A stretch of 64,000 bases of DNA from Rhodococcus coprophilus NBRC 100603 (GTDB lineage: Bacteria; Actinomycetota; Actinomycetes; Mycobacteriales; Mycobacteriaceae): positions 124,001-188,000 of the forward strand of contig NZ_BDAM01000008.1 of assembly GCF_001895045.1 (NCBI RefSeq), in the 5' to 3' direction. Positions 1 to 64,000 of this stretch are shown here, one piece after another. Under the pieces are notes generated by a model, which saw only the letters and a program-made list of their open reading frames with translations, made no database searches and had not been told where the DNA came from. Position numbers and translations under genes: made by a program. Each line of letters begins with the position of its first letter. The first letter of the stretch is position 1.

Positions 1-1201
1 CAAGATCGGCTGGCCGGCCGAGGACCTCGCGGGCTACGTGGACGGTGAGGCACACCCGATCACCCTCGACATGGAGTCGAACCCCTGGCACCTGCGCGAC
101 TACCAGGAGATGGCCGCCGATGCCTTCTGGGCGGGCGGATCGGGCGTGGTGGTCCTGCCGTGCGGGGCCGGAAAGACGATGGTCGGTGCTGCCGCCATGG
201 CCAAGGCCGGGGCCACGACGCTGATCCTGGTCACCAACACCGTCGCCGGGCGGCAGTGGAAGCGTGAACTGATCGCACGTACCTCCCTCACCGAGGAGGA
301 GATCGGCGAGTACTCCGGCGAGAAGAAGGAGATCCGCCCGGTCACGATCGCCACCTATCAGGTGATCACCCGCAAGACCAAGGGCGAGTACCGCAACCTC
401 GAGCTGTTCGACTCCCGCGACTGGGGGCTGATGATCTACGACGAGGTGCACCTGCTTCCCGCACCGGTGTTCCGGATGACCGCCGATCTGCAGTCGCGGC
501 GACGCCTGGGCCTCACCGCGACCCTCGTGCGCGAGGACGGCCGGGAAGGTGACGTGTTCTCCCTCATCGGCCCCAAGCGCTACGACGCGCCGTGGAAGGA
601 CATCGAGGCGCAGGGGTGGATCGCCCCGGCGGACTGCGTGGAAGTGCGGGTCACGCTCACCGACGCGGAGCGGATGGCCTACGCGGTCGCCGAACCGGAG
701 GAGCGGTACAAGCTGTGCTCGACCGCACGCACCAAGATTCCGGTGGTCGAGTCGATTCTCGCGAAACACGCGGGCGCTCCGACTCTGGTCATCGGTGCCT
801 ACATCGACCAGCTCGACGAGCTCGGTGCCGCCCTCGACGCCCCCGTCATCAAGGGGTCGACGCGCAACAAGGAACGCGAGGCGCTGTTCGACCGGTTCCG
901 TGCCGGCGAACTGGGTGTGCTCGTGGTGTCGAAGGTCGCGAACTTCTCCATCGATCTGCCCGAGGCGTCGGTCGCCGTGCAGGTGTCCGGAACGTTCGGC
1001 TCACGCCAAGAGGAAGCTCAGCGTCTCGGTCGGTTGCTGCGGCCCAAGCACGACGGCGGGCAGGCGCACTTCTACTCGGTGGTCTCCCGCGACACGCTCG
1101 ACGCCGAATACGCGGCTCACCGGCAGCGGTTCCTGGCGGAGCAAGGGTACGCGTACCGCATCACCGACGCCGACGACCTGCTCGGACCGCAGATCGGCTG
1201 A
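1..1201 (+). CDS. DNA repair helicase XPB, 3' part (5' end outside window)
   Basis: The reading frame is open from the first full codon at base 2, so only about the last 400 residues are present. Bacterial XPB is a superfamily 2 3'-5' DNA helicase related to eukaryotic XPB/ERCC3. Visible motifs in order: the pre-helicase DYQ, Walker A CGAGKT, the DEVH box, the LTAT coupling motif and the C-terminal motif VI QRLGRLLRPK. They cover both RecA-like lobes. The missing part is the N-terminal damage-recognition-like region. The upstream codons read KIGWPAEDLAGYV, which continues the mycobacterial XPB sequence, so the GTG at 38 is not the start. Family is certain; role in repair is inferred. Confidence 0.95.
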   Translation, partial: KIGWPAEDLAGYVDGEAHPITLDMESNPWHLRDYQEMAADAFWAGGSGVVVLPCGAGKTMVGAAAMAKAGATTLILVTNTVAGRQWKRELIARTSLTEEEIGEYSGEKKEIRPVTIATYQVITRKTKGEYRNLELFDSRDWGLMIYDEVHLLPAPVFRMTADLQSRRRLGLTATLVREDGREGDVFSLIGPKRYDAPWKDIEAQGWIAPADCVEVRVTLTDAERMAYAVAEPEERYKLCSTARTKIPVVESILAKHAGAPTLVIGAYIDQLDELGAALDAPVIKGSTRNKEREALFDRFRAGELGVLVVSKVANFSIDLPEASVAVQVSGTFGSRQEEAQRLGRLLRPKHDGGQAHFYSVVSRDTLDAEYAAHRQRFLAEQGYAYRITDADDLLGPQIG

Positions 1202-1257
1202 GGCCACTCGCGCGCGCCGGGACGGTTCCGCCGGGTTGCGGCGCACCCGCGTCCAAT

Positions 1258-1956
1258 ATGCTGGACAACGTGCGCCGATTCGAGTTTCCCGTCGACCTGT
1301 CCCATGCCAAGGCCGTGAACCAGACACTCGCGGAGGTGCGCAGTCTGCGCCGGTCCGCGGTGGTCGTGGCTCTGTTGTGCGGCGCGGGTGCGGTGTGGCT
1401 GTTCGTCCTCGGAAACACCTGGTCGTACATCGTCGGTTCGGTACTCGTCGTCGCTGCGGCAACGTCGGTGTGGGTCGCGTTGTGGGCCCCCCGCAAGGTC
1501 GGGACGATCGAGGAGCTCTACCACGACAGTCCGCTGGTTCCGGCGCTGGTCGCGAGGACACGCGCCCGCGGGCTCACCCTCCTTGCACTGATCGATATCG
1601 CCAAACCCACCGAGGACGCGCCGGACGGCGCGCAGCGGCATCATTACGCCCTGGTCACCCGCGACGTCCAGGCGATCCCCGGACACCGGGCCAAGGTGGG
1701 CGAACGCGTGCCGTGCGTCGCCGTCCTGTCCGACCGCACCACCCGCAACAAGTCCGGCGTGTGGCAGATGGTCAGCCCCATGCCGATCGCCTGGGCCACC
1801 CGCGATGCGGCGGTCCTGGCAAAGGCCACCGCAGCGATCGACGAAGCGGAGTGGTCTCTGCTCAAGTCCAAGCTGTCGTCCGCGGACGAGATCAACGCCA
1901 GCGACGAGCGCCGCGTCGAACTGGACCTGAAAGAGCTTCCCCCCGGACTGCGCTGA
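1258..1956 (+). CDS. DUF3239-like membrane protein
   Basis: A 232-residue protein starting at ATG 1258, 57 bases after the XPB stop. Two hydrophobic helices lie at roughly residues 34-52 and 57-75 (VVVALLCGAG, VLVVAAATSV). They are followed by a soluble domain of about 150 residues rich in charged residues, ending in LDLKELPPGLR. This architecture resembles the DUF3239 family of corynebacteria and mycobacteria, whose function is unknown. The longer open frame upstream of 1258 overlaps XPB and has no sign of being coding. Location is probably the cytoplasmic membrane. No catalytic motif was recognised. Confidence 0.75.
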   Translation: MLDNVRRFEFPVDLSHAKAVNQTLAEVRSLRRSAVVVALLCGAGAVWLFVLGNTWSYIVGSVLVVAAATSVWVALWAPRKVGTIEELYHDSPLVPALVARTRARGLTLLALIDIAKPTEDAPDGAQRHHYALVTRDVQAIPGHRAKVGERVPCVAVLSDRTTRNKSGVWQMVSPMPIAWATRDAAVLAKATAAIDEAEWSLLKSKLSSADEINASDERRVELDLKELPPGLR

Positions 1957-2039
1957 GGTCCGGCCCTCGCTGCTCACCGATGGCACGATCGTCCTCTCCG
2001 TGCCCGGACGCGGAGAGGACGACGCGATCGAATCGCGCG

Positions 2040-3026
2040 CTACGCGAGGTGCGGAAGCACTTCCTTCTCGAGCAGTTCGATGCCTGTCGTGTCGTACGCC
2101 GCCTCGGGGAAGTAGAAGATCGCGTATTCCAGGCCCTGCTTCTGCAGCGCAGTGAGGTTCTCGACGATCTGCTCGGGTGTGCCCACCGCGGGCATCCCAC
2201 GGAACGCACTCAGCGCGCCGTCCGCCTTCTCCGCACCGACGATCGGTTCGAGTCGTGCCCGCAGCGCGTCGAGCCTGTCCTGCACCTCGGCCTCGGTACG
2301 GCCGATCGCGACGTTGTAGTTCGCCGACCGCACGATCGCATCGAAATCCGTACCGACATCGGCGCAATGCTCCCGCAGGATTCTCGATTTGTGGGCGAAG
2401 CCTTCGGGGGTGCCGTCGAAGTTGGTGTACTGCGCGTATTTTGCCGCAATCTTCAACGTGACCTTCTCGCCGCCGCCGGCGATCCACAGCGGGATGCCGC
2501 CCTCCTGGAGAGGCAGCGGCCGCACGATCGCGCCGTCGACCTGGTAGTGCTTGCCGTCGAGGGTCGCCTTCCCCGTGGTCCAGGCCTGCTTGAAGATCTG
2601 CACCCCTTCGTCGAGGCGGCGTAGGCGTTCGCCGGCGGACGGGAAACCGTAACCGTAGGCGCGCCATTCCTGCTCGTACCATCCGCCGCCGATACCCATC
2701 TCCACTCGCCCACCGGAGATGATGTCGGCGGTCGCCGCCACCTTCGCGAGGTAGGCAGGGTTCCGGTAGCTCATCGCGGTGCACATCTGGCCGAGTCGCA
2801 CCCGGTCGGTAACCGCACCGAACGCGGACACCAGCGTCCACGCCTCGTGGGTGGCTTCGTCGGTGGGTTCGGGAACGGTGTGGAAGTGGTCGTACACCCA
2901 GATCGATTCCCACGGGCCGCGGTCGGCGCGCAGCGCGAGATCGCGCATGACCGGCCACTGCTCGGCAGGATCGATACCGACGAGGTCCAATCTCCAGCCC
3001 TGAGGAACGAAAAGTCCGAAGCGCAT
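2040..3026 (-). CDS. LLM-class F420-dependent oxidoreductase
   Basis: A 328-residue luciferase-like monooxygenase-fold protein. It starts MRFGLFVPQGWRLDL, has the WESIWVYDHFHT segment typical of the actinobacterial F420-dependent group and the glycine-rich RVEMGIGGGWYEQEW loop, and ends in EKEVLPHLA. Such enzymes use coenzyme F420 (sometimes FMN) to reduce or oxidise small organic substrates in the cytosol; the substrate cannot be read from sequence. ATG 3026 has a good ribosome binding site, AAGGA, six bases upstream. Three tandem dyads lie 40-96 bases upstream of the start codon and probably control it. It is transcribed away from the convergent DUF3239 gene. Confidence 0.88.
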   Translation of the reverse strand: MRFGLFVPQGWRLDLVGIDPAEQWPVMRDLALRADRGPWESIWVYDHFHTVPEPTDEATHEAWTLVSAFGAVTDRVRLGQMCTAMSYRNPAYLAKVAATADIISGGRVEMGIGGGWYEQEWRAYGYGFPSAGERLRRLDEGVQIFKQAWTTGKATLDGKHYQVDGAIVRPLPLQEGGIPLWIAGGGEKVTLKIAAKYAQYTNFDGTPEGFAHKSRILREHCADVGTDFDAIVRSANYNVAIGRTEAEVQDRLDALRARLEPIVGAEKADGALSAFRGMPAVGTPEQIVENLTALQKQGLEYAIFYFPEAAYDTTGIELLEKEVLPHLA

Positions 3027-3065
3027 GTGGGTCCTTCACTCGAATCGAGGGTCTGTGCCCCTTGT

Positions 3066-3122
3066 TACCCGGCCAAGTATTCAGCTACCCGGCCAAGTAT
3101 TCAGCTACCCGGCCAAGTATTC
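3066..3122. promoter_or_regulatory. Three tandem 20-bp-spaced dyads (candidate operator)
   Basis: The 14-base element TACCCGGCCAAGTA begins at 3066, 3086 and 3106, inside a 20-base unit that repeats twice in full and once for 17 bases. Each element is a near-palindrome of form TAC-N2-GGCC-N2-GTA, and the spacing of 20 bases is close to two helical turns. The array sits between the NUDIX stop and the LLM oxidoreductase start. It is therefore in the promoter region of the oxidoreductase and suits cooperative binding by a dimeric regulator. The regulator is not identifiable. Confidence 0.6.
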
Positions 3123-3208
3123 CGGAACGGTGCGAGCGCCGCCCGCCGATCCGCCGGGCGGGAACGCGACGACCAGGTGAAGGATTCGTATCCCTCTGCC
3201 GGATAGCG

Positions 3209-3700
3209 TTATTCGGTTCTGTACTGCCGGCCCGCGTCGTCGAGCCTCGCCCGTAACGACACGAGGAGCGGACGTTGCCCCTTGACCAGCTTGGTCTCTG
3301 CATCGGACATCCCGATCCAGCGCGCGTCGTCGACTTCGGGGATCGTCAGCGTCTTCCCCGAGCGCGGCGGCCACTCGATTTCACACGTGTTGCTCCCGAC
3401 GAACTCGAGTTCGGCCGACGTCTCGCCCACGTAGATGCTCACGACCTTGCCGGACGCCTGGCGATAGCGACCGAGCAACGACAACGGCACGTCCGGGGCG
3501 GGAAAGCCGCATTCCTCCTCGAACTCGCGCAACGCGATCTCCCGAGGCTCCTCTTCGAGGCCGTATTCGCCTTTGGGCACCGACCACGCCGCGGTGTCCT
3601 TGCCCGTCCAGTACGGACCACCGGGATGCACGAGCCACAGTTCCAGCAGTCCGGTGGCGTCGATGCGGTAGAGCAGCAGACCTGCGCTCGTCGCCGGCAT
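3209..3700 (-). CDS. NUDIX hydrolase
   Basis: A 163-residue single-domain protein with a perfect Nudix box: G-x5-E-x7-REFEEECGF, at about residues 44-66. The box binds divalent metal and hydrolyses a nucleoside-diphosphate-linked bond. The N-terminal SAGLLLYRID and the VHPGGPYWTG segment resemble the group that acts on diadenosine polyphosphates or (d)NDP derivatives, but the substrate is not deducible. It starts at ATG 3700 and is separated from the downstream LLM gene by 182 bases holding the tandem dyads, so the two are probably separate transcripts. Confidence 0.92.
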   Translation of the reverse strand: MPATSAGLLLYRIDATGLLELWLVHPGGPYWTGKDTAAWSVPKGEYGLEEEPREIALREFEEECGFPAPDVPLSLLGRYRQASGKVVSIYVGETSAELEFVGSNTCEIEWPPRSGKTLTIPEVDDARWIGMSDAETKLVKGQRPLLVSLRARLDDAGRQYRTE

Positions 3701-3779
3701 CGCTCACCTCCCTGGACCGTCCGGTTCACACCCCCGGACTCCGGTCCGCGACGGTGATCCGGCTCGTAGCATCGAGAAT

Positions 3780-4703
3780 ATGCGCGCTTCCGGCCTCGCG
3801 GAATCATTCGAGCAACACCGCGTCCACCTCCTGTCGGTCGCGTATCGCCTGACCGGCAGTGTCGCGGACGCCGAGGATGCCGTGCAGGACTCCTGGCTCC
3901 GGCTCGCCACCGTCGACGCCTCGGAGATCGGCGATCTGCGCGCATGGCTCACCACCGTGGTGGGCCGGCTGTGCCTCGACAAGCTCCGGTCCGCAGCAGT
4001 GCGACGCGAGAAGTACGTGGGGCAGTGGCTGCCCGAACCGATCGTGACCCCGCTGTCCGGTACAGGACCGGTCGATCCGCTCGAACAGGTGGTCCGGAAC
4101 GAGGACAACCGGCTTGCCGCGCTGATCGTCCTCGACGTGCTCCCACCTTCACAGCGCATCGCATTCGTGTTGCACGACGGATTCGGGATGCCGTTCGACG
4201 AGATCGCGCGCATGCTCGGTATCTCGTCGCCGGCAGCACGGCAACTCGCCTCCCGCGCTCGTCGCACCGTGGCCGATACACCGCCCCCGACGCCGGCCGC
4301 CGAGCACGACAACGCCGTCGCGGTGCTGATGGCGGCGTTCGCCGCAGGCGACATCGACAGCGTGATCGCGGCGCTGCACCCCGAGGCCAGACTGGTCGCC
4401 GACGCCGGCGGTACCACCTCGACCGCCCTCAACGTCGTGGTCGGTGCGAACAAGTTCGCTCGCTTCTTCATTGGGTTGACGCGCCGCTACGGGGCGGGGT
4501 CGTTCGCGGCGTTCGAACCGGTCCGTGTCAACGGTGAACTGGGGCTGCTCAACCACGGGCTGCGCGCGGACGACACCCACCGCGGATATCCGGCGCGGGT
4601 GACGGCGTGCACTGTCCGAGACGGCCGCGTGTGGGCCGCCTACGACCTCGCCAACCCGGAGAAACTCCGGCGCGGTGTCCTCGTGCCTTTGGGGCACAGC
4701 TGA
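3780..4703 (+). CDS. ECF sigma factor, ECF41/SigJ type with fused SnoaL-like domain
   Basis: A 307-residue sigma-70 family protein. Region 2 is at about residues 8-75 (AYRLTGSVADAEDAVQDSWLRL), and region 4 at about 110-165 contains the helix-turn-helix MPFDEIARMLGISSPAARQL. A C-terminal SnoaL/NTF2-like domain fills the rest. The ECF41 hallmarks are present: WLPEP at residues 83-87 in the linker, the DAGG segment of the SnoaL domain, and NPEKL at 292-296. In this group the fused C-terminal domain modulates activity in place of a separate anti-sigma factor. A carboxymuconolactone decarboxylase gene lies two genes away, as is usual for the group, and carries a matching promoter. Confidence 0.93.
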   Translation: MRASGLAESFEQHRVHLLSVAYRLTGSVADAEDAVQDSWLRLATVDASEIGDLRAWLTTVVGRLCLDKLRSAAVRREKYVGQWLPEPIVTPLSGTGPVDPLEQVVRNEDNRLAALIVLDVLPPSQRIAFVLHDGFGMPFDEIARMLGISSPAARQLASRARRTVADTPPPTPAAEHDNAVAVLMAAFAAGDIDSVIAALHPEARLVADAGGTTSTALNVVVGANKFARFFIGLTRRYGAGSFAAFEPVRVNGELGLLNHGLRADDTHRGYPARVTACTVRDGRVWAAYDLANPEKLRRGVLVPLGHS

Positions 4704-4745
4704 ATCCGCGCCCGGGCGCGGGCGACCACCCCTAGGCTCGGGAAC

Positions 4746-5162
4746 ATGGAACAACGCCTCAGCTTCGTGACTCTCGCCGTGGAGGACGTCGACCGGGCCC
4801 GCGAATTCTATGTGGACGGACTGGGCTGGTCCGCGTTCATCGAAGAACCCGACGAGGTCGTGATGATCCGTGTCGGCGCCCACGTGATCCTGTCGCTTTG
4901 GGCCCGAACGGAATTCGAATCGGAGGTGGGCCCGATCTCCCGCACCGGGGTTCCGCCCGTCACGCTCGCCCACAACGTCGCGACCCGCGGCGAGGTGGAC
5001 GACGTGCTCGAGACGGCTCGACGGGCGGGCGCCGATCCGGTCGGCGAGGGCACCGAGCGTGTGTGGGGCGGCTACACGGGCTACTTCGCCGACCCGGACG
5101 GCTTTCGGTGGGAGATCGCCTGGAATCCCGGCTCGATCGCCGAGATCGTCGTACCCGAGTAA
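4746..5162 (+). CDS. VOC (glyoxalase/bleomycin-resistance) family protein
   Basis: A 138-residue vicinal-oxygen-chelate fold protein made of two beta-alpha-beta-beta-beta modules. The first is LSFVTLAVEDVDRAREFYVDGLGW and the second ends in GYTGYFADPDGFRWEIAWNP, where the conserved DPDG and the Glu of WEIAW are the usual metal-side residues. The first-module metal ligand is not clear. It starts at ATG 4746, 42 bases after the ECF41 sigma gene on the same strand, so it may be co-transcribed with it. The stop codon is one base from the convergent decarboxylase stop. Substrate unknown. Confidence 0.88.
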   Translation: MEQRLSFVTLAVEDVDRAREFYVDGLGWSAFIEEPDEVVMIRVGAHVILSLWARTEFESEVGPISRTGVPPVTLAHNVATRGEVDDVLETARRAGADPVGEGTERVWGGYTGYFADPDGFRWEIAWNPGSIAEIVVPE

Positions 5163-5163
5163 C

Positions 5164-5754
5164 TCACTTTCCCGTCGCGTCGGCTTCGTCCGCCCACGGC
5201 ACACGGCACGCATCGGTACTGAACCCCTGCTCGTGGATGCCGAGGGCCGAGTTCATGCGACCGCGCAGGTTCTCGAGCGCGATCTGGTAGGTCAATTCGA
5301 CCACGCCCGCAGACCCGAATCTGCGTTGGAGATCGGCGACCTGATCGTCGGTCACCGTGGCGGCGACGTCACCGGTCATCGCGTCCGCATATTCGATCGC
5401 TGCCCTCTCGTCGTCGCTGTACAGGTCAGATGTCGCGTAGTCGGCGATGTGGGCGAGCCGGTCGGTGTCGAGACCGTCGAGCCGTTGCAGCATGGTTCCG
5501 AAGTCGATGCACCAGGAACATCCGAGCGTCCACGCGACTCGGTACACCGCGATCTCCCGTACGTTCGCCGGCAGCACCTTCGAAGCCCGCTCGACGAGCA
5601 TCTCGTGCACCGCGCTCGCCCGCATCAGTGCGGGGTGGTGCGCGAGGACCGTGAAGGGTTCGGGAACCACCCCGAAGCGGCGCGCGGCATAGGTGTAGCT
5701 CGCGCGGGTCATCAGGTTCGCGTGCTCCGGAGTCACCGGTTCGATTCGTGGCAT
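5164..5754 (-). CDS. Carboxymuconolactone decarboxylase/AhpD-like protein
   Basis: A 196-residue AhpD-like all-helical protein with the redox motif C79-S-W-C82 in the segment WTLGCSWCIDFGTML. Such proteins act as peroxidase partners or decarboxylases in the cytosol. The start at ATG 5754 is preferred over a longer frame because AGGAGG lies six bases upstream. Proteins of this family are the typical genomic partners and regulon members of ECF41 sigma factors, and this gene has a close match to the ECF41 promoter about 70 bases upstream. It is convergent with the VOC gene and divergent from dapC. Confidence 0.92.
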   Translation of the reverse strand: MPRIEPVTPEHANLMTRASYTYAARRFGVVPEPFTVLAHHPALMRASAVHEMLVERASKVLPANVREIAVYRVAWTLGCSWCIDFGTMLQRLDGLDTDRLAHIADYATSDLYSDDERAAIEYADAMTGDVAATVTDDQVADLQRRFGSAGVVELTYQIALENLRGRMNSALGIHEQGFSTDACRVPWADEADATGK

Positions 5755-5821
5755 GACGTCCTCCTGGGTCGGTCGCGGCCCGGAACTCCTCGCCGGTTCC
5801 GGAAGAGCCGTTCTCGGGGGA

Positions 5822-5848
5822 GACGAGATAGCCGTCCCGAATGTGACG
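5822..5848 (-). promoter_or_regulatory. Predicted ECF41-dependent promoter of the CMD gene
   Basis: Read on the minus strand, CGTCACA (5848-5842) is followed by exactly 16 bases and then CGTC (5825-5822). The published ECF41 promoter, as I recall it, is TGTCACA-N16-CGTC, so only the first base of the upstream element differs. The -10 element lies 67 bases before the decarboxylase start codon, and the element is oriented toward that gene. Confidence 0.65.
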
Positions 5849-5871
5849 CGCCGGACGCTAGGCTTCACGGC

Positions 5872-7065
5872 GTGGCTGATTCGAGGAGACCGGGGGCAGT
5901 ACGCACCGTCGCCCGGTTACGACCGTTCGCGTCGACGATCTTCGCCGAGATGACCGAACTCGCGGTCCGGCACGAGGCCATCAATCTGGGCCAGGGGTTC
6001 CCGGACGTCGACGGCCCCCCGGAAATGCTCGAAGTCGCACGGCAGGCCATCGCGGACGGTGTCAACCAGTACCCGCCGGGGTCGGGTATCCCGGCGCTGC
6101 GTCGGGCCGTCGCCACCGATCGTGCCGCCCGTTACGGACTCGAGCACGATCCCGACGGTGAAGTCCTCGTCACCGTCGGAGCGACGGAAGCGATCAGCGC
6201 GGCCATCCTCGGCCTGGTCGAGCCGGGCCAGGAGGTCCTGCTGACCGAGCCGTACTACGACTCCTACGCCGCGGCGGTCGCACTGGCCGGGGCGACGCGC
6301 CGGACCGTCGCACTGACTCGCGACGGGGCCGGTTTCGTCCTCGATGTCGACGCGTTGCGCGCCGCGATCACCGACCGCACGCGCATGCTCGTCGTCAACA
6401 CGCCGCACAACCCCACCGGGACCGTGTACGACGAGGAGTCGCTGATCGCTCTCGCCGAACTCGCATGCGAACACGACCTGCTGGTGCTGTCGGACGAGGT
6501 GTACGAGCACCTGGTCTTCGACGGGCGGCGGCACATCCCGCTCGCGTCGCTGCCGGGTATGGCGCAGCGTACGGTGACCGTGTCGAGCGCGGCGAAGACG
6601 TTCAACGTCACCGGATGGAAAATCGGCTGGGCACTCGGCCCCCGCGAGTTGATCGACGGGGTGCGTGCCGCGAAGCAATTCCTGACCTTCGTGGGCGGGG
6701 CGCCGTTCCAGCCCGCCGTCGCCCACGCCCTGACCCACGAACAGGCGTGGATCGGCTCGATGCGCGACGACCTGCAACGCAAACGCACCTTGCTGTCCAG
6801 TGCACTGAAAGATGCAGGATTCGGTGTACTCGACTCGGCGGGAACCTATTTCGTGTGCGCCGACCTGACACCGCTCGGTTACCGCGACGGCATCGCGTTC
6901 TGCCGCGAACTCCCGGAACGGATCGGGGTCGCCGCGGTGCCGGTCAGCGTGTTCGTCGACGACACGAAGGCGTGGAACCACCTGGTGCGATTCGCGTTCT
7001 GCAAGCGGGACGACGTACTCGAGGAAGCGGTAGGCCGGTTGCGCACACTGCCCGAGGCCGTCTAG
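5872..7065 (+). CDS. dapC: PLP-dependent aminotransferase, DapC-like (N-succinyldiaminopimelate aminotransferase)
   Basis: A 397-residue fold-type I aminotransferase. It matches the mycobacterial DapC sequence closely, with the segments LGQGFPD, NQYPPGSG, VTVGATEAI, NTPHNPTGTVY, LSDEVYEHLVFDG and SSAAKTFNVTGWKIGW. The lysine in SSAAK is the PLP Schiff-base residue. DapC transfers an amino group from glutamate to N-succinyl-2-amino-6-ketopimelate in the lysine/diaminopimelate pathway, feeding peptidoglycan. The GTG at 5872 gives a length equal to the mycobacterial protein; the open frame extends further upstream but overlaps the divergent promoter. Related aminotransferases of the kynurenine/glutamine class are the main alternative. 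Confidence 0.85.
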   Translation: MADSRRPGAVRTVARLRPFASTIFAEMTELAVRHEAINLGQGFPDVDGPPEMLEVARQAIADGVNQYPPGSGIPALRRAVATDRAARYGLEHDPDGEVLVTVGATEAISAAILGLVEPGQEVLLTEPYYDSYAAAVALAGATRRTVALTRDGAGFVLDVDALRAAITDRTRMLVVNTPHNPTGTVYDEESLIALAELACEHDLLVLSDEVYEHLVFDGRRHIPLASLPGMAQRTVTVSSAAKTFNVTGWKIGWALGPRELIDGVRAAKQFLTFVGGAPFQPAVAHALTHEQAWIGSMRDDLQRKRTLLSSALKDAGFGVLDSAGTYFVCADLTPLGYRDGIAFCRELPERIGVAAVPVSVFVDDTKAWNHLVRFAFCKRDDVLEEAVGRLRTLPEAV

Positions 7066-7068
7066 ACC

Positions 7069-8073
7069 ATGTCGCGGCCCACCATTCCGTCCGATTTCGT
7101 GTCGCGGGCGGTCCGCACCGGCGCCGACGCCGGAATCGACCTGCAGCCTGCCCTGGATGCGGCCCGCATCAGCCGCGCGGTCCTCGCACACCCCCATGCG
7201 CGGCTCACGCCGGCGCAGGTCAGCCGGTTCACGCAGATGGCATGGCAGATCACGGACGACGAATTGTTCGGGCTCGCACCGGGCCCGGTGCCTCGCGGAA
7301 TGTTCCGTGTGATGTGCCTGACCTTGATCCACTCTCCCGACCTGTCTCGCGCGCTCAGCCGCATGGTCGAGGTCAACCACGTGGTGCGTTCGCTTCCCCA
7401 GTTGTCGCTGACCCCGGGTGAGACGACCACCTATCTCGATATAGCTCTGCCCGAGGTGGTCGACGAGAAGACACGCGTGACCGTCGACTTTTTGTTGATG
7501 CTCCTGCACCGGTTCGCGGCGTGGCTGGTCGGCGGCAGAGTCCGGTTGGAGTCGGTGATGATGCCGTACGCCGAACCCGACCACGTGCTCGCCCGGAGTT
7601 ACGACGCGATGTTCGGCGTCCCAGTGACATTCGGTGCCGGGCGCGCAGCACTGGAGATCCACAATTCGGCACTCACGTCGCCACTCGTGCAATCCGAGGA
7701 ATCACTCGACGAATATCTCCGTGACTCCCCCAATTTGATTCTCTCCGAACGGGACTACGAGTCGACCGTGTCCGCGCAGGTTCGTCGCATCTTCGAATCC
7801 GGGATCAACGGACGCACCGCGACGGCGGAGGACATCGCGGGGATGCTCACGGTGAGCCCACCGCACCTACGCCGATTGCTGCGCCAGGAGGGCACATCGC
7901 TCGGGCAGCTGCGTGAGGAAGTGCTCCGCGATCTCGCGATTGCCGGATTGCGACGCGGCGAGCCCGTCGACGACCTGTCGGCCCGCCTCGGGTTCTCCGA
8001 GCCGAGCGCGTTCCGGCGCGCATTCAAACGGTGGACGGGCAACACCCCCAGCACCTATCGCGCACACCGATGA
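7069..8073 (+). CDS. AraC-family transcriptional regulator
   Basis: A 334-residue regulator starting three bases after the dapC stop, so it is probably co-transcribed. The N-terminal 200 residues look like the arabinose-binding-like domain found in VirS/ArgR-type AraC proteins, with RFTQMAWQITDDELFGL near residue 57. The C-terminal 90 residues hold the double helix-turn-helix of the family: TAEDIAGMLTVSPPHLRRLL and LSARLGFSEPSAFRRAFKRWTGNTPS. The ligand and targets are unknown. The neighbouring ectoine hydroxylase gene 160 bases downstream on the same strand is a possible target. Confidence 0.92.
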   Translation: MSRPTIPSDFVSRAVRTGADAGIDLQPALDAARISRAVLAHPHARLTPAQVSRFTQMAWQITDDELFGLAPGPVPRGMFRVMCLTLIHSPDLSRALSRMVEVNHVVRSLPQLSLTPGETTTYLDIALPEVVDEKTRVTVDFLLMLLHRFAAWLVGGRVRLESVMMPYAEPDHVLARSYDAMFGVPVTFGAGRAALEIHNSALTSPLVQSEESLDEYLRDSPNLILSERDYESTVSAQVRRIFESGINGRTATAEDIAGMLTVSPPHLRRLLRQEGTSLGQLREEVLRDLAIAGLRRGEPVDDLSARLGFSEPSAFRRAFKRWTGNTPSTYRAHR

Positions 8074-8232
8074 CGAGCCGCTTTCGCGACGACCGGCCCT
8101 GAGGAGTACACCCTCTCAGGTCGCCGATAACGGAATCTGCACGGCATCCGCCCAGCTTGCATAACCGCACGGGGAATGGGAACGTCGGAAGAAGTGAAAC
8201 TCTGTCGACGCGGGAGAGGGTGAAGCTCCGTT

Positions 8233-9123
8233 ATGTTCGCTGCGGTAAAGGACCAGTATCCGACCCGAAGCCGGACCACGTGTGAATCCTTCGAGAGACC
8301 GGATCCGGTTGTGTGGGGTGCGGCCACCGGCGGACCATTGGCCGCAGAGGCCGTCGCCGAATACGATCGCCGAGGATTCCATACCGCAGAAGCACTTCTC
8401 CCCGCGAACGACGTCGGAAACCTCCTGGAGGAGACGTCGCGACTCGGTCTCGAACTGGGTGACGACGAGCGCGTGATCCGCGAACAGGGTAGCGGAGATG
8501 TGCGTTCGGTCTTCGACGTCCATCTTCTCAGCGATCTCGTTACCTCCATCATCCGACGTCCCGAAATCGCCGGAATTGCAAGACAATTGCTCGGCTCCGA
8601 GGTCTACGTCCATCAGTCCCGCCTCAACGTCAAACCGGGATTCCGTGGCGGCCCGTTCTATTGGCACTCGGATTTCGAGACCTGGCACGCCGAGGACGGC
8701 ATGCCGCGACCGCGGGCGTTGAGCATCTCACTCGCCCTTACCGAAAACTACGGCTACAACGGCGGATTGATGATCATGCCGGGATCGCACCGGACTTTCG
8801 TCTCGTGCGCCGGCGATACTCCGGAGAACTACTTCCGCGAGTCGCTCGTCACGCATGTGCCGCCGACGGGATCGCCCGACGAAGACCATCTCACCCGGAT
8901 GGCCGCCGAATTCGGCATCTCGACCTTCACGGGATCGGCTGGTTCGGCAACGGTATTCGATTCGAACTGCATGCACGGCTCCAACGGAAACATCACCCCG
9001 TTCCCGCGCTCGAATCTCTTCGTGGTGTTCAACAGCGTGGAGAACACGCTCGTCGAGCCATTCGCCGCGCAGAGCCCGCGTCCGTCCTATCTCGGAAGCC
9101 GCGACTTCACACCGCTGCCCTGA
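8233..9123 (+). CDS. ectD: Ectoine hydroxylase EctD
   Basis: A 296-residue Fe(II)/2-oxoglutarate-dependent dioxygenase that converts the compatible solute ectoine to 5-hydroxyectoine in the cytosol. The EctD signature is intact: YWHSDFETWHAEDGMP at residues 143-158, giving iron ligands H145 and D147, with H248 in NCMHGSNGNI as the third ligand. Residues Q128, N132 and the substrate-side W151 region are conserved. Full-length. The usual ectABC biosynthetic genes are not adjacent, since the upstream gene is an AraC regulator and the downstream locus is a toxin-antitoxin pair. It therefore stands alone in this window. Confidence 0.93.
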   Translation: MFAAVKDQYPTRSRTTCESFERPDPVVWGAATGGPLAAEAVAEYDRRGFHTAEALLPANDVGNLLEETSRLGLELGDDERVIREQGSGDVRSVFDVHLLSDLVTSIIRRPEIAGIARQLLGSEVYVHQSRLNVKPGFRGGPFYWHSDFETWHAEDGMPRPRALSISLALTENYGYNGGLMIMPGSHRTFVSCAGDTPENYFRESLVTHVPPTGSPDEDHLTRMAAEFGISTFTGSAGSATVFDSNCMHGSNGNITPFPRSNLFVVFNSVENTLVEPFAAQSPRPSYLGSRDFTPLP

Positions 9124-9257
9124 TCGGCAGACCGCTCGGGACCGTACCCGCGCGAACCGAGCGCCCGCCGTCCCTGGAAGATCCTCCTCGACCGGGTGCG
9201 TCGGGGCGATCTCCGCCGTCACCGCCGCCGTCGAGGGTGCAATCACGACCGCACTCG

Positions 9258-9291
9258 AACGAGCCCACATAGGTAACGAGCCCACATAGGT
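9258..9291. repeat. Perfect 17-bp tandem duplication
   Basis: AACGAGCCCACATAGGT occurs at 9258-9274 and again at 9275-9291 with no mismatch. It lies in non-coding DNA about 150 bases upstream of the antitoxin gene. It could be a replication-slippage product, a regulator site or a target-site scar; nothing in the sequence decides between these. Confidence 0.75.
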
Positions 9292-9395
9292 GGCAGCACA
9301 CGTCGAAGGTCCCTGTTGATGGAGTGCTTGATCGAGGAATAACGCCTTGAGCGTCTGCCCGTAATGCCCGGCTGCCTATGGGTACCTACGTCAGG

Positions 9396-9422
9396 TTGAC
9401 CACTTGACTTGACCTAATTGAC
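9396..9422. promoter_or_regulatory. Cluster of four TTGAC motifs upstream of the antitoxin gene
   Basis: TTGAC starts at 9396, 9404, 9409 and 9418, all on the plus strand, within 27 bases that end 16 bases before the antitoxin ATG. Antitoxins of Xre/MbcA type usually autoregulate, and direct repeats at the promoter would suit this. One copy may also serve as a -35-like element. Confidence 0.45.
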
Positions 9423-9438
9423 CAAGGACGATCAAGGT

Positions 9439-9945
9439 ATGAGCACGCCACTGAAGAAGGTCGTCGACGATCAGCTGGACGCCAGCGGGATGGCGGCGGA
9501 ACAGCTCAGCATCGACGACGCACGGTACGTAGCCGAGGGTGTCAAAAATGTGCTGTCGAACCTCAAAGCGCGCCGAACTTGGGAAAAGCACATCGGCCCG
9601 ATCCTGACCCATAAGCAGACCCTCGACCTGACCGGATGGACCAAGCAGGCTCTCAGCCAAGCGGTCAAAGACAAACGAGTACTGCGCTTGACGGCCAACG
9701 ACGGCAGTGTCGGGTATTGGTCGGGAGGATTCACCGACACAGCCCCGTACCGTCCGATCCTGGGGATCAAAAACGTTCTTGGCGCGTGGGCTCACTCTGG
9801 CGTCGAAGCCTGGACCATTGCCTCATGGATGTCGAGCGCACAGCCGGAGCTCGACGGCCGGACACCTCGACAAGCCCTGCTCGACGGCGACACTGCAGAC
9901 GTCGAGACGCTGGCCCGTGAAGCTTCGGGACGGCTCGCTTCGTGA
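9439..9945 (+). CDS. Xre/MbcA/ParS-type antitoxin of a RES-Xre system
   Basis: A 168-residue protein. Residues about 30-95 form a helical DNA-binding-like part (LDLTGWTKQALSQAVKDKRVLRL). The C-terminal half has the MbcA/ParS/Xre toxin-binding layout, with GAWAHSGVEAWTIASWM, then a short TPRQALLDGD and a terminal helix. ATG 9439 is chosen because AAGG precedes it at a normal distance; an in-frame TTG at 9418 is less likely. The stop overlaps the GTG start of the following toxin frame by four bases (GTGA), a typical coupled antitoxin-toxin arrangement. It normally neutralises the RES toxin and represses the operon. It appears intact. Confidence 0.85.
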   Translation: MSTPLKKVVDDQLDASGMAAEQLSIDDARYVAEGVKNVLSNLKARRTWEKHIGPILTHKQTLDLTGWTKQALSQAVKDKRVLRLTANDGSVGYWSGGFTDTAPYRPILGIKNVLGAWAHSGVEAWTIASWMSSAQPELDGRTPRQALLDGDTADVETLAREASGRLAS

Positions 9946-10582
9946 GTGCTCCCCGCGCTCGGCAACATCTGAAACCACCGCCGTCCCCGGATGAACTCCG
10001 GGGACGGTTCCCGCGATCACCCTGGCCGCACACACGACGATCTACCGCAATCACGCCTCCGGCCTGGGGGCGTGGTGGTTCAGCAGTAACGGCGCCGGAC
10101 GATTCGACCTCGCAGGATCCGAAGGGACCTGCTACACCGCTGAAAGCGAACTCGTCACTGTGCTCGAGACGTGGAGCGGGATCGACATCATCCCACGTCC
10201 GGACACCGCGAAGCGGGACATCTCGGCCGTGACCGTTGACAGGGATCTGCGCCTGGCCGATACAACTTCGAATCAGGCGATCCAGTTCGGCGTGACGGCG
10301 GAGATGTTCACTACCTCCGACTATCCGCTGACCCAGCAGTGGTCGAAAGCGTTGCGCAAAGCGGGATTCGACGGAATCCGATACTGGGCACGACACGACT
10401 TGGCCCACGTCGACGCATGTATCGCTGTGTTTGCGCCCAGTGGTGACCACACCAGCACCGCAAAGAAGCCTAGTGACTTCGGAGTACTCGGCACCGAGAA
10501 CCTGCTCGACCGTCCGGATCTGTGGAAGGCATTGGAGCATGAGTCAGGGATTGTGGTCCTCGATATCCCTGGAAGCCTCTGA
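9942..10582 (+). pseudogene. RES-domain toxin, frameshifted
   Basis: The frame starting at GTG 9942 encodes a typical RES N-terminus (SAPRARQHLKPP, PDELRGR). It then loses homology near 10008. The rest of the RES domain continues in the -1 frame from about 10009: TIYRNHASGLGAWWFSS, GAGRFDL, GTCYTAESE and a C-terminal domain ending GIVVLDIPGSL at 10582. One missing base after the CGG at about 10005-10007 would restore one protein of about 213 residues. RES toxins degrade or phosphorolyse NAD+. A perfect 11-base-pair stem lies just 5' of the break (9981-10007). A sequencing error is possible. Confidence 0.8.
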
Positions 10583-10709
10583 CCACATGCGAGGCGTCGG
10601 AAACGGCCCATACGGTCTGTGGACATGACGTTGCAGCTTGCAGTCAGCTCAAGATAATAAACGTCGCTGACCGCTGCGATTGCGAGTGATGCGCGATGGG
10701 ACGGGACGG

Positions 10710-11462
10710 TCAGTTACCCGATTGCCACCGGTCCCTGCCGTCGGATCCGGGAGCACACACCATCGGGACACCCTTGACCGTGATCCCCACAGCGCCCGGC
10801 GTGCTGCAGAAAGATCCGGGGTGCACGGTCCCTCCCGATTGCTCAGGCGGAGCAGGTGGCGGCGGCGTGTACTCCGGAGCAGGTGGCGGCGGCGTGTACT
10901 CCGGAGCGGGTGGCGGCGGCGTGTACTCCGGGGTCTGCGCTCGCGTCGGGGGCGTCCACGGTGCTCCACACAACCTGTCACCCTCGGCACCCATCGATTC
11001 CCTCCAGGCCGCGTCGCTGCAAGAGAACTCGAGGGACGCAGCGCTGGTAGGGGCTGGCGTGAATTCCGACATACGTTCGGATGTGCCAGGTGCTTGCGAA
11101 GCAGGAACTGTACTCGTAACAGGAGGGGACGTGGTGGTTTGGGGTGCGGTCGCGCTCGCCGAAGGAGTGACCGAATCAGATGTGCGCGTTTGGTCCGACT
11201 CCGGGTTCCGTGTCTCGTCCTCGCCGAAGATCGCCCCGAATGCTATGAATCCCACGAGGATGACCGCAACGATCCACGGCCACTTTCGGTGTTTCTTCCC
11301 TTTACCTCGGGACGGATCACCACCCTGAGTGGCGGCGGCGGAGCCTTGCGCAGGGGTTTGTGTACCTCTCGGCCTGATTCGGTCTGTCCACTGATTGCCA
11401 TCCCAGAAACGGTCGATTGACGGGTCATAGGGATCTGGATGCCAGCCTGCAGGGGGATTCAT
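10710..11462 (-). CDS. DUF2510 membrane protein with Pro-rich repeats
   Basis: A 250-residue protein. The first 32 residues form a DUF2510 module (PPAGWHPDPYDP, RFWDGNQWTDRIRP), which is common at the cytosolic N-terminus of actinobacterial membrane proteins. A basic stretch and one transmembrane helix at about 60-78 (WPWIVAVILVGFIAFG) follow. The outside part is Ser/Thr-rich, then has a Cys pair region (FSCSD, RLCGAPW) and three copies of a nine-residue EYTPPPPAP repeat. A final Cys-containing domain resembles small secreted actinobacterial domains. The start at ATG 11462 fits the DUF2510 boundary. Function unknown; surface-exposed is inferred. Confidence 0.8.
   Translation of the reverse strand: MNPPAGWHPDPYDPSIDRFWDGNQWTDRIRPRGTQTPAQGSAAATQGGDPSRGKGKKHRKWPWIVAVILVGFIAFGAIFGEDETRNPESDQTRTSDSVTPSASATAPQTTTSPPVTSTVPASQAPGTSERMSEFTPAPTSAASLEFSCSDAAWRESMGAEGDRLCGAPWTPPTRAQTPEYTPPPPAPEYTPPPPAPEYTPPPPAPPEQSGGTVHPGSFCSTPGAVGITVKGVPMVCAPGSDGRDRWQSGN
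10849..10929. repeat. Three 27-bp tandem repeats inside the DUF2510 gene
   Basis: Three consecutive 27-base units at 10849-10875, 10876-10902 and 10903-10929 are identical except for one A/G difference in the third. They encode the nine-residue proline-rich repeat of the DUF2510 protein. Their near-identity suggests recent expansion and likely length variation between strains. Confidence 0.9.
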
Positions 11463-11559
11463 CGTCGGTCCGTTCGGAAGGTGCGTTCCGTCAGGACTTC
11501 GCAAACGCCAACCGGTTTGTTACAGGCGGGGAGGAAAGACGGTGAGGCACCCTCGTGAT

Positions 11560-11592
11560 CCTCCAGCGGATACCCGCGGTATCCGCTGGAGG
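11560..11592 (-). terminator. Hairpin terminator downstream of the DAHP synthase gene
   Basis: A perfect 15-base-pair stem (11560-11574 with 11578-11592) and a three-base loop, 34 bases downstream of the DAHP synthase stop on the minus strand. No T-run follows, which is common for actinobacterial terminators. Confidence 0.7.
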
Positions 11593-11625
11593 ACTTTCAC
11601 CCTTCGGGCACGGTGCCGAGAGCGG

Positions 11626-12711
11626 TCAGGCGCGACGCGCCCGAACCGCCTCGGCGAGGCGGTCGAGCTGAACGACGGTGGTCGACCAGTCGATGCACGC
11701 ATCGGTGATGGACTTGCCGTAGTCGAGCTTGTCGGCCTCACCCAACGTCAGGTCCTGGCGACCTGCCTCGATGAAGCTCTCCAGCATCAGCCCGACGATG
11801 CCTTCTTCCCCTGCTTCGAGGCGCTCCGCGATGTCGGTCACGACGTCGACCTGCTTCTCATGGTTCTTGCTGCTGTTTCCGTGGCTCGCGTCGATGACGA
11901 CGCGCTCCGGCAACCCACCCTTGCGGAGGCGTGCCATCGTGTCGGCGACGGTCTCGGCGTCGTAGTTCGGGCCGGCGCTGCCACCGCGGAGGATGACGTG
12001 GCAGTCGGGGTTGCCGACGGTCTGGACGAGTGCGGCCTGTCCGTCGAGGTCGGTGCCGGGGAATACGTGACTGGCAGCCGCGGCACGGGTGCCGTCGACC
12101 GCGACCTGCACGTCGCCTTCGGTGGAGTTCTTGATCCCGACCGGCATCGACAGGGCGCTGCACAACTGGCGGTGCACCTGGCTCGCGGCGGTGCGGGCGC
12201 CGATCGCACCGTAGGTGACGAGGTCGGCGTAGTACTGCGGGAGGATCGGATCGAGGAATTCGCATCCGACGGGCAGACCGAGGCTCGACACGTCGAGCAG
12301 CAGCTTCCGGCCGATCCGCAGGCCGGTGTTGATGTCGTAGCTGCCGTCGAGGTGCGGGTCGTTGAGCAGACCCTTCCAGCCGAGCGTGGTGCGCGGCTTT
12401 TCGAAGTACACGCGCATCACGATGTGCAGGTCGTCGCGCAGTTCGTCGGCCTTCGCGGCGAGGCGCCGTGCGTAGTCCATGGCGGCGGCGGGATCGTGGA
12501 CCGAGCACGGGCCGACGACCACGACGAGGCGGTCGTCGGTGCCGTTCAGGATGTTCACGGTATCGGCGCGACCGGAGCGCACGGTGGCAGCGACGACAGT
12601 ATCGGGAGCGTATTCGGCGCGGATCTCCGACGGCGCGACCAACGGGCTGATCCGTACGGTGCGCTGCTCGTCGAGGTCGGTGGTGGAGATTCCGGTGGTG
12701 GCAGAACTCAT
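11626..12711 (-). CDS. 3-deoxy-7-phosphoheptulonate (DAHP) synthase, class I AroF/G/H type
   Basis: A 361-residue class I DAHP synthase catalysing the first committed step of aromatic amino acid synthesis from phosphoenolpyruvate and erythrose 4-phosphate. The fingerprints are clear: VVVGPCSVHD near residue 64, MRVYFEKPRTTLGWKGL, GCEFLDP, GIKNSTEGD, CHVILRGG and the metal/PEP loop VIDASHGNSSKN. Length equals the E. coli-type enzymes. The start at ATG 12711 has AGGAA upstream. A separate 22-codon leader peptide rich in Tyr, Phe and Trp codons is encoded 95 bases upstream, so expression is probably controlled by translation of that leader. It ends at a strong hairpin. Confidence 0.95.
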   Translation of the reverse strand: MSSATTGISTTDLDEQRTVRISPLVAPSEIRAEYAPDTVVAATVRSGRADTVNILNGTDDRLVVVVGPCSVHDPAAAMDYARRLAAKADELRDDLHIVMRVYFEKPRTTLGWKGLLNDPHLDGSYDINTGLRIGRKLLLDVSSLGLPVGCEFLDPILPQYYADLVTYGAIGARTAASQVHRQLCSALSMPVGIKNSTEGDVQVAVDGTRAAAASHVFPGTDLDGQAALVQTVGNPDCHVILRGGSAGPNYDAETVADTMARLRKGGLPERVVIDASHGNSSKNHEKQVDVVTDIAERLEAGEEGIVGLMLESFIEAGRQDLTLGEADKLDYGKSITDACIDWSTTVVQLDRLAEAVRARRA

Positions 12712-12805
12712 CGGGTTGCGTTCCTGTTCTCGGTGAAGGAAGCCGACCCGGAAGAACCCTGAGATCCCGTCGAGCCGGTCTGTATCCGGCTCGTGGGTGA
12801 GAAAG
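12712..12805 (-). promoter_or_regulatory. Attenuator region between aromatic leader peptide and DAHP synthase
   Basis: The segment holds an eight-base-pair perfect hairpin (12771-12778 with 12786-12793, seven-base loop) directly after the leader reading frame. The Shine-Dalgarno AGGAA of the synthase (12721-12725 on the minus strand) can pair with UUCCU (12737-12741), which would hide it. GUGGGU inside the leader (12829-12834) can pair with ACCCAC (12793-12798). No U-run follows the main hairpin, so control could be translational as well as transcriptional. Exact alternative structures were not computed. Confidence 0.5.
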
Positions 12806-12874
12806 TCAGCGCGCGGTCACGCCGACCGACCCACCCAGGGCCGGCCCGCTAAACCAAAAATAGGTGCGCTGCAT
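12806..12874 (-). CDS. Aromatic amino acid leader peptide (22 residues)
   Basis: A 22-codon frame, ATG at 12874 and TGA at 12806-12808, whose residues 5-8 are Tyr-Phe-Trp-Phe. It ends 94 bases before the DAHP synthase start on the same strand. A run of all three aromatic amino acids ahead of the first aromatic-pathway enzyme is the classic signature of ribosome-mediated attenuation. A -10-like TAGAGT lies at 12883-12888, eight bases before the ATG, so the leader is probably leaderless. A leader of this type upstream of a DAHP synthase gene has, to my recollection, been described in Corynebacterium glutamicum. A longer upstream extension of the frame is not supported. Confidence 0.8.
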   Translation of the reverse strand: MQRTYFWFSGPALGGSVGVTAR

Positions 12875-13037
12875 AGCGACGGACTCTACCAGACGACTCC
12901 GAAACGGCTTTCGCGAGCGGCCTCCCGGTCCACCGCGCACGAACCTCGACTCACGGAGCCATGCCGGTATCCTGCTGTGCTGCAACGTAATACATGTCGA
13001 TCCGGGGGACGGCTCCAGCCGTTTCCTCACGGTGCCC

Positions 13038-13364
13038 TCACCTGCCCCTGGGCCATCGCCCGTCGCGCAGGATGTCGCTTATCGTGTCGGCGAGCGGCCC
13101 GGGCTCGCCTGCGAGCAGGGCGAGGTGGATCGCTTCGAGGGTCGCGTTGCGTTTCCGGATGACGTCGGTCATGCACCCCTTGGTGAAATCACTGGCGAGG
13201 AGGGCGGCGTCCTGAATGTCGTACAACTCGAGGATTCGGGCGAGTTCGTAAACGCCCAGCTCCACCGTGCCCGAGAGCGAATCGGCCTCGGTGGCATCCG
13301 CGAGGCGGCGACGGATGCCGGCGAGAAGCACATCGTCGGCGGGAGAGTCGTCTCTGTTCACCAC
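13038..13364 (-). CDS. Small hypothetical protein
   Basis: A 108-residue, probably cytosolic, largely helical protein starting at tandem GTG codons (13364 or 13361). It has no transmembrane helix, signal peptide or recognised motif. The central part reads LGVYELARILELYDIQDAALLA and the C-terminus ends DGRWPRGR. It lies 33 bases downstream of the acyl-CoA dehydrogenase gene on the same strand, so the two may form an operon. Codon use is like that of the neighbours. I do not recognise the family. Confidence 0.65.
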   Translation of the reverse strand: MVNRDDSPADDVLLAGIRRRLADATEADSLSGTVELGVYELARILELYDIQDAALLASDFTKGCMTDVIRKRNATLEAIHLALLAGEPGPLADTISDILRDGRWPRGR

Positions 13365-13397
13365 CGGATCCTAGATTCCCGGCGCCGGCATGCTCGC

Positions 13398-14582
13398 CTA
13401 CCGCCACGGCACGCGCTCCGGGTCGCGCAGCATCCGGCGGGCCGTCGACATGCGATGCACCTCGTCGGGGCCGTCGTAGATCCGGGCGTACCGAGCGCGC
13501 CGGTACATCGCCTCGAGCGGTGTGTCCGCGGTCAGCCCCAGCGCGCCGTGCACCTGGATCGCCCGGTCGACGACGTCGTGGAGCATTCGCGCTCCCCAGA
13601 ACTTGATGAGGCCGATCTGCACCCGGGCGTCGTCACCTGCATCCATGACGCGGGCGGCGTCCAATGTCATGAGGCGCGCCGCCTGGATCTGCGCGGCCGA
13701 TTCGGCGACGTACCGCTGGATCTCCCCTTTGTCGGCGAGCACGGACCCGTGCGCGAAGCGGCTGTTCGCGCGGTCACACATCAATTCGAATGCGCGTTGC
13801 GCCTGCCCGAGCCAGCGCATGCAGTGGAATATCCGGCCGGGACCGAGCCGATCCTGCGCGACCAGGAACCCGTTGCCGCGCCCACCGAGCACGTTGCCCA
13901 TGGGAACTATGACGTCGGTGTAGCGCACCTCGTAGTGGTCGCTGGGGTCGTACCCCATCGTCGGAACGGACCTGACGATCTCGAATCCCGGTGTATCGGT
14001 CGGGACGATGACAGCGCTGATGCTGCGATGGAGCGGTGTGGAGTCGGGCTCGGTGCGCGCGAACACCGTGCAGAAAGCGGCCTGCCGCGCACCGGTGGTG
14101 AACCACTTGTGACCGTTGATCACCCACTCGTCTCCGTCCTGCCGGGCGGTGGTCTGCACCAGCACCGGATCGGACCCGGCCACCTCGGGCTCGGTCATGC
14201 CGACCGACGGCAGGATCTCACCGGAGACGAGGCCGGGAACCCATCGCCGGCGCTGTTCCTCGGTGCCGTGTCGATGCAGCATCAGTGCGTCCTGCATCGA
14301 CACCGATCCGACGGCGAGCTGACCGAACTCGGACCGGCCGATGATCTCGTTGAGATAGACGAAGTCCAGGAACGGAACTCCCCCGCCCCCGATCTCCTCG
14401 GGGTGCCCGAGCGCCCATAGTCCGAGTTCCTTCGCGCGCCTCTTCAATCCGTCCAGTGCTGCGGCGCCGTCGTCGTCCTGTCGCGACAACTCGGCCTCGA
14501 GCGGGATAACCTCGTCGTCGACAAACGAACGCATCCGGGTGCACAGTTCGGCCACCCGCCCCTCCGGCCGATTCGCAGTCAT
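13398..14582 (-). CDS. Acyl-CoA dehydrogenase
   Basis: A 394-residue FAD-dependent acyl-CoA dehydrogenase with the usual order: N-terminal helical domain, middle domain SVGMTEPEVAGSDP and NGHKWFTTGA (FAD/substrate loop), and C-terminal helical domain with QVHGALGL and YDGPDEVHRMSTAR. The last motif, with Asp where medium-chain enzymes have the catalytic Glu, resembles the ACAD10/11-like group. The start is set at ATG 14582. A -10-like TACATT (14590-14595) seven bases upstream suggests a leaderless mRNA; an in-frame ATG at 14606 is the alternative. Substrate chain is unknown. Confidence 0.9.
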   Translation of the reverse strand: MTANRPEGRVAELCTRMRSFVDDEVIPLEAELSRQDDDGAAALDGLKRRAKELGLWALGHPEEIGGGGVPFLDFVYLNEIIGRSEFGQLAVGSVSMQDALMLHRHGTEEQRRRWVPGLVSGEILPSVGMTEPEVAGSDPVLVQTTARQDGDEWVINGHKWFTTGARQAAFCTVFARTEPDSTPLHRSISAVIVPTDTPGFEIVRSVPTMGYDPSDHYEVRYTDVIVPMGNVLGGRGNGFLVAQDRLGPGRIFHCMRWLGQAQRAFELMCDRANSRFAHGSVLADKGEIQRYVAESAAQIQAARLMTLDAARVMDAGDDARVQIGLIKFWGARMLHDVVDRAIQVHGALGLTADTPLEAMYRRARYARIYDGPDEVHRMSTARRMLRDPERVPWR

Positions 14583-14703
14583 GGGCGCCAATGTATCCGC
14601 ACACATGCGCCCTCACATCGCTTTCAGCTGGGCAGGGTGTGGAGCGCCCGCCGCCGGGGAACCCTGATGATCCGCCCTGCAATGTGACGAGCCCGGAGGT
14701 TTC

Positions 14704-16542
14704 ATGCCAGCAGAAGGCCCAGCCGATCCGACCGCCCCAGCCGTGGAACACGAGCACACCTCGGACGGGCACATCGTCGAGACACGGTCGGAGGATTTCG
14801 CACATGCACGCAACCTTCCCGTCGACCCCGACTGGTTCAAGACCGCGGTGTTCTACGAGGTACTGGTGCGTGCGTTCAACGACTCGAACCACGACGGGAC
14901 CGGTGACATACGCGGGCTGACGGAGAAGCTCGACTACATCGCATGGCTCGGTGCCGATTGCATCTGGTTGCCTCCGTTCTACGACTCCCCGCTCCGGGAC
15001 GGCGGGTACGACATCCGCGACTTCCGTGCCGTATTACCGGAATTCGGGACGGTCGACGATTTCGTGACGTTCCTCGACGAAGCACACAAGCGGGGCATCC
15101 GTGTCGTAACCGACCTCGTCATGAACCACACCTCGGATACACACGCCTGGTTCCAGGAGTCCCGCAACGAACCCGACGGGCCGTACGGCGATTTCTACGT
15201 GTGGTCCGACACCGAGGACATGTACAAGGACGCCCGCATCATCTTCGTCGACACGGAGACCTCGAACTGGACGTGGGATCCCGTACGCAAGCAGTACTAC
15301 TGGCACCGCTTCTTCTCGCATCAGCCGGACCTGAACTACGACAACCCCGAGGTTCAGGACGCCATGCTCGACGTCCTCCGCTTCTGGCTGGACCTCGGCA
15401 TCGACGGCTTCCGTCTCGACGCAGTGCCGTACCTGTTCGAGCGCGAGGGCACCAACTGTGAAAACCTCCCCGAGACGCACGCTTTCTTGAAGAAGTGCCG
15501 CGCGGTGATCGATGCCGAGTATCCCGGCCGTGTCATGTTGGCCGAGGCCAACCAGTGGCCGACGGACGTCGTCGAATACTTCGGCGAACCCGAGATCGGC
15601 GACGAGTGCCACATGGCATTCCACTTCCCGTTGATGCCCAGGATCTTCATGGCGGTGCGTCGCCAGAACCGTTTCCCGATCTCGGAGATCCTCGCGCAGA
15701 CCCCGTCGATCCCGCGCACCGCGCAGTGGGGAATCTTCCTGCGCAACCACGACGAACTCACGCTCGAGATGGTCACCGACGAAGAGCGCGACTACATGTA
15801 CTCCGAGTACGTCACCGATCCCCGGATGCGGGCGAACATCGGCATCCGGCGACGTCTCGCGCCTCTGCTCGAGAACGACCGGAACCAGCTCGAATTGTTC
15901 ACCGCGCTTCTGCTGAGTCTGCCCGGGTCTCCGGTGCTGTACTACGGCGACGAGATCGGTATGGGCGACAACATCTGGCTCGGCGACCGCGACGCGGTGC
16001 GCACGCCGATGCAGTGGACACCCGACCGCAATGCGGGTTTCTCCCGCGCTGATCCGGCGCGGCTGTATCTTCCGACCATCATGGATCCCACGTACGGATA
16101 CCAAGCGGTCAACATCGAGTCGCAGCTCAACTCGACGAACTCGCTGCTGCATTGGACTCGCCGGATGATCCAGGTGCGAAAGCAGCATCCGGCTTTCGGC
16201 AAGGCCGCATTCACCGAACTCGGCAGCGCCAACCCCGCTGTCCTGTCGTATCTCCGCGAGATGGAATCCGGGCCGGATCGCAACTACAGCGACGTGATCC
16301 TCTGCGTGAACAACCTGTCCCGGTATCCGCAGGCCGTCGTACTGGATCTGTCGAGGTTCGCCGGGTGGATCCCGGTGGAGCTCACCGGATCCGTACCGTT
16401 CCCATCGATCACCGAGGAGGGCTACATGCTCACGCTCCCGGGACACGGGTTCTTCTGGTTCGCTCTGCAACCCGATCCCACGACGGAAGGTGCGGGCACA
16501 CATCCTGTCAGCAGCGAAGCGGAAGCCGCGGTAAAGCCATGA
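14704..16542 (+). CDS. treS: Trehalose synthase / maltose alpha-D-glucosyltransferase TreS
   Basis: A 612-residue GH13 enzyme interconverting trehalose and maltose. Catalytic residues are visible: D239 (nucleophile, in DGFRLDA), E281 (acid/base, in LAEAN) and H349-D350 (in LRNHDEL). The N-terminal [20 protein letters not shown] and the [13 protein letters not shown] region are typical TreS. The gene overlaps the maltokinase gene by four bases (ATGA). TreS and maltokinase form a complex in mycobacteria that channels trehalose to maltose 1-phosphate for GlgE-dependent alpha-glucan. Start ATG 14704 gives the usual length of about 600 residues. glgE itself is not in the window. Confidence 0.96.
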
Positions 16543-17927
16543 CCGAGAACGACAGCCGTTACCCGGGCGCCGACCTCGAAGCCGCTCTGGCGCGGTGGCT
16601 CCCCCGTCAGCGATGGTTTGCCGCCAAGGGGCACACCGTCACCGGTGTCCGGATCGTATTACGGCAGGCGCTCGCCGAAGGGCCCGGGTTCGGCGCCGAA
16701 CATGTGCTGGTGGCGGTCGACTTCGAGGACACACCCGAGCAGATCTACCAGGTGCCGTTGGGCTATCGATCCCACCTGCCCGACGAACTGACCCCGTGGA
16801 CGGTGGCGACGCCCGACGATGCCGGGCACAGCGTGTTCGTCTACGACGGTTTGCGCGATCAGGAGATCATCGGCCTGTACGCCCGGAGCTTGAGCAGCGG
16901 CAAGCCGAAGGGCACCGTCGACCTGCACACCGTCCCGGGGTCCGAATTCGAGATGGACGTACGTGGACGCCCGCTCGGTGCGGAACAGTCGAACACGTCG
17001 GTGGTCCTCGGGGAACGTCTCCTGCTCAAGATGTTCCGTCGGCTCACTCTCGGTATCAATCCGGACGTCGAACTGCACCTCGCGCTGAGCGAGGTGGGAT
17101 GCCGGTCGGTGGCGCCACTTCGGGCCTGGATCGACGCCGACGTCGAAGGGGTCCGCACGACGCTCGCGATGGCGCAGGATTTCGCCGCCAACTCCGCCGA
17201 CGGATGGGCGATGGCGCTCGGAAGCATCCGTGATCTGCTCATCGAAGGCGATCTGCGAGCCGACGAAGTCGGTACGGATTTCGCCGGTGAGTCGTATCGG
17301 ATGGGTACGGCCGTCGCCGAGGTCCATTCGGATCTCGCTGCCGCACTGGGGGAATCACAGCGTCCCGCGTCCGGACTCGCCGCTGCGATGTCCCGCAGGC
17401 TCGAGGCTGCCGCCGCCGAAGTCGAGGAACTGGCCGAATTCGTGCCCGCGATACAAGCACGATTCGACGAGGCCGCCGCGGTCGGCCCTGTGACGGTGCA
17501 GCGCATTCACGGCGACCTCCATCTCGGACAGGTGTTGCGCACACCGGAACGGTGGTTGCTCATCGACTTCGAGGGCGAACCCGCGAAGTCGCTGGTCGAG
17601 CGGCGGCACCCCGACACTCCCCTGCGCGACGTCGCCGGGATGCTGCGTTCTTTCGATTACGCCGCGCACCACTCGGTGCGAGAGCGGGAACCCGACACTG
17701 CCACAGCGCAGCGCGAGTTCCGGGCGCGCGAATGGGCAGAACGCAACTCTGCCGCGTTCTGCGACGGATACGCCGCGTCGTCGGGATCCGATCCGCGGGA
17801 CATCGGGGCGCTGTTGCGGGCATACGAGATCGACAAGGCCGTGTACGAGGTGGTGTACGAGGCGAGACACCGTCCGGCGTGGCTGAGGCTGCCTCTCAAC
17901 GCCATTCGGCGGTTGTCGCAGGACTGA
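16539..17927 (+). CDS. mak: Maltokinase (Pep2/Mak)
   Basis: A 462-residue kinase that makes maltose 1-phosphate from maltose and ATP. The N-terminal lid-like domain begins [20 protein letters not shown], which is diagnostic. The C-terminal aminoglycoside-phosphotransferase-like lobe has the catalytic loop [11 protein letters not shown] at about residues 323-333 and the metal-binding DFEGEPAK at about 344. ATG 16539 overlaps the treS stop, so translation is coupled. The gene ends 15 bases before a strong terminator hairpin. Confidence 0.95.
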
Positions 17928-17942
17928 GCTCCACGTACACGA

Positions 17943-17981
17943 AGGGGCGGGTGTGTGCACTGCACACACCCGCCCCTTTTT
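17943..17981. terminator. Bidirectional terminator between mak and the clpC-like gene
   Basis: A perfect 17-base-pair inverted repeat (17943-17959 with 17961-17977) ending in a run of five T on the plus strand. It sits between convergent genes and should terminate treS-mak strongly. Confidence 0.9.
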
Positions 17982-17991
17982 CGGCGAACCG

Positions 17992-20418
<2,427 letters not shown>

Positions 20419-20437
20419 TCCGAAGCCTTTCTCTTGA

Positions 20438-20458
20438 CTTGAGCCTTACTCACTCAAC
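20438..20458. promoter_or_regulatory. HAIR element (HspR operator) upstream of the clpC-like gene
   Basis: CTTGAGC-N7-ACTCAAC, against the HspR-binding consensus CTTGAGT-N7-ACTCAAG: 12 of 14 half-site bases match and the seven-base spacer is exact. It ends 20 bases before the ATG of the clpC-like gene, where a repressor would block the promoter. Confidence 0.75.
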
Positions 20459-20542
20459 TAACGTGCCGAACACTTCATCAATTCCGATGCCCGGGGGCAA
20501 ATGATAGTGAGGTACGTCACCCACGACGAGAAGGCATTTCTA

Positions 20543-20552
20543 TTGTGCACAA
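20543..20552. promoter_or_regulatory. Perfect palindrome, candidate OhrR operator
   Basis: TTGTGCACAA is a perfect ten-base palindrome 27 bases upstream of the ohrR GTG start, in the only intergenic segment ahead of ohrR-ohr. OhrR proteins bind AT-flanked palindromes in their own promoter. The assignment rests on position and symmetry only. Confidence 0.4.
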
Positions 20553-20578
20553 CAGAACGGGGCGCTACTTTATTTCAC

Positions 20579-21034
20579 GTGTCGGATCCATTCGCTCTCG
20601 ATCAGCAGGTGTGCTTCGCGCTCTACCGAGCGTCGCGCGCCACCACCGCGATATATCGACCGCTCCTGGACCGACTCGGCGTCACCTACCCGCAGTACCT
20701 GGTGCTTCTTGCACTGTGGGAACGCGACGCGCGCGGAGTGCACGACCTGTGCGACGCGCTCGACCTCGACACCGGGACGCTTTCACCTCTCCTGAAACGA
20801 CTCGAGTCGGCCGGGCTCGTCGAACGGAAACGGCAACGCGACGACGAGAGACGCGTCGTCGTCCACCTCACCGACGCCGGCAGCGCTCTCCGAAAGGAAG
20901 CCGAGGACATCCCCGGCTGCGTGGCCCGGGCCGGACGGCTCGAACTCGACGAACTCGTCGAACTCCGCGACACGCTCCACCGCCTGACCGCCGCGCTGCA
21001 GAACGCAGCCGGCGACATCTCCGAGGAAAGGTAG
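20579..21034 (+). CDS. ohrR: OhrR, peroxide-sensing MarR-family repressor
   Basis: A 151-residue MarR-type winged-helix repressor. The start is placed at GTG 20579 because the protein then begins SDPFALDQQVCFALYRASRA, the conserved OhrR N-terminus with the reactive cysteine C12. The wing and recognition helix follow (LDTGTLSPLLKRLESAGLVERKRQ). Organic hydroperoxides oxidise the cysteine and release DNA. The gene lies seven bases upstream of ohr, its usual target, in the same operon. The longer open frame back to 20501 would cross the candidate operator and is unlikely. Confidence 0.93.
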   Translation: MSDPFALDQQVCFALYRASRATTAIYRPLLDRLGVTYPQYLVLLALWERDARGVHDLCDALDLDTGTLSPLLKRLESAGLVERKRQRDDERRVVVHLTDAGSALRKEAEDIPGCVARAGRLELDELVELRDTLHRLTAALQNAAGDISEER

Positions 21035-21041
21035 GACCGCC

Positions 21042-21464
21042 ATGAAGATCCTGTACACCGCAGAAGCCCTCGCCACCGGAGCCGGGCGTAACGGCCACGC
21101 GCGCACCAGCGACGGCAAGCTCGACGTCGACCTCGCCATGCCCGTCGAGATGGGCGGCAACGGTGAGGGCACCAACCCCGAGCAGCTGTTCGCGGCGGGC
21201 TATGCGGCGTGCTTCCATTCCGCACTCCAGATGATCGCGCGGCAGGAGAAGGCGGACATCAGCGATTCGGCCGTCGGCGCCCGCGTCGGCATCGGCCCGA
21301 CCGACGCAGGCGGATTCGGTCTCGCGGTCACCCTCGAGGTCACCCTGCCGAAGCTTTCCGCCGAGCAGGCACGCGAACTCACGGAAAAGGCGCACCAGGT
21401 GTGCCCGTACTCCAACGCGACCCGCGGCAACATCGAGGTCACTCTCGAGGTCTCCGAGGACTGA
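21042..21464 (+). CDS. ohr: Organic hydroperoxide resistance protein Ohr
   Basis: A 140-residue OsmC/Ohr-fold thiol peroxidase that reduces organic hydroperoxides in the cytosol. The two catalytic cysteines are present: C57 in GYAACFHSAL and the second in VCPYSNATRGN. The active-site Arg of GRNGHART and the N-terminal ILYTAEALATGAGRNG are characteristic of Ohr rather than OsmC. Usual length. It is co-transcribed with ohrR. Confidence 0.96.
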   Translation: MKILYTAEALATGAGRNGHARTSDGKLDVDLAMPVEMGGNGEGTNPEQLFAAGYAACFHSALQMIARQEKADISDSAVGARVGIGPTDAGGFGLAVTLEVTLPKLSAEQARELTEKAHQVCPYSNATRGNIEVTLEVSED

Positions 21465-21525
21465 TCGGCCGTCCCGCCGACCGGCCTCACCACGTGTCCA
21501 CGCTGCGCCCGCGTAGCGTGGACAC

Positions 21526-23847
21526 GTGCGTATGCAGGACGGGTCGCGGCTGGCGAAGTTCGCGGCCGAACTCGGATTCACCCTCGACGACTTCCAGGTC
21601 CGGTCCTGTCGCGCACTCGAAGACGATCGGGACGTGCTCGTGTGCGCGCCGACCGGGGCAGGCAAGACCGTCGTCGGTGAATTCGCGGCCTATCTCGCCC
21701 TCGAGAAGCGCCACACCCGGACCTCCCCGTCGCACGGAACGTGCTTCTACACCACGCCCATCAAGGCGTTGAGCAACCAGAAATACAACGATCTCGTCGA
21801 ACGATTCGGCGAGGGCGAGGTTGGCCTCCTCACCGGCGACATCACTCTCCACCCGCACGCCCCCGTCGTCGTCATGACGACGGAAGTGCTCCGCAGCATG
21901 CTGCACTCCCGCTCCCCGCTCCTCGACGGGCTCACCCACGTCGTGATGGACGAGGTGCACTATCTGGCGGACCGGGAGCGGGGAGCGGTCTGGGAAGAGA
22001 CGATCCTCTATCTTCCGGCCCAGGTGCGGCTGGCCAGCCTATCCGCGACGGTGAGCAATGCCGAGGAATTCGGAGAGTGGATCCGCAGGGTGCGCGGCGA
22101 GACGACGGTGGTCGTCGACGAGGTCCGGCCCGTACCGCTCACCCAGCACATGCTGGCCGGTGGCCGCCTGTTCAATCTCTTCTCCCCCACCACCGGCATC
22201 GTCGACGACACACTCGACCGCTACATCGCCCATCGGCAGCTTGCCGACGCGGCCCCTCCACCCGGCGGAAGAAGAGGCCGCAGACGCCGCAGCACCACGC
22301 CGGTTCCGGCCGGCGGCGACCGTCCGGAGATCGTGGCGCGGCTCGAAGCCGAACAGCTTCTGCCGGCGATCTGGTTCCGCTTCAGCCGTTCCGGGTGCGA
22401 CGCGGCGGTCACCGAATGCCTCGACTCGTCGCTGCGTCTCACCGAGGCGGCAGAGATTCCGCAGATCCGGGAGATCGCCGACCAGCACACCGCTGCCCTT
22501 CCCCCCGCAGACCTCGACGCGGTGGGCTATTCCGACTGGATCGAGGGCCTCGAGCGAGGGTTCGCCGCCCACCACGCCGGCCTCGTACCGGCATTCCGGC
22601 ACGCGGTGGAGGACCTGTTCTCCCGCGGGCTCGTGCGGGTCGTGTTCGCGACGGAGACACTCGCGGTGGGCGTCAACATGCCTGCCCGCACGGTCGTGCT
22701 CGAGCGTCTCGTCAAACCGACTGCATCCGGGCCGGTGCGCCTGACGCCCGGCGAATATACCCAGCTCACCGGCCGGGCGGGGCGACGCGGGATCGACGAG
22801 CAGGGCCACGCGGTGGTCCTGTGGAACCCTGATACTCTTCCCGCTGCCGTCGCCGGACTCGCCTCGACCCGCGCCTACCCGTTGCACAGCTCGCTTCGTG
22901 TCGGTTACAACACCTGCGTCAACCTCGTCGATCGACTCGGTCTCGAAGGGGCACGGAAACTTCTGGATCGCTCGTTCGCGCAATTCGAAGCGGAACGATC
23001 GGTGAGTGCGTTGTCCGATGCGGTGCGGGCGAACACGACGGTGATCGACGATCTCGAAGCGGAACTCGCCGATGCAGCAGGATTCGCCGAGTATCGGAGC
23101 CTGTACGAACGACTCACCGTCGCACGCACCACCGCCTCCGCCGAGACCGTCACCGCACTCGCCCGCGCGGTGCGCTCGCATCCCGGTCACCGCCGGGCGG
23201 ACCGCGTCCACCTCCTGGCGACAGCGGGCCGGCTGGCCGAACTGCGTACCGACACCCGTCGCATGCGCGCCGAGATCGACGCGGTCACCGGGCGTCTGCG
23301 CGACACGTTCGATCGCACACTCGCGGTGCTCGAGGAACGCGGTTATCTCCACCTCGATCCGGCCGGAAAGTCCGCCTACGTCACGGACGAAGGCAGGAGA
23401 CTCGGCCGGATCTACTGCACCAGTGATCTTCTCGTCGCCGAGTGTGTGCGGACCGGCGCGTGGGCGGGGCTCGAGCCCTGTGAACTCGCCGCGGTGACGT
23501 CGAGCGTGCTCGGGGAGAGCCGGCAGCGGAGCACAGGAGCCTCCGGATCCACCACTCCCGCGGTGGACGAGGCGCTTCGCGCCACCACGCGGTTGTGGGG
23601 TGAGCTTGCCGCGACCGAGGAACGACACGGGCTGACGGTGACTCCCGATCCCGATCCGGTGGCCGTGAAAGCCGTCCACCGGTGGGCTCGGGGGGACGGA
23701 CTCGCGGCGTCTCTTCGCGTCGCGGCGGAATCCGGACTCTCGCCGGGCGATCTGGTACGCCGCTACCTGCGCACCCTGGATCTGGTCGACCAGACCGGCC
23801 TTTGCCGGCGCGACGCCCTGCCCCCGGTGTCGTTCACGTTGACGTGA
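21526..23847 (+). CDS. DEAD/DEAH-box helicase, HelY/Ski2-like
   Basis: A 773-residue superfamily 2 helicase of the Ski2/Mtr4-like HelY group, probably acting on RNA. Motifs: Q-type FQVRSCRAL, Walker A APTGAGKT, TTPIKALSNQKY (Ia), MDEVHYL (DEVH), SLSATVSN (III), then VFATETLAVGVNMPARTVV (V) and QLTGRAGRRGID (VI). A C-terminal domain of about 300 residues follows. It is somewhat shorter than mycobacterial HelY (about 900 residues). The start may be GTG 21526 or ATG 21532. Its stop overlaps the convergent SDR gene by 14 bases. Confidence 0.92.
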   Translation: MRMQDGSRLAKFAAELGFTLDDFQVRSCRALEDDRDVLVCAPTGAGKTVVGEFAAYLALEKRHTRTSPSHGTCFYTTPIKALSNQKYNDLVERFGEGEVGLLTGDITLHPHAPVVVMTTEVLRSMLHSRSPLLDGLTHVVMDEVHYLADRERGAVWEETILYLPAQVRLASLSATVSNAEEFGEWIRRVRGETTVVVDEVRPVPLTQHMLAGGRLFNLFSPTTGIVDDTLDRYIAHRQLADAAPPPGGRRGRRRRSTTPVPAGGDRPEIVARLEAEQLLPAIWFRFSRSGCDAAVTECLDSSLRLTEAAEIPQIREIADQHTAALPPADLDAVGYSDWIEGLERGFAAHHAGLVPAFRHAVEDLFSRGLVRVVFATETLAVGVNMPARTVVLERLVKPTASGPVRLTPGEYTQLTGRAGRRGIDEQGHAVVLWNPDTLPAAVAGLASTRAYPLHSSLRVGYNTCVNLVDRLGLEGARKLLDRSFAQFEAERSVSALSDAVRANTTVIDDLEAELADAAGFAEYRSLYERLTVARTTASAETVTALARAVRSHPGHRRADRVHLLATAGRLAELRTDTRRMRAEIDAVTGRLRDTFDRTLAVLEERGYLHLDPAGKSAYVTDEGRRLGRIYCTSDLLVAECVRTGAWAGLEPCELAAVTSSVLGESRQRSTGASGSTTPAVDEALRATTRLWGELAATEERHGLTVTPDPDPVAVKAVHRWARGDGLAASLRVAAESGLSPGDLVRRYLRTLDLVDQTGLCRRDALPPVSFTLT

Positions 23848-24730
23848 GCGGGGTCTGCACGTCGCAGAGCCTCTCCGACAGCTCCCACAGACGCGAAGCG
23901 ACGTACTCGTCGTGCGACCGCGCGTTGGAACTCACCTTCTTGGGGTGCCCGCGCATCTCGAACAGTCCACCCGGCCCGTAGAAACCGCCCGGCTCCGCGT
24001 CGGGCGACGTCGCGGCGTACAGCGACGGCAGCGCGCCCATCTTCGCGGACTGCCCGATCACCGGTGTCACGAGTTCGACGAGCTTTCCGTAACGGGACTC
24101 GCTGCGGTACTGCAGGTTCGTCGAGGAGTATCCCGGGTGTACCGCGATGGACTTCACCGGTGACCCGTGTGCAGCGAGGCGCCGCTGCAGTTCGTAGGCG
24201 AAGAGCAGATTCGCGAGTTTCGACTGGCCGTAGGCGGGCCACCGCTCGTAACGTCGCCGCTCCCAGTTCACGTCGTCCAGGTCGATCTTGCCGATCCGGT
24301 GCATGGTGCTGCTCACGGTGACGACCCGATCGGTGATGCGTCCGAGAAGAAGTGCGGTCAGCGCGAAGTGCCCGAAGTGATTGGTGCCGATCTGCATCTC
24401 GAATCCGTCGGCCGTGCGGCGGAACGGCACCGCCATCACACCGGCGTTGTTCACCAGTACATCGATCGTCTCGTGGGTGGCGGCGAGACCCGCGGCGAAT
24501 TCGCGTACCGAGGACAGATCGGCGAGATCCAGCCTGCGTACCTGAGCGTTCTCCCCGATACCGTCGGCAACCTCCTGTCCCTTCGCGACGTCGCGGCACG
24601 CCAGCACCACTTGCGCGCCGGCGCGCGCGAGCGCCCGGGCCGTCTCGGCTCCGAGGCCGCTGTTCGCCCCCGTCACCACCACGGTGCGGTTGCTCTGATC
24701 CGGGATGTCGTTCGTTGTCCATGCCGCCAT
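23834..24730 (-). CDS. Short-chain dehydrogenase/reductase (retinol dehydrogenase-like)
   Basis: A 298-residue classical SDR. The cofactor site TGANSGLG is at about residue 20, followed by NNAGVM and the catalytic YGQSK, with the structural segment VSSTMHRIGKIDLDDVNWERRRY typical of the retinol-dehydrogenase/protochlorophyllide-reductase-like SDRs of actinobacteria. NADP(H) is the likely cofactor because an Arg follows the second strand (ACRDVAKG). Start ATG 24730 matches the domain boundary. A paralogue with the same layout lies at 38459-39334. The substrate is unknown. Confidence 0.92.
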   Translation of the reverse strand: MAAWTTNDIPDQSNRTVVVTGANSGLGAETARALARAGAQVVLACRDVAKGQEVADGIGENAQVRRLDLADLSSVREFAAGLAATHETIDVLVNNAGVMAVPFRRTADGFEMQIGTNHFGHFALTALLLGRITDRVVTVSSTMHRIGKIDLDDVNWERRRYERWPAYGQSKLANLLFAYELQRRLAAHGSPVKSIAVHPGYSSTNLQYRSESRYGKLVELVTPVIGQSAKMGALPSLYAATSPDAEPGGFYGPGGLFEMRGHPKKVSSNARSHDEYVASRLWELSERLCDVQTPLTST

Positions 24731-24946
24731 AACAGGCACCCTACGTACGTAGCGGCATCGGAAACAGGGGGTCACGGTGTTCCCGGCGAACCTGGCCGGA
24801 CACCGTCGGGCGGGCGCGATCCACCGCGGCATCGCACTCTGTACCGGTGATCGTTCCCTGTCTGCCTTCCGACTCGTAGAGTGCACCGGGACGCGAGTCC
24901 CGCAGGGGCCGCACGGGGGCGCGGACGACAGGGGAGGTTTGCATCG

Positions 24947-26134
24947 ATGGCGTACCGGAACGGGTCCAACGACCGCGAGGTCGGCGAGGCACTGCGGCAG
25001 GGAGATCCGGCCGCGACGAGGCGGCTGTACGACCTCTACGCGCCCGGATTGTTCGCGTACGCGTGTGGCTTCGTCGACGTATCGACCGCTTCCGACGTCG
25101 TGTACGACTCGGTCTGGATCGCGGCGCGGCGAATCGACGCTCTTCGGGACCTCGGGTTGTTGCGTGCCTGGGTCTACGCGATCGTCCGTTCCGAGTGCGC
25201 CCGGCCGGGGCGCGCAACCGGCTCCGTCGGCTTCGTACCCGCGACGGATCCTGCCGCGCCGCCACTTCGTCCCGAGGTGTACGCCGTCCGCGAGGCGGTG
25301 GGCAACCTCGGTGCGACCGAACGCGAAGTCCTGGAACTGGCGGTGCGACACCATTTCACCGCGCAGGACATCGACGCGATTCTCGGATCCGTGGCCGGTG
25401 ACGGCCGCTCCTTCGCCCGCGCTCAGGAAGCGGTGGACCTGGCCGTGCCGACGGTCCCGAACGCCACCGGCTTGTTCGCGTCCCTGCCGCCCGTCCCCCT
25501 CCCCCCGCGCCTGCGCGACCGCGTGTTCTCGGCGGAGCCACTCGCCACCGAACTCGCCGACATGGGTCGGCGCATCGAACCGCTGAACCGGAACGGGTTT
25601 CCTACCGTTCGCCGTTCGCGCGGGAAGAGGTCGGCGATCGTCGTCGCCGCGATGGCAGCAGTTCTTGCGACCGCCGTCATCGCAGTGGCTGCCCAACCCG
25701 GCCCGGACTCCGCGGACCCGCCCGTGCCTCCGTCTTCGGCGTCGCGCCCGGTGACGCTGCCGCAGTCACCCGCGGCCGCCGTCACGGTCACCCCCACGAG
25801 CGAGACCACCACGAGCGAGACCACCAATCCGCCCACGACAACCGAACCGTCTCCCGAACCGATGACTCCGGTGGCCGAAACGACGGTCCCCCTCTTCGAT
25901 CCGATTCCCACCCTCAGTTCCTCTTCCCCTTCCACCTCGACATCCACTTCGTCGCCACCGGCGGTGTCCAGCACCTCCACCACCGACGAAAGGACGCGTT
26001 ACCCCCGGCGGACGAGACCGACGGACGACTCGCGGGAAGAGGAGAAGGAACGCGACCAGAGTCCGACCACCGCCGTCCCCACTCCGACCCGAACCGCGCC
26101 ACCGACGACCACCGCGCGGGCGGCTGCTCCCTAG
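24947..26134 (+). CDS. Sigma-70-like protein fused to a membrane anchor and Ser/Thr-rich outer domain
   Basis: A 395-residue protein starting at ATG 24947 with GGGGAGG upstream. Residues 13-85 resemble ECF sigma region 2 (GDPAATRRLYDLYAPGLFAYA, LRAWVYAIVRSECARPGR). Residues 112-166 resemble region 4 (LGATEREVLELAVRHHFTAQDIDAILG). A basic stretch and one transmembrane helix at about 229-249 follow. The last 145 residues are low-complexity Ser/Thr/Pro with charged patches, presumably outside the cell. Region 4 has a degenerate helix-turn-helix, so it may be a sensor or sigma-like regulator rather than an active sigma factor. Confidence 0.75.
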   Translation: MAYRNGSNDREVGEALRQGDPAATRRLYDLYAPGLFAYACGFVDVSTASDVVYDSVWIAARRIDALRDLGLLRAWVYAIVRSECARPGRATGSVGFVPATDPAAPPLRPEVYAVREAVGNLGATEREVLELAVRHHFTAQDIDAILGSVAGDGRSFARAQEAVDLAVPTVPNATGLFASLPPVPLPPRLRDRVFSAEPLATELADMGRRIEPLNRNGFPTVRRSRGKRSAIVVAAMAAVLATAVIAVAAQPGPDSADPPVPPSSASRPVTLPQSPAAAVTVTPTSETTTSETTNPPTTTEPSPEPMTPVAETTVPLFDPIPTLSSSSPSTSTSTSSPPAVSSTSTTDERTRYPRRTRPTDDSREEEKERDQSPTTAVPTPTRTAPPTTTARAAAP

Positions 26135-26260
26135 CCGCCCGGCACCGGGCCGACGTTCGACTCGGTGCCGTCACACGGGTGAGATGCGGCGGACACATTA
26201 CGGGCCTACCGTCACGCCGTCGGCCACTCGTGTTCGCCGGGAAAGAGGGGAGACGCCGCC

Positions 26261-26983
26261 GTGGCGCCACGTCGCAGATCGGTGCTTCTCGACCGGCTCC
26301 GTGTGGACGCACCCGGACGACCACAGGACGCCATCCTCGACGAACTCCGGCGCGTCTTCCTCTCCGGCGCAGCGCCGCCCGGCACGCCGATACCGCTGGG
26401 CGATGTGGCGGAACTCTTCGGTGTCAGCCGCATCCCCGTACGCGAAGCGCTCAAGACCCTGATCGGGGAGGGACTGGTCACCCATCGGCAGAATCACGGA
26501 TACATCGTCGCCCAGTTGACGGCCGCAGAACTGCGCGAGCTGTACCTCGTCCGCGAGACACTCGAATCCGCGTCCCTCGCGGCAGCACTCCACAACGCCA
26601 CCCCCGAGGACGACCGGCTCGCCGAGCTTTCACACGAGATTCTCGAACGTGCTGTACGGGAACATGACTCGCACACCTATCACCGGGAGAGTCGCATCTT
26701 CCACATGACGCTCGCGCGTCCGTCCCGGATGCACCGGCTACTGCACATGCTCGAATACGCCTGGAACATCACCGAGCCGGTCCAGCCGATGGTCCACGTG
26801 AGCGACGCAGAACGCGCCGAACTGCACCACGAACACAAGGCAATGCTCGACGCCTTCCTCGCACGTGACACCGAAAAGCTGCTTGCAGCGTACGAACACC
26901 ACAATCGGCGGCTCGACGCGGCGATCTCGACGCTTGCCGCGGACGCAGGCCTGCTGAGCCCGGAAGATATACAGTTCGGGTAA
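26261..26983 (+). CDS. GntR-family (FCD/FadR-type) regulator
   Basis: A 240-residue regulator with an N-terminal winged helix (PLGDVAELFGVSRIPVREALKTLIGEGLV, about residues 45-75) and an all-helical FCD ligand domain that usually binds a metal and an organic acid. The histidines of the FCD pocket appear in RESRIFHMTL and ELHHEHKAM. Start GTG 26261 has a GAGGGGAG ribosome site. It lies 64 bases upstream of the NCS1 transporter on the same strand and probably controls the transporter-racemase operon. Confidence 0.92.
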   Translation: MAPRRRSVLLDRLRVDAPGRPQDAILDELRRVFLSGAAPPGTPIPLGDVAELFGVSRIPVREALKTLIGEGLVTHRQNHGYIVAQLTAAELRELYLVRETLESASLAAALHNATPEDDRLAELSHEILERAVREHDSHTYHRESRIFHMTLARPSRMHRLLHMLEYAWNITEPVQPMVHVSDAERAELHHEHKAMLDAFLARDTEKLLAAYEHHNRRLDAAISTLAADAGLLSPEDIQFG

Positions 26984-27047
26984 TCCTGCGGCAATGTCGC
27001 GCGGTTAGCGTCGGTTCATCGAAATCGCTCACCGCACAGGAGAACCC

Positions 27048-28559
27048 ATGACCGAAGTGCTGACACCGCGCGACGATGCACCCGTACCGGGCCCGTCCGC
27101 GGCCTACGATCCGCGGCTCACCAACGACGATCTGGCCCCTTTGAAGAACCAGCGATGGGGCTCGTACAACATCTTCGCGTTCTGGATGTCCGACGTGCAC
27201 AGCGTCGGTGGTTACGTCACGGCCGGCAGCCTGTTCGCACTCGGTTTGGCGAGCTGGCAGGTGCTGGTCGCACTGCTGGTGGGCATCACCATCGTCTACT
27301 TCTTCTGCAACCTCGTCGCCAAACCCAGCCAGGTCACCGGGGTACCCTATCCGGTCATCTGCCGCAGCGTCTTCGGGGTGCTGGGTGCGAACATTCCCGC
27401 CATCATCCGGGGCGTCATCGCCGTGGCCTGGTACGGAATCCAGACGTTCCTCGCGTCGGCCGCACTGGACGTGGTGCTGATCAAACTCTTCCCCTCGCTC
27501 GCGCCGTACGCGGTCGTCGCGGACTACGGGTTCGCCGGGCTGTCCGCACTCGGCTGGGCCAGCTTCCTGACGCTGTGGGTACTCCAGGCATGCGTGTTCT
27601 GGCGGGGCATGGAATCGATCCGGCGGTTCATCGACTTCTGCGGTCCCGCAGTCTATGTCGTGATGTTCCTGCTCTGCGGCTACCTGATATCCCAGGCCGG
27701 GTGGAGTGCGATCGACCTGACGCTCGGCGCCGTCACCCACACGGGCTGGTCCTCGGTGCCCGTCATGCTCGGTGCGATCGCGCTGGTGGTCTCGTACTTC
27801 TCCGGACCGATGCTCAACTTCGGTGACTTCTCCCGGTACGGAAAGTCCTTCGGTGCAGTGAAGAAGGGGAACCTCCTCGGACTTCCGGTCAATTTTCTGG
27901 TTTTCTCGCTGCTCGTGGTGATCACCGCCTCGCTGACCCTTCCGGTCTACGGCGAACTGATCACCGACCCGGTCGAGACCGTCGCCCGCATCGATTCGAC
28001 CTTCGCGATCGTCCTCGGCGCGCTCACCTTCGCGATCGCCACCATCGGTATCAACATCGTCGCGAACTTCATCGCGCCGGCGTTCGACTTCTCCAACGTC
28101 AGCCCCCAGCGGATCAGCTGGCGGGCAGGCGGCATGATCGCCGCGGTCGGATCGATTCTCATCACCCCGTGGAACCTGTACAACAACCCGGAAGTCATCC
28201 ACTACACACTCGAGACCCTCGGCGCGTTCATCGGCCCGCTGTTCGGCATCCTCATCGCCGACTACTACCTGGTGCGCAAGCAGAAGGTGATCGTCGACGA
28301 CCTTTTCACGATGTCCGAGAAAGGTGCCTACTGGTACCGCAAGGGATACAACCCCGCCGCCGTGGTCGCCACGGTCGTCGGTGCCGCCGTCGCGATGACC
28401 CCGGTGCTGTTCAACAGTGCTCCCGGCATGAGCACCGCGGCGCAGTACAGCTGGTTCATCGGGTGCGGACTCGGTTTCGCCGTCTACTACCTGCTGGCCA
28501 CCCGTACCCGGTTTGCGGTGCACGTCCCCGAGCCCGCCCCCACGCAGGAAGCCGTCTGA
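27048..28559 (+). CDS. NCS1-family nucleobase/hydantoin:cation symporter
   Basis: A 503-residue membrane protein with about 12 transmembrane segments and the NCS1 layout. Typical stretches are NQRWGSYNIFAFWMSDVHSVGGY, YPVICRSVFGVLGAN, the AWYGIQTF helix and GPMLNFGDFSRY. The family includes Mhp1 (hydantoins), uracil, cytosine and allantoin permeases. The adjacent hydantoin-racemase-like gene, five bases downstream, favours a hydantoin or allantoin-like substrate. ATG 27048 has AGGAG upstream. Confidence 0.92.
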   Translation: MTEVLTPRDDAPVPGPSAAYDPRLTNDDLAPLKNQRWGSYNIFAFWMSDVHSVGGYVTAGSLFALGLASWQVLVALLVGITIVYFFCNLVAKPSQVTGVPYPVICRSVFGVLGANIPAIIRGVIAVAWYGIQTFLASAALDVVLIKLFPSLAPYAVVADYGFAGLSALGWASFLTLWVLQACVFWRGMESIRRFIDFCGPAVYVVMFLLCGYLISQAGWSAIDLTLGAVTHTGWSSVPVMLGAIALVVSYFSGPMLNFGDFSRYGKSFGAVKKGNLLGLPVNFLVFSLLVVITASLTLPVYGELITDPVETVARIDSTFAIVLGALTFAIATIGINIVANFIAPAFDFSNVSPQRISWRAGGMIAAVGSILITPWNLYNNPEVIHYTLETLGAFIGPLFGILIADYYLVRKQKVIVDDLFTMSEKGAYWYRKGYNPAAVVATVVGAAVAMTPVLFNSAPGMSTAAQYSWFIGCGLGFAVYYLLATRTRFAVHVPEPAPTQEAV

Positions 28560-28563
28560 TCGA

Positions 28564-29301
28564 ATGTTCCTCCAGGTCGTCAACCCGAACACCACGTGGG
28601 CGATGACCGCCAAGATCGAGGCGTGTGCCCGGGCCGTCGCCGGTCCGGGCACACGCGTCGAGGCGGTCAGCCCGGCGATGGGACCACCGTCCATCGAAAG
28701 TCACTACGACGAGGCTCTTGCCGTCCCCGGGCTTCTCGCCGAGATCGAGAAGGGTGAACGCGCCGGCGCCGACGGGCACGTCATCGCATGTTTCGGCGAC
28801 CCGGGCCTCGACGCGGCCCGCGAGATAGCGACCGGACCGGTCGTGGGGATCGCCGAAGCCGCGATGCACACCGCGACGCTGCTGGGCAGAAGTTTCTCCG
28901 TGGTCACGACGCTCGGGCGCACGACCGGCCGGGCCTGGGATCTGGCAGAGCGCTACGGAATGCGCGGGAAGTGCCGGGGGGTACACGCGTGCGAGGTGCC
29001 CGTGCTGTCGCTCGACACCGATCCGGACGCGCGCAAGATCATCACGGAGGCATGTGCCGACGCGCTGTCCGAAGACGGATCCGACGTCGTCGTGCTCGGG
29101 TGTGCCGGAATGGCCGACCTGTGTACCCGGATCTCCGCCGATCTCGGTGTTCCCGTCGTCGACGGTGTCACCGCGGCGACGCTCGCGGTGCAGTCGCTCG
29201 TCACGATGGGACTGGCGACCGGAGGCAAGCGCGGCGAGTTCGCACCACCGCCCCCGAAACTCTATTCCGGTCTGCTGCAGGATTTCACAACAAGCCGGTG
29301 A
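28564..29301 (+). CDS. Hydantoin racemase-like (Asp/Glu racemase superfamily)
   Basis: A 245-residue Asp/Glu/hydantoin racemase fold. It begins LQVVNPNTTWAMT, as hydantoin racemases do. The two catalytic cysteines are visible, in HVIACFGDPGLDAARE (about residue 78) and VVVLGCAGMADL (about residue 180). It would racemise 5-substituted hydantoins or a related compound such as allantoin in the cytosol. ATG 28564 follows the transporter stop closely, so the two form an operon. The 3' end overlaps the convergent IclR gene by 17 bases. No hydantoinase or carbamoylase is seen nearby. Confidence 0.88.
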   Translation: MFLQVVNPNTTWAMTAKIEACARAVAGPGTRVEAVSPAMGPPSIESHYDEALAVPGLLAEIEKGERAGADGHVIACFGDPGLDAAREIATGPVVGIAEAAMHTATLLGRSFSVVTTLGRTTGRAWDLAERYGMRGKCRGVHACEVPVLSLDTDPDARKIITEACADALSEDGSDVVVLGCAGMADLCTRISADLGVPVVDGVTAATLAVQSLVTMGLATGGKRGEFAPPPPKLYSGLLQDFTTSR

Positions 29302-30037
29302 GACGCCGTGATCCGTCGTGGAGGAAGGCCAGCTGCTCGTACTCTGCGGGCGACACGCGCAGAGGCGAACCCTGCAGGCAGAGCCCCCCGACCACTTCTG
29401 CCCCGTGGTTGCGAATCGGGACGGCCAGAGCCGACCGGCCCATCCTGCACTCCTGGTTCTCGAATGCGTGGCCGACGAGCCGGATCCTCGACAGCTCGGC
29501 TTCGAGCGTCTCGGAGTCGCACACGGTGTTGTCGGTCAGCTTGCGCAGTTCGAGCCCCACACTCATTTCGGTGTTGTGCGCGAGCATGATCTTTCCCAGC
29601 GCGTTGGAGTGGAGGTTCTTGGCAAGCAGGGCGATTCCGACGATCTCGTGATCGGGATCCTGGTCGACGAAACGCAATCGGCCACCCGCGAACGACGCCA
29701 CGTGCAATCCGAAACGGGTGTGCGACCGGAGATCCTCGACCGTCTCGTGGAGGGTGGGCGAGGTATCCGTCTCCACCGCGGCCCGGGACAACTCGACGGT
29801 GCGTCGCCCGAGGGCGAAGCCGGACAGGTCGGGTACGCGCACCAGAAAGCCCTCCGCGACGAGCAGATTGAGCATCCGATACGCGGTCGTCGGTGCCACC
29901 CCGGCGAAGTGGGCGATCTCCTTCGCGGTGGCGCCGGGGCCGAGATGCGCCACTGCCTCGAGCATCCCCAGTGCCTTCCGTACGGCCTTGGGCTGCTGGC
30001 CGCCGAATCCCACTTCGGCGTCCGCCTGGGTGGTCAT
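29285..30037 (-). CDS. IclR-family transcriptional regulator
   Basis: A 250-residue IclR regulator. The N-terminal winged helix is KALGMLEAVAHLGPGATAKEIAHFAGVAPTTAYRMLNLL (written here from residue 21 in two parts: KALGMLEAVAHLGPGA and TAKEIAHFAGVAPTTAYRML). The C-terminal GAF-like ligand domain contains HSNALGKIMLA and CRMGRSALAVPIRN. The start at ATG 30037 overlaps the APC permease stop by ATGA-type coupling, so it is the second gene of that operon. It may regulate the permease or the adjacent hydantoin module. Confidence 0.92.
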   Translation of the reverse strand: MTTQADAEVGFGGQQPKAVRKALGMLEAVAHLGPGATAKEIAHFAGVAPTTAYRMLNLLVAEGFLVRVPDLSGFALGRRTVELSRAAVETDTSPTLHETVEDLRSHTRFGLHVASFAGGRLRFVDQDPDHEIVGIALLAKNLHSNALGKIMLAHNTEMSVGLELRKLTDNTVCDSETLEAELSRIRLVGHAFENQECRMGRSALAVPIRNHGAEVVGGLCLQGSPLRVSPAEYEQLAFLHDGSRRLTGLL

Positions 30038-31581
30038 CGCGGGTCTCCCGGCAGCGGACAGGCCGATGCGAGTTGGGGCCGTCCGGCGTCGTCGAGCACC
30101 AGTTCGCCCGCGCCGGGCAACAGGTCGGCGGTTTCCGGGCTGTCGAAAGCACCCATCGTCGCGAGTGACGCCGGCCGGACCCGCTTCAGCACGGTCGCCC
30201 ACACCACGCCGGCCAGCGCGACGACGAGCACGGCGGACGGTATCCCCCACTGCCCGTCGACGATCCCGGAGAACGTGAGATACCCGAGCAGTCCGGCTCC
30301 CACGCAGGCGATGCCCACCGCGATCACGGTGGTCGAGCGCGCATCCTCGCCGATACGCCGCAGGAACCGCAGACACGACACGGCGAGCAACGTGTAGGCA
30401 CCGACCACGGCGACCTCGACGAAACCGTCGAACACGACCGAGTCGCCGAGGAAGATCAGCAGGTACAGCCACGCGCCGATCACCACCGCGGCGGTGAAGG
30501 CGATCACCGCGACGTACGGTGTGCGGAATCGTGGATGGACACGGGACAGGCGCCGCGGAACGGTGCCCTCGATGCCCATCGCCAGCAACAGCCGCGAACC
30601 GGCCTGCGCACATCCCAGGGCGGATGCGAACCAGGAGAAGGTCACACCGACTTTGACCGCCACCACCATCGCAGTGCTCGCTCCCGAGGAAGTGCCCTCG
30701 AAATACGCGGCCACGACCACGTCCGCGTGCCCGGTCAGTGCGGCCCATCCGGCGAAGACGAAAACTGCTCCGCACAGGATCGGGGTGACGAGTACTGCCC
30801 GGGTCACTGTGATCAGGGGGCGCCTGGCCTCGGCCCCGAAGAACGCCGCGCTCTCGAATCCCGCCATCCCGAACACCACGATCAGCGCCAGGAACGGCAA
30901 CGTTGCGGCGGCGCCGGGTGTGACCGAGGAGGTGGGAGTACCGGAGTCGGTGACCATCAGTGCGCAGATGACCACCAGCGAACACAGTTCCACGACGAGG
31001 ATTGCCCGCGTCGCGAGACGGACACCGCGCACCGCAATGGTCGCGACGACACCTGCGACGAGCACTGCGCACACCAGCAGCGGTACAGTCCCGGACACGG
31101 CACTGCCGAGAGCGGTGGCGATTCCCAGCAGGCTCACCGCCGAGTTGGCCAGAACCGAAATCGCGATACCGAGATAACCGAGCAGCAGGGCCGCGCCCAT
31201 GGTGAGGGTGGCACGCCGGGGAAGTCCCTGGAACGCGAAGCTGTACAACGACCCCGCGGCAGCGAGCCGACGGGTGAACTGGGAGATGCAGAAGGCGACC
31301 GCGACGACCACCGCGGTGGTGCCGACGATCGCGCCCAGCCCCGCGACACCGGGATCGGCCGAGATGATCCACGACGCGATGAAGATCATTCCCGTCGCGG
31401 GGGCCACCGTCGACAACGATTGGCCGATCAGGTCCATCTGCGAAAGTTGACGTCGGTTCAGCGCCCGCAGGGGAGAAAACACCGGTGCGGCGGCCGGAGC
31501 GGCATTTCGGGAACGCGCGATCGCCGCTCCTAACGCACCACCGGTCCGCGACCCGCCACTGCCACGTCTGCCGCTCGTCAC
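30034..31581 (-). CDS. APC-superfamily amino acid/amine permease
   Basis: A 515-residue transporter with about 12 transmembrane helices. The first conserved segment is QMDLIGQSLSTVAPATGMIF (helix 1 of the APC fold), followed by FGMAGFESAAFFGAEAR and VHPRFRTPYVAVIAF, all typical of amino acid-polyamine permeases. GTG 31581 is the most likely start; a longer frame continues but overlaps the upstream promoter region. The C-terminal tail is soluble. It forms an operon with iclR and diverges from the amine dehydrogenase-like cluster, so an amine substrate is possible but unproven. Confidence 0.88.
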   Translation of the reverse strand: MTSGRRGSGGSRTGGALGAAIARSRNAAPAAAPVFSPLRALNRRQLSQMDLIGQSLSTVAPATGMIFIASWIISADPGVAGLGAIVGTTAVVVAVAFCISQFTRRLAAAGSLYSFAFQGLPRRATLTMGAALLLGYLGIAISVLANSAVSLLGIATALGSAVSGTVPLLVCAVLVAGVVATIAVRGVRLATRAILVVELCSLVVICALMVTDSGTPTSSVTPGAAATLPFLALIVVFGMAGFESAAFFGAEARRPLITVTRAVLVTPILCGAVFVFAGWAALTGHADVVVAAYFEGTSSGASTAMVVAVKVGVTFSWFASALGCAQAGSRLLLAMGIEGTVPRRLSRVHPRFRTPYVAVIAFTAAVVIGAWLYLLIFLGDSVVFDGFVEVAVVGAYTLLAVSCLRFLRRIGEDARSTTVIAVGIACVGAGLLGYLTFSGIVDGQWGIPSAVLVVALAGVVWATVLKRVRPASLATMGAFDSPETADLLPGAGELVLDDAGRPQLASACPLPGDPR

Positions 31582-31944
31582 GGGCACTCCGATCGTCCGT
31601 CGGCCCGTCTTCGGACCCGGGCCATCCAGCGGAAACCGTAGAACGTCTGTGTTTCCTCTTGGTTTCTTCGTCTCACCAGCCCCACGAGTTTCAGGGTCGT
31701 CATGAATGTGACGGTGATGTAAATCCGAGTGGAAATCTGGACAGCGAACGGTGCCTTCACAATTGCCGCGCTTCCGCTCCGTGAGGTGGCATGCCTCACA
31801 CGACGCGCGGATGACCAGCACGAACAGGCCGGAAACGACCCGAAGTCGTTTTCCACTCGGTGACCGCACAGTGTTTTCCTGCGCGAAGCAGAAGTGCCGC
31901 ATCTGCTCATCAGGATTGGCCCGACGACAGAGAGGGCGTGATCC
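31582..31944. promoter_or_regulatory. 363-base divergent promoter region (APC permease / mau-like cluster)
   Basis: No coding frame is supported. The region separates the APC permease start from mauE and must hold the promoters of both transcripts. The only clear symmetry is the inverted repeat GTGAGG-N7-CCTCAC at 31781-31799, about 145 bases upstream of mauE. The A+T content is locally raised around 31640-31760. Confidence 0.5.
31781..31799. promoter_or_regulatory. Inverted repeat, candidate operator of the mau-like cluster
   Basis: GTGAGG at 31781-31786 and CCTCAC at 31794-31799 form a six-base-pair dyad around a seven-base spacer, a size normal for a dimeric regulator. The position between divergent transcripts suggests an operator, but it has no second copy in the region. 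Confidence 0.35.
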
Positions 31945-32532
31945 ATGTTCTGGGCGATGGTCGCATCGATACTCGGTGGAACGCTCCTGCTCGCGGGCAT
32001 TCCGAAGCTCCGCGATCGGGACGGGCTTCTGACCGTGGTGAAGGGATACCGGCTGCTGCCGGACCGGATGGAACGTGTGGTGGCGGGTTCGCTGCCGCTC
32101 GTCGAGGTTCTGGTGGGAACCGCATTGATCCTCGGGATCGCCGGTGTGTGGGCGGCCTCGGGCGCCGCACTGCTGTTCGCCGCCTTCACGTTCGGGCTGA
32201 CCGTGAACCTGGCTCGTGGCCGGCGTGACCTCGACTGCGGATGCTTCGCGTTCTCCGCCCACGAAGTGCCACGCATCGGGTGGTTCCACGCGGCCCGCGC
32301 GGCATCGTTCGCCGTCACCGCACTCGTCCTCGCGGCGACCCACCCGTCGGGGATCGCTCCGCTCGAACAGCTCATCGGTGCGTCGGCCGGCTTGCTGATC
32401 GTGCTCGCCGTGGTCGCGGTCGTGCAGATCCGATCGGTCGTGCACTTCGGCCGCCGTCCCGTCGACGACTACCTGACCTCCGCCTCGATCAGATTGCGCG
32501 CAGTGAGCACCGAGTCGAAGTACGGCTCGTAA
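31945..32532 (+). CDS. MauE-like membrane protein
   Basis: A 195-residue protein with about four transmembrane helices, of the MauE/DoxX-like type. It begins FWAMVASILGGTLLLAGIPKLRD, and the Cys pair motif RRDLDCGCFAF falls in a loop after helix 3, as in MauE. In proteobacteria MauE and MauD are needed to form the many disulfides of the methylamine dehydrogenase light chain. First gene of an eight-gene cluster, followed 43 bases later by the MauD-like gene. Assigned by fold, the Cys pair and context. Confidence 0.78.
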   Translation: MFWAMVASILGGTLLLAGIPKLRDRDGLLTVVKGYRLLPDRMERVVAGSLPLVEVLVGTALILGIAGVWAASGAALLFAAFTFGLTVNLARGRRDLDCGCFAFSAHEVPRIGWFHAARAASFAVTALVLAATHPSGIAPLEQLIGASAGLLIVLAVVAVVQIRSVVHFGRRPVDDYLTSASIRLRAVSTESKYGS

Positions 32533-32575
32533 TCCCCTCTCCGCCGACCCTTTTGCACAGATAGGACTGATTTCG

Positions 32576-33175
32576 ATGACAACATTTCTCCTGGTGGCCG
32601 TCGTGGTGCTCACCGTGGCGGTCGCACTGCTGTTCCTCATGACCCTGGCGCTGGCCCGTGAGATCGGTCGTGTTCAGGTGCGCCTCGGGCCGCTGGGCGC
32701 GCGGATGATGGACACCGGCCCGAAGGTCGATCAGGCCGGCCCCTCGTTCGCCGGACTGGTCGATCACGTCGGGCGGTCGGTGCGCGTCGGAGGTCACCGC
32801 GACAAGGCGCAGCTGCTCATGTTCACCGCTCCCAGCTGCAGCACCTGCAAGAGCCTGCTTCCCGGTCTGCGTGCAATGGCCCGCGCGGAAACGGATCTCG
32901 ACGTCGTCATCGTGTCCGACGGCACCCCCGAGGAACACCGGGAGTTCCTGGCCGGCAGCAACATCGGCGACGAACTGAGCTACGTCGACGCTCGCGACGT
33001 CGGAATCGCCTACCAGGTGGGCACCACACCGTACGGGGTGATCCTCGACGAGCACGGCAAGATCCGCGGTAAGGGCCTGTGCAACCACATGGCCCAGGTC
33101 GAGAGTCTGCTCAACGCTCTCGAGTCCGGCACTCCGTCCCTCCAGCACCTGCATGCGCAGGCGAAGTCTGCCTGA
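32576..33175 (+). CDS. MauD-like membrane-anchored thioredoxin-fold protein
   Basis: A 199-residue protein with an N-terminal membrane helix (residues 3-26) and an extracytoplasmic thioredoxin-like domain. The redox motif is C88-S-T-C91 in FTAPSCSTCKSLLPGL, and the cis-proline-like GTTPYGVILDE lies near residue 143. This matches MauD, a disulfide-handling partner in methylamine dehydrogenase assembly. It lies between the MauE-like and light-chain genes, the same order E-D-A as in proteobacterial mau operons. Confidence 0.85.
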   Translation: MTTFLLVAVVVLTVAVALLFLMTLALAREIGRVQVRLGPLGARMMDTGPKVDQAGPSFAGLVDHVGRSVRVGGHRDKAQLLMFTAPSCSTCKSLLPGLRAMARAETDLDVVIVSDGTPEEHREFLAGSNIGDELSYVDARDVGIAYQVGTTPYGVILDEHGKIRGKGLCNHMAQVESLLNALESGTPSLQHLHAQAKSA

Positions 33176-33205
33176 CCCGTCCCGAGAGAGAGAAGGAGCC
33201 AAGCC

Positions 33206-33895
33206 ATGGAAGAACACAACATGACCGAGAACCGATATCCGGTCGATGAGGAAACCGTCCGCGCACAAGCGGACTGGATGGCAGGCAAGGGCGGATCATT
33301 CGTCAGCCGCACGGGACGCAAACTGTCCGAGAGCACCTCTCGCCGTTCGATGCTCAGCAAGATCGGCCGATGGACGATGGGCGTGTCCGGTGTCGCGCTG
33401 ATCAGCTCGCTGCCGGTCACCCGCAGCGCAATGGCACAGGACCTGCCGCCGGAGCCTGCGACGCCCGAGGTACCGGATCCGCAGTTCATCACGTTCGACG
33501 GCAAGGATCCGGCCGAGTGTGAGTACTGGCGCTGGTGCAACATGGACGGCACCTCGTGTGCGGCCTGCAATGGCGGCGGCGTGACGACATGTGCTCCCGG
33601 CAGCCGTCCGGGCGCCGAGTTCTGGGTGGGTTGCTGCACCAACCCGGATACCGGAAAGACCTACCTGATCGCCTATTACGACTGCTGTGGCGCACCGTCG
33701 TGCTCCAACGCTTTCTGCGGCGAACCCGACATGCAGGCCATCATGTACAACCCCGTCTCCGGCAGCTACGACCAGGAGATCATCTGGTGCGTCTCGGACG
33801 AGTCCCAGGCGTACACGTGCACGATGGCGCCCATCATCGGCGAGGACTGCCAGACCCGCCCCGCAGCTCGTCCGAAGGTCGGTGCCGGAGCATGA
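33206..33895 (+). CDS. TTQ-type amine dehydrogenase light chain (MauA/AauA-like)
   Basis: A 229-residue precursor. A Tat signal (S45-R46-R47-S-M-L50, then a hydrophobic stretch to about 77) precedes a Cys-rich domain that aligns with the MauA small subunit. Counterparts of the two cofactor tryptophans are W140 (FWVGCC, beta-Trp57) and W194 (IIWCV, beta-Trp108). Catalytic and biogenesis residues match at D114 (beta-Asp32), D159 (beta-Asp76, YYDCCG) and T206 (beta-Thr122). Fourteen cysteines are present, the twelve of MauA plus C143 and C215. Tryptophan tryptophylquinone would be made from W140 and W194. AAGGAG precedes ATG 33206. The amine substrate is unknown. Confidence 0.88.
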   Translation: MEEHNMTENRYPVDEETVRAQADWMAGKGGSFVSRTGRKLSESTSRRSMLSKIGRWTMGVSGVALISSLPVTRSAMAQDLPPEPATPEVPDPQFITFDGKDPAECEYWRWCNMDGTSCAACNGGGVTTCAPGSRPGAEFWVGCCTNPDTGKTYLIAYYDCCGAPSCSNAFCGEPDMQAIMYNPVSGSYDQEIIWCVSDESQAYTCTMAPIIGEDCQTRPAARPKVGAGA

Positions 33896-35205
33896 CATCT
33901 CGATCCAGCAAGCGCTTTCCCCGTACCGCCGCGATCGCCGTTCCGCTCGCCGCCGCGATCGTTCTCACCGGATGCAGTTCGGACGACGAGAGTCCGGCCG
34001 CCGGCGAGGTCACCTATCCGACCGTGCCTTTCACGACACCCGGTGAGGGCATCGGTCTCGGTAGCGAGGACCAGGAAATCGGTTCGACCTTCCCGGAACC
34101 GGTACACGTCGCCGAGATCGAGCCGATCAAGTCGACGGAATTGCTCGCCGTAGCAGGCGGTTTCGGCAATCTCGAGCTCGGTGTCAACACCCTCGACCCT
34201 GTGACCGGCGTGGCAGGAAACCGCTTCGTCGTGGGCCCGGGCATTTGGGATCCGGTGATCCACGGCTTCGTCGGCGAGACTTCCGCCGACCCTGCCGTTC
34301 TCGCGGCCGAGGTGTGGCGTCCCCGCGGGTCACGCGGTGCCGCGGACTTCACCGTCAGCACCTACTCGGGCAACCTGCTCGAGCCCTCGGAGGTCGTCCT
34401 CCCCGACTACGCGCGTGTCCACTCGCGGCCGGGATCCAATGCGGTGACCTCGGACGGCAAGTACTTCGTGACCTGGGACGACGGCCTGTACGGCGTGCGG
34501 GTCGTCGACCTCGAGGCGAAGAAGGAGAGCGGGGCACTCCAGATCATCGGCTGCGGGCCGTTCACCTGGCTGGTCGGGCACGAGCTCTACAGCGTCTGCG
34601 AGGACACCCGGGAGTTGATCCAGATCTCGATCGACGATGCGGGTGTTCCCACCGAGACCGCGCGGGCCAAGGTCCTCCCCGACGATTTCGTCAGCAATCG
34701 CACAGTCACCTGGGCCGACGAGAGTGACCAGGCGCTGCTGGTGGGTGCGAACGGCGACGTGTACGTCCTCGATTTCTCGAACGGCCTCCCGTCGGAAGCG
34801 GTGACACCGATCGGAAATGCCGGCCAGGACTCCGGCCGGTTCGCGGGCAACGCCATCAACAACACCGGCACCCGGATCGCGATCGAGTACACCGACTCGG
34901 TGGTCCACCCCCACTCCGCTCGCGGTGGCGACGTGGTGAAGATCGACCTGTTCGACGCGGCCACGTTCGCACCCGTGAAGACCCTCGATCTGGCGGCGCT
35001 CGGGCTCACCGGCATCTCCAGCATGGCCTTCTCGGTCGACGGTGAGACGCTGTACGTCGTCGGCGACGGGCCCGAGGTGGAAGGCGAATCGGCACAGACG
35101 ATCGTCGGAATCTCCGCCGAGACCGGCGACAAGGTCAGTTCGGTGGAAATCACCGGGACCGTCGACGACGTGAGCAATCTCTTGACCCCACAGGTGCTGG
35201 AATGA
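33892..35205 (+). CDS. Beta-propeller lipoprotein, putative amine dehydrogenase heavy chain
   Basis: A 437-residue lipoprotein with lipobox L-T-G-C28. The rest is a repeat-rich beta protein with propeller-like blades (SNAVTSDGKYFVTWDDGLYGVRV, ADESDQALLVGANGDVYVLD, AFSVDGETLYVVGDG). It overlaps the light-chain stop by ATGA, so translation is coupled one to one. Size, fold and position fit the heavy chain of methylamine/aralkylamine dehydrogenase, a seven-bladed propeller. Being a lipoprotein it would hold the enzyme on the outer face of the membrane. Sequence identity to MauB is not obvious by eye, so the role is inferred. Confidence 0.7.
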   Translation: MTSRSSKRFPRTAAIAVPLAAAIVLTGCSSDDESPAAGEVTYPTVPFTTPGEGIGLGSEDQEIGSTFPEPVHVAEIEPIKSTELLAVAGGFGNLELGVNTLDPVTGVAGNRFVVGPGIWDPVIHGFVGETSADPAVLAAEVWRPRGSRGAADFTVSTYSGNLLEPSEVVLPDYARVHSRPGSNAVTSDGKYFVTWDDGLYGVRVVDLEAKKESGALQIIGCGPFTWLVGHELYSVCEDTRELIQISIDDAGVPTETARAKVLPDDFVSNRTVTWADESDQALLVGANGDVYVLDFSNGLPSEAVTPIGNAGQDSGRFAGNAINNTGTRIAIEYTDSVVHPHSARGGDVVKIDLFDAATFAPVKTLDLAALGLTGISSMAFSVDGETLYVVGDGPEVEGESAQTIVGISAETGDKVSSVEITGTVDDVSNLLTPQVLE

Positions 35206-36788
35206 TTCGTTCGGGCCCGACCCTCGACCGCCGCGGTTTCCTCCGCGTCGGCTCCCTCGGAGCCGGCGCGGTGGGACTCGGAGTACTGGGTCTCGGTGCA
35301 GCATCCTGCAGTTCGGGCTCGGCGGCGGACCCCGCTACCCCGCTGGACTACATCACCGCTACCGATCCCGAGATCGCGGCTGCGGAGCAGGCGCGCGGGT
35401 GGAACGGACGCGAAGTCACTGCCGCTCTGACGGCAGCGGTGGCCACCGTCGACCTCGGCGGACGACTCGTCGACACGTGGTCGTACGGCGGTCGTGCGGT
35501 GGCTCCCGAACTGCGGGCGAGCGTGCGCGACAAGATGCTGGTGTCCGTACGCAACGAACTCCCGACGGATACCACGGTTCACTGGCACGGCATCCGGATC
35601 CGCAACGACATGGACGGAGCAGCACCGGCAACTCAGGATCCGATCGGACAGGGCGGCGACTTCCTCTACGACTTCGTCGTTCCCGACCCGGGCACCCACT
35701 GGTATCACTCACACAGTGGGCTGCAGGCCGACCGCGGCCTTTTCGGGGCACTCGTGGTGGAGGATCCGAACGACACCTCCGGCGCCGACGTCGACGTCAC
35801 GCTGGTCCTCGACGACTGGGTCGACGGCCTCGGGACGACACCCGAGGCAGTCCTGGCGGCCCTCAATCCCGCGATTTCGGGAGGCCACGGCGGGCACGGC
35901 GGGCACGGCGGCGGCGCACCGGCCGAACCCACTCCGGAGGAATCGTCGGTCGCGCAGGCACTGGTGAACGGGGGGCACGGGTCGTCCGTTCCTCTCGGGG
36001 GCATGACCCAGCACATCGGGTACCCGCTGCACCTGATCAACGGGCGGCCGCCAAACGACCCCGAGGTCGTCACGGCGGCACCTGGTAGCCGCGTGCGGCT
36101 GCGGATCGTCAACGCTGCCGCGGAGACGCCGTACCGGTTCGCGGTCGCGGGCCACGAACTCACTGTCATCGCAGCCGACGGGTTCGACGTCACCCCGGCG
36201 ACCACCGACACGCTGATCATCGGGATGGCGCAACGCTACGACGTTCTCGTCACGCTGAAGTCGGGCGCATGGCCGGTGGTCGCGAAGGTCGAAGGGCGAG
36301 ACGGATACGCGTCGACGGTGCTGCGCTCGACCGACGCCGCACCCCTGTCCGCCCCCGACGTCGGAGGCGTCCTGCCGGAACTCGGAGGGCGATTGCTCGC
36401 CGAGAGCGAATTGCGTCCGGCGGAGTCCGTCCGCTTGGAGACCCGTTCCCCGGACCGGGATTACCGAGTGGAACTGATCCAGGCCGGCGACCGCTACGTG
36501 TGGGGCATGGCCGGGGCCGACGCCGGGAAACTCGTGATGCGCCAGGGTGAACGGATCCGCATCACGATGGCGAACACCAGCACGATGTGGCATCCGATGC
36601 ACACACACGGGCACACGTTCGCAGTACCGGACTACGGCGGACTCCGGCGCGACACCGTGAACGTGCTACCCGGCACCGAACTCGCGATCGAGTTCGACGC
36701 CGACAACCCTGGTGAGTGGATGTTCCACTGCCACAATGCCTATCACTTCGAGGCAGGGATGACCGCGAACCTGCGGTACATCCGATGA
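35202..36788 (+). CDS. Tat-exported lipoprotein multicopper oxidase
   Basis: A 528-residue three-domain multicopper oxidase. A Tat motif (D9-R10-R11-G-F-L) is followed by a lipobox-like A-S-C36. All copper motifs are present: H128-W-H130-G, H167-W-Y-H170-S-H172, H464-P-M-H467-T-H469 and H509-C510-H511-x3-H515-x4-M520, so both the trinuclear centre and type 1 copper are intact. A His/Gly-rich loop (three HGG units) lies between domains. The ATG overlaps the propeller gene by four bases. It may take electrons from the amine dehydrogenase via cupredoxins, or take part in TTQ formation; both are inferences. Confidence 0.9.
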   Translation: MIRSGPTLDRRGFLRVGSLGAGAVGLGVLGLGAASCSSGSAADPATPLDYITATDPEIAAAEQARGWNGREVTAALTAAVATVDLGGRLVDTWSYGGRAVAPELRASVRDKMLVSVRNELPTDTTVHWHGIRIRNDMDGAAPATQDPIGQGGDFLYDFVVPDPGTHWYHSHSGLQADRGLFGALVVEDPNDTSGADVDVTLVLDDWVDGLGTTPEAVLAALNPAISGGHGGHGGHGGGAPAEPTPEESSVAQALVNGGHGSSVPLGGMTQHIGYPLHLINGRPPNDPEVVTAAPGSRVRLRIVNAAAETPYRFAVAGHELTVIAADGFDVTPATTDTLIIGMAQRYDVLVTLKSGAWPVVAKVEGRDGYASTVLRSTDAAPLSAPDVGGVLPELGGRLLAESELRPAESVRLETRSPDRDYRVELIQAGDRYVWGMAGADAGKLVMRQGERIRITMANTSTMWHPMHTHGHTFAVPDYGGLRRDTVNVLPGTELAIEFDADNPGEWMFHCHNAYHFEAGMTANLRYIR

Positions 36789-36798
36789 GAGGACAGCT

Positions 36799-37140
36799 GT
36801 GAAGAAACTGACAATGCTTGCCGTGGCGCTCGCCACCTCCGCCGCCCTGACCGCGTGCGGTTCGGAGGACACGTCCGACGAACCCGCCGTGGTCATCGAC
36901 GTGGCGAACATGGCCTATTCGCCCGCTTCCGTCACGATCGAGGCGGGACAGACCGTGCAGTGGCGTTTCGACGACAACGGTCTCCCCCACGACGTCGCGG
37001 GTGACGGTCCGCTCGAAGGCCTGCTGCAGAGCGAGTTGCTCACCGAGGGCACCTACGAGTACACCTTCGACGACCCCGGCACGTACACCTACCACTGCAC
37101 GCCCCACGCGTCGATGGTCGGCACCGTCATCGTCGAGTAG
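36799..37140 (+). CDS. Amicyanin-like cupredoxin lipoprotein 1
   Basis: A 113-residue blue-copper lipoprotein with lipobox L-T-A-C20. Type 1 copper ligands are H64 (LPHDV), C100, H103 and M106 in YHCTPHASM, the same C-x2-H-x2-M loop as amicyanin, the electron acceptor of methylamine dehydrogenase. GTG 36799 follows the oxidase stop by 10 bases. It is expected to carry electrons from the TTQ enzyme to the oxidase or respiratory chain at the outer membrane face. Confidence 0.88.
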   Translation: MKKLTMLAVALATSAALTACGSEDTSDEPAVVIDVANMAYSPASVTIEAGQTVQWRFDDNGLPHDVAGDGPLEGLLQSELLTEGTYEYTFDDPGTYTYHCTPHASMVGTVIVE

Positions 37141-37154
37141 TGGAGCATTCGGTA

Positions 37155-37487
37155 ATGCTGCGCCGCAGCCGAATCGGCAGCTGGGCGATCACAGGCGGGA
37201 TCGCCGCGGCGACGCTGACCGGATGTGCCGGCGCGGACGTTCCCGATGCCGTGATCGAGATCAGCAACGTCCAGTTCAGTCCGATGGACGCCACCGTCGA
37301 GGTCGGCGACACCGTCGAATGGCGGTTCGACGACGGTGGTCTCCTGCACCACGTGGAATCACCCGGTGAGTTCGACAGCGGGATCACCGGCGAAGGCACC
37401 TTTTCGTACACGTTCGACCGTCCCGGCACCTACACCTATACCTGCTCGATCCACCCGTACATGACCGGAACGGTCACCGTCCGCTGA
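37155..37487 (+). CDS. Amicyanin-like cupredoxin lipoprotein 2
   Basis: A 110-residue paralogue of the previous gene with lipobox L-T-G-C24. Copper ligands are H65, C97, H100 and M103 (YTCSIHPYM). The start at ATG 37155 is preferred because GGAG lies nine bases upstream; an in-frame GTG at 37140 overlaps the previous stop. Two tandem cupredoxins suggest a relay or different partners (TTQ enzyme and multicopper oxidase). Confidence 0.85.
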   Translation: MLRRSRIGSWAITGGIAAATLTGCAGADVPDAVIEISNVQFSPMDATVEVGDTVEWRFDDGGLLHHVESPGEFDSGITGEGTFSYTFDRPGTYTYTCSIHPYMTGTVTVR

Positions 37488-37533
37488 GAAACGAGCGGGA
37501 CTTCTTACACAGCAACGACTCTGGAGGTTACCG

Positions 37534-38370
37534 ATGACCACCGTCCTCACCCACGAACCGATCGCAACCGACTTACCCGACATCCGCCCGACGCTCTCGG
37601 GCGCCGTATCCACCACGGCACGACTCGGGCTGGCTGCCGGTGCTGCAGTAGCCGGCGCGGGCGTCGCGACGCTCGCCGCACCGACGACGGCGACGGCTCT
37701 GACCGCGGCCGTGGTCGGCGCCGGGCTCGTCACCTCACTCGCCGCGAACTGGTCCACCTGCGGAATGTCCGTGGCCGGCGTCGTCGCGGCCCCGAAGCAG
37801 CCCGGCCGCAAGGGAGCATCGACCCCGCTCCGACGACTGGGCTGGCACGCGCTCGGATCGGTGAGCACCGGTGCTGTCACCGGCGCCGTCCTCGGTGCAC
37901 TCGGTTCGGTCACCGCCGCGAGCCTGTCGCCGTTGTGGCTGCTGTTCGGATGGGCCGTATTCGCCCTCGCCTACGGCCTCCACGAGATCGGCGTCTTGTC
38001 GATGCCCGCTCCCATGCGACGGCAGCAGTTGCCCCGGCACCTGCGGCGGACGATGGCGCCGTGGAAGGTGTCGTTGCTGTTCGGCGCGATCATCGGTCCC
38101 GGATTCCTCATCTTCATCCGGTCCAGCGCGTATTACCTGCTGGTGCTCGGCGTGCTCGCCGTCGGATCTCCCGCGCTCGGCGCCGCGATGTTCACAGTCG
38201 TTTCTCTCGGCCGGTGCATGCCGAGTGTCGCTGCGATCGCCCACACCCGCCGCGGTGGCTCGATGCCGGGCTTCCTGTCGGTGATGTGCGTCGTCGACCG
38301 CCGTGTGCAGGCCGTCACCGGTGCAGCCCTCGTCGGGCTTGCCGCATTCGCGGTCTTCTCGCTGATCTGA
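37534..38370 (+). CDS. Polytopic membrane protein, MauF/CcdA-like candidate
   Basis: A 278-residue protein with about six or seven transmembrane helices. Cysteines occur in NWSTCGMSVAG near the end of helix 2 and in SLGRCMPSVAA in a later helix, spaced like the reactive pair of DsbD/CcdA-type electron carriers. MauF, another membrane protein of mau operons, belongs to that broad fold, so a role in supplying or removing electrons for disulfide formation of the light chain is plausible. ATG 37534 has GGAGG upstream. It closes the cluster, before a strong terminator. The family assignment is tentative. Confidence 0.6.
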   Translation: MTTVLTHEPIATDLPDIRPTLSGAVSTTARLGLAAGAAVAGAGVATLAAPTTATALTAAVVGAGLVTSLAANWSTCGMSVAGVVAAPKQPGRKGASTPLRRLGWHALGSVSTGAVTGAVLGALGSVTAASLSPLWLLFGWAVFALAYGLHEIGVLSMPAPMRRQQLPRHLRRTMAPWKVSLLFGAIIGPGFLIFIRSSAYYLLVLGVLAVGSPALGAAMFTVVSLGRCMPSVAAIAHTRRGGSMPGFLSVMCVVDRRVQAVTGAALVGLAAFAVFSLI

Positions 38371-38402
38371 CACGGGCGGCGATCCGACGCGATCCTCCCC
38401 CG

Positions 38403-38443
38403 ACGCGTGTGCCCCGGTCCGGAGCGGACCGGGGCACACGCGT
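38403..38443. terminator. Bidirectional terminator at the end of the mau-like cluster
   Basis: A perfect 19-base-pair stem (38403-38421 with 38425-38443) and a three-base loop between the convergent membrane-protein and SDR genes. It is followed by two more T on the plus strand. Confidence 0.88.
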
Positions 38444-38458
38444 TTCGAGCCCGAGGGA

Positions 38459-39334
38459 TCAGAGACCGAATCGGACGCCCGTGATGCACTCGGACAGCTC
38501 CCACAACCGGCGTGCCGTCTCGGGGTCGCGTGCCCGCGCGGAGCACCCGGCGCTGTGCGGCGATCCGTACAGTTCGAGGAATCCGTCGGGGCCGATGTAA
38601 CCGCCCCGCAACCCCGGCTCGGTGGCGGCGCAGAGCACGGATTCGGCACCCCGTTCCGGGGTGCGCTGCAGAATCTTCTTGCCGAATCCGAAGAGCCGGT
38701 CGAACCAGGTACCGGTGTGGCTGCCCACGTTGGTGGCCGCATAGCCCGGGTGCGCGGCGAGCGACCGTACCGGAGACCCTGTCGCATCGAGTCGTCGCGC
38801 CAGTTCGAAACTGAACATCAGGTTCGCGAGCTTCGACTGGGCGTAGGCGGCCGCGCGGTTGTAGCGGCGGCGCTCCCAGTTCGGATCGTCGAGATCGATG
38901 CGTCCGAAGCGATGTGCGGCGCTCGAGACGGTCACGACCCGATCGGTGACGCGGTCGAGGAGCAGACCCGTCAGTGCGAAATGCCCGAAGTAGTTCGTCC
39001 CCATCTGCATCTCGAACCCGTCGGCGGTCCGCTGCAACGGCACGGCCATCACGCCGGCATTGTTGATCAGCACGTCGATAGTCTCGTGGGTCGCTCGCAG
39101 ACCCGATGCGAACTCCCGCACCGACGCCAGATCCGACAGATCCAACCGGTGCACCGACGCCGTCGGCCCGATCTTCTCCGCGACCAGTTTGCCCTTGTCG
39201 ACGTTGCGGCACGCCAGGACGACGTGCGCCCCGGCAGCACCCAGCGCCAAGGCGGTCGATTCCCCCACCCCGCCGGTCGGACCGGTCACCACGAAGGTGC
39301 GGCCGGCCGGCGAGAGGGACGGCTCAGGCGCCAA
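38459..39334 (-). CDS. Short-chain dehydrogenase/reductase, paralogue of 23834-24730
   Basis: A 291-residue SDR with the NN-AGVM and catalytic YAQSK motifs and the same RxxDGFEMQMGTNYFGHFALTGLLL core as the SDR at 23.8 kb. The cofactor loop reads TGPTGGVG, slightly unusual in having Pro-Thr in place of the common Ala/Ser pair. It overlaps the upstream mycolyltransferase stop by 11 bases on the same strand, so the two are co-transcribed. Substrate unknown. Confidence 0.9.
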   Translation of the reverse strand: MAPEPSLSPAGRTFVVTGPTGGVGESTALALGAAGAHVVLACRNVDKGKLVAEKIGPTASVHRLDLSDLASVREFASGLRATHETIDVLINNAGVMAVPLQRTADGFEMQMGTNYFGHFALTGLLLDRVTDRVVTVSSAAHRFGRIDLDDPNWERRRYNRAAAYAQSKLANLMFSFELARRLDATGSPVRSLAAHPGYAATNVGSHTGTWFDRLFGFGKKILQRTPERGAESVLCAATEPGLRGGYIGPDGFLELYGSPHSAGCSARARDPETARRLWELSECITGVRFGL

Positions 39335-40313
39335 TCGAGTTCTTCATCATGGGGAGCATCGCCCAGAGTTCGTCCTGCCAGTAGCCCCACGAGTGGGTAC
39401 CGGCGACCGGGAACGAGAAGTAGGCGGTGTCGATGCCGAGCGTGGCGAGCCGCACCTGGAAGGCACGGTTCTGGACCCGAGCAAGGGACTCGAGGCCCAT
39501 CGCGTTGGCGGTGTTGAAGACGCCGATCGCCGAGTCGGGGCGGTCGTGCTGGCCGGGCAACCCGCTCGATGCCGCGATCCACATGGGCAGTCCCCGCAGG
39601 TTCGGCGCGGCGACGAACGGATCGTGCCGCAGCCACGCGGCGTCCCACGGCGGACCCCACATCGCGTCGGAGTTGAAGCCGCCGGAGTCGAGCATCGCGA
39701 CCCGGATCGCTTCGCGCATACCGGGCGCCGACAGGTTCAGATAACCGGACATGGACCCGGCGAAGGTGAACTGGTCGCGGTGGTAGGCGGCGAGGATCAG
39801 CGCCGCGTTGCCGCCCATCGACAAACCGACGACGGCGTTGCTGTTGCGGCTGATGCCGTATACGGCCGCGAGATGATCGGGCAGGTTCCGGGTGAGGAAC
39901 GATTCCCACTTGTACGTGTACGGCTGGGCGTTGAAGTTGCTCGGGGCGTACCAGTCCGCATAGAAGCTCGACTGCCCGCCGACCGGCATGATCACGTTGA
40001 CGCCGTGGTCGGAGAGCCAGGCGGCATTGGTTTCATGCTCCCAGCCGCTGACGTCGTTGGTGGCACGCAGGCCGTCGAGCAGGTAGACGGCCTTGTTGCT
40101 GCCGTTGTTCGCGCGCCAGATGCGGACCTTGATCTGGCCGACACCGCCGGGCGCTGCAACCCAGTCTTCGTGGAAGCGCGAATACGGGTCGGCGGATGCG
40201 GTGCCTGCGCTCACCCCGGTGAAGACGAGGGCGAGCGGGAGAACCACGGCCACGAGGAGACGGACGAGAGTACGACCTGGTCGCCGTCTCGCAGTTCCGG
40301 ACGAGTTCGTCAC
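39324..40313 (-). CDS. Antigen 85-type mycolyltransferase/esterase
   Basis: A 329-residue secreted alpha/beta hydrolase of the antigen 85/FbpA-PS1 family, which transfers mycolic acids between trehalose mycolates or onto arabinogalactan. The Sec signal (LVRLLVAVVLPLALVF to ASA) precedes VYLLDGLRATND, the nucleophile elbow GLSMGGNAALILA, and the C-terminal GTHSWGYW with the catalytic His. Start GTG 40313 is chosen because AAGGGGG lies seven bases upstream; an in-frame ATG at 40343 is less likely. It marks the host as a mycolic-acid actinobacterium. Confidence 0.92.
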   Translation of the reverse strand: MTNSSGTARRRPGRTLVRLLVAVVLPLALVFTGVSAGTASADPYSRFHEDWVAAPGGVGQIKVRIWRANNGSNKAVYLLDGLRATNDVSGWEHETNAAWLSDHGVNVIMPVGGQSSFYADWYAPSNFNAQPYTYKWESFLTRNLPDHLAAVYGISRNSNAVVGLSMGGNAALILAAYHRDQFTFAGSMSGYLNLSAPGMREAIRVAMLDSGGFNSDAMWGPPWDAAWLRHDPFVAAPNLRGLPMWIAASSGLPGQHDRPDSAIGVFNTANAMGLESLARVQNRAFQVRLATLGIDTAYFSFPVAGTHSWGYWQDELWAMLPMMKNSIGA

Positions 40314-40472
40314 ACCAAGATCCCCCTTGCACATTAGTAACAACTGTCACTTCCGCCTCAGGCTAAATTGCGGGCGGAAGCCCGTTGAAGGCTTACACAC
40401 AATCGTTATCCTGCAAAGCGGAAGCGTTATCCCGGCGACGCGGAACTTTGCCCGAGAGCACCACCGGCTACC

Positions 40473-41402
40473 GTGGAAGTCGTGCCCGACGTGCCCCTTC
40501 CCGTCCGCGACGGCCTGAACCCGTCTCGCCTCCGGCTCCCGGAAAACGGCAGGTGGACGACGGTCGCGGAGTACCTCCTCGAACGATTCCCGGACGATGC
40601 CCGTCGCGTCTCCGAGAAGATCCGTGCGGGCGAGGTCGTCGGCGGAGACGGCGTCGCAGTCACCGTCGACACCCCGTACCGCGCGCGCTCGTTCGTGTAT
40701 CTCTACCGTGATCCGCCGATAGAAGCGCGGGTTCCGTTCGATATCGAGATCCTCTACCGCGACGACACGTTGCTCGTCGTCGACAAGCCCCACTTCCTGG
40801 CGACCACTCCTCGCGGATCGTGGATCACCGAGACCGCTTTGGTCCGGCTTCGCCGGGAACTCGATCTGCCCGAACTCTCACCCGTCCACCGCCTCGACCG
40901 GCTGACCGCGGGCGTCCTCCTCTTCACCGTCCGCCGGGAGGCTCGCCGGACGTATCAGATGATGTTCGATCAGCGTCTCGTCGAGAAGGAGTACGAGGCG
41001 ATCGCACCGCGATCCTCACGACTCGAGTTTCCGCGGGAGGTGGCGAGCCGCATCCTCAAGGAGCCCGGCGTCCTCCAGGCACGGGAGGTGCCCGGGCCGG
41101 TCAATGCGGTGACGCAGATCGGACTCCTCGACACCGACGGGGACATCGCTCGCTACCGGCTTCGGCCCCGGACAGGAAAAACGCACCAGCTTCGGGTGCA
41201 CATGAACTCGTCGGGCATCCCGATTCTGGGCGACAACCTCTATCCCGAGGTGTACGAGGTTGCGCCACAGGACTATTCGAATCCGTTGCAACTTCTCGCC
41301 ACCGCGATCGAATTCGACGACCCCGTCACGGGCCACCGGACACGCTTCGCGAGCCGCCGAAACCTGTCAGCATGGAGGCACAACACACCAGGACCCCGTT
41401 GA
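40473..41402 (+). CDS. RluA-family pseudouridine synthase
   Basis: A 309-residue RNA pseudouridine synthase that isomerises uridines in rRNA or tRNA. The signature HRLDRLTAGVLLF holds the catalytic Asp, and LRPRTGKTHQLRVHM is the conserved RluA motif II/III region. The N-terminal part (VAEYLLERFP) is an S4-like segment, partly degenerate. GTG at 40473 or 40482 are both possible starts. It is followed by the SRPBCC gene 29 bases downstream on the same strand. Confidence 0.92.
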   Translation: MEVVPDVPLPVRDGLNPSRLRLPENGRWTTVAEYLLERFPDDARRVSEKIRAGEVVGGDGVAVTVDTPYRARSFVYLYRDPPIEARVPFDIEILYRDDTLLVVDKPHFLATTPRGSWITETALVRLRRELDLPELSPVHRLDRLTAGVLLFTVRREARRTYQMMFDQRLVEKEYEAIAPRSSRLEFPREVASRILKEPGVLQAREVPGPVNAVTQIGLLDTDGDIARYRLRPRTGKTHQLRVHMNSSGIPILGDNLYPEVYEVAPQDYSNPLQLLATAIEFDDPVTGHRTRFASRRNLSAWRHNTPGPR

Positions 41403-41431
41403 CGGTACGGGTTCACGTCTTGGAGGATCCC

Positions 41432-41935
41432 ATGGACATCGGCTCCGTTTCGCGTACCTACGACGGCCGCGTCGCCCTGCGATTCCAGTGTGGCTTCCCA
41501 TATTCACCCGACGAGGTGTGGACGGTGCTCACCGATCCCGAGCGCCTCCGGTACTGGTTCCCGGCCTGCGTCGTCGAGCTCGCCCCCGGTACACCTCTCG
41601 AGTTCGGTTCCTCCGATGACCAGGACGGGCGCCCGGGAGTGCCCGCCGGCCACGCCACCACCGGCAGCGTTCTCGTGGTCCGACGGGGCCATGTCCTGGA
41701 GTACCTGTGGGACTCCGAGATACTCCATTGGGAGATCACCCCGGACGGCTCCGGTGGGTGCTGGCTGACCCTCACCCACACCACGGACGACGAAGACGAC
41801 GCCCTCGCGCACGGCGCGGGATGGCACGCCGGCTTCGAGGTGATAGAAGCCCAGCTCGAGGGCCGGCCGATCGACTGGTCACCTCGCGACCGGGTGGCCG
41901 AACTGGCCGAGCACTACCGTCGGCCGTCCGCCTGA
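41432..41935 (+). CDS. SRPBCC (AHSA1-like) domain protein
   Basis: A 167-residue START/AHSA1-like protein. It shows the helix-grip pattern: PYSPDEVWTVLTDPERLRYWFPA, then LEYLWDSEILHWEI and the C-terminal helix with GWHAGFEVIEAQLEG. The family binds hydrophobic ligands or activates Hsp90-type ATPases; no ligand can be named. ATG 41432 is preceded by TGGAGG. The 3' end overlaps the convergent flavodoxin gene by 22 bases. Confidence 0.88.
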   Translation: MDIGSVSRTYDGRVALRFQCGFPYSPDEVWTVLTDPERLRYWFPACVVELAPGTPLEFGSSDDQDGRPGVPAGHATTGSVLVVRRGHVLEYLWDSEILHWEITPDGSGGCWLTLTHTTDDEDDALAHGAGWHAGFEVIEAQLEGRPIDWSPRDRVAELAEHYRRPSA

Positions 41936-42456
41936 CCGGCCGTCACGGTGCCGTCTTCCTCCGCACCGCGCTCCGACACTCGGTCGACGATTTCGGTGGC
42001 AAACGATCCGATCGCGTCCCAGTCGCGGAAGTCACCGGCCCGGACACCGCACATGCGCGCCATCGCACGCTCACCGGCCCCGAGCCTGGACGGATCGAGC
42101 TTGCCCGTCAGCAACCGGTGTCCCCGGGCACCTGTGCGGTTCTCCACGGACGCGACCCCGTACGAGTTGTGCGCCGCGCGAATGCCCTTGGTGACCGGGA
42201 CGGACGAGAACAGGAAGACGTCCCGGCGACGCAACGACTCCTCGTGCGCGCGCACGAACGCCCGTGCGGCGCGCAGCCACCGGAACCGATACACCGCGCT
42301 TCCGACCACGACGGCGTTGTACTCGTCGACGCTTCCCACCTGTTCGGGCGGCACCACATCCACTTGCGCACCGCGGTGCCGCATCGCGGCCGCCAGCGCC
42401 GTGGCGATCTCCGCCGTGGAGCCGTGTTTGCTCGCCGCCGCCACCAGAATCCTCAT
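41914..42456 (-). CDS. Flavodoxin-domain protein (HemG/menaquinone-type protoporphyrinogen oxidase-like)
   Basis: A 180-residue flavodoxin fold. The FMN phosphate loop AAASKHGSTAEIA is at residues 6-18, followed by VVVGSAVYRFRWLRAA and VFLFSSVPV. This resembles flavodoxin-like HemG proteins and related actinobacterial stress proteins. Two ATGs are in frame; the second (42456) is chosen because GGAGG lies directly against the first one. It lies opposite the SRPBCC gene. Confidence 0.85.
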   Translation of the reverse strand: MRILVAAASKHGSTAEIATALAAAMRHRGAQVDVVPPEQVGSVDEYNAVVVGSAVYRFRWLRAARAFVRAHEESLRRRDVFLFSSVPVTKGIRAAHNSYGVASVENRTGARGHRLLTGKLDPSRLGAGERAMARMCGVRAGDFRDWDAIGSFATEIVDRVSERGAEEDGTVTAGQADGRR

Positions 42457-42645
42457 GCCCATCCTCCGCTACTCGCGAGTACGAACCATGATCACGTGAC
42501 ATATTTCGCTCGGCCAGGGCCGAAGGACCCTTCGAAAGCTCATTTCACGTCACACCTGCCCGCGATTTGCGACATACCGGACAGGTGGTGGCAAGGTGGG
42601 ATGCGGGTACCCACCGAAGACCCGAACAGCAACAGGAGTCCATCG

Positions 42646-44184
42646 ATGCCCCAACGCTCCGCCGTGTCCTCGGCCACGGAAACCGAACGGAAGTACACCG
42701 CCGCCGACTCCGGGTCGCTGCCCGACCTGGCGGGACTTCCTCGAGTCGCCGGGATCGACGTCGACACGGTGGAACTGTCCGCGCAGTACTACGACACAGC
42801 GGACCTGCGACTGCTGCAATCGAAGATCACCCTCCGGCGTCGCGAGGGCGGAGACGATGCCGGCTGGCACGTCAAACTCCCCGGCGGCGTCGACACCCGC
42901 ACCGAACTGCACTTTCCGCTCGACGGTGCCGGAGCGTCGTCGGACGAGCCCCCCGCCGAATTGATGAACCTTCTGCTCGGAGTGCGACGGGGAATGCCGG
43001 TTTCCCTGGCGGCGCTTCTGACGACCTCGCGGCATCGCCACCGACTCCAGGGCAGCGACGGCACCTTGCTCGCCGAGGTCGTCGAGGACGACGTCGTGGC
43101 GGTGCGCGGCAGCGACGGTGCCGAAGTGAACTGGCGTGAGATCGAAGTGGAAATCGCTCCTTCTGCGGGCAGCCACGACATGGCAACTCTTTTCGAAGCC
43201 ATCGAGCAGCGCCTCGCGGCCGGGGGGATCAGCCGGTCGTTCAGCCCGTCGAAGGTCCACCGCGTACTCGGCGATCTTCTTCCGGCCGCACCCGAACTCG
43301 CCGAGGGTGCCCGTTACCTGCGCGACTATCTCGTGCACGAACTCCACACGCTCGACCTGTCCGACATCGCCGTGCGCCGGAACGAACCCGACGCCGTCCA
43401 CAGCATGCGCAAGGCGTCGCGGCGCATCCGGAGCGCCGTCCAGACCTATGCCGCCGATTTCGGCCTCGACGAGGCACTCGTCGACGAACTCCGCTGGTTC
43501 GGCCGGCGGCTCAGCCCGTCGCGCGACCTCGAAGTTCAATGGGAACGCCTGGCCGAGCGCGTGAGCGAGATCCCGGTCGATCCCTACCGCGAAGCCACGA
43601 AAACACGTATCGACGAATACTTTTCGGCCAAGAGCGAGACTGCCCGCATAGAAGCGCTCGCAGCGCTCGATTCGCAGCGGTATCTCTCGCTGCTGCATTC
43701 CCTCGACACGCTCGTCGACGAGTTGGGGAAAACCCTTCCGGCACGGCGGCGCAAGTCGGAACTGAATCCGGAGAAACTGGCACAGAGCGTCGCGGCGGTC
43801 GCGAAGAACGTCGACAAACGTGTTGCCCGGGTACTGAAGGCAGACGATCCACACGAACGTGACGAACGGATGCATCGTGCTCGGAAGGGCGCAAAGCGGA
43901 TGCGGTACGCCATCGAAGTGATCGCACCTCTGCATCCGAAACGCACGACACGAATCCTCGCGAGATTCGACGACTTCCAGGACATGCTGGGCGAGTTCCA
44001 GGATTCGGTCGTCTCGCGAGAACACCTGCTGGACATACTGTCCGAACAGGGTCACGCCGCCGAGTCCAGCTTCGGCCTCGGAATCCTCTACCGTCTCGAG
44101 GGCGAAATCGGCCGACAGCAGGCCGCGCACCTCGAGCCCGCATGGAAAAAGGCCCTCCGATCGGCCGAGAAGCTCTGGGCATGA
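42646..44184 (+). CDS. CYTH-CHAD domain protein
   Basis: A 512-residue protein. An N-terminal CYTH/triphosphate-tunnel domain carries the ExExK motif (TETERKY) and EVNWREIEVEI. A C-terminal CHAD domain has conserved His/basic helices (VHSMRKASRRIRS, RMHRARKGAKRMRYAIE). CYTH domains bind triphosphates or polyphosphate with metal, and CHAD domains bind polyphosphate. ATG 42646 is supported by AGGAG. It is likely cytosolic and associated with polyphosphate granules; enzymatic activity is not proven. Confidence 0.93.
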   Translation: MPQRSAVSSATETERKYTAADSGSLPDLAGLPRVAGIDVDTVELSAQYYDTADLRLLQSKITLRRREGGDDAGWHVKLPGGVDTRTELHFPLDGAGASSDEPPAELMNLLLGVRRGMPVSLAALLTTSRHRHRLQGSDGTLLAEVVEDDVVAVRGSDGAEVNWREIEVEIAPSAGSHDMATLFEAIEQRLAAGGISRSFSPSKVHRVLGDLLPAAPELAEGARYLRDYLVHELHTLDLSDIAVRRNEPDAVHSMRKASRRIRSAVQTYAADFGLDEALVDELRWFGRRLSPSRDLEVQWERLAERVSEIPVDPYREATKTRIDEYFSAKSETARIEALAALDSQRYLSLLHSLDTLVDELGKTLPARRRKSELNPEKLAQSVAAVAKNVDKRVARVLKADDPHERDERMHRARKGAKRMRYAIEVIAPLHPKRTTRILARFDDFQDMLGEFQDSVVSREHLLDILSEQGHAAESSFGLGILYRLEGEIGRQQAAHLEPAWKKALRSAEKLWA

Positions 44185-44258
44185 GAAGGTCCTCCGGCCC
44201 TGGTCCGGCACCCGGGCAGCGGACATGATGGAGGACAGGCGACACAGGAGGTAGCCAG

Positions 44259-45269
44259 ATGGGCGTCCCCGGCACGATGCGGGCGTGGCGTGTCGAGTCT
44301 CCGGCTCCGATCGCGGCGCACCCCCTGAAACCCGTGCGCATTCCGATACCCGAACCGCAACCGGGCGAACTGCTCGTGCGCGTCCTCTCGTGCGGCGTGT
44401 GCCGAACCGACCTGCACGTCGCCGAAGGTGACCTTCCCGTCCACCGCCCCGGCGTCGTACCGGGGCACGAAATCGTGGGCGAGATCGTCGGCGGCGACCT
44501 AAGCGACCACCACATCGGAGACCGGGTGGGGATTCCGTGGTTGCGCAGCACCTGCGGACGCTGCCGTTACTGCGTCCGCGGAGACGAGAACCTGTGTCCT
44601 CGTTCGACCTACACCGGCTGGGATGCCGACGGGGGTTTCGCCGAATACGCCACCGTGCTGCGCGACTACGCACTCGCCCTGCCCGAGGGCTACACCGACG
44701 CGGAACTCGCTCCCCTCTTGTGCGCGGGCATCATCGGGTACCGCGCGTTGCAGCGCGCAGCCGTTCCCGAATCGGGGGTGCTCGGGGTCTACGGTTTCGG
44801 CGGCAGCGCCCACCTGGCCTCCCAGGTCGCGATAGCGCGCGGCGCGCGCGTGCACGTGATGACGCGCGGCGCTGACGCCAAGGCTCTGGCGCTCGAACTC
44901 GGAGCCGCCTCTGCCCAGGGTGCCTACGACAGCCCGCCCGAACCACTCGATTCGGCGATCCTGTTCGCGCCCGTGGGCGAGATGGTGCCGCTGGCCCTGT
45001 CCGCACTCGATTCCGGGGGAACCCTCGCGATCGCCGGGATTCATCTGAGCGACGTTCCCCCACTGAAGTATCAGCAACATCTGTTCAGAGAAAGGCAGAT
45101 TCGCAGTGTCACCGCGAACACCCGGTCCGATGCGCGGGCATTCCTCGAGTTCGCCGGAGAACACAGAATGCACGTGACCACGACGCCCTACCCGCTCGAA
45201 CACGCAGACCGTGCCCTCGCCGATCTGGAGGCGGGCCGATTCGCCGGAGCCGCGGTCATCGTGGCGTAG
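44259..45269 (+). CDS. Zinc-dependent alcohol dehydrogenase (AdhP-like)
   Basis: A 336-residue medium-chain dehydrogenase. Catalytic zinc ligands are in [11 protein letters not shown] and GHEIVGEI, and the structural zinc Cys cluster is [15 protein letters not shown]. The Rossmann motif reads [12 protein letters not shown], and the start of the domain is [17 protein letters not shown]. It oxidises alcohols or reduces aldehydes with NAD(P). This zinc-binding-alcohol-dehydrogenase subgroup is common near universal stress proteins in actinobacteria; the usp gene lies 93 bases downstream. Confidence 0.93.
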
Positions 45270-45361
45270 CGTGAGCCCGTAGTCGATCAAGGGTGCGGTC
45301 CGGCCGGACACGGCACCGCCCGGTCGTCACACGCACAAGAAGAACGAACAAGGAGACATCG

Positions 45362-46255
45362 ATGAGCACACCGAGCAACCGCAACGCCGTCGTCGCAGGC
45401 GTCGACGGTTCCGAAACCTCGGCGGCAGCCGCCCGGTGGGCAGGCGCTCTCGCCGCACGTCTCGAGGCACCACTGCATCTGGTGCACTCGCTGCCCAGCG
45501 AGGGCATCTTCTACAGCGAGGCCGCAGTCCTGATCCAGTCGCAGATGTTCGAGCAGCTCAAGAGCGACGGTGAGACGCTCCTACGCGATCTCACCGCCAA
45601 GGTGCGTGCCGACCAGCCCGATCTCGAGATCAAGAGCTTCATCGGTCCCGGACCCGCCGCCACGTCGCTGCTCGAAGCAGCCGACGACGCGCGCATCGTG
45701 GTGCTCGGTGCCACCGGCGCCGGTGCCATCGAGAACTTCCTGCTCGGCTCAACCGTGCTGCGCGTCGCGAACAACGCGCCGTGCCCGGTCGTGGTGTGGC
45801 GCGGCGACACCGCCAACCCGCTGCCGGACGACCGTCCCATCGTCGTCGGTGTCGACGGAAGCGAATTGTCTTCCGCTGCTGTTCGTTACGCGTTCCAGGT
45901 TGCCTCGTTCCTCGGTGCGCCGGTCATGGCAGTGCACTCCTGGATCGGCGACGCCGCCCTCGGTGTGGGCGCCACTGCCGCGCTCGTCGACTGGGATGCC
46001 GTCGCCGAATCCGAGTCGGCTGTACTCGCCGAGGCCCTCGCGGGCCTGCAGGAGGAGTACCCCGACGTCGAGGTCCGGCGCGTGCTCGACCGCGGTCCTG
46101 CGGCACGGGTGCTGCTCAAGCATCTCGGCGACGCCCAGCTCGCCGTCGTCGGCAGCCACGGCCGCGGTCAGTTCCGGGCCGCGCTGCTCGGTTCGACGAG
46201 CCAGAACCTGCTCCACAAGGCTCCGTGCCCGGTGCTCATCGCCCGTAAGGCCTGA
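45362..46255 (+). CDS. Universal stress protein (two UspA domains)
   Basis: A 297-residue tandem UspA protein. Each domain has the ATP-binding pattern: VVAGVDGSETSAAAARWA with VVLGATGAGAIENFLLGST in the first, and VVGVDGSELSSAAVRYA with VVGSHGRGQFRAALLGSTSQ in the second. Such proteins accompany hypoxia and dormancy responses in mycobacteria. Its neighbour is a convergent kinase resembling M. tuberculosis Rv2004c, which is also next to a universal stress protein gene there. ATG 45362 has AAGGAG upstream. Confidence 0.95.
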   Translation: MSTPSNRNAVVAGVDGSETSAAAARWAGALAARLEAPLHLVHSLPSEGIFYSEAAVLIQSQMFEQLKSDGETLLRDLTAKVRADQPDLEIKSFIGPGPAATSLLEAADDARIVVLGATGAGAIENFLLGSTVLRVANNAPCPVVVWRGDTANPLPDDRPIVVGVDGSELSSAAVRYAFQVASFLGAPVMAVHSWIGDAALGVGATAALVDWDAVAESESAVLAEALAGLQEEYPDVEVRRVLDRGPAARVLLKHLGDAQLAVVGSHGRGQFRAALLGSTSQNLLHKAPCPVLIARKA

Positions 46256-46266
46256 TTCCCCGCCCC

Positions 46267-46302
46267 GACGCGGAGCCGCTCTTGTTCGTGCGGCTCCGCG
46301 TC
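46267..46302. terminator. Bidirectional terminator between usp and the kinase
   Basis: A 13-base-pair perfect stem (46267-46279 with 46290-46302) with a ten-base loop, between two convergent genes. Confidence 0.8.
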
Positions 46303-46333
46303 GTCGCTTGTCGAGGGCACCCGCCGGCCCGGC

Positions 46334-47824
46334 TCACCAGGGCGCGAGGCCGAGTTCCCTCTCCGACCACGCGTCGTCGACGGCGCCGGGACCGGTCGTG
46401 TCGACCACGACCGCGGCGGGCCACTCGTCCCGGCGATCGAGTTGCGCGGCGAGCACGGCGGGCGTCGCGTCGGACGGGTCGTCGTCGCGTTCCGCGCGGG
46501 CGCGAATGCGGTCTACCAGCACCGCCGTATCCGCACGGCATTCGATTTCGACGACCTCGGCAGCTGCCGCGACCGCCACCTCCCGGGCGCGGACGCGTTG
46601 CACCTCCGACAGCCATGTCGCGTCCAGGACAACCGAGCGTCCGTGGGCGAGTTCGGCCGACGCCCTCGCCATCATCTCCTCGTAGGTCGCGTCGGTGTGC
46701 ACAGACGAATACAGTCCGCTGTCGACGTCGTCGCCGGTGCGGTCCGTGGGGCCGATGCCCGCGAGTTCTTTGCGGATGACGTCACTGCGCAGCACCGATG
46801 CACCCAGATACCCACCGATCGTCCGGGAGAGCGTGGACTTGCCGGTGCCCGCGACACCGCCCACCAGCACGAGTCGCACCCGCGCGCGTTCGAGATGACG
46901 TTCGACCTGCGCCAAGAACTCCATCGCAACCGCGCCGGACGCCTCGTCGCCCTGCTCGTGCCGAAGCGCGGTCACCTTGGCGCGCACCAGCGCGCGGTAG
47001 GCGATGTAGTGGTGCACCAGCGAGCGTGGGGGCTCGTCACCGGTGGCGACCGCGTAGGAGTGCAACAGTTTCCGGGCGGCACCCTCGGCGCCGGCTCTTT
47101 CAAGATCCATTGCGAGAAAAGCGATGTCGAGAAGACCGTCGCCGTACCGGAGCTCGTCGTCGAATTCCAGGCAATCGATGATGCGGGGCCCGTCGTCGAG
47201 GCAGAAGATGTCGTCCGCCAGAAGATCCCCGTGGCCGTCGACCGCGCGTCCCGCCTCGATCCTCGCGGCGAACAGCGGGGCCCGCCCCTCGATGTAGCGG
47301 GTCGCGGCGGTCCGGATACGCACGACGGCAGATGCAGCCCGTATGCCCACCGGCAATCGTTCGAGGTGGTCGAGGCTCAGAGCCCACAGGTTCGAGAGGA
47401 AGTCCGCGGACGCACACCTGTCGATGGCCGCATCGCGGGGCGACGACGCGTGCAGTCGTGCCACCTGCCGGGCGACGGAGTCGAGGATCGGATCGATCTC
47501 GTCCCCGCGCCGGGCAAGCATCGCAAGCCGGCGGTCGTCGGGTAGCCGCACCATCTCGACGAGGTGTTCGCATACCTGCCCGTCGGGTCCGTGCACATCG
47601 GCGACGCCCAGATACACGTCGGGTGCCATCCGCCGGTTGAGGTCCACCTCGCGATGACACGCGCGCTCGCGCGCTGCCCGCGTCCGGTTGTCGAGGAAGC
47701 CCAGATCGAGCGGCTTCTTCATCTTGTGTACGCGATCGCCGACGAGAAAGAGCACCGACGTGTGGGTCTCCCGCACCGCGGCGTATCCGGCACCGTCGAC
47801 TTCGGCCGAACCTGGCACAGCCAC
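46334..47824 (-). CDS. Two-domain phosphotransferase/AAA kinase (Rv2004c-like)
   Basis: A 496-residue protein. The N-terminal 310 residues resemble an aminoglycoside-phosphotransferase-like kinase (VHKMKKPLDLGFLDNRTRAA, DGHGDLLADDIF, IDCLEFDDELRYGD). The C-terminal 170 residues form a P-loop kinase with GVAGTGKSTLS, and LRSDVIRKELAG and LDATW motifs as in gluconate/shikimate-type kinases. It resembles the DosR-regulon protein Rv2004c. Substrates are unknown. GTG 47824 gives a frame start matching the family. Confidence 0.88.
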   Translation of the reverse strand: MAVPGSAEVDGAGYAAVRETHTSVLFLVGDRVHKMKKPLDLGFLDNRTRAARERACHREVDLNRRMAPDVYLGVADVHGPDGQVCEHLVEMVRLPDDRRLAMLARRGDEIDPILDSVARQVARLHASSPRDAAIDRCASADFLSNLWALSLDHLERLPVGIRAASAVVRIRTAATRYIEGRAPLFAARIEAGRAVDGHGDLLADDIFCLDDGPRIIDCLEFDDELRYGDGLLDIAFLAMDLERAGAEGAARKLLHSYAVATGDEPPRSLVHHYIAYRALVRAKVTALRHEQGDEASGAVAMEFLAQVERHLERARVRLVLVGGVAGTGKSTLSRTIGGYLGASVLRSDVIRKELAGIGPTDRTGDDVDSGLYSSVHTDATYEEMMARASAELAHGRSVVLDATWLSEVQRVRAREVAVAAAAEVVEIECRADTAVLVDRIRARAERDDDPSDATPAVLAAQLDRRDEWPAAVVVDTTGPGAVDDAWSERELGLAPW

Positions 47825-47985
47825 TCTCCCGTCCGCACGGTTCCGGATCCCCGCGCCCCTTCACAGTCTGGTCCCGACCGCCGCACGGTACACCTGTTCG
47901 TACCGGGTTTCTCCCGCAGATGCGCCGAGTAAACCCGCCTCGCCGGGGTACTTTTCAGATCGGAGGACCGAACGAACGGGGCGAC

Positions 47986-50346
47986 ATGAGGGACGACGGG
48001 AAAAGCGGCGCGCACACACCGGCACGTCCGACGGTGGTGGTTGCGGCGACGACCACCCCGATCGAGCAGAGACTCATCGCGGACTGGCTCCGGTCCGATC
48101 GTGTGCCCGCCGAATACCGTGCGGCCGCGCCCCCCGAGTCGCTCGACCTCGATTCGCGGATTCTCGCGACCGACCTGCTCTGCCGCACCGACGACCCGCT
48201 CGTACTGCCGGTCCGGGTGGTCTGGCTACCCGCCGAACGCGGCGGCGCGCGCCGCGTCCGATTCTCCGACGTCCTCGCACTCACAAATCCCCGGAATCCG
48301 AACCGGGTGATCCAGAAATGGCTCGTGGGGAGAGGCGCCGACCGATACCGGATCGTAGTGGCGCGGCCCGCGTCACTGAACGAACTGCGTGACCAGTTCG
48401 CTGCGGAGCACGGGTCCGACGCGGCCGAGGCAGCGAATCTGGCCCGCTACATCACGCGACGGGCGGTGGTGGCGCTCGAACGTGCCGAGCGCGCCGTGAT
48501 CGGCGACCGCTACAAGGTGCCGAGACTCGTCGCCGAGCAGATCATGGATTCGTCGGCGTTCCGGCGCCGGCTCGACTCCCTCGCCTCCGACCTGGGCCTG
48601 TCCCGCAGCGAAGTGGACACACGCGCACGCACTGCGCTCGGCGAACTCGTAGCGGTGCAGTCGCGTCTGGTCAGCGACCTGTTCACCCAGGCGATGCGAC
48701 CGCTGCACACATCCGCCTGGACGGTGCATGCCGACGAATCCGGATTGCGTGCCCTGCGGGGACTCAACCGGACACGCCCCCTGGTGTTCCTCCCGTCGCA
48801 CCGCTCGTACGCCGACGCCCTCGTGCTCGGCAACATCCTCGCCGCCAACGAGTTCCCCCGCAATCATCTGATGGGCGGAGCGAACCTGACGTTCTGGCCG
48901 ATCGGCCCGATGGCGCGCCGCACCGGAACGGTGTTCATCCGCCGCAGTTTTCACGACGACGTGGTCTACAAGGCCGCACTCGAAGAGTACTTCGCGTTTC
49001 TCCTCGGCAAACGGTTCAACCTCGAGTGGTACTTCGAGGGCGGACGCACGCGTACCGGGAAGCTGCGGCCACCGCGGTACGGGCTGCTCAACTACGTCGC
49101 CAACGCGATCCGCGGCGGGCGGGTCGAGGACGCGATGCTGGTGCCCGTCTCCATCACCTACGAGGCACTGGCGGAGGTGGCTGCGGTCGCCGCCGAGCAG
49201 ACCGGGAGCGCGAAGAAACCCGAGGGACTGACGTGGCTGTTCGGGTACATGCGCAATCAGCAGCGCAGCGCCGGCAACGTGTACGTGCGATTCGGTGATC
49301 CGCTCTCGATGCGTTCGCGACTCGCGGCGAGCGGTGACCCCGATCTGTCCGGCGAACCCCCCGCCGACGACACCGAACGGTCCGACCGCCGCCGCAAAGC
49401 ACTCCAGAAGGTCGCGTTCGAAATCGCCGTCGGAATCAACAACGAAACACCGGTGACGGTGAACTCCCTCGTCACACTCGCCCTGCTCGGTGTTCGCGAC
49501 CGTTCGCTCACCCTCGAGGAGGTGCGCGCGGTGATCGCGCCGGTGCGGCACTATCTCGACCGGCGTCGTATCCCCCACGGAGAATTGAGGATTCTCGACA
49601 TCGAGGGAGGACTCGACAAGGTGCTCGCGTCCCTCACCGACGCGGGGGTGGTGACCACCTACGCCGGTGGCGAGGAACCGGTGTATTCGATCCATCGCGG
49701 CCAGCACCTCGTCGCCGCGTTCTACCGCAACAGCGGCGTCCACTGGTTCGTCAACCGGTCCATCCTCGAACTCGCGGTGCTCTACGCGCACGACAGCCCG
49801 GGAGAAGGCGACCCCGTGCGCGTCGCGTGGGAGGAGGCCAAGCGGCTCCGGGATCTGCTGAAGTTCGAGTTCTTCTTCCCCGACCGGGACACCTTCGAAG
49901 CGCAGATGCGCGAGGAACTCGAACTCCTCGTACCCGAGTGGGGCGATTCGCTGCCCACCAAGGAACAAGCACTCACCGGGCTCGTCGAAACCGGCTTCTT
50001 CATGTCGCATCGAACGTTGCGTTCCTTCTTCGACGCGCAACTCGTCGTCGCCGAGAGACTCACGAAACGGGACCCGTCGCTGGAGATCGCGGAGGGTCCT
50101 TTCCTCGACGAGTGCGTGTCGGTGGGCCAGCAAATGCTGTTGCAGGGCAGGTTGCACGGTCCCGAATCGGTGTCGTCGGAGTTGTTCGCCTCCGCACTGG
50201 CTCTGGCGCGTAACCGCGGACTGCTCGACCGCGACGAGTCCGCGTACGAGAAAAGACGTACATTTGCGGCGCAACTGCTGGCAGTGGGTGAACGGATCGC
50301 GCTCGCCGAATCGCTCGACGTGTCGAACAGGAAGGCGCAACGGTGA
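47986..50346 (+). CDS. Glycerol-3-phosphate acyltransferase, PlsB-like
   Basis: A 786-residue membrane-associated acyltransferase catalysing the first acylation of sn-glycerol 3-phosphate. The HX4D motif is LPSHRSYADALVL. Further acyltransferase blocks are GTVFIRRSF, WYFEGGRTRTGKLRPPRYGLL and VPVSITYEAL. This matches mycobacterial PlsB2. The start ATG 47986 is preferred over an upstream in-frame ATG (47920) because of the GGGG-rich ribosome site and because the extra N-terminus has low conservation-like composition. It overlaps the downstream PlsC gene by GTGA. Confidence 0.92.
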   Translation: MRDDGKSGAHTPARPTVVVAATTTPIEQRLIADWLRSDRVPAEYRAAAPPESLDLDSRILATDLLCRTDDPLVLPVRVVWLPAERGGARRVRFSDVLALTNPRNPNRVIQKWLVGRGADRYRIVVARPASLNELRDQFAAEHGSDAAEAANLARYITRRAVVALERAERAVIGDRYKVPRLVAEQIMDSSAFRRRLDSLASDLGLSRSEVDTRARTALGELVAVQSRLVSDLFTQAMRPLHTSAWTVHADESGLRALRGLNRTRPLVFLPSHRSYADALVLGNILAANEFPRNHLMGGANLTFWPIGPMARRTGTVFIRRSFHDDVVYKAALEEYFAFLLGKRFNLEWYFEGGRTRTGKLRPPRYGLLNYVANAIRGGRVEDAMLVPVSITYEALAEVAAVAAEQTGSAKKPEGLTWLFGYMRNQQRSAGNVYVRFGDPLSMRSRLAASGDPDLSGEPPADDTERSDRRRKALQKVAFEIAVGINNETPVTVNSLVTLALLGVRDRSLTLEEVRAVIAPVRHYLDRRRIPHGELRILDIEGGLDKVLASLTDAGVVTTYAGGEEPVYSIHRGQHLVAAFYRNSGVHWFVNRSILELAVLYAHDSPGEGDPVRVAWEEAKRLRDLLKFEFFFPDRDTFEAQMREELELLVPEWGDSLPTKEQALTGLVETGFFMSHRTLRSFFDAQLVVAERLTKRDPSLEIAEGPFLDECVSVGQQMLLQGRLHGPESVSSELFASALALARNRGLLDRDESAYEKRRTFAAQLLAVGERIALAESLDVSNRKAQR

Positions 50347-51776
50347 ACATCGAGACGGCACTCGAACGGGTACGCACCGGGCCGCAGGGCCCGGAGACCG
50401 CGGCGTTCTTCGACTTCGACGGCACGATCGTGCACGGATTCTCCGGTCTCCATTTCTTTCGTGACCGTCTCCTCTCCGGCAACGTCGGCGCAACCGAACT
50501 CGCGGCGGCCATGCTCAACGGCATGCGCGGTACGGAAACCGAGGACGACTTCGATCGGTTCGCCGCCACCGTCTTCAAGGCGTGGCGCGGCCACTCCGAA
50601 CAAGAGTTGTACGACCTGGGCAACCGTCTGTTCATGTCCACCATCGCCGGCCACCTCTATCCCGAGGCGTGGCAACTCGTCGGGGCACACCAGAACGCCG
50701 GCCACACCGTGGTGATCGCGTCGTCGGCGTCCCGGTACCAGATCCAGGCGTGCAGCGACGCGCTCGGAGTGGACCACGTGCTGTACACCCCGCTCGAGGT
50801 CCGGGACGGTGTCCTCACCGGCCGTGTCGACGGCAGGTCGCTGTGGCGCAGCGGGAAGGCGCGGGCCGCCCGCGCTTTCATGGACACACACGGTATCGAC
50901 AGCGACACGAGTTACTCGTACTCCAACGGTGGTGAGGACGCCGGTTTCCTCGCGGAGACGGCGAATCCCACGGCGACGAATCCCGATCGCACACTGCAGC
51001 GCATCGCGCTCGAAAAAGGCTGGCCCATATTGCGTTTCCGCCCTCGTGGCACTCCGGGGGCGAAGGAGCTCGTCCGCACCGCCGCGGCATACGGCGGGCT
51101 GATCGGCTCGGTATGGACCGGGCTCGGGCTCGGACTGCTCAACGGGAGCAGGAAGGTCGCGCTCGAATCCATCCTGAACCTCGGCCCGGAAGTGTCGCTC
51201 GCACTCGCCGGAATCGATGTGCGGGTCGTCGGACAGGCGAATGCGTGGGCAACCCGTCCGGCGGTCTTCATCTTCAACCATCAGAGCCAACTCGATCCGA
51301 TGATCCTCGCGAAGGTGCTGCGCAAGGACTTCACCGGCGTCGCGAAGCAGGAGATCGCGCACGACCCGCTCTTCGGCCCCCTCCTGCGCTTCGGCGGCGT
51401 CACGTTCGTGGACCGGGGCAACACCGAGCGAGCCGTCGCCGCGCTCGGCCCGGTTGTCGAGACATTGCGCGAAGGAACCTCGGTGGTCATCGCGCCCGAG
51501 GGCACCCGTTCGCTGACCCCGGCGATCGGCGGTTTCAAGAAGGGAGCGTTCCGCATCGCGATCGAGGCCGGAGTCCCGATCGTTCCCATCGTGATCCGCA
51601 ATTCCGGAGAGATGCTGTGGAAGCACTCCACACTCCTGCGGTCGGGCACCGTCGACGTCGCAGTGCTCGATCCGATCGACGTCGGAGACTGGTCCCCCGA
51701 CGACCTCGGTGACCACATCGCCGAGGTCGAAGACCTCTACCGTCACACGCTCGGCCGCTGGCCGGTCGCTCCATGA
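50343..51776 (+). CDS. HAD phosphatase-PlsC fusion (1-acylglycerol-3-phosphate acyltransferase)
   Basis: A 477-residue two-domain protein. Residues about 18-220 form a HAD-IB phosphatase-like domain (FFDFDGTIVHGF nucleophile Asp, VIASSASRYQ, YSYSNGGEDAGFLAE). Residues about 300-460 form a PlsC acyltransferase (FNHQSQLDP HX4D, FVDRGNTE, APEGTRSLT, FKKGAFRIAIEAGVPIVPI). Together they could make phosphatidic acid and dephosphorylate an intermediate. It resembles Rv2483c. The start GTG overlaps the PlsB stop, and the stop overlaps the next gene, so the three proteins are translated together. Confidence 0.93.
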   Translation: MNIETALERVRTGPQGPETAAFFDFDGTIVHGFSGLHFFRDRLLSGNVGATELAAAMLNGMRGTETEDDFDRFAATVFKAWRGHSEQELYDLGNRLFMSTIAGHLYPEAWQLVGAHQNAGHTVVIASSASRYQIQACSDALGVDHVLYTPLEVRDGVLTGRVDGRSLWRSGKARAARAFMDTHGIDSDTSYSYSNGGEDAGFLAETANPTATNPDRTLQRIALEKGWPILRFRPRGTPGAKELVRTAAAYGGLIGSVWTGLGLGLLNGSRKVALESILNLGPEVSLALAGIDVRVVGQANAWATRPAVFIFNHQSQLDPMILAKVLRKDFTGVAKQEIAHDPLFGPLLRFGGVTFVDRGNTERAVAALGPVVETLREGTSVVIAPEGTRSLTPAIGGFKKGAFRIAIEAGVPIVPIVIRNSGEMLWKHSTLLRSGTVDVAVLDPIDVGDWSPDDLGDHIAEVEDLYRHTLGRWPVAP

Positions 51777-52897
51777 CCGACGACGAGAACCACGGCGACC
51801 GACCACCCGAGGACGCGGCAGACCACGAGAAGACCGACGGGACCGGCCACACGGGGGCGTTGACCCCGAACCGTCGCAGGAAGCTCAAGTGGATCGTCGG
51901 CGTGCTCCTCGTGGTGGTGCTCACCGTCGAGGTGATCCTGATCTGGCCGGAGTTGTCGAGCAGCGTCCGCGATCTCGGCGATCTGAAGTGGTTGTGGGTC
52001 GCGGCCGCGATCGTCGCCTCCATGGCGGAGATGTCGAGTTTTGCGCGCGTACAGCGGGCCCTGCTGTCCGCTGCCGGGGTGAAGGTGACCCAGCGCCAGT
52101 CGCTCTCGGTTGCCCTGGCGGCGAATTCGATGAGCGTGACACTCCCCGGCGGACCGGTGGTGGCGACCACGTTCACTTACCGCCGGATGCGCGTGTGGGG
52201 CGCCCCGCCGGTGGTCGCGACATGGCAGCTCGTCATGGCAGGTGTGTTGCAGGCAGCAGGTCTCGCACTGCTCGGACTCATCGGCGCCCTGCTGGTCGGA
52301 GCGACCAGCAATCCGTTCTCCTTGATCTTCTCCATCGGCGCACTCGTCCTGATCGTCGTGCTGATCCAGTACGCGGCCAGCAACCCCGGCTCACTCGACT
52401 CCATCGGCCTGATCGTGTTGCACAGCGTCAACCGGATGCGCAAGAAGCCGGAGCAGACCGGGGCCGGCGCGTGGAAGAAGATCGTGGACCAGATCGGCGC
52501 CGTCCAGCTCGACCGGCCTCACGCCGCGCGCGCCTTCGGCTGGTCGTTGTTCAACTGGTTGTGCGACGGAGCGTGCCTTATGTTCGCCGCATACGCGGTC
52601 GGGGGACACCCGAGCATCGCCGGGATCGCGGTGGCGTACGCGGCGGGTACCGCCGCGAGCCGGGCGATACCCCTGCTGCCCGCGGGTCTGGGTGTGATGG
52701 ATGCGGTACTCGTACCCGCCCTGACGGCCAGTGGCATGAGCGGGGCGGAGGCGTTGTCCGCAGTCGTCGTCTACCGGCTGATCAGTTTCGTGCTCGTCGC
52801 TGTGGTGGGCTGGGTCGTGTTCGCTCTCCGCTACCGCGGTGCGTCCACCGACGACTCCGAGCCACCGCCGGACCTGCATCTCTGGCGCGACGAGTAG
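51773..52897 (+). CDS. Lysylphosphatidylglycerol synthase-TM/YbhN-like membrane protein
   Basis: A 374-residue membrane protein with about eight helices of the LPG_synthase_TM (UPF0104/flippase-like) family. It begins with a soluble acidic N-terminus and then RRRKLKWIVGVLLVVVLTVEVIL, LPGGPVVATTFTYRRMR and RAIPLLPAGLGVMDAVLVPAL, which are characteristic. The family moves or flips lipids. Its ATGA overlap with the HAD-PlsC gene suggests it acts on the product of that pathway. No synthetase domain is fused. Confidence 0.87.
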   Translation: MTDDENHGDRPPEDAADHEKTDGTGHTGALTPNRRRKLKWIVGVLLVVVLTVEVILIWPELSSSVRDLGDLKWLWVAAAIVASMAEMSSFARVQRALLSAAGVKVTQRQSLSVALAANSMSVTLPGGPVVATTFTYRRMRVWGAPPVVATWQLVMAGVLQAAGLALLGLIGALLVGATSNPFSLIFSIGALVLIVVLIQYAASNPGSLDSIGLIVLHSVNRMRKKPEQTGAGAWKKIVDQIGAVQLDRPHAARAFGWSLFNWLCDGACLMFAAYAVGGHPSIAGIAVAYAAGTAASRAIPLLPAGLGVMDAVLVPALTASGMSGAEALSAVVVYRLISFVLVAVVGWVVFALRYRGASTDDSEPPPDLHLWRDE

Positions 52898-52914
52898 CTA
52901 CTGCCGAGCGCGCT

Positions 52915-52941
52915 CGCCGGCGCACGCGCTGTGCGCCGGCG
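52915..52941. terminator. Terminator hairpin after the phospholipid operon
   Basis: An 11-base-pair perfect stem (52915-52925 with 52931-52941) and a five-base loop, 17 bases after the end of the flippase-like gene. No T-run follows. Confidence 0.65.
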
Positions 52942-53039
52942 GTGACGGTGCGACGAATCCCACGACGCCGGGGCAAGTACGCTGCTCCAGGGCCACGCGC
53001 CAGCGTGACCCCATTCCGTCGAGTGGAGGGACGTCGTTC

Positions 53040-54635
53040 GTGGCACAGCAAGAGGGAGCCAAGAAACGGGAGGTCTGGTCCGGCCGATCGGTGTTCATCA
53101 TGGCTGCCATCGGCTCCGCAGTGGGGTTGGGCAACATCTGGCGCTTTCCGTACATCGCGTACGAGAACGGCGGCGGCGCGTTCCTGATCCCGTATCTGGT
53201 CGCCCTGCTCACCGCCGGCCTCCCACTGCTGTTCGTCGACTACGCGATCGGACACAAGTTCCGGGGATCGCCGCCGTTGGCATTCCGTCGGCTCGCCCGC
53301 CGCGCCGAGTTCCTCGGATGGTGGCAGGTGCTGGTCTGCTTCGTCATCGGTGTGTATTACGCGGTCATCATCGCGTGGGCCGCGCGTTACACGTTCTTCT
53401 CCCTCAGCGAAGCCTGGGGTGACGACGCGGAGGGGTTCTTCCTCGAATCCTTCCTGCAGGTCGACGGCGATTCCTCGTTCGGAATGAGTTTCGTGCCCGG
53501 CGTCGCGTGGCCGCTGCTTGCTGTCTGGATCCTCACGCTGGGTGTTCTCGCCCTCGGTGTGCAGCGCGGTATCGGTAATGCGAACAGGTTCTTCGTCCCC
53601 CTGCTCGTGATCCTCTTCGGCGCACTGGTCGTGCGTGCGCTGACGCTCGAGGGAGCCACCGTCGGACTCGACGCCTTCTTCACACCCAACTGGTCCGCAC
53701 TGACCGACACGAGCGTGTGGATCGCGGCGTACGCGCAGATCTTCTTCTCGCTCTCCGTCGCGTTCGGCATCATGATCACGTACTCGTCGTATCTCAAGCG
53801 CAAGACCAACCTCACCGGTTCGGGCCTGGTCGTCGGCTTCTCGAATTCGAGTTTCGAGGTCCTGGCCGGCATCGGCGTGTTCTCCGCGCTGGGCTTCATG
53901 GCTCAGGCGCAAGGCGTGGCGGTCGACGAGGTGGTCGCCGGTGGAATCGGACTGGCCTTCATCGCGTTCCCGACCATCGTCTCCGAGATGCCCGGCGGCC
54001 CGATCTTCGGTGTGCTGTTCTTCGGGTCCCTGGTCTTCGCGGGATTCACGTCCTTGATCAGCATCATCCAGGTGGCCGTCTCCGCGTTCGAGGACAAGAC
54101 CGGTCTCGGCCGGGTGCCCGCGGTCCTGACCATCGGCGGTGTGTCGGCGATCGTGTCGCTGCTGCTGTTCCCGACCACCACCGGACTCAACACGCTCGAC
54201 GTGGTGGACCGCTTCGCCAACCAGTTCGGCATAGTCGGTGTCGCCTTCGTGGCGCTCATCGTGGTCGCGTGGATGTTGCGGCGCCTGCCCGACCTGCGGG
54301 ACCACCTCAATTCGGTGTCGTCCTTCAAGGTCGGCAAGGGGTGGCTGTTGTTCACCGGGGGCGTGACACCGATCGTTCTGGGATACATGCTGTTCAGCGA
54401 GATCCGCGACCGGCTCGCCGAGGGTTACGGCGGCCTGCCCGACGATCTGGTCGTCGTGTTCGGGTGGGGCGTCCAGGCCGCGGTGATCGTGGCGGCTGTC
54501 GCACTGTCGTTCGTCCCGTGGCGCAAGAGCATCGACCTGAGTTACGACCTCTCGGACGACCTACCCGCCACCACCGGTACCAGCGGCACGACCGACCCCG
54601 ATCCCGTCACCGTCCCCTCCGGAGGTACGAAGTGA
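53040..54635 (+). CDS. Sodium-dependent NSS transporter, MetP-like
   Basis: A 531-residue neurotransmitter:sodium-symporter family transporter with about 11-12 helices. The N-terminal sodium/substrate signature is AIGSAVGLGNIWRFPYIAYENGGGAFLIPY. The start at GTG 53040 has GGAGGG upstream; a longer open frame to 52839 overlaps the preceding gene. It is followed by a 35-residue gene translated from an overlapping GTGA, as for the Corynebacterium methionine/alanine importer MetP and its MetS subunit. Methionine or alanine is the likely substrate. Confidence 0.9.
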   Translation: MAQQEGAKKREVWSGRSVFIMAAIGSAVGLGNIWRFPYIAYENGGGAFLIPYLVALLTAGLPLLFVDYAIGHKFRGSPPLAFRRLARRAEFLGWWQVLVCFVIGVYYAVIIAWAARYTFFSLSEAWGDDAEGFFLESFLQVDGDSSFGMSFVPGVAWPLLAVWILTLGVLALGVQRGIGNANRFFVPLLVILFGALVVRALTLEGATVGLDAFFTPNWSALTDTSVWIAAYAQIFFSLSVAFGIMITYSSYLKRKTNLTGSGLVVGFSNSSFEVLAGIGVFSALGFMAQAQGVAVDEVVAGGIGLAFIAFPTIVSEMPGGPIFGVLFFGSLVFAGFTSLISIIQVAVSAFEDKTGLGRVPAVLTIGGVSAIVSLLLFPTTTGLNTLDVVDRFANQFGIVGVAFVALIVVAWMLRRLPDLRDHLNSVSSFKVGKGWLLFTGGVTPIVLGYMLFSEIRDRLAEGYGGLPDDLVVVFGWGVQAAVIVAAVALSFVPWRKSIDLSYDLSDDLPATTGTSGTTDPDPVTVPSGGTK

Positions 54636-54739
54636 GCACATCCGCCATTGCCCTGATGGTTCTCGCACTGGTGACGCTGTGGGGCGGCCTCGCACGGAGC
54701 ATCGTGCATCTGCGTAACCACCCCGACGAATCGGAGTGA
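54632..54739 (+). CDS. MetS-like small transporter subunit (35 residues)
   Basis: A 35-residue single-helix protein: SAIALMVLALVTLWGGLARSI is the membrane span and LRNHPDESE the acidic tail. The GTG start (54632) overlaps the transporter stop by GTGA, with GGAGG eight bases upstream inside the transporter gene. It matches the size, position and helix pattern of MetS, the accessory subunit needed by MetP transporters. Confidence 0.85.
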   Translation: MSTSAIALMVLALVTLWGGLARSIVHLRNHPDESE

Positions 54740-54776
54740 TCGGCCGGTAGCCCGGCGAACCTCGAAATTCCGCGCA

Positions 54777-54811
54777 CAGGGGCGGCGCTTCCGACGGAAG
54801 CGCCGCCCCTG
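54777..54811. terminator. Terminator between metS and the TetR gene
   Basis: A perfect 16-base-pair stem (54777-54792 with 54796-54811) and a three-base loop, between convergent genes. Confidence 0.85.
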
Positions 54812-54912
54812 CCGCATTTCAGGTCGCACCGCGTTTCGGGTCGTCACCGCGTTCGAATCGTCGGGCTGCACGCAAGATCGCAGGAACGTCTGCCGACGCA
54901 TCGCGCAGTCAC

Positions 54913-55566
54913 TCAGCTCGCGCGCTGCAACCGTTCCAGGCGGTCGAACACCAAGGTCACAGCCGTATCGGTGTGTGCGAGCACCTCCCGCGTGCCCTGC
55001 CGGCCCGCGGCCCAGCTCACGAGGGCCGACATCCACACGTCGGCGATGATGTGCACGGCATTGAGGACTTCCTCGGTGACGGTGTCTATGCCGGCTGCCC
55101 GGGCGAACAACTCCGTCAGGACGTTCCCGAGGTGGTCGAGTTCGGGCGCGGACGAGGCATCGGCGAACATGGTCGCCCGCACCAGAGCGTCGTACAGACG
55201 GGGCTTGTCCTCGAGATGCTCGACCGATGCGCGGAACACCACCATGAGGCGGTCGTGGGGCGTTTCACCGGGAAGTTCGACGTCGGCAAACCGCCGGCGG
55301 GCGGCTTCGAACTCGAGCACGAGTGCAACCACCAGCAGGTGATTCTTCGACGGGAAGTAGCGGTACACGGTGCCGAGAGCCACTCCCGACCGATCGGCGA
55401 CAGCACGCATCTGCACGGCCTCGTACCCGCCTTCGGTGGCGAGTTCTTTCGCCGTCCCGATGATGCGCATGTAGCGGGCTCGCTGGGCGGGCCGCAGATC
55501 TGCACCCGGCGTGGAAACAACCCGCTCCGTCGCGCGCGCAACCTCTGGGGTCCGCTCCTCCGCCAT
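54913..55566 (-). CDS. TetR-family repressor, KstR-like
   Basis: A 217-residue TetR regulator. The DNA-binding domain (GGYEAVQMRAVADRSGVALGT, then VYRYFPSKNHLLV) is nearly the same as in KstR, the cholesterol-catabolism repressor of mycobacteria, and the ligand domain shares FADASSAPELD and HIIADVWMSALVSWAAGR. Start ATG 55566 is supported by GGAAGG; the longer frame is not. It diverges from the LLM-flavoprotein genes, and a perfect KstR-type box lies between them. Steroid-CoA intermediates are the likely inducers. KstR itself or a paralogue cannot be separated by eye. Confidence 0.88.
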   Translation of the reverse strand: MAEERTPEVARATERVVSTPGADLRPAQRARYMRIIGTAKELATEGGYEAVQMRAVADRSGVALGTVYRYFPSKNHLLVVALVLEFEAARRRFADVELPGETPHDRLMVVFRASVEHLEDKPRLYDALVRATMFADASSAPELDHLGNVLTELFARAAGIDTVTEEVLNAVHIIADVWMSALVSWAAGRQGTREVLAHTDTAVTLVFDRLERLQRAS

Positions 55567-55678
55567 TACGTCACCTTCCGTTCTTCCTTGTCGAGGATAG
55601 TTCAGGCGCGGTCGCCCCCTTCCCACGCGCCTGACCACCCCATCTAGACAGGTGTCCGGAAACCCTTCCCTCGAGAGG

Positions 55679-55692
55679 TAGAACGCGTTACA
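55679..55692. promoter_or_regulatory. KstR-type operator box
   Basis: TAGAACGCGTTACA fits the KstR consensus TnnAACnnGTTnnA at every fixed position. It overlaps a -10-like TACATT (55689-55694) upstream of the LLM oxidoreductase start at 55724, so binding should repress that promoter. It lies 113 bases from the KstR-like repressor start and may also autoregulate it. Confidence 0.8.
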
Positions 55693-55723
55693 TTTTCTTC
55701 GTCATCCGACGAGAGGGGCCGCA

Positions 55724-56569
55724 GTGCGCCACGGAATCACCCTGTTCACCAGCGACCGGGGAATCCGACCCCAAGTTGCCGCGTCGACCGCGGAGAGCCG
55801 CGGGTTCGACAGTTTCTACGTTCCCGAACACACCCACATCCCCATCCGGCGCGAATCCGCCCATCCCGGGACGGGCGACGAAACGCTGCCCGACGACCGG
55901 TACATGCGCACCCTCGACCCCTGGGTCTCGCTGGGGCTCGCCGCTGCCGTGACCTCGACCATCAGTCTGGGCACATCCGTCGCGCTGCCCCTGGAGCACG
56001 ACCCGATCACGCTGGCGAAGACCATCGCCACCCTCGATCACCTCTCCGGTGGACGGGTGGTCCTCGGGGCCGGATTCGGCTGGAACGCAGAAGAACTCGC
56101 AGACCACGGCGTGCCCCCGGGCAAACGCCGCACCGCCCTGCGGGAATACCTCGAGGCGATGCAGGCACTGTGGAACCAGGAGGAAGCCTCCTACGAGGGC
56201 ACCTTCGTCTCCTTCGGACCGAGTTGGGCGTGGCCCAAACCGGTCCAGCAGCCCCGGCCACCGGTGCTCATCGGTGCGGGCGCGACCGAGCGGAACTTCG
56301 CTTGGATCGTCCGCTCGGCCGACGGCTGGATCACCACACCCACCGAACACGACCCCGTCGACAACGTGCACCGGCTCCACAAGATGTGGGCGGACGCAGG
56401 TCGCGCCGGAACCCCGAAGGTCGTCGCGCTGGCAGGACGACCCGACACCGAGCAGCTGAGCCGGTGGAGCGACGCGGGTGTGGACGAGGTCATCTTCGGC
56501 CTCCCCGACCGCACGGAGGACGAAGTCGTCGCCTACATCGACCGGCTCGCCGGCAAACTCGACCACTGA
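55724..56569 (+). CDS. LLM-class F420-dependent oxidoreductase, steroid locus
   Basis: A 281-residue luciferase-like oxidoreductase (RHGITLFTSDRGIRPQ start, DSFYVPEHTHIP, GRVVLGAGFGWNAEEL). The start GTG 55724 has GAGAGGGG upstream. It heads a plus-strand pair with the KstD-like flavoprotein, 25 bases downstream, under a KstR-type box. A role in sterol or side-chain redox is inferred from context; coenzyme F420 is likely. Confidence 0.88.
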   Translation: MRHGITLFTSDRGIRPQVAASTAESRGFDSFYVPEHTHIPIRRESAHPGTGDETLPDDRYMRTLDPWVSLGLAAAVTSTISLGTSVALPLEHDPITLAKTIATLDHLSGGRVVLGAGFGWNAEELADHGVPPGKRRTALREYLEAMQALWNQEEASYEGTFVSFGPSWAWPKPVQQPRPPVLIGAGATERNFAWIVRSADGWITTPTEHDPVDNVHRLHKMWADAGRAGTPKVVALAGRPDTEQLSRWSDAGVDEVIFGLPDRTEDEVVAYIDRLAGKLDH

Positions 56570-56594
56570 TCGACGCACCAGAACGGGACCGACA

Positions 56595-58058
56595 TTGAAC
56601 ACCGATTTGCATCCCCTCCAGGCCGACCGGATCACCACCTGGCACCACGAGGCCGACGTGGTGATCGCCGGATACGGCATCGCCGGCGTCTCCGCGGCCG
56701 TCGAAGCCGCTCGCGCCGGTGCGGAAGTGCTGGTCCTCGAACGCACCGGCGGCTGGGGCGGAGCCGCCTCCTTGTCCGGGGGCATCGTCTACCTCGGCGG
56801 CGGGACAGGCCTGCAGAAAGCGCTCGGGTTCGAGGACACCCCCGAGAACATGAAGGCGTTCATGCTAGCCGCGCTCGGACCCGGTGCCGACGAGGCGAAG
56901 ATCAGCGAGTACTGCGAGGGCAGCGTCGAGCACTACGACTGGCTCGTCGCCAACGGCGTCGTCTTCAAGGAGAGCTTCTGGGGTGAGCCAGGCTGGGAGA
57001 TCCCCGGTGACGACGGCCTGATGTATTCGGGCGGCGAGAACGCGGCACCCTTCAACGAGATCGCGACCCCCGCTCCGCGCGGCCATGTTCCCCAGATGGC
57101 GGACAAGCGCACCGGCGAGAAGGGCGGCGGGTTCATGCTCATGCAACCGCTGTCGCAGGTAGCCGAAAACCTCGGTGTCCGAGCCGAGTACGACGTCCGG
57201 GTGCAGCGCCTCATCGTCGACGGGGACGGCCGCGTCGTCGGTATCGCCGCCAAGCAGTACGGCAACGAGGTGTACGTCCGGGCACGTCGGGGTGTCGTCC
57301 TCGCAACCGGCAGCTTCGCGTACAACAAGGAGATGGTCTCGGCCTACGCGCCGCAACTCGACGGACGGCCGGGTGCTGCGATCGAGGAACACGACGGACG
57401 CGCGATCCGGATGGCCCAGGCACTCGGCGCGGACCTCGCCCACATGGACGCCACCGAGGTCGCGTTCTTCGGCGATCCGCAGTTGATGGCGCGCGGCATC
57501 CTCGTCAACGGCCGGGGAAACCGGTACGTGCCGGAAGACACCTACCCCGGCCGGATCGGTCAGCTGACCCTGCTCAAGAACGACAATCAGGCCTTCCTGG
57601 TCATCGACGAGGAGGCCTACGAACAGGGTTGTGCCGCTACCAGTTCGACGCCGTTCTTCCGTTTCCGCCCGAAATGGGTCGCGGAGACCGTCGAGGAACT
57701 CGAATCCGACATGGGGTTGCCGGCGGGCACGTTGCAGGCCACCGTCGAGGTCTACAACCGGCATGCGGCGGCGGGAACCGACCCGGTGCTCGGGAAGAAG
57801 AGCGAGTGGTGCGTGCCGATCGGGTCGCCGATCGCCGCGCTCGATCTGCGCAACTGCACCGCGGGCTTCACACTCGGCGGGCTGCGCACGACCGTCGACT
57901 CCGAGGTTCTGCACGTCTCCGGCGAACCGATCCCGGGACTGTTCGCGGCGGGTCGCTGCACGTCCGGGGTCTGCGCGTGGGGATATGCGAGCGGCACCTC
58001 GCTGGGCGACGGGAGCTTCTTCGGCCGTCGGGCAGGTATCGCCGCGGCCAAGGGCTGA
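56595..58058 (+). CDS. FAD-binding 3-ketosteroid-dehydrogenase-like flavoprotein (KstD family)
   Basis: A 487-residue FAD_binding_2 family oxidoreductase. The dinucleotide fold VVIAGYGIAGVSAAVEAARAG is at about residue 20, followed by GGAASLSGGIVYLGGG and VVLATGSFAYN. The C-terminal FAD segment is PGLFAAGRCTSGVCAWGYASG. Relatives include 3-ketosteroid-delta1-dehydrogenases and fumarate reductase-type enzymes; location next to cholesterol oxidase and CYP51 favours steroid ring dehydrogenation. The start codon is probably TTG 56595. The stop lies in a 14-base tandem duplication (58051-58078). Confidence 0.8.
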   Translation: MNTDLHPLQADRITTWHHEADVVIAGYGIAGVSAAVEAARAGAEVLVLERTGGWGGAASLSGGIVYLGGGTGLQKALGFEDTPENMKAFMLAALGPGADEAKISEYCEGSVEHYDWLVANGVVFKESFWGEPGWEIPGDDGLMYSGGENAAPFNEIATPAPRGHVPQMADKRTGEKGGGFMLMQPLSQVAENLGVRAEYDVRVQRLIVDGDGRVVGIAAKQYGNEVYVRARRGVVLATGSFAYNKEMVSAYAPQLDGRPGAAIEEHDGRAIRMAQALGADLAHMDATEVAFFGDPQLMARGILVNGRGNRYVPEDTYPGRIGQLTLLKNDNQAFLVIDEEAYEQGCAATSSTPFFRFRPKWVAETVEELESDMGLPAGTLQATVEVYNRHAAAGTDPVLGKKSEWCVPIGSPIAALDLRNCTAGFTLGGLRTTVDSEVLHVSGEPIPGLFAAGRCTSGVCAWGYASGTSLGDGSFFGRRAGIAAAKG

Positions 58059-58092
58059 CGACCCAGGGCTGACGACCCAGGACCGCCCTGGT

Positions 58093-59661
58093 TCAGAACA
58101 CCACGCCGGCGTCGCGGCGGACGATCTCGTCCGCCGCGTACTCGGCGAGCGCGGCGATCGTCATCGACGGATTGCAGGCCCCGGTCGAGCCCGGGATCTT
58201 CGCCCCGTCCACCACGTACAGTCCCCGCTGCCCGAGCACACGCCCCGCCTCGTCGCATACCGATCCCATCGGCGCTCCCCCGAGCGGATGGAACGTATTG
58301 ACGTCGACAGAATTGATGTCGACCACGAGTGCGGCAGGGCCGGCGACCCTCCGGATGCGTGTTTCGATGGCCTGGGTCAGCGCACGATCGTATTTCTGAT
58401 CCCAGTGCAGCACAGCATCGTCGACGGCGCTGTCGTAACGCCACCGGCCGAGGCCGGGCACGACCCCCAGCCCGATGACCGACGTGGTGCCGATGTCGGC
58501 CGGCCACGGCACCGGGCCGGTCACGATCATCAACGCACCAGCCGGGTCGGAATAGTCCTTCATCCCGACGCATGCCGGACCGCCCTGGAACTCCCCCGGA
58601 CTCGACAGCGGCGTGGTCACCGAGAACACCCGGTCGCCGTTGTTGCCCCATCCCGTTCCCACCTCGTCCGGCAGGTCGGGCACGAGGCTCTTCCCCTGGG
58701 CCTTCATCAGCAACCGCGTCGTGCCTGCCGATCCCGCCCCGAGGAACAGTGCCTCCGAGAGGAGCCTCTTGCGTTCGAGAACCTTTCCGTCGGTGTGGAT
58801 CCGGTCGACGTGGGTGACCCACGAACCGTCCGATGCCCGTTCGATATCGGTGACGCGATGCAACGGAGCGACATTCACGTTTCCGGTGTTCTCTGCTGCC
58901 GCCAGGTAGGTCACGTCCACCGAGAACTTCCCACCGTTGTTGACGCCGTAGATCACGTCGCCGGTGGTGTACGACGGTTTCAGTTCGCCGGTGAGTTCAC
59001 GCCGGGCGAAGTCCCAGTCGATCGACATGGGCACGCGGAAGGTCTCGAATCCCTCGCGCGCGGCCCGGTCGAGGAACTCCCGAGACGACCGGTAGCGCAC
59101 GTGGCCGAGCAGATCGTCGGGGATCTCGGCCACGCGCAGCATCCGGGCGACACGCGGGAAGTATTCGCGGTCGAGAAGGTCGTAGTCGATGCCGGCCGAC
59201 ACCGATTCCGCGAACCGTTCCGCGTCCGGTTGCAGCGTCATCCCGTGATACATCAGCGAACTGCCACCCACGCCGGCACCGCAGAGAATGTCGATCCCGT
59301 TGCCGCGCACCCGTTCCATCAGGCCGGTGTACGGCTCCGACGGAATCGGGGGCGCGCCGGTCATCACCGGCATCGGCGACAGCCACGACGCACGCCGGTC
59401 GGGTGCGAACATGCGGGGGAAGGTCTCCGCGTTCGGCCCGGTGGGCCAGCGAATCCCCCGCTCGAGCACGATGGTCTGCACACCGGCACGCCCCAGGTGC
59501 ATCGCGGTGATGGCGCCGCCGAAACCGCTCCCGATCACCACCGCCCGGTGACGTTCTTCGGTCACCTCGGCTCTGGCACGCGGCACCGCCACCACCGTGA
59601 ATGCGAGTGCTGCGGCGGCAGCGGTGCCCAGAAAAGTACGACGCGACAGAGCGGTATCCAC
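58093..59661 (-). CDS. Secreted cholesterol oxidase (GMC type, ChoD/ChoA-like)
   Basis: A 522-residue FAD-dependent GMC oxidoreductase oxidising 3beta-hydroxysterols to 3-oxosteroids with O2. The Tat signal S6-R7-R8-T-F-L with hydrophobic core ends in AxA near residue 32. The FAD fold GSGFGGAITAMHLG is near residue 46, and the catalytic H458 (NTFHPLGG) and N497 (GACNPSM) are present, as in class I cholesterol oxidases. GTG 59661 has AGGAG six bases upstream. It lies at the end of the CYP51 gene string, 62 bases after the 419-residue unknown gene. Confidence 0.93.
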   Translation of the reverse strand: MDTALSRRTFLGTAAAAALAFTVVAVPRARAEVTEERHRAVVIGSGFGGAITAMHLGRAGVQTIVLERGIRWPTGPNAETFPRMFAPDRRASWLSPMPVMTGAPPIPSEPYTGLMERVRGNGIDILCGAGVGGSSLMYHGMTLQPDAERFAESVSAGIDYDLLDREYFPRVARMLRVAEIPDDLLGHVRYRSSREFLDRAAREGFETFRVPMSIDWDFARRELTGELKPSYTTGDVIYGVNNGGKFSVDVTYLAAAENTGNVNVAPLHRVTDIERASDGSWVTHVDRIHTDGKVLERKRLLSEALFLGAGSAGTTRLLMKAQGKSLVPDLPDEVGTGWGNNGDRVFSVTTPLSSPGEFQGGPACVGMKDYSDPAGALMIVTGPVPWPADIGTTSVIGLGVVPGLGRWRYDSAVDDAVLHWDQKYDRALTQAIETRIRRVAGPAALVVDINSVDVNTFHPLGGAPMGSVCDEAGRVLGQRGLYVVDGAKIPGSTGACNPSMTIAALAEYAADEIVRRDAGVVF

Positions 59662-59723
59662 ATGATCTCCTGAACGAAAGGTTTCGATCGTGAAGAGCGG
59701 GAAAGCCTGGCAGAGCGCAAAAT

Positions 59724-60983
59724 TCAGATGACAGTGAGCGGTAACGGAATCCCACGGTCGGCGAAGACGAAATCGGTACCCGAACTGAAACGCGTGACGG
59801 CCACTTCGCCACACTCCTTCGCCGGCGTGTCCTCGCGCACGACACCCACGACGAGAGCGTCCGGTGTCTCGGACTCCACACGCACGGAGAAATGTGCGTC
59901 GACCCCGCGCACGAGTGCGTCGAGGGCGCCCAGGTGGTCGGAGTCGACGAGCGTCGGCCATGCGCCGTCGACGTGGGCGCCGCCACGCCTGCGGATCTCC
60001 AGCGTCAGACCGTCGGAATCGTGACGGATGCTGCGGTCGACGTACTGGTACGGCGAGATCACCGGGTGGACGTCGAGGACGGCCGCGAGTCCCTCGAACG
60101 AACGCGGTGCTCCGAGCGCCCGCATGATGCGCTCCGAGGCGATACCGGCAATCCCGGTGAGTTGTTTCCTGGTGAGTTCGAGCGCCGACGCCTCGTCGGT
60201 GCGCTTGCGTACGCCCATCAGGAATCCGAGGGTCAGCATGTGCTGTTGCAGGCAGACTTCCTCGGCGATCCGGACCAGCGCGGACTTAGAGAAGTCCGCG
60301 AAACGCAGGTCTGCGAGCAGCGGGCCGGAATAGTCGTGCGCTCCTTCACCTTCACCGTCGATCTCGCTCAGCACTGTGTCCACGGCTGCGGTGCGCCCCA
60401 GGGCTTCGGTGTGAGGTTCCGTCCGCGGAGGCACATGTGACGGGTCGATGGTGACGGTCCACGCGCAGTGCGGATGCCTGTCCTCCGGCACCCGAGGCGG
60501 CCGGTGGATCGGCCGGACCTGCGCGTGCGGATTGGTGGCCAGTGCTGTCGCGTCGAACGTCGGATCCTCGATGTCGTGACACATGGCCTTGACGTACGCG
60601 TCGCCGAGCGGTTCGACGTCCATGAGTGCGCCACAGTGGTCGAGGTGGAACTCGCCGTGGTCGCGGTCGTCGACGCGGTACCGGAAGTCCATGAACTGAG
60701 GCGGTGCACCGATGTCGAGTTGCAGCCCCTTGAAGATCGTGACGACGTCGTCACCCTCGTACTTCAATGCGCGTTGCATCCGCCGGGTGTACCAGGGCGA
60801 GGAAGCCTGCCACTCCTCGATCGCGACCTGAGCCATCCCCTCGCGGCCGAAGGCAGAGATGAGATGGGCCATTCCCGAACGGTCGATGAGTTGTCCGCAG
60901 AGCAGCAACTCGGGCACCAGCGCTGCAAGGTCGGCGCGGGAGAGCGCAGCGAACGATCCGCCCGTACGCGCGGCGGTCACCAC
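59724..60983 (-). CDS. Conserved hypothetical protein in sterol operon
   Basis: A 419-residue, probably soluble protein of unrecognised family. It has a His/Asp-rich segment, FRYRVDDRDHGEFHLDHCGALMD, around residues 100-122 and several further His in HPHCAWTVTID, suggesting metal or cofactor binding. No signal peptide or transmembrane helix. It overlaps the NTF2-like gene by seven bases, so it belongs to the cyp51 operon, which points to sterol metabolism. The start may be GTG 60983 or 60980. Confidence 0.75.
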   Translation of the reverse strand: MVTAARTGGSFAALSRADLAALVPELLLCGQLIDRSGMAHLISAFGREGMAQVAIEEWQASSPWYTRRMQRALKYEGDDVVTIFKGLQLDIGAPPQFMDFRYRVDDRDHGEFHLDHCGALMDVEPLGDAYVKAMCHDIEDPTFDATALATNPHAQVRPIHRPPRVPEDRHPHCAWTVTIDPSHVPPRTEPHTEALGRTAAVDTVLSEIDGEGEGAHDYSGPLLADLRFADFSKSALVRIAEEVCLQQHMLTLGFLMGVRKRTDEASALELTRKQLTGIAGIASERIMRALGAPRSFEGLAAVLDVHPVISPYQYVDRSIRHDSDGLTLEIRRRGGAHVDGAWPTLVDSDHLGALDALVRGVDAHFSVRVESETPDALVVGVVREDTPAKECGEVAVTRFSSGTDFVFADRGIPLPLTVI

Positions 60984-61528
60984 AGCGGAACCGGCGACTG
61001 TCCGACTCGGTACCAGCCGGGCAGCGGTGTCTTGGACGTGGATCGCTCGATCCGCTTGTTCATCCCGTCCGACAGTTTGTTGTCGGTGATCATCTGCATG
61101 AAGAGGTGGGAGACGTTTCCGAAGTCGAAGAAGTCACGCTGCCAGGACCACTGGAAGTTCCCGCCGTACCGGAACCAGCTGCCACCGATGCCCTGCACGA
61201 TGTAGGGCTCGCCGTTCTCGCGGGTCTCGTCGGCGGTCTGCTTCCAGAAACCGATGACGTCGCCGGAACGGTCGTCGACGACGAACTGCTGGTACGGATA
61301 CTGCCACCCCTCGAGGCCTTCCATCTCCTGCCCCAGTGCCAGGTCGCGGATCTCGTCCCGGCCGACCGCCATGAACTCCTGCTTGGGCCCGTAGTTCCAT
61401 CCGTATGTGGCGTCCTCGGTGTACATCTCCGCCAGCGGCTTCCAGTTTCCCTCCGCCTCGGCACGCTTGTTGGCGTCGGTCCAGCGGGCGATCATCTCGT
61501 CGAGCTCGGCGCGGTCGAACGTTGCCAT
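60977..61528 (-). CDS. NTF2/SnoaL-like protein (Rv0762c-like)
   Basis: A 183-residue NTF2-like cone-fold protein (FDRAELDEMIARWTDANKRAEAEGNW, TYGWNYGPKQEFMAVGRDEI). Such folds host isomerases, dehydratases or ligand carriers. It follows the ferredoxin gene by 17 bases in the cyp51 operon. The M. tuberculosis gene after its cyp51-ferredoxin pair (Rv0762c) is of similar size and may be the orthologue. Confidence 0.82.
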   Translation of the reverse strand: MATFDRAELDEMIARWTDANKRAEAEGNWKPLAEMYTEDATYGWNYGPKQEFMAVGRDEIRDLALGQEMEGLEGWQYPYQQFVVDDRSGDVIGFWKQTADETRENGEPYIVQGIGGSWFRYGGNFQWSWQRDFFDFGNVSHLFMQMITDNKLSDGMNKRIERSTSKTPLPGWYRVGQSPVPLW

Positions 61529-61545
61529 AGGGGCGTCTCCTGGTC

Positions 61546-63109
<1,564 letters not shown>

Positions 63110-63110
<1 letters not shown>

Positions 63111-63892
63111 CAGGAATCCTTCTTCAGTGGGGCCTCGGGTTGTACCTCGATGAGCACGATGTGGGCGCCCCGCGGAGCCGAGACGACCGCCACGGCAGCA
63201 TCCGCGATGTCCGACGGCCGGAGGAAGTAGGGGTGGCGCGCGAGTCCCCACTTCTCCCAGTCCGCGAGTAGCGGTTCGAGGATTTCCACGGGCGCGCTCA
63301 TCCCCGCCGCGGTCTGGGTGGGGCCCGGACGCACCACCGACGCACGCACTCCGGTGCCCTCGAGTTCCATGCGCATCTCCCGCGCCAGGGCTTCCAGACC
63401 GGTCTTGGCCGCGACGTAGGCGCCCATCCAGGGGCGTGCCACGTCGGCGCAGTCGGAACCGATCACGACGAAATCGCCGCGGCGTCGTTCGATCATTCCG
63501 GGAAGCACCCGGTGGGCCAGTCGCTGGGTGCCCATGAGATGCACGCTGACCTGGAACGCGAACCGGTCGGGGTCCATTTCGTGAGCGAGAGAGAAGTCCA
63601 TGTCGCCGGCGCCCGAGACGACGATCTCGGTGGGGCCGAGCGCGTCCTCCGCGGCAGTGACGAACCGATCGACCGAGTCGGTCGACGACACGTCGAGATG
63701 ATGAGCGAACGCTTCACCGCCCTCGCCGCGGATCTTCTCTGCGACGGCCTCGCACTCGTCGACGCGTCGAGCACCGAGAGCGACGGGGTGCCCGAGTTCG
63801 GCGAGCGCGTAGGCGGTGGCGGTGCCGATGCCGGACGACGCGCCGGTCACGATCGCCGGGCGCCGGCCGGGGTGGGGTTCGAATCTAGGCAT
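63110..63892 (-). CDS. SDR-family oxidoreductase (Rv0765c-like)
   Basis: A 260-residue SDR with TGASSGIG cofactor motif at about residue 16, GAGDMDF where many SDRs have NNAG, and catalytic YVAAK. It precedes cyp51 in the operon with a one-base stop-start overlap (TGATG), as Rv0765c does in M. tuberculosis. It may act on sterol intermediates. The start ATG 63892 overlaps the upstream P450 by eight bases. Confidence 0.9.
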
Positions 63893-64000
63893 GTCGATCG
63901 GTGACCTTCATGGGCAGGGCCGCGAAGCCTCGGACGTTGGTGGAGTGCACGCGTTCGCAGCGGTCGACGTCGACGTCGTAGTCGGTGACGCGCCGGGCGA
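63885..64000 (-). CDS. Cytochrome P450, C-terminal end (continues beyond window)
   Basis: Only the last 37 codons are present, ending at TAG 63885-63887. The C-terminal strand reads RVHSTNVRGFAALP, which is typical of bacterial P450s. By analogy with M. tuberculosis Rv0766c (CYP123) upstream of Rv0765c and cyp51, a P450 of that kind is expected. The gene continues beyond the right edge. Confidence 0.8.
   Translation of the reverse strand, partial: ARRVTDYDVDVDRCERVHSTNVRGFAALPMKVTDRHA

What the first reader, a model, noticed from the sequence alone, without database searches (positions are those of the whole stretch)
31945..38370. Actinobacterial TTQ amine dehydrogenase-like cluster without MauG
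Eight co-directional genes (mauE-like, mauD-like, light chain, propeller lipoprotein, multicopper oxidase, two amicyanin-like lipoproteins, polytopic membrane protein), several overlapping by four bases, reproduce the logic of proteobacterial mau/aau operons in a Gram-positive mycolic-acid host. To my knowledge the characterised TTQ enzymes come from Gram-negative bacteria. The di-haem MauG that completes TTQ is absent from the cluster, and no CxxCH-rich haem protein was seen nearby. A Tat-exported multicopper oxidase occupies the operon instead. Proposal: a membrane-anchored amine-oxidising chain in which the oxidase either completes TTQ or is the terminal electron acceptor.
Basis: partly seen in the sequence, partly recalled or inferred. 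Interest (0 to 1): 0.92.

Follow-up and report, generated by a model that had tools for sequence, protein, structure and literature searches.

The report
MauG-free amine dehydrogenase operon in Rhodococcus
Rhodococcus and a few other Gram-positive soil bacteria carry a complete-looking operon for an amine-oxidising enzyme whose self-made quinone cofactor was thought to need a special haem protein (MauG) that these genomes lack, and one relative appears to put selenocysteine into a helper protein of the same operon.

Summary
A permease and an IclR regulator lie divergently upstream in 30 of 32 relatives with long flanks. Both TTQ tryptophans, both active-site aspartates and 12 cysteines are kept in 26 of 26 actinobacterial sequences. 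A MauG-family search found nothing in 49 rows (41 distinct assemblies) carrying the operon; all 15 plasmid records with MauF do have MauG. Planctomonas deserti keeps the operon without MCO or MauG, so the MCO is more likely an electron outlet than the TTQ-maker. Best reading: a third lineage of TTQ dehydrogenase, matured without MauG. TTQ itself is unproven. Unexpected: in one Kineococcus the invariant MauF cysteine is an in-frame TGA, in a genome with tRNA-Sec, SelA, SelB and SelD; seven further genomes of its family carry a MauF-like gene with TGA in the same motif. This marks the MauF cysteine as a likely redox residue and MauF-like proteins as candidate selenoproteins. New variant of a known kind.

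The parts
31945..32532 (+). mauE homologue, 195 aa membrane protein with the CGC motif (C98, C100)
   Evidence: PF07291 85.8 bits, cut-off 27; C98 and C100 in 97% of 39 rows, one row being a fragment
32576..33175 (+). mauD homologue, membrane-anchored thioredoxin-like protein with CSTC
   Evidence: TIGR02661 173.2 bits, cut-off 188.6; C88 and C91 in all 40 rows
33206..33895 (+). light chain, 229 aa, Tat-type leader; W140 and W194 = TTQ tryptophans; D114 and D159 = active-site aspartates; 14 Cys in the mature part
   Evidence: PF02975 109.3 bits; PDB 3c75_L E 7e-30; residues
33892..35205 (+). heavy-chain-like propeller lipoprotein, 437 aa, lipobox Cys
   Evidence: profile-profile with three MauB/AauB sequences 95.8%, E 8e-9, shared Cys pair; PF06433 in 1 of 17 members, E 0.0038
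35202..36788 (+). three-domain multicopper oxidase, RR leader and lipobox-like Cys36, type 1/2/3 copper ligands (ligand roles recalled)
   Evidence: PF07732, PF00394, PF07731; ligand columns kept in 97% of 35 rows, one row being a fragment; PDB laccases, best E 1.6e-40
36799..37140 (+). cupredoxin lipoprotein 1, amicyanin/halocyanin-like; H64, C100, H103, M106
   Evidence: PF00127 52.5 bits; TIGR02657 56.5 bits, cut-off 110.2; ligands in all 36 rows
37140..37487 (+). cupredoxin lipoprotein 2
   Evidence: PF00127 31.8 bits; TIGR02657 37.2 bits, cut-off 110.2
37534..38370 (+). MauF homologue, 278 aa polytopic, WSTCGMS motif with Cys76, invariant in the 14 sequences aligned
   Evidence: BLASTP E 2e-16; hhalign 99.3%, control 0.1%; alignment A5
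30034..31437 (-). APC-family permease, divergent from the operon
   Evidence: PF13520 53.5 bits; upstream in 30 of 32 loci with long upstream flank: 29 by tblastn, L045 by ORF and Pfam; in L022 about 2 kb further away
29285..30037 (-). IclR-family regulator, next to the permease
   Evidence: PF01614 and PF09339; same 30 of 32 loci

Best explanation
The operon encodes a secreted, membrane-tethered amine dehydrogenase of the TTQ type, a third lineage beside methylamine dehydrogenase (mau) and aromatic amine dehydrogenase (aau). Steps: (1) the light chain is exported by Tat (RR leader seen in the sequence; export inferred); (2) MauF, MauE and MauD pass thiol electrons outward and sort its 6-7 disulfides (inferred; the MauF cysteine is marked as redox-active by the Sec/Cys exchange in a relative); (3) W140 and W194 are oxygenated and cross-linked to TTQ without any MauG-family diheme protein (residues and absence of the family shown; the chemistry inferred; what finishes it unknown); (4) the light chain docks on the lipid-anchored propeller heavy chain and deaminates a primary amine to aldehyde and ammonia; (5) electrons go one at a time to the lipid-anchored cupredoxins and from there to the multicopper oxidase and O2 where that gene exists, otherwise to the respiratory chain (inferred). 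The divergent permease and IclR regulator point to a dedicated amine or amino-acid-like substrate; which one is unknown.
For: Light chain family and PDB matches. W140, W194, D114, D159 and 12 of the cysteines in 26 of 26 actinobacterial rows; W140, W194 and D159 in 10 of 10 outgroup rows, D114 in 9 of 10. Gene context in the 36 relatives, contig ends apart. MauF by profile and in 7 of 7 genomes searched, the own one and six of other genera. Heavy chain by profile. Planctomonas without MCO: intact frames, light chain dN 0.14 and dS 0.67 against Microbacterium. MCO-cupredoxin pair elsewhere in R. erythropolis.
Against: No biochemical evidence of TTQ or amine oxidation. The NCBIfam cut-offs for MADH light chain (119.8 of 196.85), MauD (173.2 of 188.6) and amicyanin are not reached. 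Heavy-chain membership rests on one profile comparison and one weak Pfam hit; general propeller families hit more members (SGL 2, best E 1.2e-6; Lactonase 3) and PDB gives none. An unlinked maturase of another family was not searched for. Planctomonas is one genome and its MCO was probably lost (the ATGA at which MCO starts in the window is still there), so its operon might be decaying although its frames are intact. Some of the 41 assemblies are incomplete (G305 75%; two Dietzia MAGs).
Confidence: 0.6

Rival explanations
1. The multicopper oxidase is the MauG substitute: it oxidises the mono-hydroxylated precursor and completes TTQ with O2.
For: It is found in the locus of 34 of 36 relatives (L046 only as a fragment; L049 ends before it), MauG is absent, and its copper sites are complete.
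Against: Planctomonas deserti keeps light chain, heavy chain, a cupredoxin and MauE/D/F, but its best MCO match genome-wide is 25.9 bits over 245 residues. R. erythropolis has a second MCO, 62% identical, directly followed by its own cupredoxin in another setting, so the pair looks like a portable oxidase module.
Confidence: 0.15
2. An unlinked enzyme of another family (flavoprotein monooxygenase as in CTQ enzymes, or a non-MauG haem protein) completes TTQ.
For: Flavoproteins QhpG, LodB and GoxB do such steps for CTQ (PMC7876137, passages). In four aau-type clusters the neighbouring proteins tested include no PF03150 protein either.
Against: No candidate is linked to the operon in the relatives read. 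Not searched genome-wide. For aau the comparison is weak: four Burkholderia replicons with an aau-type light chain carry a 33-35% identical diheme peroxidase more than 1 Mb away.
Confidence: 0.3
3. The light chain carries no TTQ: it is a disulfide-rich electron-transfer or binding protein that kept the fold.
For: MauG is missing, and MauE/D/F-like genes in Kineococcus-family genomes lie beside a Cys-rich secreted protein not known to be a quinoprotein.
Against: Both tryptophans and both active-site aspartates are invariant in 26 of 26 rows and amicyanin-like partners are present.
Confidence: 0.15

Closest known systems
Methylamine dehydrogenase (mau) cluster of Paracoccus denitrificans (L052)
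   Same: MauF, heavy chain, MauE, MauD, light chain and a cupredoxin; TTQ residues
   Different: No MauG, and no MauJ or ferredoxin-type genes in the window operon; order E-D-A-B-MCO-cup-cup-F; lipid anchors; MCO; two extra Cys (143, 215); light chain 33% identical
Aromatic (aralkyl)amine dehydrogenase (aau) type clusters (L053, L054, L073, L074, L075)
   Same: Heavy chain, MauE, MauD, light chain; no PF03150 protein among the neighbours tested in L054, L073, L074, L075
   Different: No MauF match in the 16 light-chain plasmid records outside the mau type (31 minus 15); c-type cytochromes annotated, matched or read nearby; the actinobacterial operon has MauF, cupredoxins and MCO
Quinohaemoprotein amine dehydrogenase (qhp, CTQ)
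   Same: Protein-derived tryptophylquinone in a secreted amine dehydrogenase
   Different: Different protein and maturation enzymes, among them the flavoprotein QhpG (PMC7876137, passages; the rest recalled)
DsbD/CcdA-type membrane thiol conduits
   Same: Two of three Kineococcus-family MauF-like proteins tested exceed the DsbD_2 cut-off of 24.9 (33.7 and 25.5 bits; the third 22.0)
   Different: MauF proper reaches 15.8 bits in Kineococcus and has no DsbD hit in 14 actinobacterial and 3 proteobacterial sequences

Membership tests
TTQ amine dehydrogenase (homologous / works like) | Light-chain family PF02975 | tested here: met
   109.3 bits, cut-off 25
TTQ amine dehydrogenase (homologous / works like) | Two tryptophans that form TTQ | tested here: met
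   W140 and W194, 26 of 26 rows; they align with the corresponding Trp of 3c75_L (their role is recalled)
TTQ amine dehydrogenase (homologous / works like) | Two active-site aspartates and the disulfide cysteines | tested here: met
   D114, D159 in 26 of 26 and in all 41 rows; 12 Cys in 26 of 26, each also in 6-10 of 10 outgroup rows; roles recalled
TTQ amine dehydrogenase (homologous / works like) | Propeller heavy chain PF06433 | tested here: inconclusive
   hhalign 95.8%, E 8e-9; PF06433 in 1 of 17 members, E 0.0038, beside other propeller families; none in PDB
TTQ amine dehydrogenase (homologous / works like) | TTQ present in the mature protein | not testable with these tools
   needs mass spectrometry or quinone stain
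mau (methylamine dehydrogenase) system proper | MauG diheme enzyme | tested here: not met
   0 of 49 rows at E 0.01; own genome 15.8 bits, cut-off 25.6
mau (methylamine dehydrogenase) system proper | NCBIfam equivalog cut-offs TIGR02659, TIGR02661, TIGR02657 | tested here: not met
   119.8 of 196.85; 173.2 of 188.6; 56.5 and 37.2 of 110.2
mau (methylamine dehydrogenase) system proper | MauF, MauE, MauD accessory proteins | tested here: met
   (MauD by homology, below its equivalog cut-off)
aau (aromatic amine dehydrogenase) system | Cluster without MauF and with c-type cytochromes instead of cupredoxins | tested here: not met
   MauF and cupredoxins present; MauF found only in 15 of the 31 light-chain plasmid records
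Selenoprotein (MauF of Kineococcus, L047) | In-frame TGA at a conserved Cys in a genome that decodes Sec | tested here: met
   WSP-TGA-GYS; tRNA-Sec 72.4 bits, SelA, SelB and SelD over their cut-offs
Selenoprotein (MauF of Kineococcus, L047) | SECIS hairpin with apical loop 16-37 nt after UGA | tested here: inconclusive
   hairpin with apical loop 20 nt after UGA in L047; 33 nt in six of seven MauF-like genes (imperfect in L102; not in the minimum-energy fold of L101); no compensatory changes in the four aligned

The most novel reading that the evidence does not exclude
Actinobacteria make TTQ by a route with no MauG-family enzyme, and MauF is the thiol (in Kineococcus selenol) gate of a DsbD-like MauF-MauD-MauE relay that matures this and other cysteine-rich secreted proteins. 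A second such module, with a TGA-containing MauF-like protein, lies beside a Cys-rich secreted protein in seven further genomes of the Kineococcus family, and that protein might carry a tryptophan-derived cofactor of its own.
Probability: 0.45. Interest if true: 0.85.

Novelty: new variant of a known kind. Interest (0 to 1): 0.74.

Why it matters
How TTQ is finished is described for one enzyme, MauG. A group of tractable aerobic bacteria that keep every TTQ residue and no MauG-family gene makes it directly testable whether MauG chemistry is required or whether another route exists. The operon also brings a TTQ-type dehydrogenase into Gram-positive bacteria with its own copper-based electron outlet. 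The selenocysteine/cysteine exchange gives MauF, as far as I recall without an assigned function, a specific residue and a testable chemical role.

Tried and rejected
MauG candidate in the own genome: the only PF03150 hit at E 1 (15.8 bits, L002) lies in what I read as a shadow frame and was rejected. MCO as obligatory TTQ-maker: given up as the leading idea after Planctomonas. Light-chain kinship of the Kineococcus-family Cys-rich protein: the whole-profile comparison gives 94.9% (reversed control 0.9%, 60 column shuffles at most 27.5 against 56.9), but the signal is mostly in the leader (leader only 89.8%); the mature part alone gives 11.1%, score 24.0 against at most 20.8 in 60 shuffles. 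Homology is suggestive only; Pfam and PDB searches with that stretch gave nothing. MauF against DsbD families: no DsbD hit in 14 actinobacterial and 3 proteobacterial MauF; only Kineococcus-family forms match. The light-chain tree does not settle whether mau or aau is nearer: the actinobacterial clade sits on a long branch, the root is a midpoint and long branches meet. PDB search with the permease: nothing. Promoter scan 0 found (0.7 expected), terminator scan 1 found (2.9 expected). Light chain outside the genus: 2 of 298 genomes of the order, both of the window's genus; 2 of 396 of the phylum, one the own genome and one below the cut-off; 1 of 398 of the Planctomonas family, Planctomonas itself.

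The reduced synonymous variation after UGA (6 of 16 invariant-residue codons vary in the first 18 positions, 53 of 75 beyond; p 0.019) was a post hoc split. The selection test downstream of TGA covers the seven MauF-like genes, not L047 itself. Only three of the 15 mau-type plasmid records were opened; MauG in the other 12 is.
Full report
WHAT IS THERE. The window holds eight + strand genes at 31945-38370. Pfam and NCBIfam name MauE, MauD, a TTQ-type light chain, a multicopper oxidase and two plastocyanin/amicyanin-like proteins; the fourth and eighth genes had no meaningful family hit. The eighth is MauF: BLASTP E 2e-16 to P. denitrificans MauF, 277 against 278 residues; profile-profile 99.3%, E 1.6e-20, with a MauE control at 0.1%. 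The fourth is heavy-chain-like: profile-profile with three MauB/AauB sequences 95.8%, E 8e-9, with a shared cysteine pair; PF06433 hits 1 of 17 relatives at E 0.0038, while general propeller families hit others, SGL at best E 1.2e-6; no PDB match. So the operon is mauE-mauD-mauA-mauB-like-MCO-cup-cup-mauF.

THE LIGHT CHAIN. It matches solved methylamine and aromatic amine dehydrogenase light chains (best E 7e-30). In the tree alignment both TTQ tryptophans (W140, W194), both aspartates (D114, D159) and 12 cysteines are kept in 26 of 26 actinobacterial rows (25 of the 36 loci plus the window); among 10 outgroup rows W140, W194 and D159 are in 10, D114 in 9, and the cysteines in 6 to 10. Cys143 and Cys215 occur in 26 of 26 and 0 of 10, which suggests a seventh disulfide. 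One assembly (L046) has a tail in another frame. An RR leader pattern is in 36 of 36 light chains; a lipobox pattern in 35 of 36 heavy chains, 33 of 34 first cupredoxins, 30 of 34 second-cupredoxin matches and 31 of 34 MCOs.

RELATIVES. A scan of one genome per species gave 36 loci from 44 candidate stretches: Rhodococcus, Prescottella, Nocardia, Dietzia, Actinacidiphila, Microbacterium, Kineococcus and Planctomonas. Light and heavy chain are in 36 of 36; mauE and mauD in 35 (L050 starts at mauA); MCO in 34 (L046 a fragment; L049 ends before it, though that genome has it on another contig; L048 lacks it); MauF in 33, the other three loci being cut by contig ends, and both Dietzia genomes have MauF elsewhere. 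L044, L048 and L050 show one cupredoxin (L050 ends there). In L047 MauF lies between light and heavy chain. In the window's genus 13 of 18 genomes carry the light chain; in the order 2 of 298, both of that genus. An APC permease and an IclR regulator lie divergently upstream in 30 of 32 loci with long flanks (29 by tblastn, L045 by ORF and Pfam; not in L047 and L048).

NO MauG. The MauG-position proteins of three mau clusters score 153-188 bits. In the plasmid collection 31 records carry a light chain and 15 of these MauF; all 15 have a MauG-family protein: 13 Paracoccus records by tblastn at 74-100% identity and two by Pfam. The 16 others had no MauF match; neighbouring proteins tested in L054, L073, L074 and L075 include no PF03150 protein, but four Burkholderia records among the 16 carry a 33-35% identical diheme peroxidase more than 1 Mb away. 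So clusters without an adjacent MauG are not unique to actinobacteria; among what I searched, MauF without MauG in the whole genome is.

THE OXIDASE. Copper ligands are complete. Planctomonas deserti has 94 bases between heavy-chain stop and cupredoxin start, and its best MCO relative anywhere is 25.9 bits. The ATGA overlap at which MCO starts in the window is still there, so the gene was probably lost. Its light chain is under purifying selection against Microbacterium (dN 0.14, dS 0.67). In R. erythropolis a second MCO (62%) directly followed by a cupredoxin lies between a substrate-binding lipoprotein and an ABC transporter that look iron-siderophore-like (names by my reading). Both facts favour the oxidase as an electron outlet fed by cupredoxins.

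SELENOCYSTEINE. In Kineococcus TRM81007 the MauF frame has one TGA exactly at the invariant cysteine of WSxCG. Of nine cluster-bearing genomes tested, only this one has tRNA-Sec and SelA over the family cut-offs; ARAGORN names a tRNA-Sec with anticodon tca; SelA, SelB and SelD pass NCBIfam cut-offs. A search of the 12 genomes held of its family with this MauF found 8 with a match, each with TGA in the frame: itself and seven divergent MauF-like genes (28-35% identity, E 1e-8 to 1e-3; one match spans a second TGA). In all eight the TGA lies in WSP-TGA-G. Downstream of TGA, 21 of 21 pairs of the seven (not independent) show dN below dS. Hairpins follow at a distance that fits the 16-37 nt stated in PMC10778597 (passage) in seven of eight, without covariation. 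Neighbourhoods: a MauE in L104 (PF07291 59.5 bits); MauD-like proteins in L104, L106 and L108; and in 7 of 7 a Cys-rich protein nearby, in L104 as two pieces in different frames, with RR in the six aligned, a Tat-signal hit and LGFP repeats shown for L106. A sequencing error in L047 alone could not explain eight TGA at one motif.

LITERATURE SEEN. Searches of the held open-access library for TTQ, MauG, amicyanin or methylamine/aralkylamine dehydrogenase with actinobacteria, Gram-positive or Rhodococcus terms listed no TTQ enzyme of a Gram-positive, as far as titles and abstract starts tell. Passages were read in PMC7876137, PMC8262859, PMC6405878, PMC5739008, PMC6801914, PMC1794560, PMC10778597 and PMC2398784; PMC1242214 had none of the terms. 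The two selenoprotein surveys (PMC1794560, PMC2398784) do not hold the words MauF or DsbD in the main text, and the listing (20 of 38 papers shown) showed no paper on a MauF selenoprotein. That MauG acts on a mono-hydroxylated Trp is from PMC7876137; that characterised TTQ enzymes are from Gram-negatives is recalled.

VERDICT. A real, conserved, MauG-free variant of the TTQ amine dehydrogenase operon. Homology to the TTQ system is strong, formation of TTQ likely but unproven, the maturation route open, the MCO probably the outlet. The Sec/Cys exchange in MauF is the most unexpected result.

Noticed in passing
L047:10657-11478 (Kineococcus sp. TRM81007): MauF homologue with one in-frame TGA at the invariant Cys of the WSxCG motif, in a genome with tRNA-Sec, SelA, SelB and SelD: candidate selenoprotein.
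   Followed up: yes
   Followed up: partly
L072 (Thermomicrobium roseum plasmid): A stretch with a light-chain-annotated gene, several hypothetical genes, a long MauE-domain protein and a sigma factor; one light-chain-like protein was aligned and keeps both TTQ tryptophans.
   Followed up: no
L076:5415-7455 (R. erythropolis): A second MCO-cupredoxin pair between a substrate-binding lipoprotein and an ABC transporter.
   Followed up: partly
L073 (Paracoccus sp. SMMA_5_TC plasmid): aau-type cluster flanked by a SCO family protein, several cytochromes c and a tyrosinase family protein.
   Followed up: no
window 26261-29301: Permease-like and racemase-like genes beside a regulator, perhaps a hydantoin or allantoin cluster (from reading the ORFs only).
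   Followed up: no
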